Shown in pieces: positions 1 to 44,418 of a stretch of 44,418 bases of DNA. The DNA comes from a virus. Made by a program: the position numbers and the translations under genes. The notes beneath the pieces are model-generated. The model ran no database searches. It was not told the origin of the DNA and saw nothing but the letters and a program-made list of their open reading frames with translations. The first letter of the stretch is position 1. Each line of letters opens with the position of its first letter. The stretch covers positions 1 to 44,418 of the IMG/VR virus record IMGVR_UViG_3300029258_002369, one strand, 5' to 3'.

Positions 1-128
1 TCAACCTCGTCATATCCTCCCTCCTCATGAGACTCCGCATGAGGAGGAAAAGGAAAATCTTGCTCATTGCCTGGGAGGATCGATTGACCCTCTTTTAATA
101 CCTGAACATGCTCTTTTATGTTGCTCAT
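1..128 (-). CDS. Virion protein, N-terminal fragment cut by the window edge
   Basis: About 42 codons are present, starting at ATG 128-126, and the frame is open through the left edge. The sequence begins MSNIKEHVQVL and reaches a HAESHEEGGYDEV stretch, almost identical to the start of the 299-residue protein at 41338-42237. The few differences are a Lys-Glu-Gly-Gln-Ser stretch in place of Arg-Glu-Ser-Gln-Thr near residue 12. It lies 7 bases downstream of terL copy A. It is incomplete because of the window edge, not a broken gene. Confidence 0.85.
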   Translation of the reverse strand, partial: MSNIKEHVQVLKEGQSILPGNEQDFPFPPHAESHEEGGYDEV

Positions 129-135
129 GGTCTCC

Positions 136-1701
136 TCATTTGCTGCTCATGAGTTTCTTGTATCCTACGAATGAGTCAGTGATCAACATCTCGTGAATTG
201 CGTCAAGTGTCGGATCAATTTGGTCGTCATGTTTGTGAGTCATCAGAGGCGTGAATTTCTCAAACTCATACAAATACTCGTCAAGCCAATATGCTTGACG
301 GGGCAAGACAACTTGACCTTGAGCGATCCGCGGTGAGCCTGATTTGGCCCGGGAAACTTTGTCCTTGTCCCTGGGGATCCCCTCGACATACCCGTTGCCC
401 CGTTGAGCGTTGATCGCTTGGATCAATCCGGTCCCCGAAACCTTGTCCTCAACTCGCCTTGCCCGGGCCCCCATATGATTGCGCTTTTGCTCAAACTCAT
501 GACGATCGCAAAACTGCAGAAATTTTCTCTCAAGGTCAGGAGCCTCCCACTTGCCCCGGACTTGATCGATTAGATAAATCCGACCATCAGACCCCATTGC
601 CCAACATTGGAAAACGGAAAAATCGTGAATCTCTTTTGCCTTTTGAGCAGTGTCCGCATATATGATTTTGTAGTTAACCGGAACCCTCTCACCGTCCTCA
701 AGAACTATCACATTTTCAACGGGCCAATATTCAGCGTAATACGGAAACCACGCACGCTTGAACACTGAGCCCCCGTCCGGGGCCGGTCTTTGAAGATATT
801 GACTCGAAAATGTGTAAACGTCTTTTTTGAGCGTCTTAATGTCGGTCTCATCAATCTTGTATGGCCACAAAGGCCCGGGCTTATACCGATACCGGATCGG
901 GATCCCTGAGATCCACTCAGGGGGATAATCCTCCCGATCACCCTCCTCGATCTCAACGGGCATTTCGAGATGATACCATTGATCCCCGGTCCCCCCGCTG
1001 AGACAGAATCCCGCGGGATCGTTGTCGTGGAGTCTTTGCATTATGAGGACGATCGGAGTTTCTCTCTCAAGCGCAAGTCTGCTCTTTATCGTGTTTGTGA
1101 TCTTGCGGTTTGTCCGGTTGAGAATAGCATCCGAAAAAACATCCTCAGGCTTGATCGGGTCATCGATCACAATTCCCCCGCTGAAACCGGGCTCCATTTG
1201 TCCGGCTCGAAACCCGGTCAACGTACCTCCTGAGGGAGCAACCCTCATGCCTCCCCCAAACTCATTGAACCATAAATTATTCGCTTTTCGATCTTGCCTG
1301 ATTTCCATCGGCCAAAGTTGCTGAAACTCAGGGGAGGTCACAACCCGCTTGATCTCACTTGAGTTGTTGAGGATTAGATCATCGCTGCAGCTAGTGTGAA
1401 TCCATTTGGATCGGGGGTTGACCGCAAATCCCCAGGCTATGAAAGCGATAACAGCGAGCTCGGTTTTGGTAAAGCCCGGGGGGATGTTGATAATCAGCCG
1501 CTTGATCTCCCCCTTGGCAACCCTCATCAATGTCCTTGCGATTACTTTATGATGCTTGCTCAGGATCGCACGTTGCCCGGTCCTCACTTTGAAGAAATAG
1601 CGCCAGAAAAGATAAAAGTCTTGCTCAAGACAATGCTTGAGGAGTCTCAGCTCATTTGGGGTCCAATCGTGGATCAACTCTTGAGCGGCGCTAGAATTCA
1701 C
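136..1701 (-). CDS. terL: Terminase large subunit, copy A
   Basis: This is the packaging motor: an ATPase that drives DNA into the prohead and a nuclease that cuts the concatemer. About 521 residues, the usual length. Near residue 74 is PPGFTKTE, a Walker A variant of the PPRHGKTE type. VIDDP near 178 is Walker B. IYADTA near 349 and HDDQID near 491 fit the metal-binding residues of the RNase H-like nuclease. I chose GTG at 1701 because GAGGAG lies 10 bases upstream and the codon overlaps the end of terS. A TTG at 1737 would add 12 residues but has no ribosome binding site. The protein is well over 90 percent identical to copy B at 42234-43799, and the last residues differ (SSK versus RKR). 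Confidence 0.93.
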   Translation of the reverse strand: MNSSAAQELIHDWTPNELRLLKHCLEQDFYLFWRYFFKVRTGQRAILSKHHKVIARTLMRVAKGEIKRLIINIPPGFTKTELAVIAFIAWGFAVNPRSKWIHTSCSDDLILNNSSEIKRVVTSPEFQQLWPMEIRQDRKANNLWFNEFGGGMRVAPSGGTLTGFRAGQMEPGFSGGIVIDDPIKPEDVFSDAILNRTNRKITNTIKSRLALERETPIVLIMQRLHDNDPAGFCLSGGTGDQWYHLEMPVEIEEGDREDYPPEWISGIPIRYRYKPGPLWPYKIDETDIKTLKKDVYTFSSQYLQRPAPDGGSVFKRAWFPYYAEYWPVENVIVLEDGERVPVNYKIIYADTAQKAKEIHDFSVFQCWAMGSDGRIYLIDQVRGKWEAPDLERKFLQFCDRHEFEQKRNHMGARARRVEDKVSGTGLIQAINAQRGNGYVEGIPRDKDKVSRAKSGSPRIAQGQVVLPRQAYWLDEYLYEFEKFTPLMTHKHDDQIDPTLDAIHEMLITDSFVGYKKLMSSK

Positions 1702-2125
1702 TGAAAAAGGTCTCCTCAAAGCGCTCAATCTCCTCAACTGTGAGAGGCTCAGTCACCGCGACACTTGCCGACAAGTGACCGGAAATCTCAACCGCTTTGC
1801 GCTTTGCGTAAAGGAAATCCATGAGCTTAGTTGCCGCTTGAAAGGAAACATCAGCGGGGACGAAATCCCGCATAAAACGATCGTCAGAGGTCACGATTTC
1901 AACTATCTCAGCCCAGTCCTCAGGCTCAGGGGTCTCCTCATTTCGACCCCTCTTGACAAGCTGATACAATCGGGAGGTCTGCCCGGGCCTGGGATCCTGA
2001 CCGGCCATGAGCTCAGCAAGAAACCTCCCAGGATCGGGGGCTCCTGTATCATCGCAATACTTGCCCAGCTCTTGAGCAAGATCCCACGATCGTTGACCTT
2101 TTGTCTTTTTTAGTCTCTTTTTCAT
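1691..2125 (-). CDS. terS: Terminase small subunit, copy A
   Basis: 144 residues, read as the DNA-recognition subunit of the packaging enzyme from its place directly before terL and its size. Residues after 14 contain RSWDLAQELGKYCDDTGAPD and a later acidic, helical C-terminal half ending FEETFFSEF. The start at ATG 2125 gives the same 144-residue length as copy B. An ATG at 2146 would add seven residues that copy B does not conserve. The stop overlaps terL by 11 bases. There is no Shine-Dalgarno before the ATG, and the predicted leader is only about a dozen bases. I recognise the family by context more than by motif. Confidence 0.75.
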   Translation of the reverse strand: MKKRLKKTKGQRSWDLAQELGKYCDDTGAPDPGRFLAELMAGQDPRPGQTSRLYQLVKRGRNEETPEPEDWAEIVEIVTSDDRFMRDFVPADVSFQAATKLMDFLYAKRKAVEISGHLSASVAVTEPLTVEEIERFEETFFSEF

Positions 2126-2144
2126 ATTCAAGACCGCGTATACC

Positions 2145-2174
2145 ATTATTTAATGAGGACAATGATCGAGTCAA
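2145..2174 (-). promoter_or_regulatory. Late promoter for the terS-terL structural block, copy A
   Basis: Read on the minus strand: TTGACT (2174-2169), an 18-base spacer, then AATAAT (2150-2145), 20 bases before the terS ATG at 2125. The copy at 44240-44269 keeps both hexamers and the 18-base spacing although the spacer sequence differs, which supports function. No other promoter is obvious between here and the end of the late block. Confidence 0.6.
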
Positions 2175-2210
2175 TAGGCAATATCTGAGGGGGAGAAACG
2201 GAAAAAAGCG

Positions 2211-2260
2211 AAAAAAACCCCGGGTCCTATCTTGGATGATCGACGATAGGAGCCCGGGGG
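2211..2260 (-). terminator. Rho-independent terminator, minus direction, copy A
   Basis: Positions 2218-2231 (CCCCGGGTCCTATC) pair with 2245-2259, with one bulged base. On the minus strand the hairpin is followed by seven U residues (A tract 2211-2217). It stops leftward transcription just before the late promoter, so late genes are insulated from whatever is transcribed from the control region. It is repeated identically at 44306-44355. Confidence 0.75.
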
Positions 2261-2303
2261 AAAACGGTGAACGGGTCTCTTGCGCTAGAGTCCCCCGTTT
2301 TTT
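2261..2303. terminator. Bidirectional terminator hairpin, copy A
   Basis: AAAACGG at 2261 pairs with CCGTTTT ending at 2301, and inside it GGGTCTCT pairs with AGAGTCCC except for one T-T mismatch. It has an A tract before and a T tract after (2298-2303), so it can act in either direction. It stands back to back with the hairpin at 2211-2260 and probably prevents rightward antisense transcription into the control region. Confidence 0.65.
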
Positions 2304-2568
2304 CGTCTCGCTGAGGATTACTCAACCATGACAGACCTCCCGCGGTTTTCACTTCCCGTCAGTTGCCCGGGTAGCATGATCAAAAAGAATGATACACAAG
2401 ACCCCCGGACCAGTCAACCGAAAAAAGCGTTGACCCGCTCTCCCAGGTCATCCCCAGCCCCGCGGATCCACGCATCAATAAATCACCGCATTTAATGACC
2501 GCTATGTCCGCAAGGGCACAACGGCCCCATTAAATCGCCCGAATTATTGCATAAACGTATCGCCAGCC

Positions 2569-2772
2569 CGATATTACCTACAAATCACTCACTGTGGTCA
2601 AATGTGCGACAAATGAATATTTATTTTTTGGCCTCCCCTTACGTCCTAATAATTATGAATTATTTTTGCATAAATTTTCCTGTTAATTCCCGCGAATTAA
2701 AAATCCATGGTCCCTCATTTCTATGCATTTATCCCACATTTGACCACAGTGAGTGATTTGTAGGTAATATCG
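2569..2772. repeat. Perfect 38-bp inverted repeat around a 128-bp AT-rich core
   Basis: The left arm 2569-2606 and right arm 2735-2772 are perfect reverse complements (CGATATTACCTACAAATC at one outer end). The 128-bp core 2607-2734 is AT-rich and contains no credible gene. The size and perfect arms resemble a miniature inverted-repeat element, but no clear target duplication is seen outside the arms. A replication origin or cruciform-forming control element is the other reading. Confidence 0.85.
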
Positions 2773-2900
2773 CCCGTCCGATACGAAAATTCAGAAAATC
2801 GGCCCTTTTTTCTCAAAGTCTCAAAACACCCCATCTATATACATAGGAGAGGACCTGAGGCAAAAGCGGCCTCTCGGCCCAGCGGAAAAGATAGTCTATT

Positions 2901-3151
2901 TATTTTCGCTTTTTTCGACCCCGATCGCCTATATACCTAGAGCTATAGCTATTTCAGACCTAAAAAAACATGTATAAACAAAGATCGCTATTTTTTGAGA
3001 GGTAAAAATCTGTAAAATTTCCGTGAGCGCGTCAGGCTTTTTTCTCAATGTATATTTATAATACAAACTTATAATCATGCATGTTTTTTGCGCTCTAAAA
3101 CAGCTATAGCTCTAAGTATATAGGCAATCAAGGTCGAAAAAAGCGAAAATT
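2901..3151. repeat. 72-nt imperfect inverted repeat with 107-nt spacer
   Basis: Arms 2901-2972 and 3080-3151 match at 62 of 72 positions after reverse complementing. Each arm carries the palindrome AGCTATAGCT, and its outer end carries the motif TTTTCGCTTTTTTC. Six internal substitutions are transitions that leave G-U pairs if the minus strand is transcribed and C-A mismatches if the plus strand is. The spacer is AT-rich. It could be a structured RNA, an origin or a protein-binding region. Confidence 0.8.
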
Positions 3152-3278
3152 AATCGAACCTATTTTCTCAAAAACCGGGGGCTCAATGAGGACCTGACCC
3201 AATCCCCGGACCATCGATCCTCGGGCCTCAATGTCTCCCGGTCAAACGGACCTGATCTCAGTGTTGAGGAAAGGCCTA

Positions 3279-3307
3279 TTGACAACCCCTCTCTCATGGG
3301 TTACTTT
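3279..3307 (+). promoter_or_regulatory. Promoter of the candidate small RNA
   Basis: TTGACA at 3279-3284, a 17-base spacer and TACTTT at 3302-3307. The -35 is a perfect consensus hexamer and the -10 is weak. The predicted start is near 3314, just before a hairpin and a strong terminator at 3348-3389. Confidence 0.5.
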
Positions 3308-3313
3308 TCCCGC

Positions 3314-3389
3314 GTTCGGATTTCGTTGAGGTTTCCTTTCGGCCTCAGCCCGGGTCAACACCCTCCCAGTTGGCCCGGGCATTTTTTTT
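3314..3389 (+). ncRNA. Candidate small RNA or attenuated leader
   Basis: The interval from the predicted start of the 3279 promoter to the end of the terminator T tract is about 75 bases and has no open frame of useful length with a ribosome site. It holds a small GAGG/CCTC hairpin (about 3328-3346) followed by the terminator hairpin. Either it is a discrete small RNA or it is an attenuator through which early transcription must read. No known RNA family is recognised. Confidence 0.4.
3348..3389 (+). terminator. Strong rho-independent terminator, plus direction
   Basis: GCCCGGGTCAAC (3348-3359) pairs with GTTGGCCCGGGC (3369-3380) over 12 base pairs with one U-G wobble and a 9-base loop. It is followed by A and eight T residues (3382-3389). 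It lies upstream of the first early gene, so it cannot serve the end of a coding operon and must close a short transcript. Confidence 0.85.
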
Positions 3390-3400
3390 GCTCAAAATGG

Positions 3401-3429
3401 TTGACTTTCGCTTTTTTCGGTAGTAAGCT
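3401..3429 (+). promoter_or_regulatory. Candidate promoter of the early block
   Basis: TTGACT at 3401-3406, a 17-base spacer and TAAGCT at 3424-3429. The -10 is poor. The spacer contains the recurrent motif TTTCGCTTTTTTC (3406-3418). It is the last promoter-like sequence before the first early gene at 3538 and lies downstream of the terminator at 3348-3389. Confidence 0.4.
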
Positions 3430-3437
3430 CCCCTCTT

Positions 3438-3513
3438 GTCACTCACGTTTGAGAGCCTTGAGGGGAGCTCCCCTCCCCCCGGACCCTCTCAGACTCAAGA
3501 CAACGTGAGTGAC
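3438..3513 (+). repeat. Inverted repeat in the early leader
   Basis: GTCACTCACGTT (3438-3449) and AACGTGAGTGAC (3502-3513) are perfect complements; GTAAG (3423-3427) and CTTAC (3517-3521) extend the pairing beyond an internal loop. The loop contains the palindrome AGGGGAGCTCCCCT (3461-3474). The structure ends 16 bases before the ribosome site region of the first early gene, so it could be an operator, or an RNA hairpin controlling early translation. Confidence 0.75.
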
Positions 3514-3537
3514 ACTCTTACCGTCTGAGGGAGGACA

Positions 3538-3711
3538 ATGAGCGATCGCGGTGAAATTCTAGGACATATAGCCTTCGGGCTTATCATGCTTGTGATCGTC
3601 CTCAACGTTTCCCTTTCATCAGATAGACCCCAGCAACCCGGCAAGCGGCCTCAGCCCGGGCCCAACTGGTTTGAGAGGCTTGCTCAACGTGTCAGGAGCC
3701 TCAAGCGATGA
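3538..3711 (+). CDS. Small single-span membrane protein
   Basis: 57 residues, function not recognised. It starts MSDRGEILGH, has one hydrophobic segment at about residues 10-26 (IAFGLIMLVIVLNVSL) and a Pro-rich, basic tail ending RVRSLKR. GGGAGG stands 4 bases before the ATG. Its stop shares ATGA with the next gene, so the two are translationally coupled. It is the first gene of the early block. A lysis or superinfection role is possible, but nothing in the sequence shows it. Confidence 0.7.
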   Translation: MSDRGEILGHIAFGLIMLVIVLNVSLSSDRPQQPGKRPQPGPNWFERLAQRVRSLKR

Positions 3712-3965
3712 AACCCAGCACAAAGGACAAGCGGTCTCAGCCTCAGTTGCCCGTTGTTTACGTCAGGATCGATCCCGACAATCCCAGAATTGCTCATTTG
3801 TCAGACAAGAGCTCACCGCGGCAAGGCCCAACCTATTGCAAGCTCAAGCCTGACAACACCGTTGCCGTGATCACCGATAGCAAGAGCTTGACCCGTGAGA
3901 ACATTTATAAGAATTGCAACGCGATCGTGAGGAAACGTGTGAGGCGAAAAGCGCTCAAGGTCTGA
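3708..3965 (+). CDS. Hypothetical early protein
   Basis: 85 residues, basic, not recognised. It reads VVYVRIDPDNPRIAHLSD in the middle and ends in a strongly basic helix (RKRVRRKALKV), which would suit nucleic acid binding. It starts within the ATGA overlap of the preceding membrane protein gene. The small size and position right after the early promoter fit a host-takeover protein. That is inference. Confidence 0.65.
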   Translation: MKPSTKDKRSQPQLPVVYVRIDPDNPRIAHLSDKSSPRQGPTYCKLKPDNTVAVITDSKSLTRENIYKNCNAIVRKRVRRKALKV

Positions 3966-3986
3966 GCAACTATCCTGGGAGGGATC

Positions 3987-4397
3987 ATGAAAGTATTAGA
4001 GGAACACCGCAAGCAATGGCAACCGTGGATCAATTTGCATAATCGGAGTCGGTCAAGAGATTATCGAAAAATAATCAAAGAAACTCCCTCGAAATTTAGG
4101 CCCCTTGTTGCCGCGATTCTCGCCGTTGCAAAATGGCATCCCTTACAAACAAAGTTTAGAATTGGGCACGGTTCTTGCGGTTTGTGCGTCCAGTATCGAC
4201 ACGGAAATGGGCATTGTGGGAAATGTCCTCTCCCCAAAAAGGATAAAGGGAAACGATGCACAAGCATTGACTCTCTTTATACTGCTGCAACGTACTACAA
4301 CCCGAATCGGGATCTATACAGGTCAAGAATGTTCAAAGCTCTCTATTCGATCTATGTCGATGAATACGAGAAACTCTTTGGGGAGGGATCAAAATGA
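3987..4397 (+). CDS. Cys-rich early protein, probable zinc binder
   Basis: 136 residues. The centre has C-x2-C (CGLC) and C-x2-C (CGKC) pairs about 15 residues apart, followed by a further Cys (KRCTS), a four-cysteine zinc-knuckle pattern. The flanks are helical and basic (HNRSRSRDYRKIIK). GGGAGG precedes the ATG. The last codons overlap the next gene by 4 bases. It may be related to the four-Cys modules in the genes at 4394, 11948 and 21051. Function unknown. Confidence 0.7.
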   Translation: MKVLEEHRKQWQPWINLHNRSRSRDYRKIIKETPSKFRPLVAAILAVAKWHPLQTKFRIGHGSCGLCVQYRHGNGHCGKCPLPKKDKGKRCTSIDSLYTAATYYNPNRDLYRSRMFKALYSIYVDEYEKLFGEGSK

Positions 4398-5170
4398 GTA
4401 ACATGACGATCGTACATCTCAAACTCAATGAGATCATGCTCAAGATCGGTGAGCACATTGGTCAAGGGTATTACAAATATACCTTGAGAGAAAACAAACT
4501 CATCATTGAGGAGTTTGATCTAGCTCTTGTCGAATTCATTGAGAGAGCGGTCAAAGACGCAATCGAGGATCGGGAAACGTTTGACCGGGATCCCGATCCC
4601 CCGCGGGATCGTGTTTCATTTCCTATCGATCTCAAAACCCGTTGTTGTGAGTTGTGCTCTCATTTTGAAGAGCATAGTAATGAGACGGGTCGATGTAACC
4701 AATTCGACAACGCTACAGTTTACAAGCCGTATTGTTGCTCCCGATTCCTGAGACGTGTCAAGCCCATTTGTCAGAATTGTGACCACTTCGATCCCATCAA
4801 CGGGGCTCAAGGGACTTGCGGTCTTGATGAGGAGGTAAGGACGCGGGTCCATACCTGTAAGCAGTTTCAATACACCGTCAAGGACTCAGACATTGAGCGA
4901 GAGGCCCCGGCCCGTCCCCCGGACCGCTGCTCAGACTGTCAACACGAATTCAAGCGCAAGCCCCCAACCCTTGAGCCCCTCAGGTTGTGTCCCTTTTGCG
5001 GATCTGACGCGATCGAGGTCACTGTCAAAGGAGGCTGGGTCACTGTTTGCTGTCTCAACTGTCACCGTCCGGGTTGCCCATATGACACAACCGGGCCTTT
5101 TGCATCAACCAAAAAAGAAGCGATCAAGGCCTGGAATCTGAGAGCTTTTGAGACGGGGGATGACTCATGA
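4394..5170 (+). CDS. Multi-zinc protein with C-terminal Lar-like anti-restriction domain
   Basis: 258 residues. After a helical N-terminus come two similar four-Cys modules (CELCSHF...GRC...CCSRF and CQNCDHF...GTC...CKQF), then CSDC. The last 60 residues read LCPFCGSDA...VCCLNCHRPGCP...AIKAWN, the pattern of the Lar restriction-alleviation zinc ribbon family (CPFCG, C-x2-C, then a closing AW-N). Lar-type proteins of lambdoid phages and Rac modulate type I restriction, but many phage members of the family are untested. The tail is clearly Lar-like. The role of the front modules is unknown. Confidence 0.75.
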   Translation: MSNMTIVHLKLNEIMLKIGEHIGQGYYKYTLRENKLIIEEFDLALVEFIERAVKDAIEDRETFDRDPDPPRDRVSFPIDLKTRCCELCSHFEEHSNETGRCNQFDNATVYKPYCCSRFLRRVKPICQNCDHFDPINGAQGTCGLDEEVRTRVHTCKQFQYTVKDSDIEREAPARPPDRCSDCQHEFKRKPPTLEPLRLCPFCGSDAIEVTVKGGWVTVCCLNCHRPGCPYDTTGPFASTKKEAIKAWNLRAFETGDDS

Positions 5171-5376
5171 GGGACAATGAGCAAACGCGGCAACTCATTT
5201 GCAGGATGACGGGGATCCCGTTAACAACTCAAATCGATCGAAATGGGATCCTTTGGGCGTTAGGAGTTGCACTGCTTGATCTCAAACTTGAGGTCAGAGT
5301 CATCCGTTTTGTTTTGCTCATTGTCCTTGTATCTCTTTTCGCGGTGATTTTTTCAATAAGCTGGGAGGGACCATGA
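5167..5376 (+). CDS. Small membrane protein
   Basis: 69 residues, not recognised. The N-terminal half is soluble (MRDNEQTRQLICRMTGIPL) and the C-terminal half is one strong membrane span (about residues 44-64, VIRFVLLIVLVSLFAVIFSI) ending SWEGP. It overlaps both neighbours by 4 bases (ATGA). The position in a run that includes an amidase makes a lysis-accessory role conceivable. Confidence 0.65.
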   Translation: MRDNEQTRQLICRMTGIPLTTQIDRNGILWALGVALLDLKLEVRVIRFVLLIVLVSLFAVIFSISWEGP

Positions 5377-5618
5377 AAAAGCGTTTCTCATGTCGGATCG
5401 GGATCCACAAATACCGACACGTCAAGATCGAACAATTCGACTTGCCCAGCTTAGGGGATCGGATGACAGGTGAGATCACAACCCGATCTTGTGTCCATTG
5501 CAGCAAGGTCAAAGAGCAAACCGGGAGACTCATCAACAACGGCCTCAGCGCTGATATTGTTCTTGAGGACCTGATTGCCTATCGGGAATATGAGGAGAGA
5601 CAAAATGAAAAAGTATAG
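5373..5618 (+). CDS. Hypothetical Cys/His-containing protein
   Basis: 81 residues. It begins MKKRFSCRIGIHKYRHVKIE and contains CVHC near residue 44, which with the Cys and His residues near 7-15 could form one zinc site. The C-terminal third is acidic and helical. It starts at the end of the preceding membrane protein gene (ATGA overlap), with GGGAGG upstream. It is not recognised beyond the likely metal site. Confidence 0.6.
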   Translation: MKKRFSCRIGIHKYRHVKIEQFDLPSLGDRMTGEITTRSCVHCSKVKEQTGRLINNGLSADIVLEDLIAYREYEERQNEKV

Positions 5619-5751
5619 ACTTGAGGAACAATTGCGATTTGAGGACATCAACCGTTTGATCGTGCGGTCTAAGATCTCAAGGGCCTTGCATATCGTTGAG
5701 CTTGTTGCTCTCACTTTGATTATACTCAAACTCACGGGGGTTTTCTCATGA
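5605..5751 (+). CDS. Small membrane-anchored protein
   Basis: 48 residues, from ATG 5605. It has a charged N-terminus (MKKYRLEEQLRFEDIN) and a hydrophobic stretch at about residues 28-44 (LHIVELVALTLIILKLT). GAGGAGAG lies upstream inside the previous gene. Its stop overlaps the amidase start as ATGA. The geometry, one span directly before an endolysin, resembles a small holin or pinholin, but the charge pattern is not diagnostic. Confidence 0.6.
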   Translation: MKKYRLEEQLRFEDINRLIVRSKISRALHIVELVALTLIILKLTGVFS

Positions 5752-6326
5752 AATGGATTCTTGACCCCGGTCACAGTGGACTAGTTGACGGATATTATCT
5801 GACACAAGGCAAGCGCTCCCCTGAGGTCCCTCCCGGGATCTATGAGGGAGAATTCAACCGTAACGTTGCTTTCTACATTGAGCAACTGAGGGACGGTGAC
5901 ACGGTGATCACCGCTCAAGGACCTCTCAACCCAACCCTTGCCTCAAGGACCGCTTTTGCGAATATGCTACACAAGAAATTCGGCAATTGCGCTCTCATCT
6001 CGATACATGCAAACGCTGCTCAAGGCAACGGTTGGACCCCCGCTCAAGGTCTCACGGTGTTTACTCATCCCCAGCCCAGCCCACGATCGGCAACGTTGGC
6101 CTCATTGCTTGAGGATGAATTAAACCGGGTCAAATACACTTACTCAAGAGGGATCAAAAAGGCCCGTTTTGCAATGCTCACAAAGACTCAATGTCCCTCA
6201 GTTTTGCTTGAGTTGGGATTCATGACAAACAAAGAGGAGGCTGAGAGATTGGCCGATCACTATACGCAACTCAAGATCGCTGAGGCAATCTCCCGGGCAA
6301 TGACAAGCTATGAGGAGATAATATGA
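5748..6326 (+). CDS. N-acetylmuramoyl-L-alanine amidase (Amidase_3), probable endolysin
   Basis: 192 residues, a single Amidase_3-type catalytic domain that cleaves the MurNAc-L-Ala bond of peptidoglycan. Zinc ligands are visible in the family order: His in DPGHSG (residue 8), Glu in YEGEFN (about 34), His in SIHANA (about 86). The catalytic Glu is in LLELGFMTN (about 155). There is no signal peptide and no cell wall-binding domain, so export would need a holin. It is placed in the early block, not with the late lysis-type gene at 21389, and a second peptidoglycan enzyme lies at 18439. Confidence 0.92.
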   Translation: MKWILDPGHSGLVDGYYLTQGKRSPEVPPGIYEGEFNRNVAFYIEQLRDGDTVITAQGPLNPTLASRTAFANMLHKKFGNCALISIHANAAQGNGWTPAQGLTVFTHPQPSPRSATLASLLEDELNRVKYTYSRGIKKARFAMLTKTQCPSVLLELGFMTNKEEAERLADHYTQLKIAEAISRAMTSYEEII

Positions 6327-6529
6327 CTGAGACTCAATATAAGATTTCGATCAAATGGTCAGCGATTGCTATTAGTGAGGTTAAACATGCAACTGTTTTG
6401 GGATCCTCAATAACCGCTTGCGGGAAAAAGATCCCTCAGAGACGTTATCATTTTTCTCATTTCAACTATCGAAAATGCAAAATATGTCTCAAGGTCTTGC
6501 AACCTTTCGAAGTGAGAGATCTCTCATGA
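6323..6529 (+). CDS. Small Cys-containing protein
   Basis: 68 residues, not recognised. The C-terminal half has TACGKK, a His-rich turn (RYHFSHFNY) and CKICLK, so a C-x(n)-H-x(n)-C-x2-C metal site is plausible. It is basic overall. ATGA overlaps join it to the amidase gene before and to the next gene after. Confidence 0.6.
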   Translation: MTETQYKISIKWSAIAISEVKHATVLGSSITACGKKIPQRRYHFSHFNYRKCKICLKVLQPFEVRDLS

Positions 6530-6846
6530 CTGATCAACCTGTCAACAACCGCGATCACTTGCTCACTGAGACCTTTGAGAAAACTCCTGACATGAGTGCT
6601 CAACCTGAGGAGTGGAGAGAGCACAAAATCAAAGCGCTGGTCAAATTGGGTTATCCTCAAGAGCTAGCTGAGAAAAGAGTTGATGAGCCCGGGCCTGATG
6701 TGTTTGTCAAGCAACGGGTCATGAGTGATCTTTCCCGGGGAGTCCCCCTTGAGAAAGCGATCAAGAGAGCTCACAAGGCCTGGAAAAGACGTTGTCAGCT
6801 CGTAAGAAATGAATACTACCAGATCACCGGGAAAAAGCTCAAATGA
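6526..6846 (+). CDS. Hypothetical helical protein
   Basis: 106 residues from the ATG at 6526, which shares ATGA with the upstream stop. An in-frame GTG or ATG further upstream would only lengthen it into the neighbouring gene. The N-terminal 30 residues are polar. The rest is a charged helical region (HKIKALVKLGYPQELAEKRV) ending in a basic tail. No domain is recognised. Confidence 0.6.
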   Translation: MTDQPVNNRDHLLTETFEKTPDMSAQPEEWREHKIKALVKLGYPQELAEKRVDEPGPDVFVKQRVMSDLSRGVPLEKAIKRAHKAWKRRCQLVRNEYYQITGKKLK

Positions 6847-7148
6847 TTGACTATACAGTGATTCAAACGGTAACAGGGAAAGATCTTGATGATTACGGGC
6901 AACTTTTCGGAATTCATCGGAGCAAGGGATCTGACGCTGAATTTAGGAAACGGATCCTATTCTATTTGACCAAACCAACGCCCGGAACAAAAGAAGCAAT
7001 CGCGGGATCTTTTGAGGATTTCAAACACAATCAGATCCCTTTAGGGGTTGAGTCTCGCTTGATTATTCGGGGGAGACCTCCCCGGTTTTCAATTTGGGAA
7101 AAGTTGGCAATGTGGTTTTTGAGACTCGCAAAATACGAAATCATATAG
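6843..7148 (+). CDS. Small protein with a baseplate-like N-terminal motif
   Basis: 101 residues. Residues 11-40 (TGKDLDDYGQLFGIHRSKGS, then DAEFRKRI) resemble the segment common in phage baseplate and tail-end proteins, where a LD-x2-G-x2-(F/Y)G stretch is followed by D-x2-(F/Y)R-x-R. Such genes normally sit with late genes, while this one lies between early genes. The C-terminus is hydrophobic and basic. ATGA overlap with the upstream gene. The role is unknown. Confidence 0.6.
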   Translation: MIDYTVIQTVTGKDLDDYGQLFGIHRSKGSDAEFRKRILFYLTKPTPGTKEAIAGSFEDFKHNQIPLGVESRLIIRGRPPRFSIWEKLAMWFLRLAKYEII

Positions 7149-7164
7149 CTCAATCTGACGCTCA

Positions 7165-9648
7165 ATGAAACGGTCTCTCAACCCGCGAATTCTCGATCTC
7201 TATTTGTCCTTAGGACGTGAGCTTTTTCCGCTCATCCAAAATGACAAGAGACCACTTCACAAAGAGTGGAGAAAAAGACGCTATACACCGTCAGAGTTAT
7301 ACGGATACGTTAAGAAAGGTTGTAATATAGGCTGGCGGTTGGGTCCCCTCGATTGTGTCATTGATGTTGACCCGCGCAATGATGGCAAACGCTCTCTCAA
7401 GAAACTCAACCGGGACCTCTCAACCTTTGACCTTAGTGACATTTACCCCACTGTCCAAACCGGGGGAGGGGGTTTGCACTATTACACAACTCTCCCTGAG
7501 CGGGTTTCGATCCGAAAGAATCTCAAGGAATATCCCGGGATCGATTTCCTCTCATTTGGGCGTTATGTCGTGATTGCTGGGAGCTCTCATCCCTCAGGGA
7601 TCCCCTATCGGTTTGACGAGTTGTCACCGTTTAAGCGGTTGGGAAAGAAAATCCCAAAAGACTTATTTGACCGGATCGGAAAATTTGACCTTGAGGATGA
7701 CATTGCAAAGATCAGCGCTTGCAATACGATCGCAACCCGGACACTCAAGGACTTGCTCAAGCAACTCCCAATTGAGGAGTATGACTCTGATGATAAATGG
7801 TTCCCGATCATGGTTGCCGCTCATCATGCAACTCAGGGTTTCGGTCTTGACGTTTTTCTCAATTGGTCTTTGGGGGATCCTCGATATGCTGATCATGCTG
7901 AGCGAATTAAACGACGTTGGGAGAGTTTGAGGCATGACAGCGACTCACAAATAACAGTCAATACAATTTATGCTGAGGTCATTGAGAGAGGGGGTGAGCT
8001 CCCCCCGCTTGCCGTTGTCAGGGACTTTGAGATCCTTGACGGGCTTGACGCTGATGAAAATGAGGAGTCAGACGAAAAGAAAAAGTCCATACTGGACAAG
8101 AAATTTTCAAGAAAAAAGGTCATCAAAGAGGCCCGGAAACTCACAAAATATTCTGCAGCAAAAGCGATACATGGGATCCTTGATAAGTGTCACAATTTTT
8201 CTGAGCTTGATACTGAGTATATCCTTGCGATCATTCGCACAAAAACTGAAATGCCTCTTCCGTCCCTTAGACGTACCCTCAATGAGAGGAGGCGAAAAGC
8301 GCTAGCCTCTGAGGATGACATTGAGGATCTAGGATACTACCTCACTCAAGAGACCATCAAGCAAGCTCGAAAGAATGACTCAGATATTGTGTATGCAATT
8401 GACTCAAGATTTTGGGAATTTGATACAACTCATTGGATCCCGGTCCCCTTTGCAGTCATGAGATCGAGAGTATTGGACCGGGCAAAAGCGATCAAGAAAG
8501 AAAACCCATCAATAACTCAGCCGATCTCCTCTCTTGTTATGCAAGCAACTCAATTACTTGAAGCTGAAACAGCTAGGCAAGACGATCTCTTTGGTTTCCA
8601 GAAACCCCCCAAAGCAGTAATCAACACAAGGACCCATGAGATACATATTGACATTGCAACCGGGGAGTCAGTTGCTCAAGAGCACAATATTGAGAGTTAT
8701 CTCACCTATTGTCTCAATGCTGAGTATGACCCTCAAGCCCGTTGCGGTCTGTTTGACCGGACACTCAATGAGATCTTTGATTGCTACATAACCCGGGATC
8801 GAAAAGAGGTCATAAGACATTTATGGGAGGTCATTGGATATACAATACAGCCTCACAAAGATATTGCTTGCTGGGTCCTTTTTCATGGATCAGGATCCAA
8901 CGGTAAAACGTTGATCCTCAATATCGTCTCAGCTCTCCTGGGAGATTTTGCGCTTGAGAAATCGATCCGTGAGCTTGACGTTGCAAAAAATGCTCATGCA
9001 TTTGCTGACCTCCCGGGCAAGCTGGCAATGATTGATGAGGACGTTTCAAGCTCAACGCTACTCCCTGACGGGGCTGTCAAGAAAGTTTCCGAAAACAAAA
9101 TGTTGGTTGCTAATCCAAAAAATCGGCCAACTTTTCGATTTCTCAATACGGCAATTGCTTATCTGAGCTCGAATAGTTGGCCGAAAACCCGCGATCTCAG
9201 TTACGGGCTCAAGAGGAGAGCTCTTGTTTTCGATTTCGATCGACGTTTCACCCCCGCTGAGATAGACCTCACAAGGGGAAAGCGGATCATTGAGTCTGAA
9301 ATGAGCGGGATCCTCAACAAAGCTCTCAGAGGCCTCAAGCGATTGAGGGAGCGGGGATCATTTGATGTCCCCGGGCCTTGCAAAAAAGCGATCGAAACAT
9401 GGTACTATGAGAGTAATCAGATCATGCAATTTCTCACTGAGCACTATTATGAGACGGTCACCCGCAAAGGGACACCGTTTCTCAAACTATATGATCAATA
9501 TGTTGAGTGGACTCACGATCAAGGGAGCAAAAGAAGCTATTCGAGACAAGGACTCAGGCAAGCTCTTGAGTCAATGGGTCACCGCTACAATGAGAAAACG
9601 GGCAACGTCTCAGGGTTACTCCCTGAGCTGAGAGAGGATGAGAAATGA
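7165..9648 (+). CDS. Primase-helicase: PrimPol-type primase fused to SF3 (D5-like) helicase
   Basis: 827 residues. The N-terminal 200 residues are an archaeo-eukaryotic type primase-polymerase domain: VIDVDPRN (residues 65-72) gives the acidic metal pair and GSSHPSG (about 138) the His motif. After a helical linker, an SF3 helicase domain has HGSGSNGKT (about 573, Walker A), MIDED (Walker B), NTAIAYLSSN (motif C) and GLKRR (arginine finger). The C-terminal 100 residues look like a winged-helix DNA-binding end. It would prime and unwind at the origin and is the core of the phage replisome with the polymerase at 16137. The start has no clear Shine-Dalgarno. Confidence 0.93.
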   Translation: MKRSLNPRILDLYLSLGRELFPLIQNDKRPLHKEWRKRRYTPSELYGYVKKGCNIGWRLGPLDCVIDVDPRNDGKRSLKKLNRDLSTFDLSDIYPTVQTGGGGLHYYTTLPERVSIRKNLKEYPGIDFLSFGRYVVIAGSSHPSGIPYRFDELSPFKRLGKKIPKDLFDRIGKFDLEDDIAKISACNTIATRTLKDLLKQLPIEEYDSDDKWFPIMVAAHHATQGFGLDVFLNWSLGDPRYADHAERIKRRWESLRHDSDSQITVNTIYAEVIERGGELPPLAVVRDFEILDGLDADENEESDEKKKSILDKKFSRKKVIKEARKLTKYSAAKAIHGILDKCHNFSELDTEYILAIIRTKTEMPLPSLRRTLNERRRKALASEDDIEDLGYYLTQETIKQARKNDSDIVYAIDSRFWEFDTTHWIPVPFAVMRSRVLDRAKAIKKENPSITQPISSLVMQATQLLEAETARQDDLFGFQKPPKAVINTRTHEIHIDIATGESVAQEHNIESYLTYCLNAEYDPQARCGLFDRTLNEIFDCYITRDRKEVIRHLWEVIGYTIQPHKDIACWVLFHGSGSNGKTLILNIVSALLGDFALEKSIRELDVAKNAHAFADLPGKLAMIDEDVSSSTLLPDGAVKKVSENKMLVANPKNRPTFRFLNTAIAYLSSNSWPKTRDLSYGLKRRALVFDFDRRFTPAEIDLTRGKRIIESEMSGILNKALRGLKRLRERGSFDVPGPCKKAIETWYYESNQIMQFLTEHYYETVTRKGTPFLKLYDQYVEWTHDQGSKRSYSRQGLRQALESMGHRYNEKTGNVSGLLPELREDEK

Positions 9649-9851
9649 AAAAGGGACAAAGGATCAAATTGAAGCAATCGAGAGTTGCTGAGGCTATGTC
9701 AATGGTTGGGGAGACTGGGACAGTAACCGGGAAAAGTTTGAGCCACAAGGGAGTCTATACGGTGAAACTCGATAACCCTCCCGGGCCAAAGACCGATCGG
9801 TTACTCAAGACAAATGGAATTCATGAGAGCTATCTTGAGGAAATCGAATGA
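9645..9851 (+). CDS. Small beta-rich protein
   Basis: 68 residues. The pattern RIKLKQSR...GETGTVTGK...YTVKLDNPPG resembles a small SH3-like or KOW-type beta barrel, but no family is certain. It overlaps the primase-helicase gene by 4 bases (ATGA) and the next tiny gene likewise, so it is part of the same coupled run. Confidence 0.65.
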   Translation: MKKGQRIKLKQSRVAEAMSMVGETGTVTGKSLSHKGVYTVKLDNPPGPKTDRLLKTNGIHESYLEEIE

Positions 9852-9937
9852 GGACGATCAAAGCTCTTGTAACCTCATTGCTTGAGTTTCTTGAGGACTA
9901 TTTTTGTGAGTCCTATGAGGATGAGGAGATCGATTGA
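9848..9937 (+). CDS. Tiny acidic protein
   Basis: 29 residues (MRTIKALVTSLLEFLEDYFC, then an acidic tail ending EDEEID). It shares ATGA with the gene before and its stop shares TTGA with the TTG start of the gene after. The double overlap and the lack of any gap argue that it is translated. No function is recognised. Confidence 0.5.
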   Translation: MRTIKALVTSLLEFLEDYFCESYEDEEID

Positions 9938-10377
9938 CCTCAAAGCGCAAAAAAGGCCCGTACAAAACCCGGGCTGAGAAAATTCTCAGCTTGCTTTCTC
10001 GCAATCGGCAACGCTGGTTAACCTGTAGGCAAATCGGGTCAATGCTCGTCTCAAGAAAAGCGGTCCCCAGGCCAACAACTCAACGGGAGGTCAAGTTGCT
10101 CATGGGATCAGTTGGGACAACCCTCAGATATATGAGGGAGCGGGGGCAAATCGATCACCGTCTGATCCGTGAGACCCGCTATGAGTATAGAGCTTTTCGA
10201 GTCGATAGTAATCACGAGAATATTTGTTGTCACCTTTGCCGCTCAACTGATGATCTCGATCGGTATCGGGGAAAATGGCATTGCCGAAACTGCCTCATAG
10301 GTGAGGAGGATAACTCTGCAACGGTGCAAGCGCTGACCTCAACCGGGGGCTCAAATTTGGGACTTGCGAGCAAATGA
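9934..10377 (+). CDS. DNA-binding protein with C-terminal zinc knuckle
   Basis: 147 residues from a TTG start at 9934 that forms a TTGA overlap; GGAG lies 6 bases upstream, which decides the start. The N-terminal part is basic (TSKRKKGPYKTRAEKILSLL) and looks like a winged-helix region. The C-terminal part has CCHLC...WHCRNC, a four-cysteine zinc ribbon. It may act as a transcription regulator or replication accessory. The stop overlaps the methyltransferase start. Confidence 0.65.
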   Translation: MTSKRKKGPYKTRAEKILSLLSRNRQRWLTCRQIGSMLVSRKAVPRPTTQREVKLLMGSVGTTLRYMRERGQIDHRLIRETRYEYRAFRVDSNHENICCHLCRSTDDLDRYRGKWHCRNCLIGEEDNSATVQALTSTGGSNLGLASK

Positions 10378-11345
10378 GGAGACTCAATGAGCTGGCATTA
10401 TTTGCGGGAGGGGGAGGCGGTTTGCTCGCCTCATATTTATTGGGATGGAAAACGATCGCAGCGGTTGAAATCGATCCCTATTGCCGAAAAATCCTCTTGC
10501 AAAGACAACGCGATCAAATCCTTGAACCTTTCCCGATCTGGGATGACATCAGAACGTTTAATCCGTTGCCTTTCAAGGGTTGTATTGATGTGGTTAGCGG
10601 GGGATTCCCCTGTCAGGATATCAGCGCGGCAGGTAAAGGTAAAGGATTGTCCGGGGAACGTTCAGGCCTTGTTTTCGAAATGCTCAGAGTTGTTGAGACA
10701 ATACAACCTGAGCTTGTTTTCGCGGAAAACTCTCCGCTTTTGCGCTCCCGTGGTCTCAACGTTATCCTCAGAGAATTTAACCGCATGGGGTATCATGCTT
10801 GCTGGGGAGTGCTGGGAGCTGGGGACCTCGGTGCACCGCACAAAAGAAAAAGAATGTGGATCGTTGCCCAACTTGCCAACTCCAACCGCTCAGAGTTACG
10901 GGAGCAACCGGGGAGGGGCTGCAGGGAGGACGGGCAAAGTGAGACATTCTTTGCAGTCGATGGCGAGTCAAAACAATTGGCCAACCCCCCGGGCAAGCGA
11001 CGCGGATCGGGGAGGACGTGGGGAGTTACTGGGAAAGATCAGAGGTACAAAAGGCTACCGGGGGATCCCAACCCCAACGGCAAGAGATTACAAAGACGGA
11101 TCCGCTCAGAGTTGCAAAAATGTCCCGGTCAATTGCTTGCTGGGGAGGCATGTACACACGATGTCAAACACTCAACAAACTGGGTCATTGAACCCGAATT
11201 GGGTAGAGTGGCTGATGGGGTGGCCTATCGGGTGGACCGAATCAAAACCCTTGGCAATGGGCAGGTTCCGATCGTGGCTTGCGTTGCATGGAATATCCTC
11301 AGTGAAATGCTCAACGAAAAAAGATCAACGATCCCGCTCTTTTGA
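10374..11345 (+). CDS. C5 cytosine DNA methyltransferase
   Basis: 323 residues. Motif I is ALFAGGGGG (about 8-16), motif IV GGFPCQDIS with the catalytic Cys near residue 79, motif VI AENS (usual ENV) near 118, motif VIII HKRKRMWIVAQ near 160, and the closing motif X-like RIKTLGNGQVP near 300. It transfers a methyl group from S-adenosylmethionine to cytosine C5, probably to protect phage DNA from restriction. No restriction endonuclease is adjacent, so it is an orphan enzyme. The variable target-recognition region (about 170-280) is Gly/Pro/Arg-rich and overlaps a second frame with conserved-looking sequence (see 10387-11355). Confidence 0.9.
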   Translation: MRRLNELALFAGGGGGLLASYLLGWKTIAAVEIDPYCRKILLQRQRDQILEPFPIWDDIRTFNPLPFKGCIDVVSGGFPCQDISAAGKGKGLSGERSGLVFEMLRVVETIQPELVFAENSPLLRSRGLNVILREFNRMGYHACWGVLGAGDLGAPHKRKRMWIVAQLANSNRSELREQPGRGCREDGQSETFFAVDGESKQLANPPGKRRGSGRTWGVTGKDQRYKRLPGDPNPNGKRLQRRIRSELQKCPGQLLAGEACTHDVKHSTNWVIEPELGRVADGVAYRVDRIKTLGNGQVPIVACVAWNILSEMLNEKRSTIPLF

Positions 11346-11355
11346 ATTATTTTGA
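10387..11355 (+). CDS. Overlapping +1 frame reading frame inside the methyltransferase gene
   Basis: 322 codons are open in the +1 frame across the whole methyltransferase gene. The ATG at 10387 has GAGGAG 5 bases upstream, a better site than that of the methyltransferase ATG at 10374. The first half looks like a shadow. From about residue 160 the sequence contains LPTPTAQSYGSNRGG, WPTPRASDADRGG, PTPTARDYKDGS and LNPNWVEWLMGWPIGWT, patterns I know from phage methyltransferase-associated proteins. The other frame of the same DNA has the expected closing methyltransferase motif. The product may be a separate protein or a frameshifted C-terminus. Confidence 0.5.
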   Translation: MSWHYLREGEAVCSPHIYWDGKRSQRLKSIPIAEKSSCKDNAIKSLNLSRSGMTSERLIRCLSRVVLMWLAGDSPVRISARQVKVKDCPGNVQALFSKCSELLRQYNLSLFSRKTLRFCAPVVSTLSSENLTAWGIMLAGECWELGTSVHRTKEKECGSLPNLPTPTAQSYGSNRGGAAGRTGKVRHSLQSMASQNNWPTPRASDADRGGRGELLGKIRGTKGYRGIPTPTARDYKDGSAQSCKNVPVNCLLGRHVHTMSNTQQTGSLNPNWVEWLMGWPIGWTESKPLAMGRFRSWLALHGISSVKCSTKKDQRSRSFELF

Positions 11356-11374
11356 GAAAAAAGCGAAAAAATAG

Positions 11375-11403
11375 TTGACATGGGTTTTGAGACGATCTAT
11401 TAT
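11375..11403 (+). promoter_or_regulatory. Strong sigma70-type promoter
   Basis: TTGACA (11375-11380), a 17-base spacer and TATTAT (11398-11403): a perfect -35, optimal spacing and a near-consensus -10. The recurrent motif GAAAAAAGCGAAAAAA (11356-11371) lies directly upstream, where an UP element or activator site would be. It would drive the block starting at 11455, the second part of the early genes. Confidence 0.85.
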
Positions 11404-11454
11404 CAGGGTATCAACTGACCTGGGAGGGTCAACGGTCAAAGAGGAGGAAACCAA

Positions 11455-11682
11455 ATGACAATCGAAAAAACAACCCCGATCGAAAAAGATCCCGTTCAAA
11501 AAGCGGCAATGAAATACCTTGAGCATTTGCAAAAAATTCAAATGAGCAACCCGCCCGATTCTTTGCCGTGGATACAGGCCTCAAAAGAGATCAACGCTCT
11601 TGCTAACACAATGGCGTGTTATGTACACAAGAAAAGACAACATGAAATTGATGACCGAAAAAGACCGATTCTTTTTCCATGA
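11455..11682 (+). CDS. Hypothetical protein, first gene after the 11375 promoter
   Basis: 75 residues, mostly helical (KAAMKYLEHLQKIQMSNPPD), not recognised. A very strong ribosome site (GAGGAGGAAA) precedes the ATG. The stop overlaps the next gene by 4 bases. Its promoter and ribosome site predict high expression, which sets it apart from the preceding genes. Confidence 0.7.
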   Translation: MTIEKTTPIEKDPVQKAAMKYLEHLQKIQMSNPPDSLPWIQASKEINALANTMACYVHKKRQHEIDDRKRPILFP

Positions 11683-11951
11683 AATACGCAATTCAACACA
11701 TCAACGGGGACTTTTGGACCGGGTCAAGCTGGGGTCCCCGGTCTGAGGCCCGGTTGTATGCTGCTCATTACCGGGACCTCCCTGAATTCATCGATGACAC
11801 TGAGGATGAGTTTGAGCTTATGTTGTATGTTCATAACTCTCACCCGTTTAGGGTTGGGGAGATTGACGCGAAATACTATGAGCCTCTCAACAAGAGAGGT
11901 CAGGAGGATCCCGTTGCCGCGGTGATCGTAATTCGGGAGGGGGCAAAATGA
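11679..11951 (+). CDS. Hypothetical protein
   Basis: 90 residues, aromatic-rich and acidic (NGDFWTGSSWGPRSEARLYA and DDTEDEFELMLYV), not recognised. ATGA overlaps on both sides, and GGGAGG near its 3' end serves the next gene. Confidence 0.65.
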   Translation: MKYAIQHINGDFWTGSSWGPRSEARLYAAHYRDLPEFIDDTEDEFELMLYVHNSHPFRVGEIDAKYYEPLNKRGQEDPVAAVIVIREGAK

Positions 11952-12253
11952 CCGATCGATTGTGCAAGAATTGTGTAAATTTCAACGGGGAAACTTGTGA
12001 TCTAGGATATACTTCTGAAAATCATTGTGTCAATTTCAAGCCTTTCGAGATCAAGATTCCCACTGAGCCAAAAGAGGATCGGCAATATTGGCTCATGACC
12101 CCCGGGAAAAATAATACAACATATGTTGCCCGTTGCTTTTCGAGTCTCAAGAATTTGCTTGAGTATGCCGAAAAACAAAGGACTCCTCTCAATAAGATTT
12201 TTGCCTTGAGCGCAAGAAATCTCAAGTTGAGGCTTGAGGTTGAGGATAACTAG
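11948..12253 (+). CDS. Protein with N-terminal four-Cys module
   Basis: 101 residues. Residues 5-31 have C-x2-C-x-NF-x-G-x2-C ... C-x-NF (LCKNCVNFNGETCDLG, HCVNF), the same arrangement as the repeated modules of the 4394 gene. The remainder is soluble with a basic helical C-terminus. It is a likely zinc binder of unknown role. It is followed by the structured element at 12255-12401. Confidence 0.65.
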   Translation: MTDRLCKNCVNFNGETCDLGYTSENHCVNFKPFEIKIPTEPKEDRQYWLMTPGKNNTTYVARCFSSLKNLLEYAEKQRTPLNKIFALSARNLKLRLEVEDN

Positions 12254-12254
12254 T

Positions 12255-12401
12255 CACCGTTAAACAGTGGGCTTGAGACCCCCGGGCAATGGTTGCCCAA
12301 ATCGAAAACAATCAACGGGAGGTTTGACAACATTCTCACAAAATGTCCACATTGGCGAAAAGAGTTTCTGCTTCGCAACTCAAGCCCACTGTTTAGCGGT
12401 G
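12255..12401 (+). ncRNA. Candidate structured RNA element with a 23-bp closing stem
   Basis: CACCGTTAAACAGTGGG (12255 on, 23 bases) pairs with 12379-12401 at 22 of 23 positions; the odd pair is U-G in the plus-strand RNA, so the stem is complete in the sense transcript. The 101-base interior holds GGGCAA-TGG-TTGCCC (12284-12298), ACATT/AATGT (12330-12346) and GCGAA/TTCGC (12355-12376), giving a junction with three hairpins. It sits between two sense genes, ends 16 bases before the next ATG, and its 3' side runs into the ribosome site at 12407. Riboswitch-like, processing or mobile-element roles are all open. I match it to no known family. Confidence 0.5.
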
Positions 12402-12417
12402 AAAAGGAGATTGAAAA

Positions 12418-12618
12418 ATGGCAAAAGTGACCGCAGCAAAAAAGGGAGAGCGGGTGAGATCCTATCCCCTGGAAAAAGATCACGGGTGGAGCTCCCGCAA
12501 AGCGGAAACTGACGGGATCGTGATAGTCCTTGATGCTCATGAGAGTCTCAACGGGGGTTGTTTCATTTCGCTTGATGATCTTGAGGATGCTCTCAGCGCT
12601 TTCTATACGTTCAAATGA
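12418..12618 (+). CDS. Small hypothetical protein
   Basis: 66 residues, not recognised. The N-terminus is basic (MAKVTAAKKGERVRSYPLEK) and the rest reads IVIVLDAHESLNGGCFISL, probably a small alpha/beta fold. GGAG stands 8 bases before the ATG, next to the 3' arm of the structured element at 12255-12401, so its translation could depend on that fold. Confidence 0.65.
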   Translation: MAKVTAAKKGERVRSYPLEKDHGWSSRKAETDGIVIVLDAHESLNGGCFISLDDLEDALSAFYTFK

Positions 12619-12686
12619 AAAAAGCAACAAAAGCACAAAAAGCGCTTGACAACCCCGGACCGAATATGAGAGGAGAGATCTCATGA
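12615..12686 (+). CDS. Possible 23-residue peptide
   Basis: The frame MKKATKAQKALDNPGPNMRG, then EIS, shares ATGA with the stop of the gene before and with the start of the gene after. This places it exactly in the coupled chain, but it has no own ribosome site and could be chance. The alternative is that the interval is only a spacer carrying the AGGAG site for 12683. Confidence 0.35.
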   Translation: MKKATKAQKALDNPGPNMRGEIS

Positions 12687-12919
12687 GTTTTCTTGATCTA
12701 GTCGCTGAGAGATACGGAAATCCCCGGGCCATTTTCGCAACCGCTGAGAAAATTCCTCACGGGACCCCGGTCAAGATCTTTGTTGAGAATGAGGGCAAGA
12801 TCATTGACGCGATCTCAACTGGCAAAAAAGAAAAAGGCTGTCATGTTGTGACAGTGAAAAAGAATAACCGATCGTGGCGGTTGAGGATGAGACCGCGAAA
12901 CATTCTTACCCGCTGGTAA
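12683..12919 (+). CDS. Small basic protein
   Basis: 78 residues, basic, beta-rich in the middle (GTPVKIFVENEGKIIDAIST) with a C-terminal stretch RSWRLRMRPRNILTRW. AGGAG lies 7 bases upstream of the ATG. It precedes two AT-hook proteins and may share a DNA-associated role, but nothing specific identifies it. Confidence 0.65.
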   Translation: MSFLDLVAERYGNPRAIFATAEKIPHGTPVKIFVENEGKIIDAISTGKKEKGCHVVTVKKNNRSWRLRMRPRNILTRW

Positions 12920-12950
12920 TAGGATCCGCAACCAAAAAGGAGTTTGAGAA

Positions 12951-13277
12951 ATGCAAGCAAGGATCGTCTTTGACATGAAGATCGCCTCAGTGGAATTTCG
13001 AGGCATGGATGAGATCGAAAAGACAGTGAGCAAAGCGCTCAAGGCTCATCTTGCCTCTTTGACTGGGGGCAAGAAAAGGGGACGGAAGCCCGGATCGAAA
13101 ACCGCCACAAAGGCAACCGCGACAAAGAGCAAGACTCCCGCGACAAAGAGCAAGGCTCCCGCGAAAAAGGCTCCCGCGAAAAAGGCCAGCAAGAGCAAGG
13201 CTCCCGCGAAAAAGGCTCCCGCGAAAAAGGCAACAACCGCGAAAACCGCTCCCATTCCCAGCGGTGAGAAATTCTAA
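12951..13277 (+). CDS. Histone H1-like Lys/Ala-rich protein with AT-hook
   Basis: 108 residues. The first 40 form a small domain (ARIVFDMKIASVEFRGMDEI). Then GGKKRGRKPGS is an AT-hook-like RGR core, followed by a Lys/Ala/Pro tail of repeated KAPAKKAP units, like the tails of bacterial histone H1-like proteins. It would bind AT-rich or bulk DNA without sequence specificity, perhaps as a phage nucleoid or transcription-silencing factor. AGGAG is 8 bases upstream. The repeated codons form a tandem DNA repeat at about 13120-13235. Confidence 0.8.
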   Translation: MQARIVFDMKIASVEFRGMDEIEKTVSKALKAHLASLTGGKKRGRKPGSKTATKATATKSKTPATKSKAPAKKAPAKKASKSKAPAKKAPAKKATTAKTAPIPSGEKF

Positions 13278-13314
13278 ACCGTTTGAGACCAACAACCCAA
13301 AGGAGTGAGAGAGA

Positions 13315-13716
13315 ATGAAAGTCCAGATCACAATCGAGACCCCTGAGGAGCTCAAAAAGTTTGCGAGCTTGCTTGAGGAAAAGAAACCCCGTGGACGGCC
13401 CCCAAAGAAAAAGGTCAAGGACCCTGAGCCCGATCCTGAGCCTGAGGAGGCTGAGCCTGAGGAAACTGAGGAGGATCCTGAGCCTGAGCCCAAAAAGAAG
13501 CGCAAGAGCAAGGCCAAGGGCAAGAGCAAGTCAAAGAAAAAGTCTGAGGGGGTCACTTTGCGTCAGTTGCGAAAGGCCGCAAACACCTATGCAAAAGAAA
13601 ACGGCCCCGATGACATTGAGGAGATTCTTGAGGAATATGACATTGACTCCCTCAATGACCTTGATGAGTCAGACTATGAGGAGTGTCTTGCGAAGATCGC
13701 TGAGCTGAGCGATTAA
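13315..13716 (+). CDS. AT-hook protein with acidic and basic low-complexity middle
   Basis: 133 residues. An N-terminal helix (ETPEELKKFASLLEEKK) is followed by PRGRPPKKK, a canonical AT-hook core, then an acidic Pro/Glu run (about 37-60), a Lys/Ser basic run (about 61-79) and a folded C-terminal region of about 50 residues (TLRQLRKAANTYAKENGPDD). It sits 37 bases after the H1-like gene and has its own AAAGGAG site. The pair suggests a shared DNA-architectural task. The C-terminal domain is not identified. Confidence 0.75.
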   Translation: MKVQITIETPEELKKFASLLEEKKPRGRPPKKKVKDPEPDPEPEEAEPEETEEDPEPEPKKKRKSKAKGKSKSKKKSEGVTLRQLRKAANTYAKENGPDDIEEILEEYDIDSLNDLDESDYEECLAKIAELSD

Positions 13717-13742
13717 CCCCGCCGATTGAGAAAGGCCCACCA

Positions 13743-14894
13743 ATGACCAATCACGCCAAACACTCTCCCTCAAGCGCCCATATTTGGGCAAGGTGCGCGG
13801 GTGCTGGGGTTTTACCTCAGCCCCCGTCACCCCCTCCCTCAATCCACATGTTGCAAGGGACCTCAGCTCATACGATGCTTGAGAAAGCCCTTGAGAATGA
13901 TATTGATCCCTCAACCTGGACACGGGTTCCCGTTGTTGATGGTAAGGAGCGAACCCCGGTTGCGGTCACTGATGAAATGAAAAACGCGGTTGTCACCGCG
14001 GTTGATGAGATTGAGAAAATTCTCAACTCATGCAAGCTCCCGATCTATTACGTTGAGCAACTCCTAGTAATGAGGCAAGTCCGAAAAGATATTTTTGGGA
14101 CCGCTGATCTTGTTGTTGATGACAAGCAATCTCTTTGGGTCATTGACTACAAAAACGGGGCGGGAGTTGAGGTTGATGCTGAGGAAAATTATCAACTTGC
14201 TTTGTATGGCCTGGGAGCTCTTGCCGAATTCGGGCGATCGGATCGTCCTCTCCACATGGGGATCATTCAACCCCGGGCCCGATCTGGAAACATTGTTAAA
14301 ATATGGACTGTCAAAAATATCGAAACTTTCGAAAACAAATGGTCAGAAAAATTCAAAAGAGCGCTTTTCAGAATAGATAACTTTTCTACGCTGGCCCCCG
14401 GTCAACGATACACGAGCGGGGATCACTGTCAATGGTGTCCGGTCAAGATCGTTTGTCCGAAAATCCTTGAGCAAACGATCATGAGTATCGTTGCCGATCC
14501 TATAAAAATGAAAAAAATGGGTTTCGATTATCTGATCGAAATCTTTAAGCATAAAAAACAGATCAATGACATCCTCAAAACCGCTGAGCAATTTGCTCAC
14601 GAGAGAGTGTCCCGCGGTGACAAGGTCCCCGGGTTCAAACTCGTCAACGGCAAATCCAAAAGGCAATGGGTCAACCCTGACAAGATTGAAGACGAGTTAC
14701 ACGAGACCGATCACGACCCTGAGACTTTTCTCAAATACTCTCTCAGATCTCTCAGCGACCTTGAGAAACTCATGGGTAAAGATTGGGTTGACAAGCGAAC
14801 CGTCAAGGCCTCAGCAAAAACGCAACTCGTCTTTGAGTCGGATCCCAGGCCTGAGGTCAGCGAGATCAGCGCTGATGATTTCGAGAAATTCTAG
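13743..14894 (+). CDS. DUF2800 family PD-(D/E)XK nuclease
   Basis: 383 residues. The N-terminus has the family-typical HSPSSAHIWARCAGAG. GTADLV (about 119) and WVIDYKNGAG (about 131-140) supply the Asp and D-x-K of the nuclease core. C-x2-C-x5-C (CQWCPVKIVCP, about 230-240) together with the early Cys resembles the Fe-S cluster of Cas4 and AddB-type nucleases. It probably processes DNA ends for recombination-dependent replication. The following SSB-like gene and polymerase are its usual neighbours in phage replication modules. Confidence 0.85.
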   Translation: MTNHAKHSPSSAHIWARCAGAGVLPQPPSPPPSIHMLQGTSAHTMLEKALENDIDPSTWTRVPVVDGKERTPVAVTDEMKNAVVTAVDEIEKILNSCKLPIYYVEQLLVMRQVRKDIFGTADLVVDDKQSLWVIDYKNGAGVEVDAEENYQLALYGLGALAEFGRSDRPLHMGIIQPRARSGNIVKIWTVKNIETFENKWSEKFKRALFRIDNFSTLAPGQRYTSGDHCQWCPVKIVCPKILEQTIMSIVADPIKMKKMGFDYLIEIFKHKKQINDILKTAEQFAHERVSRGDKVPGFKLVNGKSKRQWVNPDKIEDELHETDHDPETFLKYSLRSLSDLEKLMGKDWVDKRTVKASAKTQLVFESDPRPEVSEISADDFEKF

Positions 14895-14905
14895 GAGGAT
14901 TTGCA

Positions 14906-15178
14906 ATGAAAAACGGTCAAAGCGTAACGATCAAGATCGAGGCGAAAAAAGACGGATTTGAGCGATCGATTTTCGCTGAGCCCCGCTTGCCAGCAATCCC
15001 GATCGGTGAGTTGTCTTTTCTCATGCTCGATAGCCTGATTTTGTTCTTTTCCTCTCATTTGGAAATGAGTCAAGAAAAGGCCTATCAGGAGGTTGAGAAC
15101 ATACTCAAGGAAATGAAAACGGTATACATCCCTGACAGTGATACGGAAACAAAAGAAAGGACCCCGGACAATGCCTAA
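14906..15178 (+). CDS. Hypothetical protein between nuclease and SSB
   Basis: 90 residues, not recognised. It has a basic beta start (SVTIKIEAKKDGFERSIF), a hydrophobic helix (about 35-50) and an acidic C-terminus. GGAGGA lies 8 bases before the ATG. The stop overlaps the next start by 8 bases. Its position between two recombination genes suggests an accessory role. Confidence 0.65.
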   Translation: MKNGQSVTIKIEAKKDGFERSIFAEPRLPAIPIGELSFLMLDSLILFFSSHLEMSQEKAYQEVENILKEMKTVYIPDSDTETKERTPDNA

Positions 15179-15752
15179 CCTCAAAAAAGGAAAAATGTTG
15201 AGCTCAACAAAGTTTCGGACTCCCGAATTTCGAATGAGTTACCCTCATTTGTTTGAGCCTCATGGTTTTGAAGATGAGAAACCCTCTCACAGTGTGACAG
15301 CGCTTTTCCCGCAATCCGCGAATCTCAAATGTTTCGAAAAGGCTGTTCAAGCTGTCATTGACGAAAAGCTCAACGGCAAGCGCTCAAAGAAAATCAAGAT
15401 CGCTGAGGTCAAAGACGGCGATGACATGGAAACAAAAGAGGGTGAGCCCCGGCCTGAGACTCAGGGAAAAATGGTTGTCCGGTTGCAAAGCAAGAACCGA
15501 AAGCCCCGCGTCTTTGACTCCTCAAGAGAAACCATTGACAACCCAGAAGAGATCTATGGGGGTTGTTTCGGGGTTGCCGTTGTCGAGGCCTATTTGTGGA
15601 AAAATTCGTTCGGGATCGGGATCTCGTTTGGTCTCCTGGGAGTGCAAAAGACAAGGGACGGTGAGCCTTTCTTGGGAGGGGTTGACGTTGACGATTTTGA
15701 AGACGTTGACGTTGATGAGGATGAGGACGATCTTGAGGACGGTCAATTTTGA
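15171..15752 (+). CDS. DUF2815 ssDNA-binding protein
   Basis: 193 residues from ATG 15171. The beginning MPNLKKGKMLSSTKFRTPEF, the region SYPHLFEP and the middle GCFGVAVVEAYLW match the DUF2815 family, which has an OB fold related to T7 gp2.5. The last 25 residues are almost all Asp and Glu and end in Phe, the classic acidic tail through which SSB proteins contact the polymerase and helicase. I chose this ATG because an upstream start would run deep into the previous gene. Confidence 0.87.
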   Translation: MPNLKKGKMLSSTKFRTPEFRMSYPHLFEPHGFEDEKPSHSVTALFPQSANLKCFEKAVQAVIDEKLNGKRSKKIKIAEVKDGDDMETKEGEPRPETQGKMVVRLQSKNRKPRVFDSSRETIDNPEEIYGGCFGVAVVEAYLWKNSFGIGISFGLLGVQKTRDGEPFLGGVDVDDFEDVDVDEDEDDLEDGQF

Positions 15753-16135
15753 TCTATCTTGCGGCCCCCTATACCTATGAGCATGAGGACTCTGAGCGGG
15801 TTGCTCTCATTCAACGCTTGAGATTTGAGACGATCAATGACTTTGCCGCGCAACTCATGCTTGACGGTGTCAGGCTGTTTTCTCCGATCAGCCATTGTCA
15901 CCCGATCGCGTTAGCGGGTGACCTCCCCACAAGCTGGGCCTTTTGGGAAAAGTATGATCGGGAAATGCTCTCAGCTTGTAATCGACTTGTTGTGCTCAGG
16001 CTCCCAGGTTGGGACAAGTCAACGGGGGTCCAGAATGAGATCAAGATCTCCCGGGAAATGGGCCTCCCGATTGAGCACATTGACCCGTTTATTTTTGGTC
16101 TGAGACTCCCTGACGAGCTCTTGACAGCCGCTTGA
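15749..16135 (+). CDS. DUF1937-like nucleoside deoxyribosyltransferase-fold protein
   Basis: 128 residues from a TTG start that overlaps the SSB stop as TTGA. MIYLAAPYTYEHEDSE, SPISHCHPIA, W-x3-D (FWEKYDREML) and STGVQNEI are the conserved stretches of the DUF1937/DUF4406 group, which shares the fold of nucleoside 2-deoxyribosyltransferases. The usual acidic residue of the NEI motif is present. It may act in nucleotide metabolism or NAD-related chemistry. The substrate cannot be told. Confidence 0.75.
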   Translation: MIYLAAPYTYEHEDSERVALIQRLRFETINDFAAQLMLDGVRLFSPISHCHPIALAGDLPTSWAFWEKYDREMLSACNRLVVLRLPGWDKSTGVQNEIKISREMGLPIEHIDPFIFGLRLPDELLTAA

Positions 16136-16136
16136 C

Positions 16137-18107
16137 ATGTCACCCCAGATCACAAGGCTCGATTTCGAGACCCGATCCCCGGTAGAAATTAAGGCCCGGG
16201 GGGCTTGGATCTATGCCCGGGATCCCCGGACTGAGATCCTTTGCCTCTCATTCAAGCGGGGGAATCAGAGATCAAGAATTTGGGTTCCTGAATACTTTAG
16301 TAAAACAGGTACTCAAATACCTGAATTACTGGCCTTGTCTATCGCTGAGGGAGACATTTTTGAGGCTCACAACGCCTTTTTTGAGCGGGTGATCTGGCAA
16401 TTCATCGCTCAGGCTCGCTGGGGATGGCCTGAGGTAGCTCCTGAGCGCTGGACTGACACCGCGGCGGTTGCTGCGGCCCGGGCGCTCCCCCGGTCCTTGG
16501 ACGGTGTTTCCCAGGCCTTGAGCCTCACTGAAACAAAAGATATGACCGGTCACCGGGTCATGTTGAAACTAAGCAAGCCCCGCAAGCCCAGCAAATACAA
16601 CAAGGCCCGATACCACGCAAAGCGAGAGGACTTTGAGACCCTGTACAAGTATTGCATCAAGGACACAAAGACCGCGGCTGAGGTCTCAGCGACTCTGAGA
16701 CCGCTCTCAGCCGTTGAGCATCAGATCTGGGAGCTTGACCAGCGGATCAACTTTCGCGGGGTCCATTGTGACCGGGACGGGGTTGAGGGAGCTCTCAAGA
16801 TACAAGCCCAACTCAAGCGGGAGGCCAATGAGCGAATCGTTGAGCTGAGCAACGGGGAGATTGAAACGATCTCCCAGGTCAAGCGGATTGTCTCATTCTG
16901 CAATGAGCTGGGACTTTCAATCACCTCGATCGCAAAGGACAAGGTCAAAACGGCCTTGAGCCTCCCTCATCTCGATCCGATCGTCAGGGAGATCCTTGAG
17001 TTGAGACAAGCCTCAGCCCGGTCCTCAACTGAGAAATATGCTTCGATGTTACGGCGCATGGATACCGACAACCGGATCCGTGAGCTCATTTTGTGTTTCG
17101 GGTCTCATACGGGACGCTGGACCGGGAGAGGTATACAGATCCAAAATTTCCCGCAAGGAAGTATCAAGGATCAAGAGGAGATCGAGACCGCGATCGATGT
17201 CATCAAGTCCGGTGACCCAAAACTCATGAGGCTCATGTATAGTGATCCTTTTGACGTTCTATCAAGTTGCTTGAGAGGTATGCTTTGCGCGGCCCCGGGG
17301 TCTCGTTTCATTTGTGCTGATTACTCAGGCATTGAGGCCCGGTTTCTCATGTGGTTAGTTGGGGAAACTGAGGCCGTTGAAATGTTCCGATCCGGGGCCG
17401 ACATTTACAAGGCTCTTGCAAGTGTGATTTTCTCGAAACCAATTGAGGACATTGAACACAGTGAGAGAGAGCTAGGCAAACGCGGGATCCTGGGTTGCGG
17501 GTATCAAATGGCCTGGGAAAAATTCCAGGTCACTTGTCAGGTCATGTATGGAATTACTGTTTCTGACGCAATGGCAAAACGGGTTGTTGCTGCTTACCGC
17601 AAGAAATACGCAAAGGTCAAAAAATTCTGGTATCAGATCGAGGCCTCAGCAATCAAAGCGGTCCTGAGAAAAGGCAAGCGGATCGATTGTGGCCGGGTCT
17701 CTTGTCAGTATCGAGATCGGTTCTTGTGGATCCGGTTGCCCAGCGGGAGAGAGCTTGCATACTACGATCCCAAAATTGAGGATCATCCGAAATTCAACAA
17801 ACCGCAACTCACCTATATGGGGGTTTCGCCGCAATCTTACAAATGGGAACGGCAACATAGTTACGGGGGTAAGCTCACTGAAAACATAGTTCAGGCCAGT
17901 TGCTTTGACGTTATGTCAGGAGCAATGATCGATCTTGATCACGATTACCCGATTGTTCTCACAATACATGACGAGATTGTATCTGAGGTCCCTGACGGAT
18001 CGGGCTCACTCAATGGGTTTTGTGATATAATGGCAACGGTCCCCAAATGGGCTCAAGGCCTCCCGCTCAACGTTGAGGGTTGGGAGGGTTTGAGGTTTCG
18101 AAAATAG
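16137..18107 (+). CDS. Family A DNA polymerase with N-terminal 3'-5' exonuclease
   Basis: 656 residues. The exonuclease part starts with RLDFETRS (the DxE of Exo I) and includes YCIKDTKTA (Exo III Tyr and Asp). The polymerase part has motif A FICADYSGIEARF (about 390), motif B KRGILGCGYQMAWEKF (about 446) and motif C LTIHDEIVSE (about 610). It replicates the phage genome with the primase-helicase at 7165. It lies next to the SSB and nuclease genes. There is no obvious sign of truncation. Confidence 0.95.
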   Translation: MSPQITRLDFETRSPVEIKARGAWIYARDPRTEILCLSFKRGNQRSRIWVPEYFSKTGTQIPELLALSIAEGDIFEAHNAFFERVIWQFIAQARWGWPEVAPERWTDTAAVAAARALPRSLDGVSQALSLTETKDMTGHRVMLKLSKPRKPSKYNKARYHAKREDFETLYKYCIKDTKTAAEVSATLRPLSAVEHQIWELDQRINFRGVHCDRDGVEGALKIQAQLKREANERIVELSNGEIETISQVKRIVSFCNELGLSITSIAKDKVKTALSLPHLDPIVREILELRQASARSSTEKYASMLRRMDTDNRIRELILCFGSHTGRWTGRGIQIQNFPQGSIKDQEEIETAIDVIKSGDPKLMRLMYSDPFDVLSSCLRGMLCAAPGSRFICADYSGIEARFLMWLVGETEAVEMFRSGADIYKALASVIFSKPIEDIEHSERELGKRGILGCGYQMAWEKFQVTCQVMYGITVSDAMAKRVVAAYRKKYAKVKKFWYQIEASAIKAVLRKGKRIDCGRVSCQYRDRFLWIRLPSGRELAYYDPKIEDHPKFNKPQLTYMGVSPQSYKWERQHSYGGKLTENIVQASCFDVMSGAMIDLDHDYPIVLTIHDEIVSEVPDGSGSLNGFCDIMATVPKWAQGLPLNVEGWEGLRFRK

Positions 18108-18127
18108 GACCCAGAAAAGGACAACCG

Positions 18128-18439
18128 ATGACCGGACTATTGACAACCATTATTGCAAATTTCCTCAAACTAGTTGGGAGTGAGGCAAAAGCTGAGGTCA
18201 TGAGGAGACGAGCAAAAGAGGAAAGGGAGCGAAAGAAACAACAAGCCTTGATCAAGCGCAAAAGAGAGCTCAGGGAAAAACGGGAGGCCCATGAGCAACT
18301 TGTCAAGGAATATCGTGAGAAACAAGCCCAATTGAAAAAGGAGATCGCTGAGGCTCAAGCCCGATTTCGTGAAGAGTGGAAACGGACTAACACCCCCGGT
18401 GAGATTCCTGACAACCCATATGAGGAGGGGATCGAATAA
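18128..18439 (+). CDS. Membrane-associated coiled-coil protein
   Basis: 103 residues from ATG 18128 (AAGGA 6-7 bases upstream). An upstream ATG-like start would extend into the polymerase gene. A short hydrophobic N-terminus (TGLLTTIIANFLKLVG) is followed by 70 residues of strongly charged heptad-like helix (KEERERKKQQALIKRKRELR). The stop overlaps the transglycosylase start as TAATG. The design, membrane anchor plus coiled coil next to a peptidoglycan enzyme, resembles an i-spanin, but the N-terminal span is short. Confidence 0.6.
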   Translation: MTGLLTTIIANFLKLVGSEAKAEVMRRRAKEERERKKQQALIKRKRELREKREAHEQLVKEYREKQAQLKKEIAEAQARFREEWKRTNTPGEIPDNPYEEGIE

Positions 18440-19002
18440 TGAGATATATTCTATTGCTTTTTGTTTTTGTGCTGGGACTCTTTAGCCTGGGAATCACAAT
18501 CGATGACACGATCGACGCTTGCAATGAGGTTGAGCAACATGTCAACTTGTTTCATTTCGACTCACCCGATCGGGTCAGAAAACAAGCGCTCAAATATGTT
18601 GCTTTTGTGGTTCATTGGTCTGAGGAGTATCAGATCGATCCACTGCTCACGGCAACCGTTATTGACATGGAATCTAGTTGGATTCCAAACCGCCCGGGCA
18701 AGTTGGGGGAGATCGGATTAATGCAAGTCCATTACTCGGGATTCAAGAAAGGCTTTGACCTCTCGAAACCAACGGAACAAATCCACGCGGGAGTCAAAGC
18801 GTTGAGATACTGTTTTGACCATTGCGGTCAAGAGCTCAATCGAGGTCTCACGGGATATGCAACCGGGAAATGTCGCAACTCATATCCCGGTCTCAGATTG
18901 AGGCTCAAGAATTACCGTAAAACTCTGAGGGTTCACCGGGTCAAGGAAAAAGCCGATCCCATAATCAATGAGATAGACAACATTCTGAGGGAGATGAGAT
19001 GA
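18439..19002 (+). CDS. Lytic transglycosylase-like protein with N-terminal signal or anchor
   Basis: 187 residues. The first 20 are a hydrophobic signal or anchor segment (ILLLFVFVLGLFSLGI). The SLT-type fold shows the catalytic Glu in IDMESSW (about 77), then GEIGLMQVH (about 91-99) and the later TGYATG, which fits the usual Tyr-containing motif. It cleaves the glycan strand between MurNAc and GlcNAc. It is encoded in the replication block. An entry-time or early cell-wall role, or lysis together with the amidase at 5748, is possible. Confidence 0.85.
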   Translation: MRYILLLFVFVLGLFSLGITIDDTIDACNEVEQHVNLFHFDSPDRVRKQALKYVAFVVHWSEEYQIDPLLTATVIDMESSWIPNRPGKLGEIGLMQVHYSGFKKGFDLSKPTEQIHAGVKALRYCFDHCGQELNRGLTGYATGKCRNSYPGLRLRLKNYRKTLRVHRVKEKADPIINEIDNILREMR

Positions 19003-19208
19003 GCAAAAAGAGCAAAAAGGAAACTGTCACGATCGCTGAGGCCGCGGCTGAGACCGGGTTGACCCCTCAACTGATCCGGGCCTATTGCCGCGCTGGGGTT
19101 TTTGAGGGAGCTGAAAAAGTCAGGGGAACCCGCTGGTCAATTCCCCGGGCCGATCTCAATGAGCTCATTGAGGACAAACTTGATCTCAGCGGGATTTTTG
19201 CTCAGTAA
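18999..19208 (+). CDS. Small helix-turn-helix protein, MerR/excisionase-like
   Basis: 69 residues. TVTIAEAAAETGLTPQLIRA followed by YCRAGVF and TRWSIPRADL is the winged-helix pattern of small MerR-like or excisionase (HTH_17) proteins. No integrase is present in the window, so I read it as a transcription regulator and not an excisionase. ATGA overlap with the transglycosylase gene. Confidence 0.75.
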   Translation: MSKKSKKETVTIAEAAAETGLTPQLIRAYCRAGVFEGAEKVRGTRWSIPRADLNELIEDKLDLSGIFAQ

Positions 19209-19210
19209 CA

Positions 19211-19534
19211 ATGCTCACTCTCGAAAAAGAGATTGAGCGGAAATTTTGTGAGACCATCAAGGACCGCGGGGGCTTTGTTGTCAAATTCACCGATCCTGCT
19301 AGGAGAGGAGCCCCCGATCGCCTTGTGCTCATTTTCGGAGTCTGTTTCTTTGTCGAATTCAAAACCCCCCGCGGGAAACTGGCAAAGCATCAACTCGAAT
19401 ATGCAAAGAGACTTGATGAGCAAGGGATCAAAGTATTCTTGATCGACTCTCACAAAAAGTCAGATTGTTTCTTGTCTGTTTTGGGGACCGGACCAATTGA
19501 CCCGGTTTGCTTTTTGCTCAATTCCGTTGAATGA
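19211..19534 (+). CDS. VRR-NUC domain nuclease
   Basis: 107 residues, a stand-alone VRR-NUC domain. Recognisable are EKEIERKFCETIKDRGG, GAPDRLVLI and FFVEFKTPRGKL (the D...E-x-K metal site) and QLEYAKRLDEQGI. Phage VRR-NUC proteins cut branched or Y-structured DNA and often sit next to SNF2-type helicases, as here. It overlaps the helicase gene by 4 bases. Confidence 0.88.
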   Translation: MLTLEKEIERKFCETIKDRGGFVVKFTDPARRGAPDRLVLIFGVCFFVEFKTPRGKLAKHQLEYAKRLDEQGIKVFLIDSHKKSDCFLSVLGTGPIDPVCFLLNSVE

Positions 19535-21054
19535 AATACATCCCTGAACCTTATCAACGCAAGGGCGCAATTGAGCTCTTGAAAAATCCCAAATTCGGCC
19601 TATTGTTTGATCCGGGGCTGGGCAAAACGGCAACCGTTTTGCACTGCCTCAAGGCTCTCTCACTGACCCGGGACAATTTCAAAGCGCTCATCATTGCTCC
19701 TCGGTTAGTCTGTCTTGACGTTTGGCCCGATGAAATTGACAAATGGAATCCGTTTCGGTCCTTATCTCGTGTCCAGTTGAGAAACCTTGACCAGTTCGAA
19801 TTCGGGAAAACGATCCGACACATCAACAAGAGACCTGAGAATATTTGGTTGACCGCTCCTGACTTGTCCAGGTTAACTGATCTGTTTTCCGCTCTTGTCC
19901 GATCGATTTCGAGGGAGCACGGGATCCCCTTTCGAAACTTTGACTATTGGCTCACAAAAGGGAGCTATCAGCGCAAGAAATTTTATGAGACCATCAAAGC
20001 TAATCCCTCGATTTGGCCCTTTAATGTGCTCATTGTTGATGAGTCATCGAAATTCAAAAACGCAAGCTCAAAGCGTTTTAAAGTCCTAAGGAAATTCATT
20101 CCCTATTTTCCCAGGCGAATAATCATGACAGGGACATTTGCTCCCAATGGGCTTGAGGATATTTTCTCTCAACAATACATAATTGATAATGGTAAGACTT
20201 TCGGAAAACAGGTCACGACCTTTCGAGACCAATATTTCCAGATCGATAACCCTCGATATTTCTCTTACAAGATCAAGGGACCCGGGGAGGCTCAAGAGAT
20301 ACAAGAAAAGGTTTCCTCATGGGTTATGAGACTTGACGCGGCTGACCATCTCAATTTGCCTGAGCTCATACACAATCCTATTCGGATCAGTCTCTCAGAA
20401 AAGGATCAAGGCCACTATGACAACGTTGAGTCAAAGCTGTTCACTGAGCTTGACACGGGAGAGGACCTCATTGCCCCGTCAAGCTCAGTGAAATATTTGC
20501 TATGTCGGCAAATGGCAAGCGGATCCTATTATGACCCCGGGAGGCCTGACAAAAAGATCAAAACAGTCACCCCATTTCACAAGAGGAAAACTGAGAGACT
20601 TGCTGAGCTCATTGAAGAGTTGCACGGTAAACCGTTGATCGTTGCCTACGTTTACCGCTCAGACCTCATACAGATACAAAAGGATCTCAAGAAAAAGCTC
20701 CCGTCAATCGGGGGTCATACGTCTGAGAAACGGGCTCAAGCATATCTGGCGCAATGGTCAAAGGGAAAAATCCCCGTTTTGCTTGTCCAGGCCTCAAGCG
20801 TTGCTCACGGTGTCAACAAACTGATCGGGGGTAACGATCTGTGTTTCTACACACTGACCGATCATCTTGAGGATTACGAGCAACTAATCAGACGGTTATT
20901 GAGGAGGGGAGCAAAAGGGACGATCCGTGTCCACTATCTGATCATGAGAGACACTCTTGACGTTGTTGCATATCAGCGGACAAAGCGAAAAGAAAAGACT
21001 GAGAGAGACCTATTAAAAGCGATCGAGAGATACCGAAAGGACAAAGGGAAATGA
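19531..21054 (+). CDS. SNF2-type superfamily 2 helicase
   Basis: 507 residues. It begins with a Q-motif-like YIPEPYQRKGA. Walker A is DPGLGKT (about 27-33), the DEAH-type box is IVDESSKF (about 168), motif III is MTGTFAPNG, motif V lies near VLLVQASSVAHGVN and motif VI is EQLIRRLLRRG (about 449). It is an ATP-dependent DNA translocase or remodeller, probably used in recombination and replication with the VRR-NUC protein. It is coupled to the flanking genes by ATGA overlaps. Confidence 0.92.
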   Translation: MKYIPEPYQRKGAIELLKNPKFGLLFDPGLGKTATVLHCLKALSLTRDNFKALIIAPRLVCLDVWPDEIDKWNPFRSLSRVQLRNLDQFEFGKTIRHINKRPENIWLTAPDLSRLTDLFSALVRSISREHGIPFRNFDYWLTKGSYQRKKFYETIKANPSIWPFNVLIVDESSKFKNASSKRFKVLRKFIPYFPRRIIMTGTFAPNGLEDIFSQQYIIDNGKTFGKQVTTFRDQYFQIDNPRYFSYKIKGPGEAQEIQEKVSSWVMRLDAADHLNLPELIHNPIRISLSEKDQGHYDNVESKLFTELDTGEDLIAPSSSVKYLLCRQMASGSYYDPGRPDKKIKTVTPFHKRKTERLAELIEELHGKPLIVAYVYRSDLIQIQKDLKKKLPSIGGHTSEKRAQAYLAQWSKGKIPVLLVQASSVAHGVNKLIGGNDLCFYTLTDHLEDYEQLIRRLLRRGAKGTIRVHYLIMRDTLDVVAYQRTKRKEKTERDLLKAIERYRKDKGK

Positions 21055-21392
21055 AAGCCCGTCAAATTCGTTTTGATTCTATTTGTGGATCTTGCATTCA
21101 TTGCGGGTCAAAGGTAATCAATGATATGTGCGCGGGAGGCGAGGACATCAGTAAAAGGGATGATCGCTGCCCGGGATTTGTGACCCTTGAGCCCGATCCG
21201 ATCAGCCCCGCGCACTATTCGAGACTCAACCCGCAACCCTTCGAAGTAATCAAGGCCTGGGATCTCGATTTTTTCAGGGGCTCAGCGGTCAAATACATTG
21301 CCCGGGCCGGTCACAAAGCGGGGGCCTCAGTCGAAACCGACTTGAGGAAAGCGATCAAGTTTCTTGAGTTGTATCTTGACAGACTGGACTAA
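21051..21392 (+). CDS. DUF3310 family protein with N-terminal Cys module
   Basis: 113 residues. The C-terminal 65 residues (SPAHYSRLNPQPFEVIKAWD, then AVKYIARAG and DLRKAIKFLELYLDRL) match DUF3310, a small all-alpha family common in phages and often labelled nucleotide kinase-like without firm proof. In front of it CGSCIHC, then C and C-x-GF make a four-Cys module like those at 4394 and 11948, a fusion I do not know as standard. The stop overlaps the converging stop of the minus-strand gene at 21389. Confidence 0.8.
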   Translation: MKARQIRFDSICGSCIHCGSKVINDMCAGGEDISKRDDRCPGFVTLEPDPISPAHYSRLNPQPFEVIKAWDLDFFRGSAVKYIARAGHKAGASVETDLRKAIKFLELYLDRLD

Positions 21393-21727
21393 AGACCGCT
21401 TGTCAGAAACTTTTGAATGAGAGCTGAGAGACCAGAAATGAGAATTGTTGCCGCTCCTATCAGACCCGCGATCAATTTCGGATCAATCCCTGACGATTGC
21501 TGAGGAGGCATTGTCTTTGTACTTTTGGGGCCGTGATAGTCCTTGACATGCTTGCTCATGTTTTTCTCAACGTCAGTTTTCGTTGCCAAAAAGGGCAACG
21601 TTGCCTCAAGTTTGCTATTGATGCTCGAAACCTGACCGCTGATCGTATCTGTTTTCCCGTGAAGTGTCTTTACGTCTGATCGTATCTCTTCTCGCAGCTT
21701 GTCAATTTCCTCTTGTGTTTTGGCCAT
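21389..21727 (-). CDS. Holin-like protein (coiled coil plus C-terminal span)
   Basis: 112 residues, last gene of the late block. The N-terminal 50 residues form a coiled coil (KTQEEIDKLREEIRSDVKTL), a polar linker follows, and residues about 88-108 form one membrane span (LIAGLIGAATILISGLSALI). This layout resembles XhlA-type hemolysin/holin-associated proteins. No endolysin adjoins it; the amidase is in the early block. AAAGGA lies 6 bases before the ATG. An anchoring protein of the tail tip is an alternative. Confidence 0.6.
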   Translation of the reverse strand: MAKTQEEIDKLREEIRSDVKTLHGKTDTISGQVSSINSKLEATLPFLATKTDVEKNMSKHVKDYHGPKSTKTMPPQQSSGIDPKLIAGLIGAATILISGLSALIQKFLTSGL

Positions 21728-21739
21728 GAGAGATCCTTT

Positions 21740-23212
21740 CTAGCTTCGAAACAGTGCGAGAGGTAAGCGGTATATGTTGCCGCTTTCGGGCTGAGAATCA
21801 TCGGGCTCAACGTTGACCCAAAGATCACGACCATCAAAAACGAGATCCAAATGAGGATCGAGATTGATCGTTCTATCATGGGGAGTAATGAGAAACACCG
21901 AAACAATATCAGGTAATTGTCTCCACTCAGGATTTGCAATAGTTACTTGAGAGAGTCTTGACACGTCAACTTTCAAGAGAGCAAATTGATTACCAGTCCC
22001 CCCGGGGAGATCAACATTGGTCAACATCCAAAGATTGATCCCGTCAAAAGTCATACCCCAGCAAGAGTTGTCGTAATGAGTGATCTCCCCCGAAATATAC
22101 GCGGGGCCCGGTCTGACCGTTTGACCTCTGATTATCCGATCAAGATCAGCCTCAGCGGGTGAGTGTGTCCGCAACAACTCAACTGAGTCCCCGCTCAGGC
22201 TGTAAATTGTGCTAGTAAAAAGTCCCGTGCTACCAAGGGAACAGAGACGAGCTCCCCGCGTTGTCAATGCAAGAGGATAACTCAAACCCCCGCTCCCCAC
22301 CGTTGGGGCCGCAATCTGACAAGAACACAAATAAGAGTTTGTTGTTGTGGTATCGTTCACAACGAAAAAGATGTATTGACCGTCAGAACAAATACCCTCA
22401 ACCGCTTGCATTCCGACCCCGGTTGGAGCGTCCCCCGCTCCCCCAACGGTCAAGGCTCCCGTTGCTTTGCTGACAATTTGTATTGCGGGGGCCCCCGCAG
22501 TCGTGATATTGATCCAGCCTTGAGAGATTGCGAGATTGTTGCTATCAGCATTAATGATCTTTGCCTGTTTGTAGTAAAGCAGTTGAGGTCCATTGCCGGA
22601 ACCTGGCAAGGCAGTCCCGGTTGCTGGCCAACCTGCTTTAATGTTCCACGTCGCTAAGTCCCAAGCCTGAACGCGGTAAACATCAGGAGAGGCGTTGCTA
22701 TCGATGAAAACAACATATAGTGAGATCCCATCGGTACACATTGAGACAATCGACCACAATTCACCTCCCCCGGACGGGAGATTCAACTTGAGATCGGCTG
22801 AGCCCCCCACTTGCAAAAGCGATCGAGGATCCCAAACTTCGATCACCGTTGCCGCGTTGTCAGCAACAAGCAATCGGGGGCTTTTGTTTGCCGTGAAATA
22901 AACGTCAAGTGCTCTATATTCTTTTGCAGATCCCCCGGCAATGAAGTTTGTTACATCGTTGCCGACACCCCATGAGTCAGGCCAAAGACCGGTTGAGATC
23001 GCAAGCTCAGGATCAGCCGAACCCTCAAAAAAGGAATCAACCCGCTCTTGAACAATGCGATCAAGTTTTTCCTCAACCCGGTCTTGTAACCAGTTGAAAA
23101 ACTCATAAGGGACTTGCTCATTATCGACCCAGCCTTGATCTTGTTTCGGGGTTCCGGGTTCGGTTTTGATTCCCCCGTTTGCCCATCTCCTCAGTATTTT
23201 TCTAATTGTCAT
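21740..23212 (-). CDS. Terminal tail fibre or receptor-binding protein candidate
   Basis: 490 residues, not matched to a named family. The N-terminus (RKILRRWANGGIKTEPGTPK, then a helical EEKLDRIVQERVDSFF) looks like a baseplate-attachment and trimerisation segment. The remainder is a series of beta repeats of the type YVVFIDSNASPDVYRVQAWDL and NLWMLTNVD, which suggests a propeller-like or beta-sandwich domain. The place directly after the gpI-like baseplate gene is where tail fibre genes usually lie. Confidence 0.6.
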   Translation of the reverse strand: MTIRKILRRWANGGIKTEPGTPKQDQGWVDNEQVPYEFFNWLQDRVEEKLDRIVQERVDSFFEGSADPELAISTGLWPDSWGVGNDVTNFIAGGSAKEYRALDVYFTANKSPRLLVADNAATVIEVWDPRSLLQVGGSADLKLNLPSGGGELWSIVSMCTDGISLYVVFIDSNASPDVYRVQAWDLATWNIKAGWPATGTALPGSGNGPQLLYYKQAKIINADSNNLAISQGWINITTAGAPAIQIVSKATGALTVGGAGDAPTGVGMQAVEGICSDGQYIFFVVNDTTTTNSYLCSCQIAAPTVGSGGLSYPLALTTRGARLCSLGSTGLFTSTIYSLSGDSVELLRTHSPAEADLDRIIRGQTVRPGPAYISGEITHYDNSCWGMTFDGINLWMLTNVDLPGGTGNQFALLKVDVSRLSQVTIANPEWRQLPDIVSVFLITPHDRTINLDPHLDLVFDGRDLWVNVEPDDSQPESGNIYRLPLALFRS

Positions 23213-23222
23213 TTTGTACCTC

Positions 23223-23819
23223 TTACGGCCAATTGATGATCGTCAGGTTCACTCCCGCTGATACTGGAGCAAGCCTCTCAATGATACGGCGTTGAGCTCC
23301 CGTCAAAGCGCTTGCAAGCTCAACCGTGACTTGTCCAGTTTCGGGGGATCTGATTTCGCTTTCAACTGCGAAAACAAACTTGATGAATTCGTAAATTGCT
23401 GGGATCGTCGATTTCGAATAAGTGGCCTTGACCTTACCGAACAAATACTCACGGTAAATGTCATCAGATGCAAGGTTGTCAGTCGGGAGCCCGTTGAGGC
23501 TTGTCAAAACTCCCCCGTCAAGCGCTGAGAGACTTGAGAGACCTTGATCCGGGTTGTCAGGGTCCCCAACTGCCTTGAGCGTAAATACACCGCTGTCAGG
23601 AACCTCCTCAGCGGGTCTTGAGAAACCTACGATCTCACCAACCTGATCGAGCCAAACACCCTCAGCGGTCTCAAGGGTTCGATATAACAATAGACCCTCA
23701 AGGACTATGTCAGTGTCCTCAAACCTAGCAGCAACCGCGGTCAAGAGCGCTTGCCAATTGGGCCCGTCAGAAAATTGATTGAGAAGTCTCCCGATCGCTT
23801 TTGTTGCTCTTGCTCCCAT
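23223..23819 (-). CDS. DUF2612 baseplate protein (gpI-like)
   Basis: 198 residues. TAEGVWLDQVGEIVGFSRP and YREYLFGKVKATYSKSTIP are the characteristic parts of DUF2612, the functional counterpart of P2 gpI that joins baseplate wedge and fibre. It overlaps the baseplate J gene as TAATG. Confidence 0.85.
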   Translation of the reverse strand: MGARATKAIGRLLNQFSDGPNWQALLTAVAARFEDTDIVLEGLLLYRTLETAEGVWLDQVGEIVGFSRPAEEVPDSGVFTLKAVGDPDNPDQGLSSLSALDGGVLTSLNGLPTDNLASDDIYREYLFGKVKATYSKSTIPAIYEFIKFVFAVESEIRSPETGQVTVELASALTGAQRRIIERLAPVSAGVNLTIINWP

Positions 23820-24973
23820 TATGAAAATACCCGGATATTCGAGAGGGTTATCACCGCTCTCTCATTTGTCTCAATTGGCAAATTAATCTGACCGGTTGGG
23901 GGGTATACTGTATCAAGTCTAAGGTCCGTTACATAATGCCCGGGAACTGAGTTGATCGGAGTATACAAGCGAGTTAATTCAACATCCTCCCCAATTTCGA
24001 AATTCTCATAGTAATCAACGATCGCTTGTTTGATCTGATCGTCCCCGTCCGGGGGGTAATCCCCGTCAGTCGTGAGTGTCACATCAATATAATTTGATAT
24101 GTCATCGGGCCTCTCGAAAATAACGGTGTAAGTCTCACCCGTGATCGGATCAACATAAGAAACAGGAGTGTCACCAAACATCCCGATCCCAGCGCTGAGG
24201 GTTTCGAAAATCGCTTGAGCAATATCGTTGTCAGATCCCCCTAAAACGATCGCCCAAATGTGCTGAGGGGGAACCCCGTCAGAGTCAGTGACCGTCCCTT
24301 TATTGTCTTTTACCTTGACTTGCTCAACCGCGGGGATGTTGAAAATTGCCGTAAAAATCGCGGCAACATTTGCGGTCCCCGTTTGCTCAGCCGCTTTCTG
24401 ACGCCTCAACCTGAGCTCAGTGTCAGTCTCCTCATCTTGACCCTCAGTTGCGTCAACAATATTTGTAACCGATTCCCAACCGTAAACGGGGGTATCGATT
24501 TGAGTTAGTGTCCCAACAACCGCGGAAACAGGACCCGCATTGACCGCGGTTGCTGAGACGTTATTGGTTGCAGATGGGGCAACAACAAGCAAGGTGTCAG
24601 TTTTGAACTGTTCACCGATCGCGGGATCAGAAACAAGAGATCCCGCGGGAATTGTTGTCCCGACTGCATTTGCCGTACATGCGAGGGTGACCGTTGAAAA
24701 CTCCGATTCTTTCCGCTCAATACCGTTGAGCAAAACAAGATCGGATAGAAAAACCCCCGATGACTTTTGAGGATCGTAAGCTGAAACCGCTCCCTCAATA
24801 CTCTCATTAATGTCAGCAACAATCTCGGTCACGATCCGCGCAAACTGACCAAAAGCCGAATCAGGATCAGTCTTGATATTGTCACCAAAAGCGGTTTTGA
24901 GATCAGCAATGAGAGCGTTGAGAATATCGTCATACCGATCGATCGTGTATCCAGTGGGATCAAATGTACTCAT
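23819..24973 (-). CDS. Baseplate J-like wedge protein
   Basis: 384 residues. The N-terminus (TGYTIDRYDDILNALIADLK), the conserved FGQFARIVTEI, a beta domain with AVGTTIPAGSLVSD and the ETDTELRLRRQKA stretch are typical of the baseplate J / Mu gp47 / T4 gp6 family. It forms the baseplate wedge ring with the gp25-like protein encoded just before it. Confidence 0.92.
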   Translation of the reverse strand: MSTFDPTGYTIDRYDDILNALIADLKTAFGDNIKTDPDSAFGQFARIVTEIVADINESIEGAVSAYDPQKSSGVFLSDLVLLNGIERKESEFSTVTLACTANAVGTTIPAGSLVSDPAIGEQFKTDTLLVVAPSATNNVSATAVNAGPVSAVVGTLTQIDTPVYGWESVTNIVDATEGQDEETDTELRLRRQKAAEQTGTANVAAIFTAIFNIPAVEQVKVKDNKGTVTDSDGVPPQHIWAIVLGGSDNDIAQAIFETLSAGIGMFGDTPVSYVDPITGETYTVIFERPDDISNYIDVTLTTDGDYPPDGDDQIKQAIVDYYENFEIGEDVELTRLYTPINSVPGHYVTDLRLDTVYPPTGQINLPIETNERAVITLSNIRVFS

Positions 24974-24983
24974 GAGCTCTCTC

Positions 24984-25340
24984 CTATATCGTCAATGCGG
25001 TTGATATTGGTCCGAAAACAGTATCAGCGGTATAATCGATCTGAGCAGCGTGCTCAACCGGGTCAACGGAAAAGTCAAGCCTCAGCAATCGTCTGAGGTT
25101 TTCAGTGTTGACCAGTATCCTTTGAATTTCGGTTTTCTTTTGCAACGTTGAGCTTGACGTTGACCACATGATCCCAAACCAGTCAACCCCGATCGTGTAA
25201 TCAAAAATCCACTCTCCCAGGATATGCAAGATCCTGATTTTTGCAGACTGGATTACTTCATTACCCTCAGTGACAAGGGCCAAGTCTCCCAGCTCAACAA
25301 CTAGATCCTGATTTTGGTCAAGTAGTAAATCAGTGCTCAT
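24984..25340 (-). CDS. gp25-like baseplate wedge protein
   Basis: 118 residues. LVVELGDLALVTEGNEVIQS and ILGEWIFDYTIGVDWFGIMW match the short lysozyme-fold gp25 / GpW-type wedge family (DUF2634 group). It connects the sheath end with the wedge. It lies between the spike-region gene and baseplate J, the canonical order. Confidence 0.87.
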   Translation of the reverse strand: MSTDLLLDQNQDLVVELGDLALVTEGNEVIQSAKIRILHILGEWIFDYTIGVDWFGIMWSTSSSTLQKKTEIQRILVNTENLRRLLRLDFSVDPVEHAAQIDYTADTVFGPISTALTI

Positions 25341-25341
25341 C

Positions 25342-25785
25342 TCATTGACCCTTTGCCTTTATCTGACCCGCAACCGAAACAATACACTTGAAACTTACGG
25401 GATAATCAACGGGGGGAGACCCGGGGATTTTAGGAGTTGCGCTAATAGTCTCACTGTGATCATCCTCTCTCAGCACTTCGATCCCCTCAGCTTTGTCTTT
25501 TGTTGCCGTTGCAACCATTGCAACATCATAAGGACCGGGATCCGGGATCGTTGCTCCCGCGGTTGGGACTGTAATATTCGTAACGGTGATCTGATCCCCG
25601 TCCCTATGTACAAGTTTCGCCTCAGCTTTGACCTTGATCCCCGTTGGGGGAGAAACAACGATCGTTGCTTGTACCCCCGCGGGAATAACAGGGGGAGGGG
25701 GAGGAACGGGGGGTGACGGTGGGATAGCTGTAGACTGATCAACAACAACGGTCATCCCTTGCGCGGCTATGAGTTTAAGAGCCAT
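25342..25785 (-). CDS. Spike-region protein with Pro-rich linker
   Basis: 147 residues, not firmly recognised. It begins ALKLIAAQGMTVVVDQSTAI, then a proline stretch PPSPPVPPPPPVIPAG, then a beta-rich region with repeated VKAEAKL, HRDGDQITV and VAMVATATK segments. It stands directly after the spike gene and before the gp25-like gene, where a spike tip (PAAR-like) or a hub-associated protein is usual. I see no clear zinc-binding PAAR motif. Confidence 0.6.
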   Translation of the reverse strand: MALKLIAAQGMTVVVDQSTAIPPSPPVPPPPPVIPAGVQATIVVSPPTGIKVKAEAKLVHRDGDQITVTNITVPTAGATIPDPGPYDVAMVATATKDKAEGIEVLREDDHSETISATPKIPGSPPVDYPVSFKCIVSVAGQIKAKGQ

Positions 25786-25787
25786 TG

Positions 25788-26354
25788 TTACACATCAACC
25801 GTGAAATTATTGTTGATGTTTGCTTGTCCCGTTGCAACGTTGAGCTTGACTGACCCAGCCCCGGCCCCGATCTCAACGTCAGAATCTTTGACCCTGACAA
25901 AAACCGTGTTCGCAAGATTCCTGAGCGTCAACGCTGCAGCGTCAACGGGAGGCTTGAGAGCGGTTGTTGTCGGAAGGATCCCGGGGATCGCTATCGCATC
26001 AGACAAGTGATTTTTTCGAACCGATTGAGGATCGGCAATGCCTCCCAAGTTTTGCCAATTGGCGATCGATCTCTCAGCGAAAACTAAAAGAACCGTATGA
26101 CCTGGGAGAATATCGAAAGTGACAAAGAAATTACCTCCCCCCGGGAAAACAACGGGGACATCTTCAATGATCGGTAAAAGCTGGGGGACCGGGTTTCCCT
26201 GCAGCAAAACTTTAAGCGACGGTTGAACCGATACGGTTTGCAACGCGGGATCAAAAGAAACCACTTGCCCGGGCATGGCAAAATGTTTTGTTGAGAAAAG
26301 AGACTCAAAAATCTTGCGAATCCCAACATCAAAATTTTCTTTCGAGTCACTCAT
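25788..26354 (-). CDS. Gp138-type membrane-puncturing spike
   Basis: 188 residues. MPGQVVSFDPALQTVSVQPS followed by PVVFPGGGNFFVTFDILPGH and LLVFAERSIANW is the N-terminal OB domain of the Gp138 spike family. The C-terminal part (VEIGAGAGSVKLNVATGQAN) has the short beta repeats of a triple-stranded needle. It pierces the outer envelope upon sheath contraction. ATGA overlap with the hub gene. Confidence 0.87.
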   Translation of the reverse strand: MSDSKENFDVGIRKIFESLFSTKHFAMPGQVVSFDPALQTVSVQPSLKVLLQGNPVPQLLPIIEDVPVVFPGGGNFFVTFDILPGHTVLLVFAERSIANWQNLGGIADPQSVRKNHLSDAIAIPGILPTTTALKPPVDAAALTLRNLANTVFVRVKDSDVEIGAGAGSVKLNVATGQANINNNFTVDV

Positions 26355-27310
26355 ACTGCAAAAACATCCCCCTCAACTGAGGTCTCATATGTTTGTCCGA
26401 AATTCGATCCCGAATAGCGGACCTTATCCGCGATATAGAGTGTTGTTGCGGTTGGCAACTTGATCTCACCCTTGCGCTTGAGCGTTTCAATTCCTAAAGA
26501 GCTCAAAGGCAAGGGTGAGATCACTTGAAACAACCTTGACGGTTTGATGTCCCCGTTGAGCAAGCTCTTTGCCTGGACTCCCAACCGGATCGGCTTGTTG
26601 AGTGTCTTTGTCTTGTCAACCTTTTTCGGTTGCTGAGCGTCAGATCGCTCAATCAGAATCGGTTGATCAATCAACCCGGTATCTGAGCTCAGGATCGTCA
26701 CAATGGGATCCTTGAGCGGGGGTTGATTGAAATTCACAACCTCAAGGACTTGATTTTGAAACGACCATGACAAATAAAAATCATCAGCAAGTTGATCAAG
26801 TATGTCCTTGACCTTGCCTGAGTATGACTCCCCGCTTGTCAGAATTGCTGACGGGTCAACAAAGTCACTCGTAAACGGTAGCTTGAAAGCAAGCGCAAGA
26901 TCCGTCAGGATCAAACTGACCGGGGTCCCTTTCTTATATGACTTTGAGAAATATGACTCAAGGAATTCTTTGTTACCATCCCCCGCGACGATTTCGGTGA
27001 TCCAATCGGCTTTTATTTTGCGATGACTGACGTTGATCGTTGTCCCCTTGAACAAAAGAGGAACTGAGAGCGGGGGTAAAATCGGGAGATCAAAAGAATT
27101 GTAACCCGCGTAAAACTCGATCGCTTGATGATCCTGACTCAAAAGAGACCGGGTAAGCTCACTGAGATTGTATACCGTGATCTTTGCAAGGTTGGGAGTC
27201 GAATCCCGATTGAGCTCAATATCAAATTCGACATGTAAAGATCGGATAGTGTATCTCAACACCCCAACATACATGACGAGCTCAATATATCTGTTAAATA
27301 GTAAAGGCAC
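26351..27310 (-). CDS. Baseplate hub protein (gp27/gpD-like)
   Basis: 319 residues from a GTG start at 27310, with GAGGA 5 bases upstream and a 17-base overlap with the preceding gene. Typical features are FDIELNRDSTPNLAKITVYN near residue 28, a beta-rich first domain and DQLADDFYLSWSFQNQVLEV in the second. It joins tube and spike and forms the central hub trimer, between the plug and spike genes. Confidence 0.82.
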   Translation of the reverse strand: MPLLFNRYIELVMYVGVLRYTIRSLHVEFDIELNRDSTPNLAKITVYNLSELTRSLLSQDHQAIEFYAGYNSFDLPILPPLSVPLLFKGTTINVSHRKIKADWITEIVAGDGNKEFLESYFSKSYKKGTPVSLILTDLALAFKLPFTSDFVDPSAILTSGESYSGKVKDILDQLADDFYLSWSFQNQVLEVVNFNQPPLKDPIVTILSSDTGLIDQPILIERSDAQQPKKVDKTKTLNKPIRLGVQAKSLLNGDIKPSRLFQVISPLPLSSLGIETLKRKGEIKLPTATTLYIADKVRYSGSNFGQTYETSVEGDVFAV

Positions 27311-27623
27311 TCATTTCCTCTTTGGTTACATAAATGAGGATATACCGATCTCCTATGAGATCATAATCGGGATCCTGAGCCTTTTCCTCAGTATCGAGAA
27401 TATAAAGGCCTCCCAGCTCCAACACAGCATGAGGCTTGAGCAGATTGATTCCCCCAACCAATTTGAGGCCCTTGAGGTCAAGGTCAAACGTGACCCCAAA
27501 AATATCCATGTACCACGCCTGATCAATGAGATTCCATCGGATGGAAAGCTCAACCGTTTGATCCTCAATATCAATCTGAAATGAGTAATCGGGCTCAGGG
27601 GTCAATGGTATTGTAAACGGCAT
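27294..27623 (-). CDS. Baseplate plug protein
   Basis: 109 residues. YSFQIDIEDQTVELSIRWNL, then WYMDIFG and YILIYVTKEEM match the small plug family known from cyanophage Pam3-like baseplates (DUF6983 type). It probably closes or shapes the tube-hub interface. The gene lies between the Dit-like and hub genes. Confidence 0.75.
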   Translation of the reverse strand: MPFTIPLTPEPDYSFQIDIEDQTVELSIRWNLIDQAWYMDIFGVTFDLDLKGLKLVGGINLLKPHAVLELGGLYILDTEEKAQDPDYDLIGDRYILIYVTKEEMSAFTI

Positions 27624-27626
27624 ATG

Positions 27627-28283
27627 TCACCCGAAAAGGTCGTTTAGCGTTGAAGAGTTTTTCTCAGTTGTTTCCGTTTTCCCTTGCGGCCCTTTCTTGC
27701 TTTTGGGTGCGGTCTTTTTCGCGGCCTCAGTGTTTTCCGGTTTCTCTTGCTCTTTGATCTTTTTCGGGATCTGCGAGGGATCAACAACGTTGATCTCACT
27801 AGCAACGGTTCGGATCTCCCTCAATTCGATCGTGAAAAATAGAGCGTTTGCCGTGTCCTTTGTTTGGTTGGGCCTGACGCTTGTGATCATCATTGACGAG
27901 TAAACATTGAGAGGCGTAAACACATCAACAATATCGTTCTTGTCAGCAAGATCGAGCAATGCTGAGTATTTGTCTTGCCAACTCAGAGGAGGAAAACCCC
28001 CCGCCAAAACTCCTGAGGCAACGGCCCCAGCGATTGCCTGAGGACTAAGAGCAATATCAGTGAGGATACACTCAAGGATCAAGCTCGCTGGTCTCTCAAC
28101 GCGGTTATCAGTGACATCAAGACCGGCCTCAACCGGGTGCTCAGTAATATCATAGTCATAAACGGGAGTTTCAGACACAAGGACATCGACGATTATGTCA
28201 CCAACGATGACCGGTACAAAACCGAAAAACCTTGCAAGGGCAACCGGGTCCTTTATCAGATTAATTGCTTGAGCAAATCCCAT
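27627..28283 (-). CDS. Dit-like / tail tip baseplate protein
   Basis: 218 residues. VDVLVSETPVYDYDITEHPV, then DNRVERPASLILECILTD and NALFFTIELREIR match the N-terminal domain of Dit-like phage tail proteins of contractile phages. The C-terminus is a long Lys/Glu/Thr-rich disordered tail (about 165-205). It starts within the TAATG overlap with the tape measure stop. Confidence 0.75.
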   Translation of the reverse strand: MGFAQAINLIKDPVALARFFGFVPVIVGDIIVDVLVSETPVYDYDITEHPVEAGLDVTDNRVERPASLILECILTDIALSPQAIAGAVASGVLAGGFPPLSWQDKYSALLDLADKNDIVDVFTPLNVYSSMMITSVRPNQTKDTANALFFTIELREIRTVASEINVVDPSQIPKKIKEQEKPENTEAAKKTAPKSKKGPQGKTETTEKNSSTLNDLFG

Positions 28284-30223
28284 TAGTAAATCACCCCTGA
28301 CTCATTGTTCTTGACCGCGTTTGCAACTGACTTGCCCATTTCATCAGCGATCCGCTTTGCAAGATCCTGAGAATTCTCACCCGGGAGTTGAGTGATATTG
28401 AATTGATTATTAACATCCGTCCGGGGATTGTTTGTTGTTGCCGCGTTATTAAATACGCTGGGAGAGGGGCCAACCCCAACCGGGGCAAGTGCTAATCCAG
28501 CATCAAAAACAGAGGACCCGAAACCGCCTTGACCCCCCGGGGATCCCGCGGGAGAGTCATCAGCAAAAAAGCCCCCAATGACTGGGAGGTCCTTGAGGAC
28601 TCCTTTGATCCCCTCTTTGGCAGTTCTGAAAAGACTAAACAACTTGTCAGGCAAAGTCCCCAGGAAATTGAACACCCCAACAACGAAATTTTTTATCGAC
28701 TCAACGGCAACAATAATCGTGTCTGTGAGACCCGGGATATATTCATCTAGCATCAAAAAGAATTTCGCTGCTAACTCAGCAAGAAACTCAAAAAGAGCAA
28801 TCACGGGAGCATATACAAAGGAGACCGTTTCAATGATCCCCGTGATAATCCCCGCAATGAATGTCTTGAGATTCTCCCAGATCAATTGAACCTTTTCAGA
28901 AAAGCTCAACGTATCGTCGGTGATCACATTGTAGAAAATTTGAAACGTTTCTTTTAGGAAATCGAGAGCCGCGGGAATATCCTCAGTGAAGAAAGAAACA
29001 AAGCGCTCAAAGACCTTGAGCATCGCTAGATCAAACTCCTCTTTTGAGAGGCCAAAGAGAGCAGCGATCAACGGTGTTATGTTGTCGTGTATGAAAGCTG
29101 AGATCGTGTCTCCCCACTTGCCCAGAAGAGAATCGCCCCCTTGAAAGAACACAACAAGATCCTCAATTGCAAGCGCAAGGATAACAAGCAACCCAGTCAA
29201 GATTCCCGCGGGGGTCACAAGGCCTAAAAGAGCCTTTTTCATTCCCGCGAAAGTTGCGAGCTTTTGCATTTTGATGATCAGCGAGAGAGCCTTGATGAAT
29301 TTCGCAAATTTCACGGCCCCGATCGCAATCGCAAGCAACTTGAAAGTATTTTTCAGACCTCCCAACTTTTCGACAATTGGAGCAAGAATATCAAAGACAT
29401 TTCTCAAGACTGACAAAAGAAATTTGAGCACCGAGACAAACGTGTCAACCCATTGCTTGACCCTGACTTGTATGAGCTCTTTGTTTTCAGTTACAAAGTC
29501 AATAAACTCATCAACAAGCGGGGCAATTGCCTCCCCAACCAAACCGGAAAAAAGTTGAGTAAGAGACTTGACAACGATCATGAGCTGACCCCAGATCATA
29601 TTGAATCGCTCAGCCCCCTCCCGTCCCTCCTCAGTGAGTAAGTTGATTTCCTTGTAACGCTTGACGATTTCCTCAAGCGTTGTCCCCTGGGACCTCAGGA
29701 AACCTAGGATCTTGTTGGCCTCCCCTGACATCAACATGTCAACCGCGGCAACGGCCTTTTGTTGATCCTCTAACTTGAGAGCAGCGTCAATAATCTCTTG
29801 AAACTGTTTCTCAGGCTCAAGATTTTTCAGGGTCTCAAATTCAAGGTTGAGGATCTTGAGAGACTCCTCAACCGCGGTCATTTCCCCCAGCCCAGCCATT
29901 TCACCGAATTTGTTATTCATCTCCTCAACGAGATCAACAACGTTTTCAGCGTTGAGGCCTAGGTTGCCAACAACACCCCCAAGTGCGTCAAGAGCCTCAG
30001 CCGAAAGGCCAACCGATTTGGCAAGGTTGCCCATTTCAGCGGTTTCTTTGTTGGTCTGAACAACAAGAGCACTAATCGCCGCGGTCCCTGCAGCAATGAG
30101 ACCGGTGACCCACTTGAGAGTATTTCCTAGGTCATCAACGGTCTCATTGAATTCCTCAACCTCAGTTGAGTCAACCTCCCAACCCAGTAAAGCAACAAAC
30201 TCCTCAATTACAGTCCGGGCCAT
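28283..30223 (-). CDS. Tape measure protein
   Basis: 646 residues, largest late protein. The N-terminus (VDDLGNTLKWVTGLIAAGTA, then AEMGNLAKSVGLSAEALDAL) is helical with tape measure-like Gly-Leu turns. Several hydrophobic segments follow (about 295-320, 335-360 and 460-500). The C-terminal 90 residues are Gly/Ser/Asn-rich. The order chaperone, tape measure, Dit-like is standard. At about 1.5 angstrom per residue a tail near 100 nm would follow. No peptidase or lysozyme domain is visible. Confidence 0.88.
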   Translation of the reverse strand: MARTVIEEFVALLGWEVDSTEVEEFNETVDDLGNTLKWVTGLIAAGTAAISALVVQTNKETAEMGNLAKSVGLSAEALDALGGVVGNLGLNAENVVDLVEEMNNKFGEMAGLGEMTAVEESLKILNLEFETLKNLEPEKQFQEIIDAALKLEDQQKAVAAVDMLMSGEANKILGFLRSQGTTLEEIVKRYKEINLLTEEGREGAERFNMIWGQLMIVVKSLTQLFSGLVGEAIAPLVDEFIDFVTENKELIQVRVKQWVDTFVSVLKFLLSVLRNVFDILAPIVEKLGGLKNTFKLLAIAIGAVKFAKFIKALSLIIKMQKLATFAGMKKALLGLVTPAGILTGLLVILALAIEDLVVFFQGGDSLLGKWGDTISAFIHDNITPLIAALFGLSKEEFDLAMLKVFERFVSFFTEDIPAALDFLKETFQIFYNVITDDTLSFSEKVQLIWENLKTFIAGIITGIIETVSFVYAPVIALFEFLAELAAKFFLMLDEYIPGLTDTIIVAVESIKNFVVGVFNFLGTLPDKLFSLFRTAKEGIKGVLKDLPVIGGFFADDSPAGSPGGQGGFGSSVFDAGLALAPVGVGPSPSVFNNAATTNNPRTDVNNQFNITQLPGENSQDLAKRIADEMGKSVANAVKNNESGVIY

Positions 30224-30409
30224 TTACTGATCATCCTTCCAACGTCGATCGATCTCATTCTGCAAAAACATGAATTCTTGACGGTCTAAAAAATCAATGT
30301 TTGTCCAGCGATCAACCTCCTCAGGATCCACGTTATACCATCTCGCAACCTGCAACGTTTCGAGCGTTTCGTTTCCCAGGCTATGAGCGATGTCAGCTAA
30401 ACTGACTCG
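30224..30409 (-). CDS. Tail assembly chaperone, -1 frame extension (not a start-codon ORF)
   Basis: In the -1 frame relative to the gene at 30397-30858, 61 codons are open up to TAA 30226-30224, directly before the tape measure ATG at 30223. They read VSLADIAHSLGNETLETLQ and later VARWYNVDPEEVDRW and DFLDRQEFMFL. There is no upstream start codon with a ribosome site. The frame is open well upstream, so a -1 ribosomal shift near the end of the first gene would fuse the two, as in the lambda G-GT system. The exact slippery site is not evident. Confidence 0.6.
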   Translation of the reverse strand, partial: RVSLADIAHSLGNETLETLQVARWYNVDPEEVDRWTNIDFLDRQEFMFLQNEIDRRWKDDQ

Positions 30410-30858
30410 CTTTCCTTGTCCGGGATCAGATCCCCCGCGATAGCGCCGATCCGATCCCGGACTTTCGAAAAAACCTTTGGGAAATTTTCCTTTACCCCGT
30501 GGAAAATGACTAAATAGAGCTCATCAGGGTTTTCCGCGAAGTGATCACACTCGTCAAGATCCTCAATGGTGATCGTTTCATCCTCAGTTTTTATGATCGC
30601 ATACCTGAGCAACATTGCCGCGAGACCCCAAACGGTCTCAAAGTCAATCTCACTCAAGGCCTTGAGGATCCCCGCTTGTTGATCAACCTGATTCGGGGCC
30701 CCCGCGGTTGCCTTTGAGAAACCTTTGAGGAGAGTTTGTAGAAAAGAGTGGGCCACAAAGGCCGCGTCTTTTCTCTTGAGCGGTTGTAAGTTGTATTCTC
30801 TTTTCTCACCGCTCAGGTTAGTCAAAGAGAAATTGATGTTATGCGGGCCCTTTTTCAT
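30397..30858 (-). CDS. Tail assembly chaperone, first-frame product
   Basis: 153 residues: HNINFSLTNLSGEKREYNLQ, a helical middle (FVAHSFLQTLLKGFSKATAG) and DECDHFAENPDELYLVIFHG. Size, fold type and place between the tube and tape measure genes fit a gpG-like chaperone that keeps the tape measure soluble during tube assembly. The frame extends toward the -1 frame module at 30224-30409. Confidence 0.75.
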   Translation of the reverse strand: MKKGPHNINFSLTNLSGEKREYNLQPLKRKDAAFVAHSFLQTLLKGFSKATAGAPNQVDQQAGILKALSEIDFETVWGLAAMLLRYAIIKTEDETITIEDLDECDHFAENPDELYLVIFHGVKENFPKVFSKVRDRIGAIAGDLIPDKESESV

Positions 30859-30869
30859 TTGAAATCCTC

Positions 30870-31286
30870 CTAGATTTCAGCTCCCGTGTGAGCAATCTCA
30901 CCGCGGGTGAAATTGAAGATCCACTCAGTGGGAACCTCAACGTTGCTCTTTTCCATGTTCGGAACCTTCCGCAAAGCGCAAGACTCAGCAAAGAAAAGAT
31001 CCGCGTTGCTTGAGTTGTCAGTCACGGTGATCGGGTAAGGCTCGTCAAGAGCGTCAAGCGCTAACAAAGCAGCATTTGACGGGCTGTATGAGGCAAGGCG
31101 AATAGTGATTGATCCGCTTTCATCAGCGCTCTTGATGTGTCTCCCGTTGCCGTCCGTACCGACATGAACAGACCTTTTGTCCGTGGTATACTCAGCAACA
31201 ATCATTGACCCGTCTGCAAACGCTCTCATAGGCGTTGCCCCAACGGTGACCGAAACCTTTTTCGGATCGTATTGCTTAAAGGCCAT
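30870..31286 (-). CDS. Tail tube protein (DUF3277)
   Basis: 138 residues. FKQYDPKKVSVTVGATPMRA, DGSMIVAEYTTDKRSVHVGTDG and SGSITIRLASYSPSN match DUF3277, the tube protein family paired with DUF3383 sheaths. It forms the inner tube of the contractile tail. AGGAG lies upstream of the ATG. Confidence 0.87.
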   Translation of the reverse strand: MAFKQYDPKKVSVTVGATPMRAFADGSMIVAEYTTDKRSVHVGTDGNGRHIKSADESGSITIRLASYSPSNAALLALDALDEPYPITVTDNSSNADLFFAESCALRKVPNMEKSNVEVPTEWIFNFTRGEIAHTGAEI

Positions 31287-31298
31287 TTCGGATCCTCC

Positions 31299-32765
31299 TT
31301 AAATGTTCCATACACCGATCAAGGTGTAATCATTGACAGCTGAGTTGAGCGGTAGCACGAAAAACGGATCATTCGAGCTCCCCAATTCCATGCGGTGCGA
31401 TGCTCGCTGAGCGGTTGTGAAATCATCAGCGTCAGGAGCATTGATCTCAAACGGTCTCTCAGGAGTATTGACCCCGATCCCGCGGTCAATAGCCTCAGTC
31501 CCGTATGTTTTGACGACCCCCACAACAAAGGAGATCGTGTCATTGGTGAAACCTCTAAGGGGCTGATTGAGCAGATCAGTGAAGAGGTCCTCAGCAATCC
31601 GGGCCTCAAACCAATCTCTACCCAGCATGATCCGCTTTTCGATGTCCCCTGAGGTGATCCCGTCATACATGAAAATGTTCGAACCGAGAGCCTCAATATA
31701 GTTGTAATTCTTGTCCCTCAAAACGGCCTTTTCGGTCACCGTCAGGGGAGCGCTTGCCCCGCTCTCAGACACGAGAGAAAGGACCTCATAGGCCCAGTTG
31801 GTTGTCCCCTCAGTTGCAGGGAGAACAGCCCCCGCGGTTGCCGCGTCAGGCCATTGATCCTTATGCTCAGTGTAAATACAAAGGGTCTTTTTGAGACCCA
31901 GCGCTTTGCACCTTGAGCCAACATCAGTCGTTGTGCCGCTTGCTTTTGCCGCGGGGTCAGTGATTACCAGATCAATGAGTTTGGTTTTTGCCTCGATATA
32001 AGAGGCCGTATCGACCATTTGATCATCTGAGCAAGCCCGGGAGAGTGCGACATTGTAGTAGCTATCCCCAACCGCTGAGATCGCTGAGATTGCCGCAAGA
32101 GCATCCTCGGGTTCCTCAGCATCAAGACCCGCAACCGATGTCCCGTTGGTATTGTCAAAAAACCCAGCCGCAAGATCCGTCCCTACCGCGGGACTAGTCG
32201 GGATGATTTGGATCCGCTTTGCCGCGGCCCCAGTCTGAGAGTGTTTGAGGACAAGGCGATTGAGAATATCAAACTCAAAAACAGCGGTGTCAAGCCCGGT
32301 GATATTCGGAGTCAACGCGGCAAGTTTCGCATTGAGCACCGTCAGGATCCCAGCAAGATCCGTGATACCAGAAAAGTCACATGTTGAAATGTCATCCTCA
32401 AGCGGGGTCGGAGTCGAATTGTCCTGAACAGTGAACGATCCGTCAGTGACCGCTTTCCAAACCGCAAAATCACTCTCATATGCGGGACCAGCGATCCAAT
32501 AGACATTTGACGCTGATTCAATCCAGCGACCGATCATGAGCTCAGCGGGAGTCCTTTTTTGAGCAAAAAAGACATTCGCAAACTCGTAAGGATCGGACCC
32601 TGACGAAAAATCGTCAAAGCTGTCTTTGGTAGTCAACATAAACCTCTGATCAACCGGGACCTGATTGTCATCGCTGAGGAAAATCTCAAGTCCAAAAGTT
32701 GTCTGAGGGACAACGGACGTTTGCAAAATTGCTTGCACGTCCACATGACCTAGAATGTTTGCCAT
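31299..32765 (-). CDS. Tail sheath protein (DUF3383)
   Basis: 488 residues. The start (NILGHVDVQAILQTSVVPQT), PYEFANVFFAQKRTPAELMIGRW near 78-100 and the C-terminal domain with GRDWFEARIAEDLFTDLLNQ are typical of the DUF3383 sheath family. Sheath contraction drives the spike through the envelope. This is the strongest evidence that the phage is a myovirus. Confidence 0.9.
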   Translation of the reverse strand: MANILGHVDVQAILQTSVVPQTTFGLEIFLSDDNQVPVDQRFMLTTKDSFDDFSSGSDPYEFANVFFAQKRTPAELMIGRWIESASNVYWIAGPAYESDFAVWKAVTDGSFTVQDNSTPTPLEDDISTCDFSGITDLAGILTVLNAKLAALTPNITGLDTAVFEFDILNRLVLKHSQTGAAAKRIQIIPTSPAVGTDLAAGFFDNTNGTSVAGLDAEEPEDALAAISAISAVGDSYYNVALSRACSDDQMVDTASYIEAKTKLIDLVITDPAAKASGTTTDVGSRCKALGLKKTLCIYTEHKDQWPDAATAGAVLPATEGTTNWAYEVLSLVSESGASAPLTVTEKAVLRDKNYNYIEALGSNIFMYDGITSGDIEKRIMLGRDWFEARIAEDLFTDLLNQPLRGFTNDTISFVVGVVKTYGTEAIDRGIGVNTPERPFEINAPDADDFTTAQRASHRMELGSSNDPFFVLPLNSAVNDYTLIGVWNI

Positions 32766-32783
32766 TGTAAAACCTCTCTCCTT

Positions 32784-33302
32784 TTACGGGACCTCAATGA
32801 CTGTTTCCTCATCCCCAGGTTGATATTGCCCGGTGATTTTGTAACCTGCATTGATTTTTTCGTTTACTTCTTCAATCTCATTCCACAGATAGAAAGTGTG
32901 ATCACATGACCAGCGCTCTTTATGTTTTGTATCAACAAGAGCGGTCAAATTACGTACCACACTAGACCGGATCAAAGACACTCCCTCAGGTTGCAGAATT
33001 TTCCGAATAGCAAGCAACTCTGATGAGTGTGTAAGTTTTCTTTGTAAGTCACGACCTTTCGAGGTCGAATAAATATCTACTTGAACAATCAATTCGCCCC
33101 GATTGTAATATGTAATCGTGTAATCATCTTGAGGACCAACGTCAGTCGATTTGCTGATCGAATGAGCTGATCCCTCCTCAGATAAAATGAGATATTCAGC
33201 ATGAGGCCCAACCGGGATCGGTCCCTCTTGCTGAGCTCTAATGACATGTTGATCATCGTATCCAAGAACAGCGATCAACCATTGTCTTATGATCTCATTC
33301 AT
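32784..33302 (-). CDS. Neck or tail terminator protein
   Basis: 172 residues. NEIIRQWLIAVLGYDDQHVI, then AEYLILSEEG and a strand-rich TITYYNRGELIVQVDIYS match the phage neck terminator family (gp12/LIC_12616 type) found just before the sheath gene. It would cap the tail and join it to the connector. It overlaps the preceding gene by 8 bases. Confidence 0.75.
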   Translation of the reverse strand: MNEIIRQWLIAVLGYDDQHVIRAQQEGPIPVGPHAEYLILSEEGSAHSISKSTDVGPQDDYTITYYNRGELIVQVDIYSTSKGRDLQRKLTHSSELLAIRKILQPEGVSLIRSSVVRNLTALVDTKHKERWSCDHTFYLWNEIEEVNEKINAGYKITGQYQPGDEETVIEVP

Positions 33303-33654
33303 CAGCGGTCCTCTCTCTCAAGACCACATGTTTGAATTGACCCGAAAAAGTCCGATCTCCCAACTGGAAACACAAGAAAAACCGCCCGTCATATTCAATG
33401 ACATCGGTATTTATTTGACCCTCTCTCACATCAACGTCAGCTTTTGTCCAGGTCTGAACAAAGTTTGAGACCCGCTCCCCCTCAGGCAATTGTTGCAACT
33501 GCAGTTGATTGAGCGGCTGAGGAAAAATGATCGAAATCGGGATCGGAGTATCATAATCAGGAATCCACTCACCATTGACATAGGTTCCCGCGGATCCCCG
33601 GTACAAGTTAGCCGAAACCATTTCGTCACCAAAAAAGGACAACATATCGATCAT
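33295..33654 (-). CDS. Head closure / connector protein
   Basis: 119 residues from ATG 33654, which forms an ATGA overlap with the upstream gene. An ATG at 33669 would add five residues. It contains ANLYRGSAGTYVNGEWIPDY, then FPQPLNQLQLQQLPEGE and YDGRFFLCFQLGDR. The size and beta-rich nature fit a head-completion or stopper protein. The assignment rests on order (after DUF4054 and gp10-like genes) more than on motif. Confidence 0.65.
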   Translation of the reverse strand: MIDMLSFFGDEMVSANLYRGSAGTYVNGEWIPDYDTPIPISIIFPQPLNQLQLQQLPEGERVSNFVQTWTKADVDVREGQINTDVIEYDGRFFLCFQLGDRTFSGQFKHVVLRERTADE

Positions 33655-34121
33655 GAGGCTGGCCCCCATGTGATCGATCGTCTCAAGGTCCCTGAGTCAA
33701 TGAGGGGGTTTGCCTTGCCCTTTTTCCGTTCGATGGTCAACGGGGAATTAGGGGGGCTCACAAGCGTTGTGATCGTGTTCTGAATATCCGCGGCAACTTT
33801 CGCCCCGATTTGACCGATCGCTTTTGTTGCCGTGAATCGCCTAGCAAGGACCTCCCTCAACGCGGCTTTGAAAGCGGCCTTGTAAGCTATTTTCTCAGCC
33901 TTGAGAGTTGTCCTCAGAAACGGTCTCGCGGGGATCCTCTTTGTTCCAAACTCATTCCAAAAAGCGATCTCAGCAACCGTTGCCCCGTATTCAGAATTAG
34001 GGTGTTCGCCTTGACCTCTGAGAATCCCAACCTTGATCGCAGCGTCTTTGACGTTATCGACAACCCCGGACAACCCCGGGCCTTTGGTGATCCGTTTGAG
34101 CTTTGCACCGTTGTGAGTCAT
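33651..34121 (-). CDS. HK97 gp10-like tail completion protein
   Basis: 156 residues from ATG 34121, which shares ATGA with the upstream stop; a longer frame from 34169 is open but would overlap by about 50 bases. FWNEFGTKRIPARPFLRTTL, then PLIDSGTLRRSITW are the conserved pieces of the HK97 gp10-like family. It completes the head-tail interface. Confidence 0.82.
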   Translation of the reverse strand: MTHNGAKLKRITKGPGLSGVVDNVKDAAIKVGILRGQGEHPNSEYGATVAEIAFWNEFGTKRIPARPFLRTTLKAEKIAYKAAFKAALREVLARRFTATKAIGQIGAKVAADIQNTITTLVSPPNSPLTIERKKGKANPLIDSGTLRRSITWGPAS

Positions 34122-34495
34122 TGAGCAACCGCAACGATCCCCATCCCGACAATTAAAGCGAGTCGCCAATATTCAGCACCGTATGAGGTTGACAAGTAAA
34201 AATCCTCAGTCGATCCGTTGCTCGCAGCGTTGTTGAATGAGACCGAAACTGATCCGACTGTTCTTGATGCTACCTTGCCTGACAAGGCAGTCCCCGATCC
34301 TGCAGACGCGGTGTTTTTGTTCGCAATGACCAACAAGTGAGCAGTGAGAGCGGATAAACCGCGATCGTAAAGGTCACCCCAGCGACCCTCATCTAATTCT
34401 AGCTCAGCATCATCAATGAAGATTTGGATCCTGGAATCAGACTCACTGGAAAACTCAGGATACCGGGCTTTGAATGTTGCTGGGGTGACCGTCAC
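34118..34495 (-). CDS. DUF4054 head-tail connector protein
   Basis: 125 residues. TPATFKARYPEFSSESDSRI at the start, then DRGLSALTAHLLVI and STSYGAEYWRL are characteristic of DUF4054, a gp6-like connector adaptor attached below the portal. Confidence 0.87.
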   Translation of the reverse strand: MTVTPATFKARYPEFSSESDSRIQIFIDDAELELDEGRWGDLYDRGLSALTAHLLVIANKNTASAGSGTALSGKVASRTVGSVSVSFNNAASNGSTEDFYLSTSYGAEYWRLALIVGMGIVAVAQ

Positions 34496-34503
34496 AACTC
34501 ACC

Positions 34504-34902
34504 TCAAAACTTGCTTTTCTTTTTGCGAGGCTTGCGCTTTTTGGGCTTTTCGGGCTCAGGCTCAGGCTCAGGCTCAGGAACCTCCTCAGGTTCCTCAGGA
34601 GCTCTCTCAGGCTCAGGATCGGGCTCAGGCTCAGGCTCAGGCTCAGGAACCTCCTCAGGTTCCTCAGGAGCTCTCTCAGGCTCAGGATCGGGCTCAGGGG
34701 GAGCAACGGTCTCCCCCGTGTTGATCGTAAACGTGCCATTGTCAGCAAGGACCTGGACATAATCAAGGGCCGCGGCTGATTGCACTTCACGATCACTGAG
34801 ATCAGTGTTGAGACCGGGCATGATCTTAAGGATCCGGGGCTCCCCATCAACCGTAACGGCGATACTGTATTTTCGAGCGCTATTGTTGTTGATGCTTGCC
34901 AT
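34504..34902 (-). CDS. Small protein with 23-residue acidic tandem repeat
   Basis: 132 residues, not recognised. The N-terminus of about 60 residues (KYSIAVTVDGEPRILKIMPG) looks like a small beta domain. The middle contains two exact 23-residue units of Pro/Glu sequence (APEEPEEVPEPEPEPEPDPE is the beginning of each). The end is strongly basic (KPKKRKPRKKKSKF). It lies between the coat and connector genes, so it may be a head-decoration or DNA-contacting protein. The DNA repeat has a 69-base period at about 34554-34691. Confidence 0.65.
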   Translation of the reverse strand: MASINNNSARKYSIAVTVDGEPRILKIMPGLNTDLSDREVQSAAALDYVQVLADNGTFTINTGETVAPPEPDPEPERAPEEPEEVPEPEPEPEPDPEPERAPEEPEEVPEPEPEPEPEKPKKRKPRKKKSKF

Positions 34903-34904
34903 GA

Positions 34905-35834
34905 TCAGACCTTTTCCAGAATGAACATGGAAACCGGGTAATAGATATTGAGGCCCCCGGTCTCAGCGGTTGCGGGGATCTCATACTCAAGCCCGGACAA
35001 CTGCTCAGGATGGAACATGACATCCTGAGGCATTTCAAACTGAACCATGTCAGGATTTCGCTCAAGGAAAACAGCCACGTCAACACCCGCGGTACCCGCT
35101 CCCTGGAATTCAACGATCGGAACGATCTGATCAAGAGAGGTCAGGTAAGGCGAGTTTTTGACAAGGAACCCCGCGATCGTGGTTTCCGAATCAGCGGACA
35201 TGGGGGTTTCCATCAAAAGAGACCACTGACCCAGCGGACATCCCAGCATGTTGCCGCGGTGACGACCTTTCGAGTCCTCAAAGATCTCACGGAAACCGCG
35301 ATTGACATCAGCAAGGATCTCAAGAGGAGTTTTCTGAGCCCACTCAGTAAACGTTGAGGTCCCAGCGGGAGCATTGCCGCGGGGAACATTTGGATCAGTG
35401 AAGAGACCCAGGAGCCCCGCTGCAGCGTTGCCGTAAAAAGCAATGTGATTGAGTCTCTCCTCAATCGCACGCCTCGCAGCGTTTGATCTCTTCTGGTCAA
35501 GGGGAGTCCCGGTCAACCGGGCCTGATTGATCTCCTTAATGGAGTAACCAAAAGCGGCCCCAACCGTGTGAACGGGAACCGTGGTTTCTTTCCCAGCGAT
35601 GTCAACCCGCGGAAGATCCTTGGCATAGTGGTTGATGATCTTTGCCATACCGGCCTGATCATAGGTCCGATAGGTGATCGAGGTCACCCCCGTTGGGGCC
35701 TCCTCAGAAATGGGGAACATTTTGGTCCAGCCCAAATCAGCATACAGGACATCATAAGTCTTTGACTTGATGTATTCGAGCTGACGGCGAAAAAACGCGG
35801 CCCCAACGGCGTCAAGTTTCATTTGCGTTGTCAT
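34905..35834 (-). CDS. Major capsid protein (DUF2184)
   Basis: 309 residues. RRQLEYIKSKTYDVLYADLG, then ITYRTYDQAGMAKIINHYAKDLP and NHIAFYGNAAAGLLGLFTDP fit DUF2184, the coat family of HK97 fold. It ends with LNIYYPVSMFILEKV. It forms the icosahedral shell with the cement protein encoded just before it. Confidence 0.9.
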   Translation of the reverse strand: MTTQMKLDAVGAAFFRRQLEYIKSKTYDVLYADLGWTKMFPISEEAPTGVTSITYRTYDQAGMAKIINHYAKDLPRVDIAGKETTVPVHTVGAAFGYSIKEINQARLTGTPLDQKRSNAARRAIEERLNHIAFYGNAAAGLLGLFTDPNVPRGNAPAGTSTFTEWAQKTPLEILADVNRGFREIFEDSKGRHRGNMLGCPLGQWSLLMETPMSADSETTIAGFLVKNSPYLTSLDQIVPIVEFQGAGTAGVDVAVFLERNPDMVQFEMPQDVMFHPEQLSGLEYEIPATAETGGLNIYYPVSMFILEKV

Positions 35835-35848
35835 TTTCGTTGCTCCTT

Positions 35849-36859
35849 TTAACCCGTGTATTTGACAGTGACAGCGCTGTCAGTCATCGGGGCCGGGGTT
35901 CCTCCCGCGTTGTAGGTTCGCACAACCGAGATGACATCCCCAGCGCTGAAATTTCCGTTGATGGGATCAATGCTACCAGAAACAACAGAGGTCCCTGAGG
36001 CCTGATCAAGAGTAATGTTCGCAGAAAGCATGTTGGTTCCTCCCTTGCGAACAGCGATATTCATGCTTTCCCCAGCCCCGGCCCCGGTCAAAACCGTTGC
36101 ATCAACATTAGTCAATTTGCCGGATTTTGTTGCAATGAAAAGAATATCCTGATCACTTGCGGCGACCTTTTGCTTGTCCGTTGAATTCAAGAGGACTTGT
36201 CCCAACTCGATCCAAGCAACCCCGCTCCATGTGATCTCAGCATCCTCAAGGAAACTGTCTCCCGTGTTCGTTTTCGTGGGATCATTGTCGGTCACATCAG
36301 CGGTACAAATGTACGTGTCTCCGATCTGAACCTCAGCGGGGGTCGGGAAATCAGACGCGGTAGCAATCGCACCCTTGAAAACGATTCCCCCAGCAATCCC
36401 CCGTAGCGCGGGAGAGTCCAAGCGAATCAAAGCGATCTGGTCAACCGCGGAAACAGTTTGCTCAAGAGTTGCGTTGAGAGCTCCCCTTGTCGGATCAAAT
36501 CCCGCAAAAAGCTCACCCGTTGATTTGTCATAGGTAATCGGATCGCCCGGGGATCCGCTTGCGCTCTTGATCTGAACGTAAACAAAACCCTCAAGCATAA
36601 CCGGGCAATCGTCCTCAGCATTGACCCGAATATCACCGTCAAGGTTGTAAGCCTCCCGACCCAGATCTCTACCAGCAATGCCGAAAGGCACAGATCCGCC
36701 CATAAGGATCTGATCTTCAGAAGATCCACGGGAAACAACCCGCCCCATGGTAATATTCGTTTCAGCAAGTTTGCTGACAACCGTTTTCGGATTGAGATCC
36801 GCAAAAAGACCCGGGTAGCCTACCTCATGGTCAATGTCGTATGATGTCTGTACACTCAT
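35849..36859 (-). CDS. Cement / decoration protein
   Basis: 336 residues. The N-terminal 130 residues (YDIDHEVGYPGLFADLNPKT, then GGSVPFGIAGRDLGREAYNL and GDPITYDKSTGELF) match the phage structural cement family (BPP-1 type). The C-terminal half is a separate beta-rich domain, which makes the protein about twice the length of the plain cement proteins. It probably stabilises the capsid from outside. Confidence 0.78.
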   Translation of the reverse strand: MSVQTSYDIDHEVGYPGLFADLNPKTVVSKLAETNITMGRVVSRGSSEDQILMGGSVPFGIAGRDLGREAYNLDGDIRVNAEDDCPVMLEGFVYVQIKSASGSPGDPITYDKSTGELFAGFDPTRGALNATLEQTVSAVDQIALIRLDSPALRGIAGGIVFKGAIATASDFPTPAEVQIGDTYICTADVTDNDPTKTNTGDSFLEDAEITWSGVAWIELGQVLLNSTDKQKVAASDQDILFIATKSGKLTNVDATVLTGAGAGESMNIAVRKGGTNMLSANITLDQASGTSVVSGSIDPINGNFSAGDVISVVRTYNAGGTPAPMTDSAVTVKYTG

Positions 36860-36869
36860 TTTTTACCTC

Positions 36870-37970
36870 TTACTTGTTGCGGTTTTCGCGCATTTTGGAC
36901 CGGGACTCATCAACCTTGCTGACAAGGCCTTTGTCAAGTCCCTTGAGGTCATCATTGATTGCTGCGCTCTCACCCGGGGAAGTCTGAGAAAGCGTATCAA
37001 AAACAGCCTCAATATACTCATCAGACTTGTTGTTGAGGTCAAACTCACCGGGCTTTGCGGCCTCGATCGCGGCTTTGCGGATCTCAGTGTCCTTGAGGCC
37101 CTTGACCTCAAGGTCAGGAGCAATCCCCTTGGCCTTGTCGATGAGAGCGATCCGACCCTCAACAAGAGAGTCAACCGCGGACACGTCAAGCGCTTTCGCC
37201 TTTTCCGCGTCAAGCTCACCCGTGAGCTTTTCGGTTTCCTTTTTGGAATCGTTGAGCTCAGCGGTCAAAGAGTCGATCTTGTCCTGGGAGGCTTTCGCAT
37301 CGTTTTGCAACTTGTCGATCGCCTCGCCAGCCTGATCGGTGACCTCAATTGTGATCCCGTCAATCATTCTGGTTGCCATTTTTTCGATCTCCTTTTTTCC
37401 TTTATCGTTTTGAGAGTCGCTCAGCCTTACGTCGGGGCCAGCTCTCCCAGCTTTGACCAGCGCAATATGGTTGACTAAAATGTTGGTTTGAATCCCATCA
37501 TAAAGGCCGTGATCGGGATCCTCCCCACTTTGCCAAACAACATCGGTTGCATAGCCTAAAGAAATTTGGTCAACACCCTCATTTTCGATTTTTTCGATAG
37601 CATCTTTGACCTGGAAAAGCAGATCAACCGCGATCGTGTCGCCGTCCCTCTTGACATTTTCGCGGGAAAAACCGACTTGCAAATCCTTGACGTTTTCAGC
37701 GGTAACATCCTCAGAGGGGTGACCGTCTGTAATCGGCTTGTTGACCACACTCTTGAGAGCTTGATCCGAAAAAACCTCAGCCTCAGGCCTCAGCAACCTC
37801 ACGACGATCCCGGGCTTTTGGTCAATATGTGCGGGGAGCTCGTCTTTTGCAAAATCAAGGGCCGCGTCATAATCCTGAACACCTGTTCGGGCAACTTTCG
37901 CGGGGGCCAGTAAATAACCCTCCCGCGTTTTTTTCCGTTTTGATAAAGTGCTGAGATCATACAAGATCAT
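36870..37970 (-). CDS. DUF2213 prohead protease fused to scaffold
   Basis: 366 residues from ATG 37970 (AAAGGAG 10 bases upstream); an ATG at 37994 would add 8 residues but lacks a ribosome site. The N-terminal 200 residues are DUF2213: ITDGHPSED gives a His near 84 and QISLGYAT a Ser near 137, the likely catalytic pair. The C-terminal 170 residues are a Lys/Asp/Glu-rich coiled coil (about 205-265) typical of a scaffold. It guides prohead assembly, then cleaves itself and coat tails. Confidence 0.87.
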   Translation of the reverse strand: MILYDLSTLSKRKKTREGYLLAPAKVARTGVQDYDAALDFAKDELPAHIDQKPGIVVRLLRPEAEVFSDQALKSVVNKPITDGHPSEDVTAENVKDLQVGFSRENVKRDGDTIAVDLLFQVKDAIEKIENEGVDQISLGYATDVVWQSGEDPDHGLYDGIQTNILVNHIALVKAGRAGPDVRLSDSQNDKGKKEIEKMATRMIDGITIEVTDQAGEAIDKLQNDAKASQDKIDSLTAELNDSKKETEKLTGELDAEKAKALDVSAVDSLVEGRIALIDKAKGIAPDLEVKGLKDTEIRKAAIEAAKPGEFDLNNKSDEYIEAVFDTLSQTSPGESAAINDDLKGLDKGLVSKVDESRSKMRENRNK

Positions 37971-38033
37971 AGGATCAATGCTCCTTTCAATCATTCTAGG
38001 TCCGAAATTCGGCTTTTGTCAACCGGATAGAAA

Positions 38034-38924
38034 TCAGATCTGAGGCTCCCAGCTCTTTTGAGCGCTAACCTCCGATAACCATTTATCAAATACAGGCTCA
38101 GCGGTGCAACGGCAATTGATGTCATGTCCCGGGTGACCGGTTGAGGGGGGAGGGGATCCCCATGAAAACGTTTTCCCGTTGTTGGCCTTGTGACTGGGCC
38201 TGACCGCTGAGTCTCCCACCGTTCGCCAAACGTACTCACGGATCCCCAGGTCCATTTGACGGAACATATTGAGATCCCCGGTGAGTTTGTTCATTTGGTC
38301 CCGTGCGATCAGTTTCGGCCTGTAACTCACATTGGTTGATTCGATTTGCTCAAGCCTCTCCCGGATCGAGAAAAAATCATCCCCGCGGTTGAGTCCCTCA
38401 GTTACGGCCTCTCTCACTTGCTCAAGATACTGGGGTTGTAGGGTCTTAATGAGGTTAACGTTTTCGTCGATTTTTTCGAGTAACAACGCCTCAATATTTG
38501 TATCTCTGAGGATTGACCGAATATCGACCCCCGCCAATTTATTGATCTGAGCAACCCACTTGCCGCGGTGAAATTTGGATCCCCGGGTGATCGAATTTCT
38601 AGCAATCCGCTTTGCGTATTTGTCTAAATTTTCGCTTTGTCGATTTAGCTTTTGCTCGATATTCGAAAAGGCAAGAGCCAACTCAACACCGATGTCAATG
38701 TCAGTTGTGAGAGGCGAGTATTGATTTTCGAATTCCTTGAGAACCGGGAGGATCTCAGAGGCCACAAGGGACGCGATCTCACGGGTCAGTTTCCTCATTG
38801 CGATCGTATATTGACCCGTGATCGCGGTTGAGGCCTCAATCGGTTTATACTGCTTGAGTGACCTGGACTTTTGAGCCCGGTGATTTGCGATGTTTCGGAT
38901 CTGGCCTTGAGTCAAAGTGATCAT
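38034..38924 (-). CDS. Minor head protein (SPP1 gp7/Mu F-like)
   Basis: 296 residues. The C-terminal part has IARDQMNKLTGDLNMFRQMD, then YVWRTVGDSAVRPSHKANNG and HPGHDINCRCTAEP, the highly conserved His/Cys end of the phage head morphogenesis family. The N-terminal part is helical. It is injected or bound near the portal. It overlaps the portal gene by 4 bases. Confidence 0.9.
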   Translation of the reverse strand: MITLTQGQIRNIANHRAQKSRSLKQYKPIEASTAITGQYTIAMRKLTREIASLVASEILPVLKEFENQYSPLTTDIDIGVELALAFSNIEQKLNRQSENLDKYAKRIARNSITRGSKFHRGKWVAQINKLAGVDIRSILRDTNIEALLLEKIDENVNLIKTLQPQYLEQVREAVTEGLNRGDDFFSIRERLEQIESTNVSYRPKLIARDQMNKLTGDLNMFRQMDLGIREYVWRTVGDSAVRPSHKANNGKTFSWGSPPPSTGHPGHDINCRCTAEPVFDKWLSEVSAQKSWEPQI

Positions 38925-40321
38925 TGTTCCTCAGAGTCATCCTCAGGAGTTTCCTCAGGCTCAGGAGTTTCCTCAGGCTCAGGAGTTTCCTCAGGCTCAG
39001 GAGTTTCCTCAGACTCAACCTCAGGCTCAACCTCTCCCTCAAGATCATCCCGTTCGATCGCCTCAAGGACTTCGATCCACTCATCAGTAATAGGGTAAAC
39101 CCCGTCCTCTTTGAGCTGAGCGGTGACAATCGAACTAGTCACATTACCCATCTCAATATTGTTCTTGTCCCGCTGAGAGTTTTTGAGCTCAATCTCAGCC
39201 TTTTCCGTGTCGGTCATTTGCCACAATGAGTTGAATTCATACGCCCACTCGTCAGGCATATAACCCAGCGCTGACCTAACCCAGATCTGATCGAGATAAT
39301 CAAGATGAGGACCAAACTTGTTGACCTGATTACTATTGACCATGTCATAATATTGACGGGTCTGCTCTTGCCCCGTTGAATTGAGCCCCGGGGCATTCTC
39401 CCCCAGCAACCGCGTTGCCGGTATATCAGCTGCAGCCGCGGCAATATTGAGAAACCTGAGCATGAGATCTGAGAGCCCGGAAAACTGCAGTTGCTTTTGC
39501 TCATATGACTCCTCATCAGCATCAATGAGCAACATGTTGTTGAGGCTCTTGATCGTGTCACCGTTAATGAACCGATCAACAACGGCCTTTTCACCCCCCG
39601 GGGTTGAGAGTTGATGGAACAATTTTTTAACGCTAACAACGTCAATCTTGCTCTCATATACAAGGGAATTGACTGATTGAGCGGTTGAGGAGGCGTTGAC
39701 AACCGCATCATATACCCTCTGAATAATCGATTGTCCCCAATATTGTTCACGTTGTTTCTCTCGCCACGGGAGAGGGAGTCCCTCAAAGTGCAAGACCCGC
39801 GAAAAATGGATCGCGTTTCTCCCTCCCTGCAGGAAATAGGCCTGAGGTTTCCTGAAATCGGGTTGACTTGGATCGGTTGTATTCACGACCCCCGGGATCA
39901 GATCGTGCCGATCAACAACTAGGAGATACTTGAGCGATCCCTTTTTGACTCGACTGAGATCTAAAGGCTCAGCCATCTCCCCAGCCCCGTCAACCCCGAT
40001 TATAATCCCAGCTCCCCCGTACAATCGAGCCCAGCGCTCAACCTCTGAAAATGAAGCCTTGATCTTGAAATCCTTTTCAGCGTTTTTCAAGTCGTCAAGT
40101 TGATCAGGAGACAATGAGGAGGCAGAAAACGATCGCCATTTTCTGACCATATCATCAACGGTGACATCAATGATTTTTCCTGCTAACCAATCCTCTCGAT
40201 AGATCGTGCTGAGCTCGTTTTCACCGAATTTCTTTGACTCAAATTGAGTATAGGATCTCTTGTCTTTTGCGGTCCCCAGGTTGGCAACTAGGTTGACAAG
40301 CCCGTCAATTATTTTGCTCAT
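38921..40321 (-). CDS. Portal protein (DUF1073)
   Basis: 466 residues. STIYREDWLAGKIIDVTVDD, then ERWARLYGGAGIIIGVDG and LLGENAPGLNSTGQEQTRQY are the hallmark parts of the DUF1073 portal family. It forms the dodecameric DNA gate and joins terminase to capsid. The last 45 residues are an acidic Pro/Glu/Thr tail with four copies of PEPEET, encoded by an 18-base tandem repeat at about 38943-39014. Confidence 0.9.
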   Translation of the reverse strand: MSKIIDGLVNLVANLGTAKDKRSYTQFESKKFGENELSTIYREDWLAGKIIDVTVDDMVRKWRSFSASSLSPDQLDDLKNAEKDFKIKASFSEVERWARLYGGAGIIIGVDGAGEMAEPLDLSRVKKGSLKYLLVVDRHDLIPGVVNTTDPSQPDFRKPQAYFLQGGRNAIHFSRVLHFEGLPLPWREKQREQYWGQSIIQRVYDAVVNASSTAQSVNSLVYESKIDVVSVKKLFHQLSTPGGEKAVVDRFINGDTIKSLNNMLLIDADEESYEQKQLQFSGLSDLMLRFLNIAAAAADIPATRLLGENAPGLNSTGQEQTRQYYDMVNSNQVNKFGPHLDYLDQIWVRSALGYMPDEWAYEFNSLWQMTDTEKAEIELKNSQRDKNNIEMGNVTSSIVTAQLKEDGVYPITDEWIEVLEAIERDDLEGEVEPEVESEETPEPEETPEPEETPEPEETPEDDSEEQ

Positions 40322-40650
40322 TTTTTCCCTTTTCCCTCAATCATGTCAAACACGGGACCCACTATCATGGGTCCAAAAACGGGATAACCCCCTATACATT
40401 TCTTGATCTCGGCAACCTCAGTAACTGAAAACTCGGTTGCGATGTCAGCTCCCTTGATCTTGGTTGCGAGCTCATAGCGCTCATATTTCTCTTGCTCAGT
40501 CAATGAACACCCGGCTTGAGCGGTTGTCCCTTGCATCAATACTGCAGTCATACAAATTGTGCGAAGTGTAACCGGATCATCATTGTCAGGAGAGAGCTTG
40601 ACCTTGCCTCCCAAAATCGTTTTGATTTCTTTGTCCCATGAAAAATGCAT
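40318..40650 (-). CDS. Hypothetical late protein before portal
   Basis: 110 residues, not recognised. It contains HFSWDKEIKTILGGKVKLSP and AVLMQGTTAQAGCSLTEQEK; the C-terminus is basic. AGGA precedes the ATG by about 8 bases. ATGA-type overlap with the portal gene. It is likely a small virion or assembly factor. Confidence 0.6.
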   Translation of the reverse strand: MHFSWDKEIKTILGGKVKLSPDNDDPVTLRTICMTAVLMQGTTAQAGCSLTEQEKYERYELATKIKGADIATEFSVTEVAEIKKCIGGYPVFGPMIVGPVFDMIEGKGKK

Positions 40651-40678
40651 TTAGCGGGTCCTTTCTCTTTGTCTTTGG

Positions 40679-40996
40679 TCAACCGAATTGACTTGTGAGT
40701 TTTTCCTTGATGTCTGAGAGGAAATACACAACCTCAGGCATTGCCTCAAGAGCGATCATGAGCGCTGAGCGGGAGGCGTTTGCTGCGGTCATATCAGCGA
40801 CAATCAAAACCATATGACTATGAAAGCAAAACGGCATTGCGAAATTTTCAGGATCCTCGATACACCCGTTCTTTGTAAAACTCCCCTCAGCTTGACCGCT
40901 GATGAATGAAGCAAGCTGAGCCTCAAGAGCCTCCCGATCGCTCAACTGCGAGAGCTTGAATTTAATATCAAGCTCATAAATCAAATTGGTATCCAT
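40679..40996 (-). CDS. Paralogue B of a tandem pair of late proteins
   Basis: 105 residues from ATG 40996, which has the same AAAGGAGATCAGACA upstream context as paralogue A; the frame is open further upstream but that would overlap A. It shares with A the start MDT, FKL, the central QAEGSF stretch, (V/I)VADM(S/T)A and (A/E)AMPEV. Differences elsewhere are large, so the duplication is old. The function is unknown. Confidence 0.65.
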   Translation of the reverse strand: MDTNLIYELDIKFKLSQLSDREALEAQLASFISGQAEGSFTKNGCIEDPENFAMPFCFHSHMVLIVADMTAANASRSALMIALEAMPEVVYFLSDIKEKLTSQFG

Positions 40997-41009
40997 TGTC
41001 TGATCTCCT

Positions 41010-41324
41010 TTATACGGTTGGGGAAGCGTTGATCTCAACCATGTTGAATTCATAGTTGAGGACCTCAGGCATTGAGGCAAGAGCACTCAGGATCTCAGTC
41101 CTTGCACTGACAACCGCTGACATGTCAGCAACAACAATTGTCATGTCAGTATCAAAGAGAAACTCTTTTTTCTTTTTCGAGATCTCACGAAAAACGTTGT
41201 CAGCAAATGATCCCTCAGCCTGAGTCTTGAGAAAATCATCAATATCTTTTTCAGCCTTTGTCCGCTCACCCTTGTTTTTGAGCTTGAACCGAATAACGAT
41301 CCCCAAACTGATCTGAGTGTCCAT
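41010..41324 (-). CDS. Paralogue A of a tandem pair of late proteins
   Basis: 104 residues, 14 bases from paralogue B. It contains VIRFKLKNKGERTKAEKDID, TQAEGSFADN and MTIVVADMSAV, ending EINASPTV. Its size, alternation of strands and helices and identical ribosome site context match the neighbour. It is not a family I recognise. Confidence 0.65.
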   Translation of the reverse strand: MDTQISLGIVIRFKLKNKGERTKAEKDIDDFLKTQAEGSFADNVFREISKKKKEFLFDTDMTIVVADMSAVVSARTEILSALASMPEVLNYEFNMVEINASPTV

Positions 41325-41337
41325 TGTCTGATCTCCT

Positions 41338-42237
41338 TTAGCCTACCATAAAGCGGCGGTTAACCCCCGCAACCGGTATTGTGACAAAGCCTAAATTTGT
41401 GATCGGAGAGGCTGTGTATGCAGCTCCCGCAAGATTAATATTGTTGACTCCACCCAAGTTGAGGGTCCCGAAAAGAGATTCGATCACGCCAGCGGTCCCG
41501 GTATGAGTCATTTTAACACAGCGATTCGGGAGGGTAACCGGGTTTTGGCCAGAAAAAATATAAAAAGTAGGAGTGAGATCAACTCCCCTCCCGTGATCGG
41601 TGTTATATCGGGGGACTGACGTTAAGATCACGTTATTTCTCTCAGCGAACATATGAAGCCCCTGAGTAACATTCTTGAACCCATAGAAACCCGCAGCGCT
41701 GATCCCCGTGAGATCCCAAAAAACAAAAAACAGATTAGGATCAATAACTGAGTTGCCTGTTAGCGTCAGATCTCCCAGTGTTGTTGCTCCCAACACATTA
41801 AGGGATCCGACTTGAGCAAGCCCCCCAACCTCAGCGATCCCGCTGATAAAAAAGTCTTGCTCACTGAGGCTGAGCAATGGGATCCCGGTCCCGACTCTCG
41901 AAAATCCTCCGATGTCAGGGACAAGGAAAATGTCACCCCCCGCGGTTGAGCGGATTGCTCCCCCTCCCTCAAGGGTAAAATCCCCCGGAGTTGAGGGATC
42001 TGCAAAAAAGGCCTCAGCAATCCCAATATGAGTATCGATCTCAGCGTGGGTCTTGACCCCAATGTCACTCAAGTTGAGGTGAGAGAGGGTCCCAATGAGC
42101 TTTGCAACGTCAACCTCGTCATATCCTCCCTCCTCATGAGACTCCGCATGAGGAGGAAAAGGAAAATCTTGCTCATTGCCCGGGAGGATCGTTTGACTCT
42201 CCCGTAATACCTGAACATGCTCTTTGATGTTGCTCAT
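41338..42237 (-). CDS. Virion fibre-like protein following terL
   Basis: 299 residues. The N-terminus has HAESHEEGGYDEVDVAKLIG, then THAEIDTHIG, a style common in phage head-fibre or tail-spike adaptors. The rest is beta-rich with Gly-rich turns (GSLNVLGATTLGDLTLTGNS). It may be a head fibre or an appendage. It overlaps terL copy B as ATGA, and its first 42 codons also appear at 1-128. Confidence 0.7.
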   Translation of the reverse strand: MSNIKEHVQVLRESQTILPGNEQDFPFPPHAESHEEGGYDEVDVAKLIGTLSHLNLSDIGVKTHAEIDTHIGIAEAFFADPSTPGDFTLEGGGAIRSTAGGDIFLVPDIGGFSRVGTGIPLLSLSEQDFFISGIAEVGGLAQVGSLNVLGATTLGDLTLTGNSVIDPNLFFVFWDLTGISAAGFYGFKNVTQGLHMFAERNNVILTSVPRYNTDHGRGVDLTPTFYIFSGQNPVTLPNRCVKMTHTGTAGVIESLFGTLNLGGVNNINLAGAAYTASPITNLGFVTIPVAGVNRRFMVG

Positions 42238-43799
42238 CTTTTCCTCATTAGCTCTTTGTATCCTACAAAACTATCAGTGATTAACATCTCATGTATTGCG
42301 TCAAGAGTCGGGTCAATCTGATCATCGTGCTTGTGAGTCATGAGGGGAGTGAATTTCTCAAACTCATATAAATACTCATCTAACCAATAGGCTTGACGCG
42401 GCAAGACAACTTGACCTTGAGCAATTCGAGGCGATCCCGATTTGGCCCGGGAGACCTTGTCCTTATCCCGGGGAATTCCCTCAACGTATCCGTTGCCCCT
42501 CTGAGCGTTGATTGCTTGGATCAATCCAGTTCCCGAGCTCTTGTCCTCAACTCGTCTTGACCGGGCTCCCATATGGTTTCTCTTGTGTTCAAATTCATGA
42601 CGATCACAAAACTGCAGGAATTTCCTCTCAAGATCAGGGGCCTCCCATTTTCCCCGGACCTGATCAATGAGATAGATCCTTTGGTCTTGACCCATTGCCC
42701 AACACTGGAAAACGGAAAAGTCATTAACCTCTTTTGCTTTCATCGCGGTATCCGCGTAAATCGCTTTATAAAGCACCGGGACCCGCTCACCGTCCTCAAG
42801 GACTATCACGTTTTCAACGGGCCAATACTCAGCGAAATAGTTGAACCATGATCGCTTGAATATCGATCCCCCCTCGGGGGCTGGCCTTTGAAGATACTGA
42901 GAGGAATAAGTATATATATCTTTTTTGAGGACCTTTATGTCATCCTCATCAATCTTGTATTTCCACAAAGGCCCGGATCGATACCGATACTTGACAGGGA
43001 TTCCCGCGGTCCATTCCGCGGGATAATCGTCCCGATCACCGTCCTCAATCTCAACGGGCATTTCTAAATGATACCATTGATCCCCGGTCCCCCCGCTGAG
43101 ACAAAATCCCGCGGGATCATTATCATGCAACCGTTGCATGATGAGGACGATCGGAGTTTCTCTCTCAAGCGCAAGTCTGCTCTTTATCGTATTTGTGATC
43201 TTGCGGTTTGTCCGGTTGAGAATTGCGTCAGAAAAAACGTCCTCAGGTTTTATCGGATCATCGATCACGATCCCCCCGCTGAAACCTGACTCCATTTGTC
43301 CCGCTCGAAACCCGGTCAACGTCCCTCCTGAGGGAGCAACTCTCATCCCTCCCCCAAACTCATTGAACCATAAATTGTTAGCCTTTCGATCTTGCCGAAT
43401 TTCCATAGGCCATAATTGCTGGAATTCAGGAGAGGTCACAACCCGCTTGATCTCACTTGAGTTGTTGAGAATCAGATCGTCTGAGCAACTTGTATGAATC
43501 CACTTTGACCGGGGGTTGATAGCAAAACCCCAGGCAATGAAAGCGATAACAGCAAGCTCAGTCTTTGTGAAACCGGGAGGGATATTGATGATCAATCGCT
43601 TGACCTCTCCCGCTGCAACTTTCATGAGTGTACGAGCAATGATCTTATGATGCTTTGAAAGAATCGCTTTTTGTCCGGTCCTCACCTTGAAGAAATAGCG
43701 CCAAAACAAATAAAAATCTTGCTCAAGGCAATGCTTCAAAAGCCTCAATTCATTTGGGGTCCAATCATGAATAAGCTCTTGAGTGCTAGAATTCTGCAA
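42234..43799 (-). CDS. terL: Terminase large subunit, copy B
   Basis: Same 521-residue length and motifs as copy A (PPGFTKTE Walker A near residue 75, VIDDP Walker B, IYADTA and HDDQID of the nuclease). I chose TTG 43799, one codon upstream of the GTG position used in copy A, with GGAG 7 bases upstream. An in-frame ATG at 43979 would add 60 residues read through terS, which is not credible. Residue changes relative to copy A are scattered and conservative (QKAILSKHHKII versus QRAILSKHHKVI), so both copies look functional. Confidence 0.93.
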   Translation of the reverse strand: MQNSSTQELIHDWTPNELRLLKHCLEQDFYLFWRYFFKVRTGQKAILSKHHKIIARTLMKVAAGEVKRLIINIPPGFTKTELAVIAFIAWGFAINPRSKWIHTSCSDDLILNNSSEIKRVVTSPEFQQLWPMEIRQDRKANNLWFNEFGGGMRVAPSGGTLTGFRAGQMESGFSGGIVIDDPIKPEDVFSDAILNRTNRKITNTIKSRLALERETPIVLIMQRLHDNDPAGFCLSGGTGDQWYHLEMPVEIEDGDRDDYPAEWTAGIPVKYRYRSGPLWKYKIDEDDIKVLKKDIYTYSSQYLQRPAPEGGSIFKRSWFNYFAEYWPVENVIVLEDGERVPVLYKAIYADTAMKAKEVNDFSVFQCWAMGQDQRIYLIDQVRGKWEAPDLERKFLQFCDRHEFEHKRNHMGARSRRVEDKSSGTGLIQAINAQRGNGYVEGIPRDKDKVSRAKSGSPRIAQGQVVLPRQAYWLDEYLYEFEKFTPLMTHKHDDQIDPTLDAIHEMLITDSFVGYKELMRKR

Positions 43800-44220
43800 G
43801 GAATGTCTCCTCAAAGCGCTCAATTTCCTCAACGGTGAGAGGCTCAGTGACCGCGACACTCGCTGACAAGTGACCGGAAATCTCAACCGCTTTCCTTTTG
43901 GCGTAAAGGAAATCCATGAGCTTTGTTGCCGCTTGAAAAGAGACCTCAGCGGGGACAAAATCCCGCTTGAAACGATCATCAGAGGTTACGATCTCAACTA
44001 TCTCAGCCCAATCCTCAGCGCTGGGCTCATCCTCATTGCGATTGCGCTTGACTAGCTGGTAAAGGCGGGAAGTTTGCCCGGGCCTGGGATCTTGCCCGGA
44101 CATGAGCTCAGCAAGAAACCTCCCAGGATCGGGGGCTCCTGATTCATCGCAAAACTTGCCCAATTCTTGAGCAAGATCCCATGATCGTTGACCTTTTGTC
44201 CTTTTTATACGCTTTCCCAT
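43786..44220 (-). CDS. terS: Terminase small subunit, copy B
   Basis: 144 residues from ATG 44220. The sequence after residue 10 reads RSWDLAQELGKFCDESGAPD and ends FEETFLAEF. Both copies keep length and start. The differences are mostly conservative except for a more divergent stretch near residues 63-70. No Shine-Dalgarno precedes the ATG. The gene overlaps terL by 14 bases. Confidence 0.75.
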   Translation of the reverse strand: MGKRIKRTKGQRSWDLAQELGKFCDESGAPDPGRFLAELMSGQDPRPGQTSRLYQLVKRNRNEDEPSAEDWAEIVEIVTSDDRFKRDFVPAEVSFQAATKLMDFLYAKRKAVEISGHLSASVAVTEPLTVEEIERFEETFLAEF

Positions 44221-44239
44221 AATCAAGACCGTCTATACC

Positions 44240-44269
44240 ATTATTTAATGAGGACGTAGATCGAGTCAA
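44240..44269 (-). promoter_or_regulatory. Late promoter, copy B
   Basis: TTGACT (44269-44264), an 18-base spacer and AATAAT (44245-44240) on the minus strand, 20 bases before terS copy B. The spacer differs from copy A (CTACGT instead of CATTGT in the middle), while both hexamers and spacing are kept. Confidence 0.6.
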
Positions 44270-44305
44270 TAGGGAATATCTGAGGGGGAGAAACGGAAAA
44301 AAGCG

Positions 44306-44355
44306 AAAAAAACCCCGGGTCCTATCTTGGATGATCGACGATAGGAGCCCGGGGG
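44306..44355 (-). terminator. Rho-independent terminator, minus direction, copy B
   Basis: Identical to the hairpin at 2211-2260, shifted by 42,095 bases. Same A tract and stem. Confidence 0.75.
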
Positions 44356-44398
44356 AAAACGGTGAACGGGTCTCTTGCGCTAGAGTCCCCCGTTTTTT
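44356..44398. terminator. Bidirectional terminator hairpin, copy B
   Basis: Identical to the hairpin at 2261-2303. The contig ends 20 bases later. Confidence 0.65.
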
Positions 44399-44418
44399 CG
44401 TCTCGCTGAGGATTACTC

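Follow-up and report, generated by a model that had tools for sequence, protein, structure and literature searches.

The window analysed here, a virus record of 44,418 bases taken at its full length, contains a locus in which two reading frames of the same strand lie open across about 970 bases. This arrangement raises the question of whether the second frame is a gene in its own right and, if so, how its product relates to the enzyme encoded by the first. The initial annotation, made from the sequence alone, had described a cytosine methyltransferase gene (frame A) overlapped by a +1 frame (frame B) and had offered two explanations, overprinting or a programmed frameshift that exchanges the target-recognition end of the enzyme. 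Both frames run as it described; the ribosome-site-like GAGGAG located 5 bases before the frame B start codon was found as well, and the three peptides that it had quoted from frame B are all present there (Table 1). From the analyses described below, we consider it likely that the locus specifies a C5 cytosine methyltransferase of two polypeptides whose frames overlap fully, with frame A encoding a chain termed alpha and frame B a chain termed beta. The start codon of alpha overlaps the stop codon of the upstream ORF, and translational coupling of the two is possible. The same genome also codes for a primase-polymerase/helicase, a family A DNA polymerase, a single-strand binding protein and a contractile-tail virion. 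Terminase large-subunit ORFs are found at both contig ends (136-1737 and 42234-43979, both on the minus strand, 91% identical); the genome may be circular and closed by a strain variant, or the assembly may be chimeric. A repeat protein rich in Lys, Ala and Pro (KAPAKKAPAKK) is encoded at 12951-13277 (+), and its neighbour at 13315-13716 (+) has a Glu/Pro-rich stretch followed by a Lys-rich one.

Table 1 Features of the overlapping-frame locus, in window positions
Feature	Positions	Strand	Description and evidence
Alpha ORF (frame A)	10374-11345	+	323 aa; C5 methyltransferase; motifs I-VIII of the large domain, then an unconstrained middle and motif X; PF00145, phrog_363, codon-position pattern, AlphaFold
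Beta ORF (frame B, +1)	10387-11355	+	322 aa; leader under little constraint, then the first conserved part, the predicted recognition modules and motif IX; phrog_1008, open in 77 of 80 A-selected loci
ATGA overlap	10374-10377	+	Alpha ATG and TGA stop of the upstream ORF (9934-10377); from sequence
GAGGAG, ribosome-site-like	10376-10381	+	5 bases before beta ATG 10387; sequence and scan of starts
Motif I, ALFAGGGGG, frame A	10395-10421	+	Alignment
Motif IV with catalytic cysteine, GGFPCQ, frame A	10599-10616	+	Invariant in alignment A2
Doubly constrained part: motifs VI-VIII of A, first conserved part of B (SRKTLRFC...WGIMLAGECWEL)	10695-10851	+	B excess z 12-22; profile test 66 of 67 clusters; radical/conservative ratio 0.53
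Motif VI, FAENS, frame A	10719-10733	+	Alignment
Motif VIII, HKRKRMWI, frame A	10839-10862	+	Alignment
Beta module 1, LPTPTAQSYGSNRGGAAGRTGKVRHSLQSMASQNN	10873-10977	+	70% identity with module of L004
Beta module 2, WPTPRASDADRGGRGELLGKIRGTKGYRG	10978-11064	+	73% identity over 22 aa with module of L012
Beta module 3, IPTPTARDYKDGSAQSCKNVPVNCLLGRHVHTMSNTQQTGS	11065-11187	+	77% identity over 30 aa with module of L091
Motif IX, frame B, LNPNWVEWLMGWPIGWT	11188-11238	+	Profile alignment with ordinary C5 methyltransferase motif IX; B codon pattern
Motif X, LGNGQVP, frame A	11250-11270	+	A3/A1 substitution ratio 10.7; AlphaFold helix 297-319 just after

The openness of the second frame is not a product of chance. 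After the synonymous codons of frame A in the window are shuffled, the +1 frame holds 7.0 stops on average and its longest open run is 120 codons, whereas the real run is 321 codons (0 of 200 shuffles). Nearly all of 80 related loci selected through frame B have both frames open; since this set is biased by its selection, 80 viral loci picked via a frame-A profile were used as the unbiased set. Frame B is present as a single open +1 ORF in 77 of these A-selected loci, and its three consecutive segments hold 0, 1 and 0 stops where 119, 99 and 89 are expected (1 versus 307 in total), with no depletion in the remaining frame (540 stops versus 490 expected). The same test applied to 30 ordinary full-length C5 methyltransferases returned 94, 111 and 193 stops with 101, 114 and 196 expected. 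Because the ordinary enzymes lack the effect, stop avoidance is specific to this dual-frame family and cannot be ascribed to methyltransferase motifs as such. Chance openness is ruled out by the codon shuffles, the A-selected loci and the ordinary-enzyme control. The other unread frames were also tried as controls and did not discriminate, as constraint at the DNA level lifts all frames. They too score above their own shuffles, which indicates that shared ancestry adds signal and inflates profile tests; the case presented here is therefore built on codon positions, modules and stop avoidance, with codon-position rates, the module test and the ordinary C5 methyltransferases in place of the unread-frame controls.

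Separate database searches of the two frames, as the initial annotation had suggested, gave a distinct answer for each. Frame A is a C5 cytosine methyltransferase, matching PF00145 (E 2.9e-34) over residues 8-173 only and phrog_363 (E 2.8e-59). Motifs I, IV (PCQ), VI (EN), VIII and X are all in frame A and mostly invariant in alignment A2, and the chain terminates with RIKTLGNGQVP. In the AlphaFold model of alpha, residues 1-175 are confident, residues 297-319 form a mostly confident helix and most of 178-290 is disordered; compared with M.HhaI, the model aligns with the large domain only, over about 172 columns. In the window, the recognition region and motif IX do not lie in the same chain as the PF00145 domain, given that the Pfam match stops at residue 173, the codon pattern of that region belongs to frame B and alpha is disordered there. 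Frame B matches phrog_1008 ("DNA methyltransferase", E 1.1e-24) and, at its end, two short phage families, with no match in Pfam or NCBIfam. AlphaFold produced a poor model of B (mean pLDDT 56) that matched no solved fold, and a profile search of the PDB with B returned nothing credible.

Constraint was computed for each frame from the ratio of substitutions at the third and first codon positions of frame A (A3/A1) in 114 related pairs with a mean A identity of 67%. The ratio is 1.2-3.9 over motifs I-VIII, 0.55-0.84 in the middle of the gene, 0.12-0.44 at motif IX and 10.7 at LGNG. As position A1 is position B3, the low values in the middle and at motif IX are the pattern of frame B, so that constraint switches from A to B and back to A along the gene, a switch seen again in 19 independent pairs. 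The recognition region and motif IX thus bear the B pattern, and the codon patterns place the target-recognition end in the +1 frame, as had been proposed. One statement of the initial annotation needs amendment. A peptide conserved in both frames had been placed at about 11180-11270; there, motif IX has the B codon pattern and frame A takes over at motif X.

Further comparisons delimit where frame B is constrained. Among changes that are synonymous in A, the ratio of radical to conservative B rates is 0.53 at A residues 95-165 and 1.06 at residues 1-95. The excess of B conservation over synonymous shuffles is pronounced at the start of B (z 12.7), low over residues 12-99, strong at 108-147 (z 12-22) and high again from 164. 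Leave-out profiles scored 111 bits versus 18.5 shuffled for the recognition region (67 of 67 clusters), 90 versus 47 for the part preceding it (66 of 67) and 99 versus 76 for the B leader (46 of 67). The leader (about residues 12-99) is accordingly under little residue constraint, and it is open in 64 of 68 genome loci where 26 are expected. The start of B is conserved, as the frame A codons at that place show: Asn is encoded by AAT, which contributes to ATG in frame B, in 36 of 36 clusters, and Arg by CGT, which contributes to GTG, in 9 of 12. In more distant A-selected relatives the leader has 33 stops versus 42 expected and so fails to stay open, unlike the next part (0 versus 21); internal starts are possible in them. 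There are accordingly a long-beta type, to which the window belongs, and a short-beta type. The residues of frame A in the B-coding middle are free of constraint although the frame stays open, with 0 stops versus 356 expected (80 of 80 B-selected loci open, 1.5 expected) and, in genome loci, 27 versus 245. At the level of sequence, these patterns show both frames to be under selection and map the constrained stretches of each.

The second half of B is a string of mostly 1-6 modules, each starting with (W)PTP, and this region is probably the target-recognition region. The modules of 150 loci include 21 recurrent types and show 80 distinct arrangements, the types being defined by single-linkage clustering in which the largest cluster is chained. 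The identity of whole B to relatives is mostly 26-39%, versus 70, 73 and 77% for the three window modules, each in a different relative; the modules appear to be shuffled between phages. The 476 module pairs, picked by B similarity, are 72% identical in B, against 34% in A and 35% in the third frame, and the nucleotide identities at B positions 1, 2 and 3 are 0.74, 0.80 and 0.43. The C-terminal part of B reads LNPxWVEWLMGWPxGWT, followed by a tail, and aligns in register with motif IX (LTPRECARLMGFPDxF) of ordinary C5 methyltransferases, the match being short (probability 30%, P 5.6e-4). This result comes from a profile-profile alignment, which replaced a short motif IX profile scored on ordinary enzymes that proved too weak.

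These results bear on whether frame B could be an untranslated shadow, kept open and conserved in appearance by the constraint on frame A together with codon bias. Such a reading is exceedingly improbable. It agrees with the finding that over the first 95 codons radical B changes are as frequent as conservative ones, and with the signal that shared ancestry adds to the other unread frames, but it is already contradicted over the second half of B by the codon signature of the recognition region and by the module identities (72% versus 34%). Stop avoidance, moreover, is absent from ordinary C5 methyltransferases. Overprinting, the first of the two explanations offered initially, is strongly supported by the stop avoidance, the codon-position switch and the module identities.

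The second explanation, programmed frameshifting, would have ribosomes pass from A to B after motif VIII and return to A before motif X to make one full-length enzyme. All motifs would then be in one chain, and a single-frame relative with the same order does exist (L178, a fusion with the order I-VIII, WPTP modules, IX, X). In four relatives (L147, L164, L177 and L183) frame A stops right past motif VIII and motifs IX and X both lie within the B ORF, so that a single +1 shift would complete the enzyme. In the window, however, two shifts would be required, and frameshifting gives no need for A to remain open through the middle (0 stops versus 356), for B to be open and conserved upstream of motif VIII (conserved from about codon 104) or for B to have a conserved start of its own. 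A frameshift would need each frame only on its own side of the shift, and both are kept open beyond it. Two separately started polypeptides account for all three features and a frameshift product requires none of them, so that frameshifting is disfavoured and, in our estimation, quite unlikely.

M.HhaI-like enzymes carry motifs I-VIII and X in the large domain, with the recognition region and motif IX in the small one (PMC3404938), so that the boundary between the frames corresponds to the boundary between the domains. From the constraint switch along the gene and the AlphaFold model of frame A, alpha is most likely the large domain and beta the small (recognition) domain of an M.EcoHK31I-like two-polypeptide enzyme. 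We propose that alpha would fold as the catalytic large domain with motifs I-VIII, continue through a disordered stretch that would be merely the out-of-frame reading of the beta gene, and end with motif X packing back onto the large domain. Beta would be translated separately from its own ribosome site and start, and would consist of the free leader and a small domain made up of the conserved first part, the exchangeable array of (W)PTP modules and motif IX. The two chains would then assemble and methylate cytosines in sequences picked by the beta modules, and this methylation would probably shield the phage DNA from host restriction. At 4394-5170 (+) the window also encodes a protein that carries a Lar restriction-alleviation domain at its C-terminus (PF14354, E 3e-11), which fits a restriction-escape role without proving it.

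Beta might instead be a real protein with a role separate from that of alpha, such as DNA-binding regulation or antirestriction, and be no methyltransferase subunit. The alpha-beta complex is one that we infer, and in two relatives the B ORF continues into another enzyme domain, both of which would suit a separate role. Alpha, however, has neither motif IX nor a folded small domain while B ends with motif IX; the fusion in L178 joins B modules and motif IX to a catalytic domain, and in four relatives motif X itself lies in the B ORF. A beta acting apart from alpha is therefore improbable, and the two-polypeptide enzyme is the reading that we prefer. In the two relatives with a continued B ORF, the downstream domain is an N6/N4 DNA methylase (L002, 2998-4650; PF01555, E 2.1e-51) and a family A DNA polymerase (L089, 1942-4563; PF00476, E 2.2e-23), respectively, joined in frame to beta; a separate start for the downstream gene is possible.

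Related ARRANGEMENTS have the layout of the window in 252 of 279 fetched loci (duplicates included); the four loci with motifs IX and X in the B ORF and the L178 fusion belong to the same set. Mycobacterium phage Aubs (gp70) is one of the dual-frame phages. Matches to B were obtained in phage records of Acinetobacter, Vibrio, Klebsiella, Salmonella, Pseudomonas, Rhizobium, Lacticaseibacillus and others, in examined phages of Mycobacterium, Porphyromonas and Microcystis, and in one Leptospira plasmid. Contigs of genomes from many bacterial phyla and a few archaeal bins also contain matches, and some of the bins may carry stray phage contigs. The Mycobacterium phages Graduation, Papez, A1SD1 and Fushigi (L190 1361-1681, L275, L276 and L277) have motifs IX and X in the annotated frame A, and their methylase gene contains an unannotated +1 ORF of about 107 codons that is limited to the first B domain and one PTP module. 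In two loci (L068 at about 3240-3265, with ten G, and L174 at about 3380-3415) the two frames change places at a G-rich stretch close to motif IV. Phase variation was considered as an explanation and set aside, as only two loci are concerned and sequencing error is possible. The annotated records that were checked have only one of the frames annotated, usually A. In Stenotrophomonas phage SOVA965 (L193) the annotated DNA-cytosine methyltransferase is the beta frame (1228-1728) and the catalytic frame (1005-1748) is unannotated.

If the two-polypeptide reading is true, many phage cytosine methyltransferases are annotated with one of their two subunits only, expressing a synonymously re-coded version of the annotated gene would yield an inactive enzyme because beta is destroyed, and searches for recognition domains have read the wrong frame. 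The modules would also offer a testable code between sequence and methylated site. More broadly, we see roughly an even chance that full-length overlap, with one folding domain and one open but free half in each frame, is a widespread phage gene design. Modules would exchange in B while A need only avoid stops, so that a multi-target specificity subunit would evolve within the very gene that encodes its catalytic partner and be missed in annotations. To our knowledge, long same-strand overlaps with both products under selection have rarely been established in DNA phages and bacteria; as the present arrangement recurs in phages and prophages of many hosts, it provides a large natural data set on overlapping genes.

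A search of the open-licence literature found no paper on a wide phage family of this kind, on full-length overlap, on a recognition region in the second frame or on its modular exchange. The full-length overlap, the recognition region in B, the shuffling of modules between phages and the breadth of the arrangement are apparently new. Multispecific C5 methyltransferases of Bacillus phages have several exchangeable recognition units in one protein and resemble the present family in this respect; they differ in being single-frame, single-chain enzymes, and the function of the (W)PTP modules is predicted here. A known case of a phage methylase gene with another protein encoded out of frame is a mobile insertion, whereas the second frame described here lies across the gene core and contains motifs of the enzyme. 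The gene for the large chain of M.EcoHK31I (YGGCCR) contains the small chain in a different frame, as the alpha gene of the window contains beta; that small chain is short, whereas beta overlaps alpha end to end. Two-chain C5 methyltransferases are already known in M.EcoHK31I and M.AquI (PMC3404938). Likened by described motif layout, M.EcoHK31I has motifs I-VIII and X in the large chain and IX in the small chain (PMC3404938), as do alpha, which lacks IX, and beta, in which IX is a short match. Its recognition region is predicted in the large chain (PMC3404938), whereas the codon patterns place that of the window in the small chain. M.AquI (CYCGRG) likewise has two chains, the smaller holding motif IX and part of the recognition region (PMC3404938); it carries motif X as well, which in the window is in alpha; the M.AquI-like distribution of motif X is found in the four relatives in which frame A stops after motif VIII, but in overlapping frames. 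M.HhaI itself is one chain in one frame, and it is to the large domain of this enzyme that alpha corresponds, while motif IX of beta aligns with that of ordinary single-chain enzymes.
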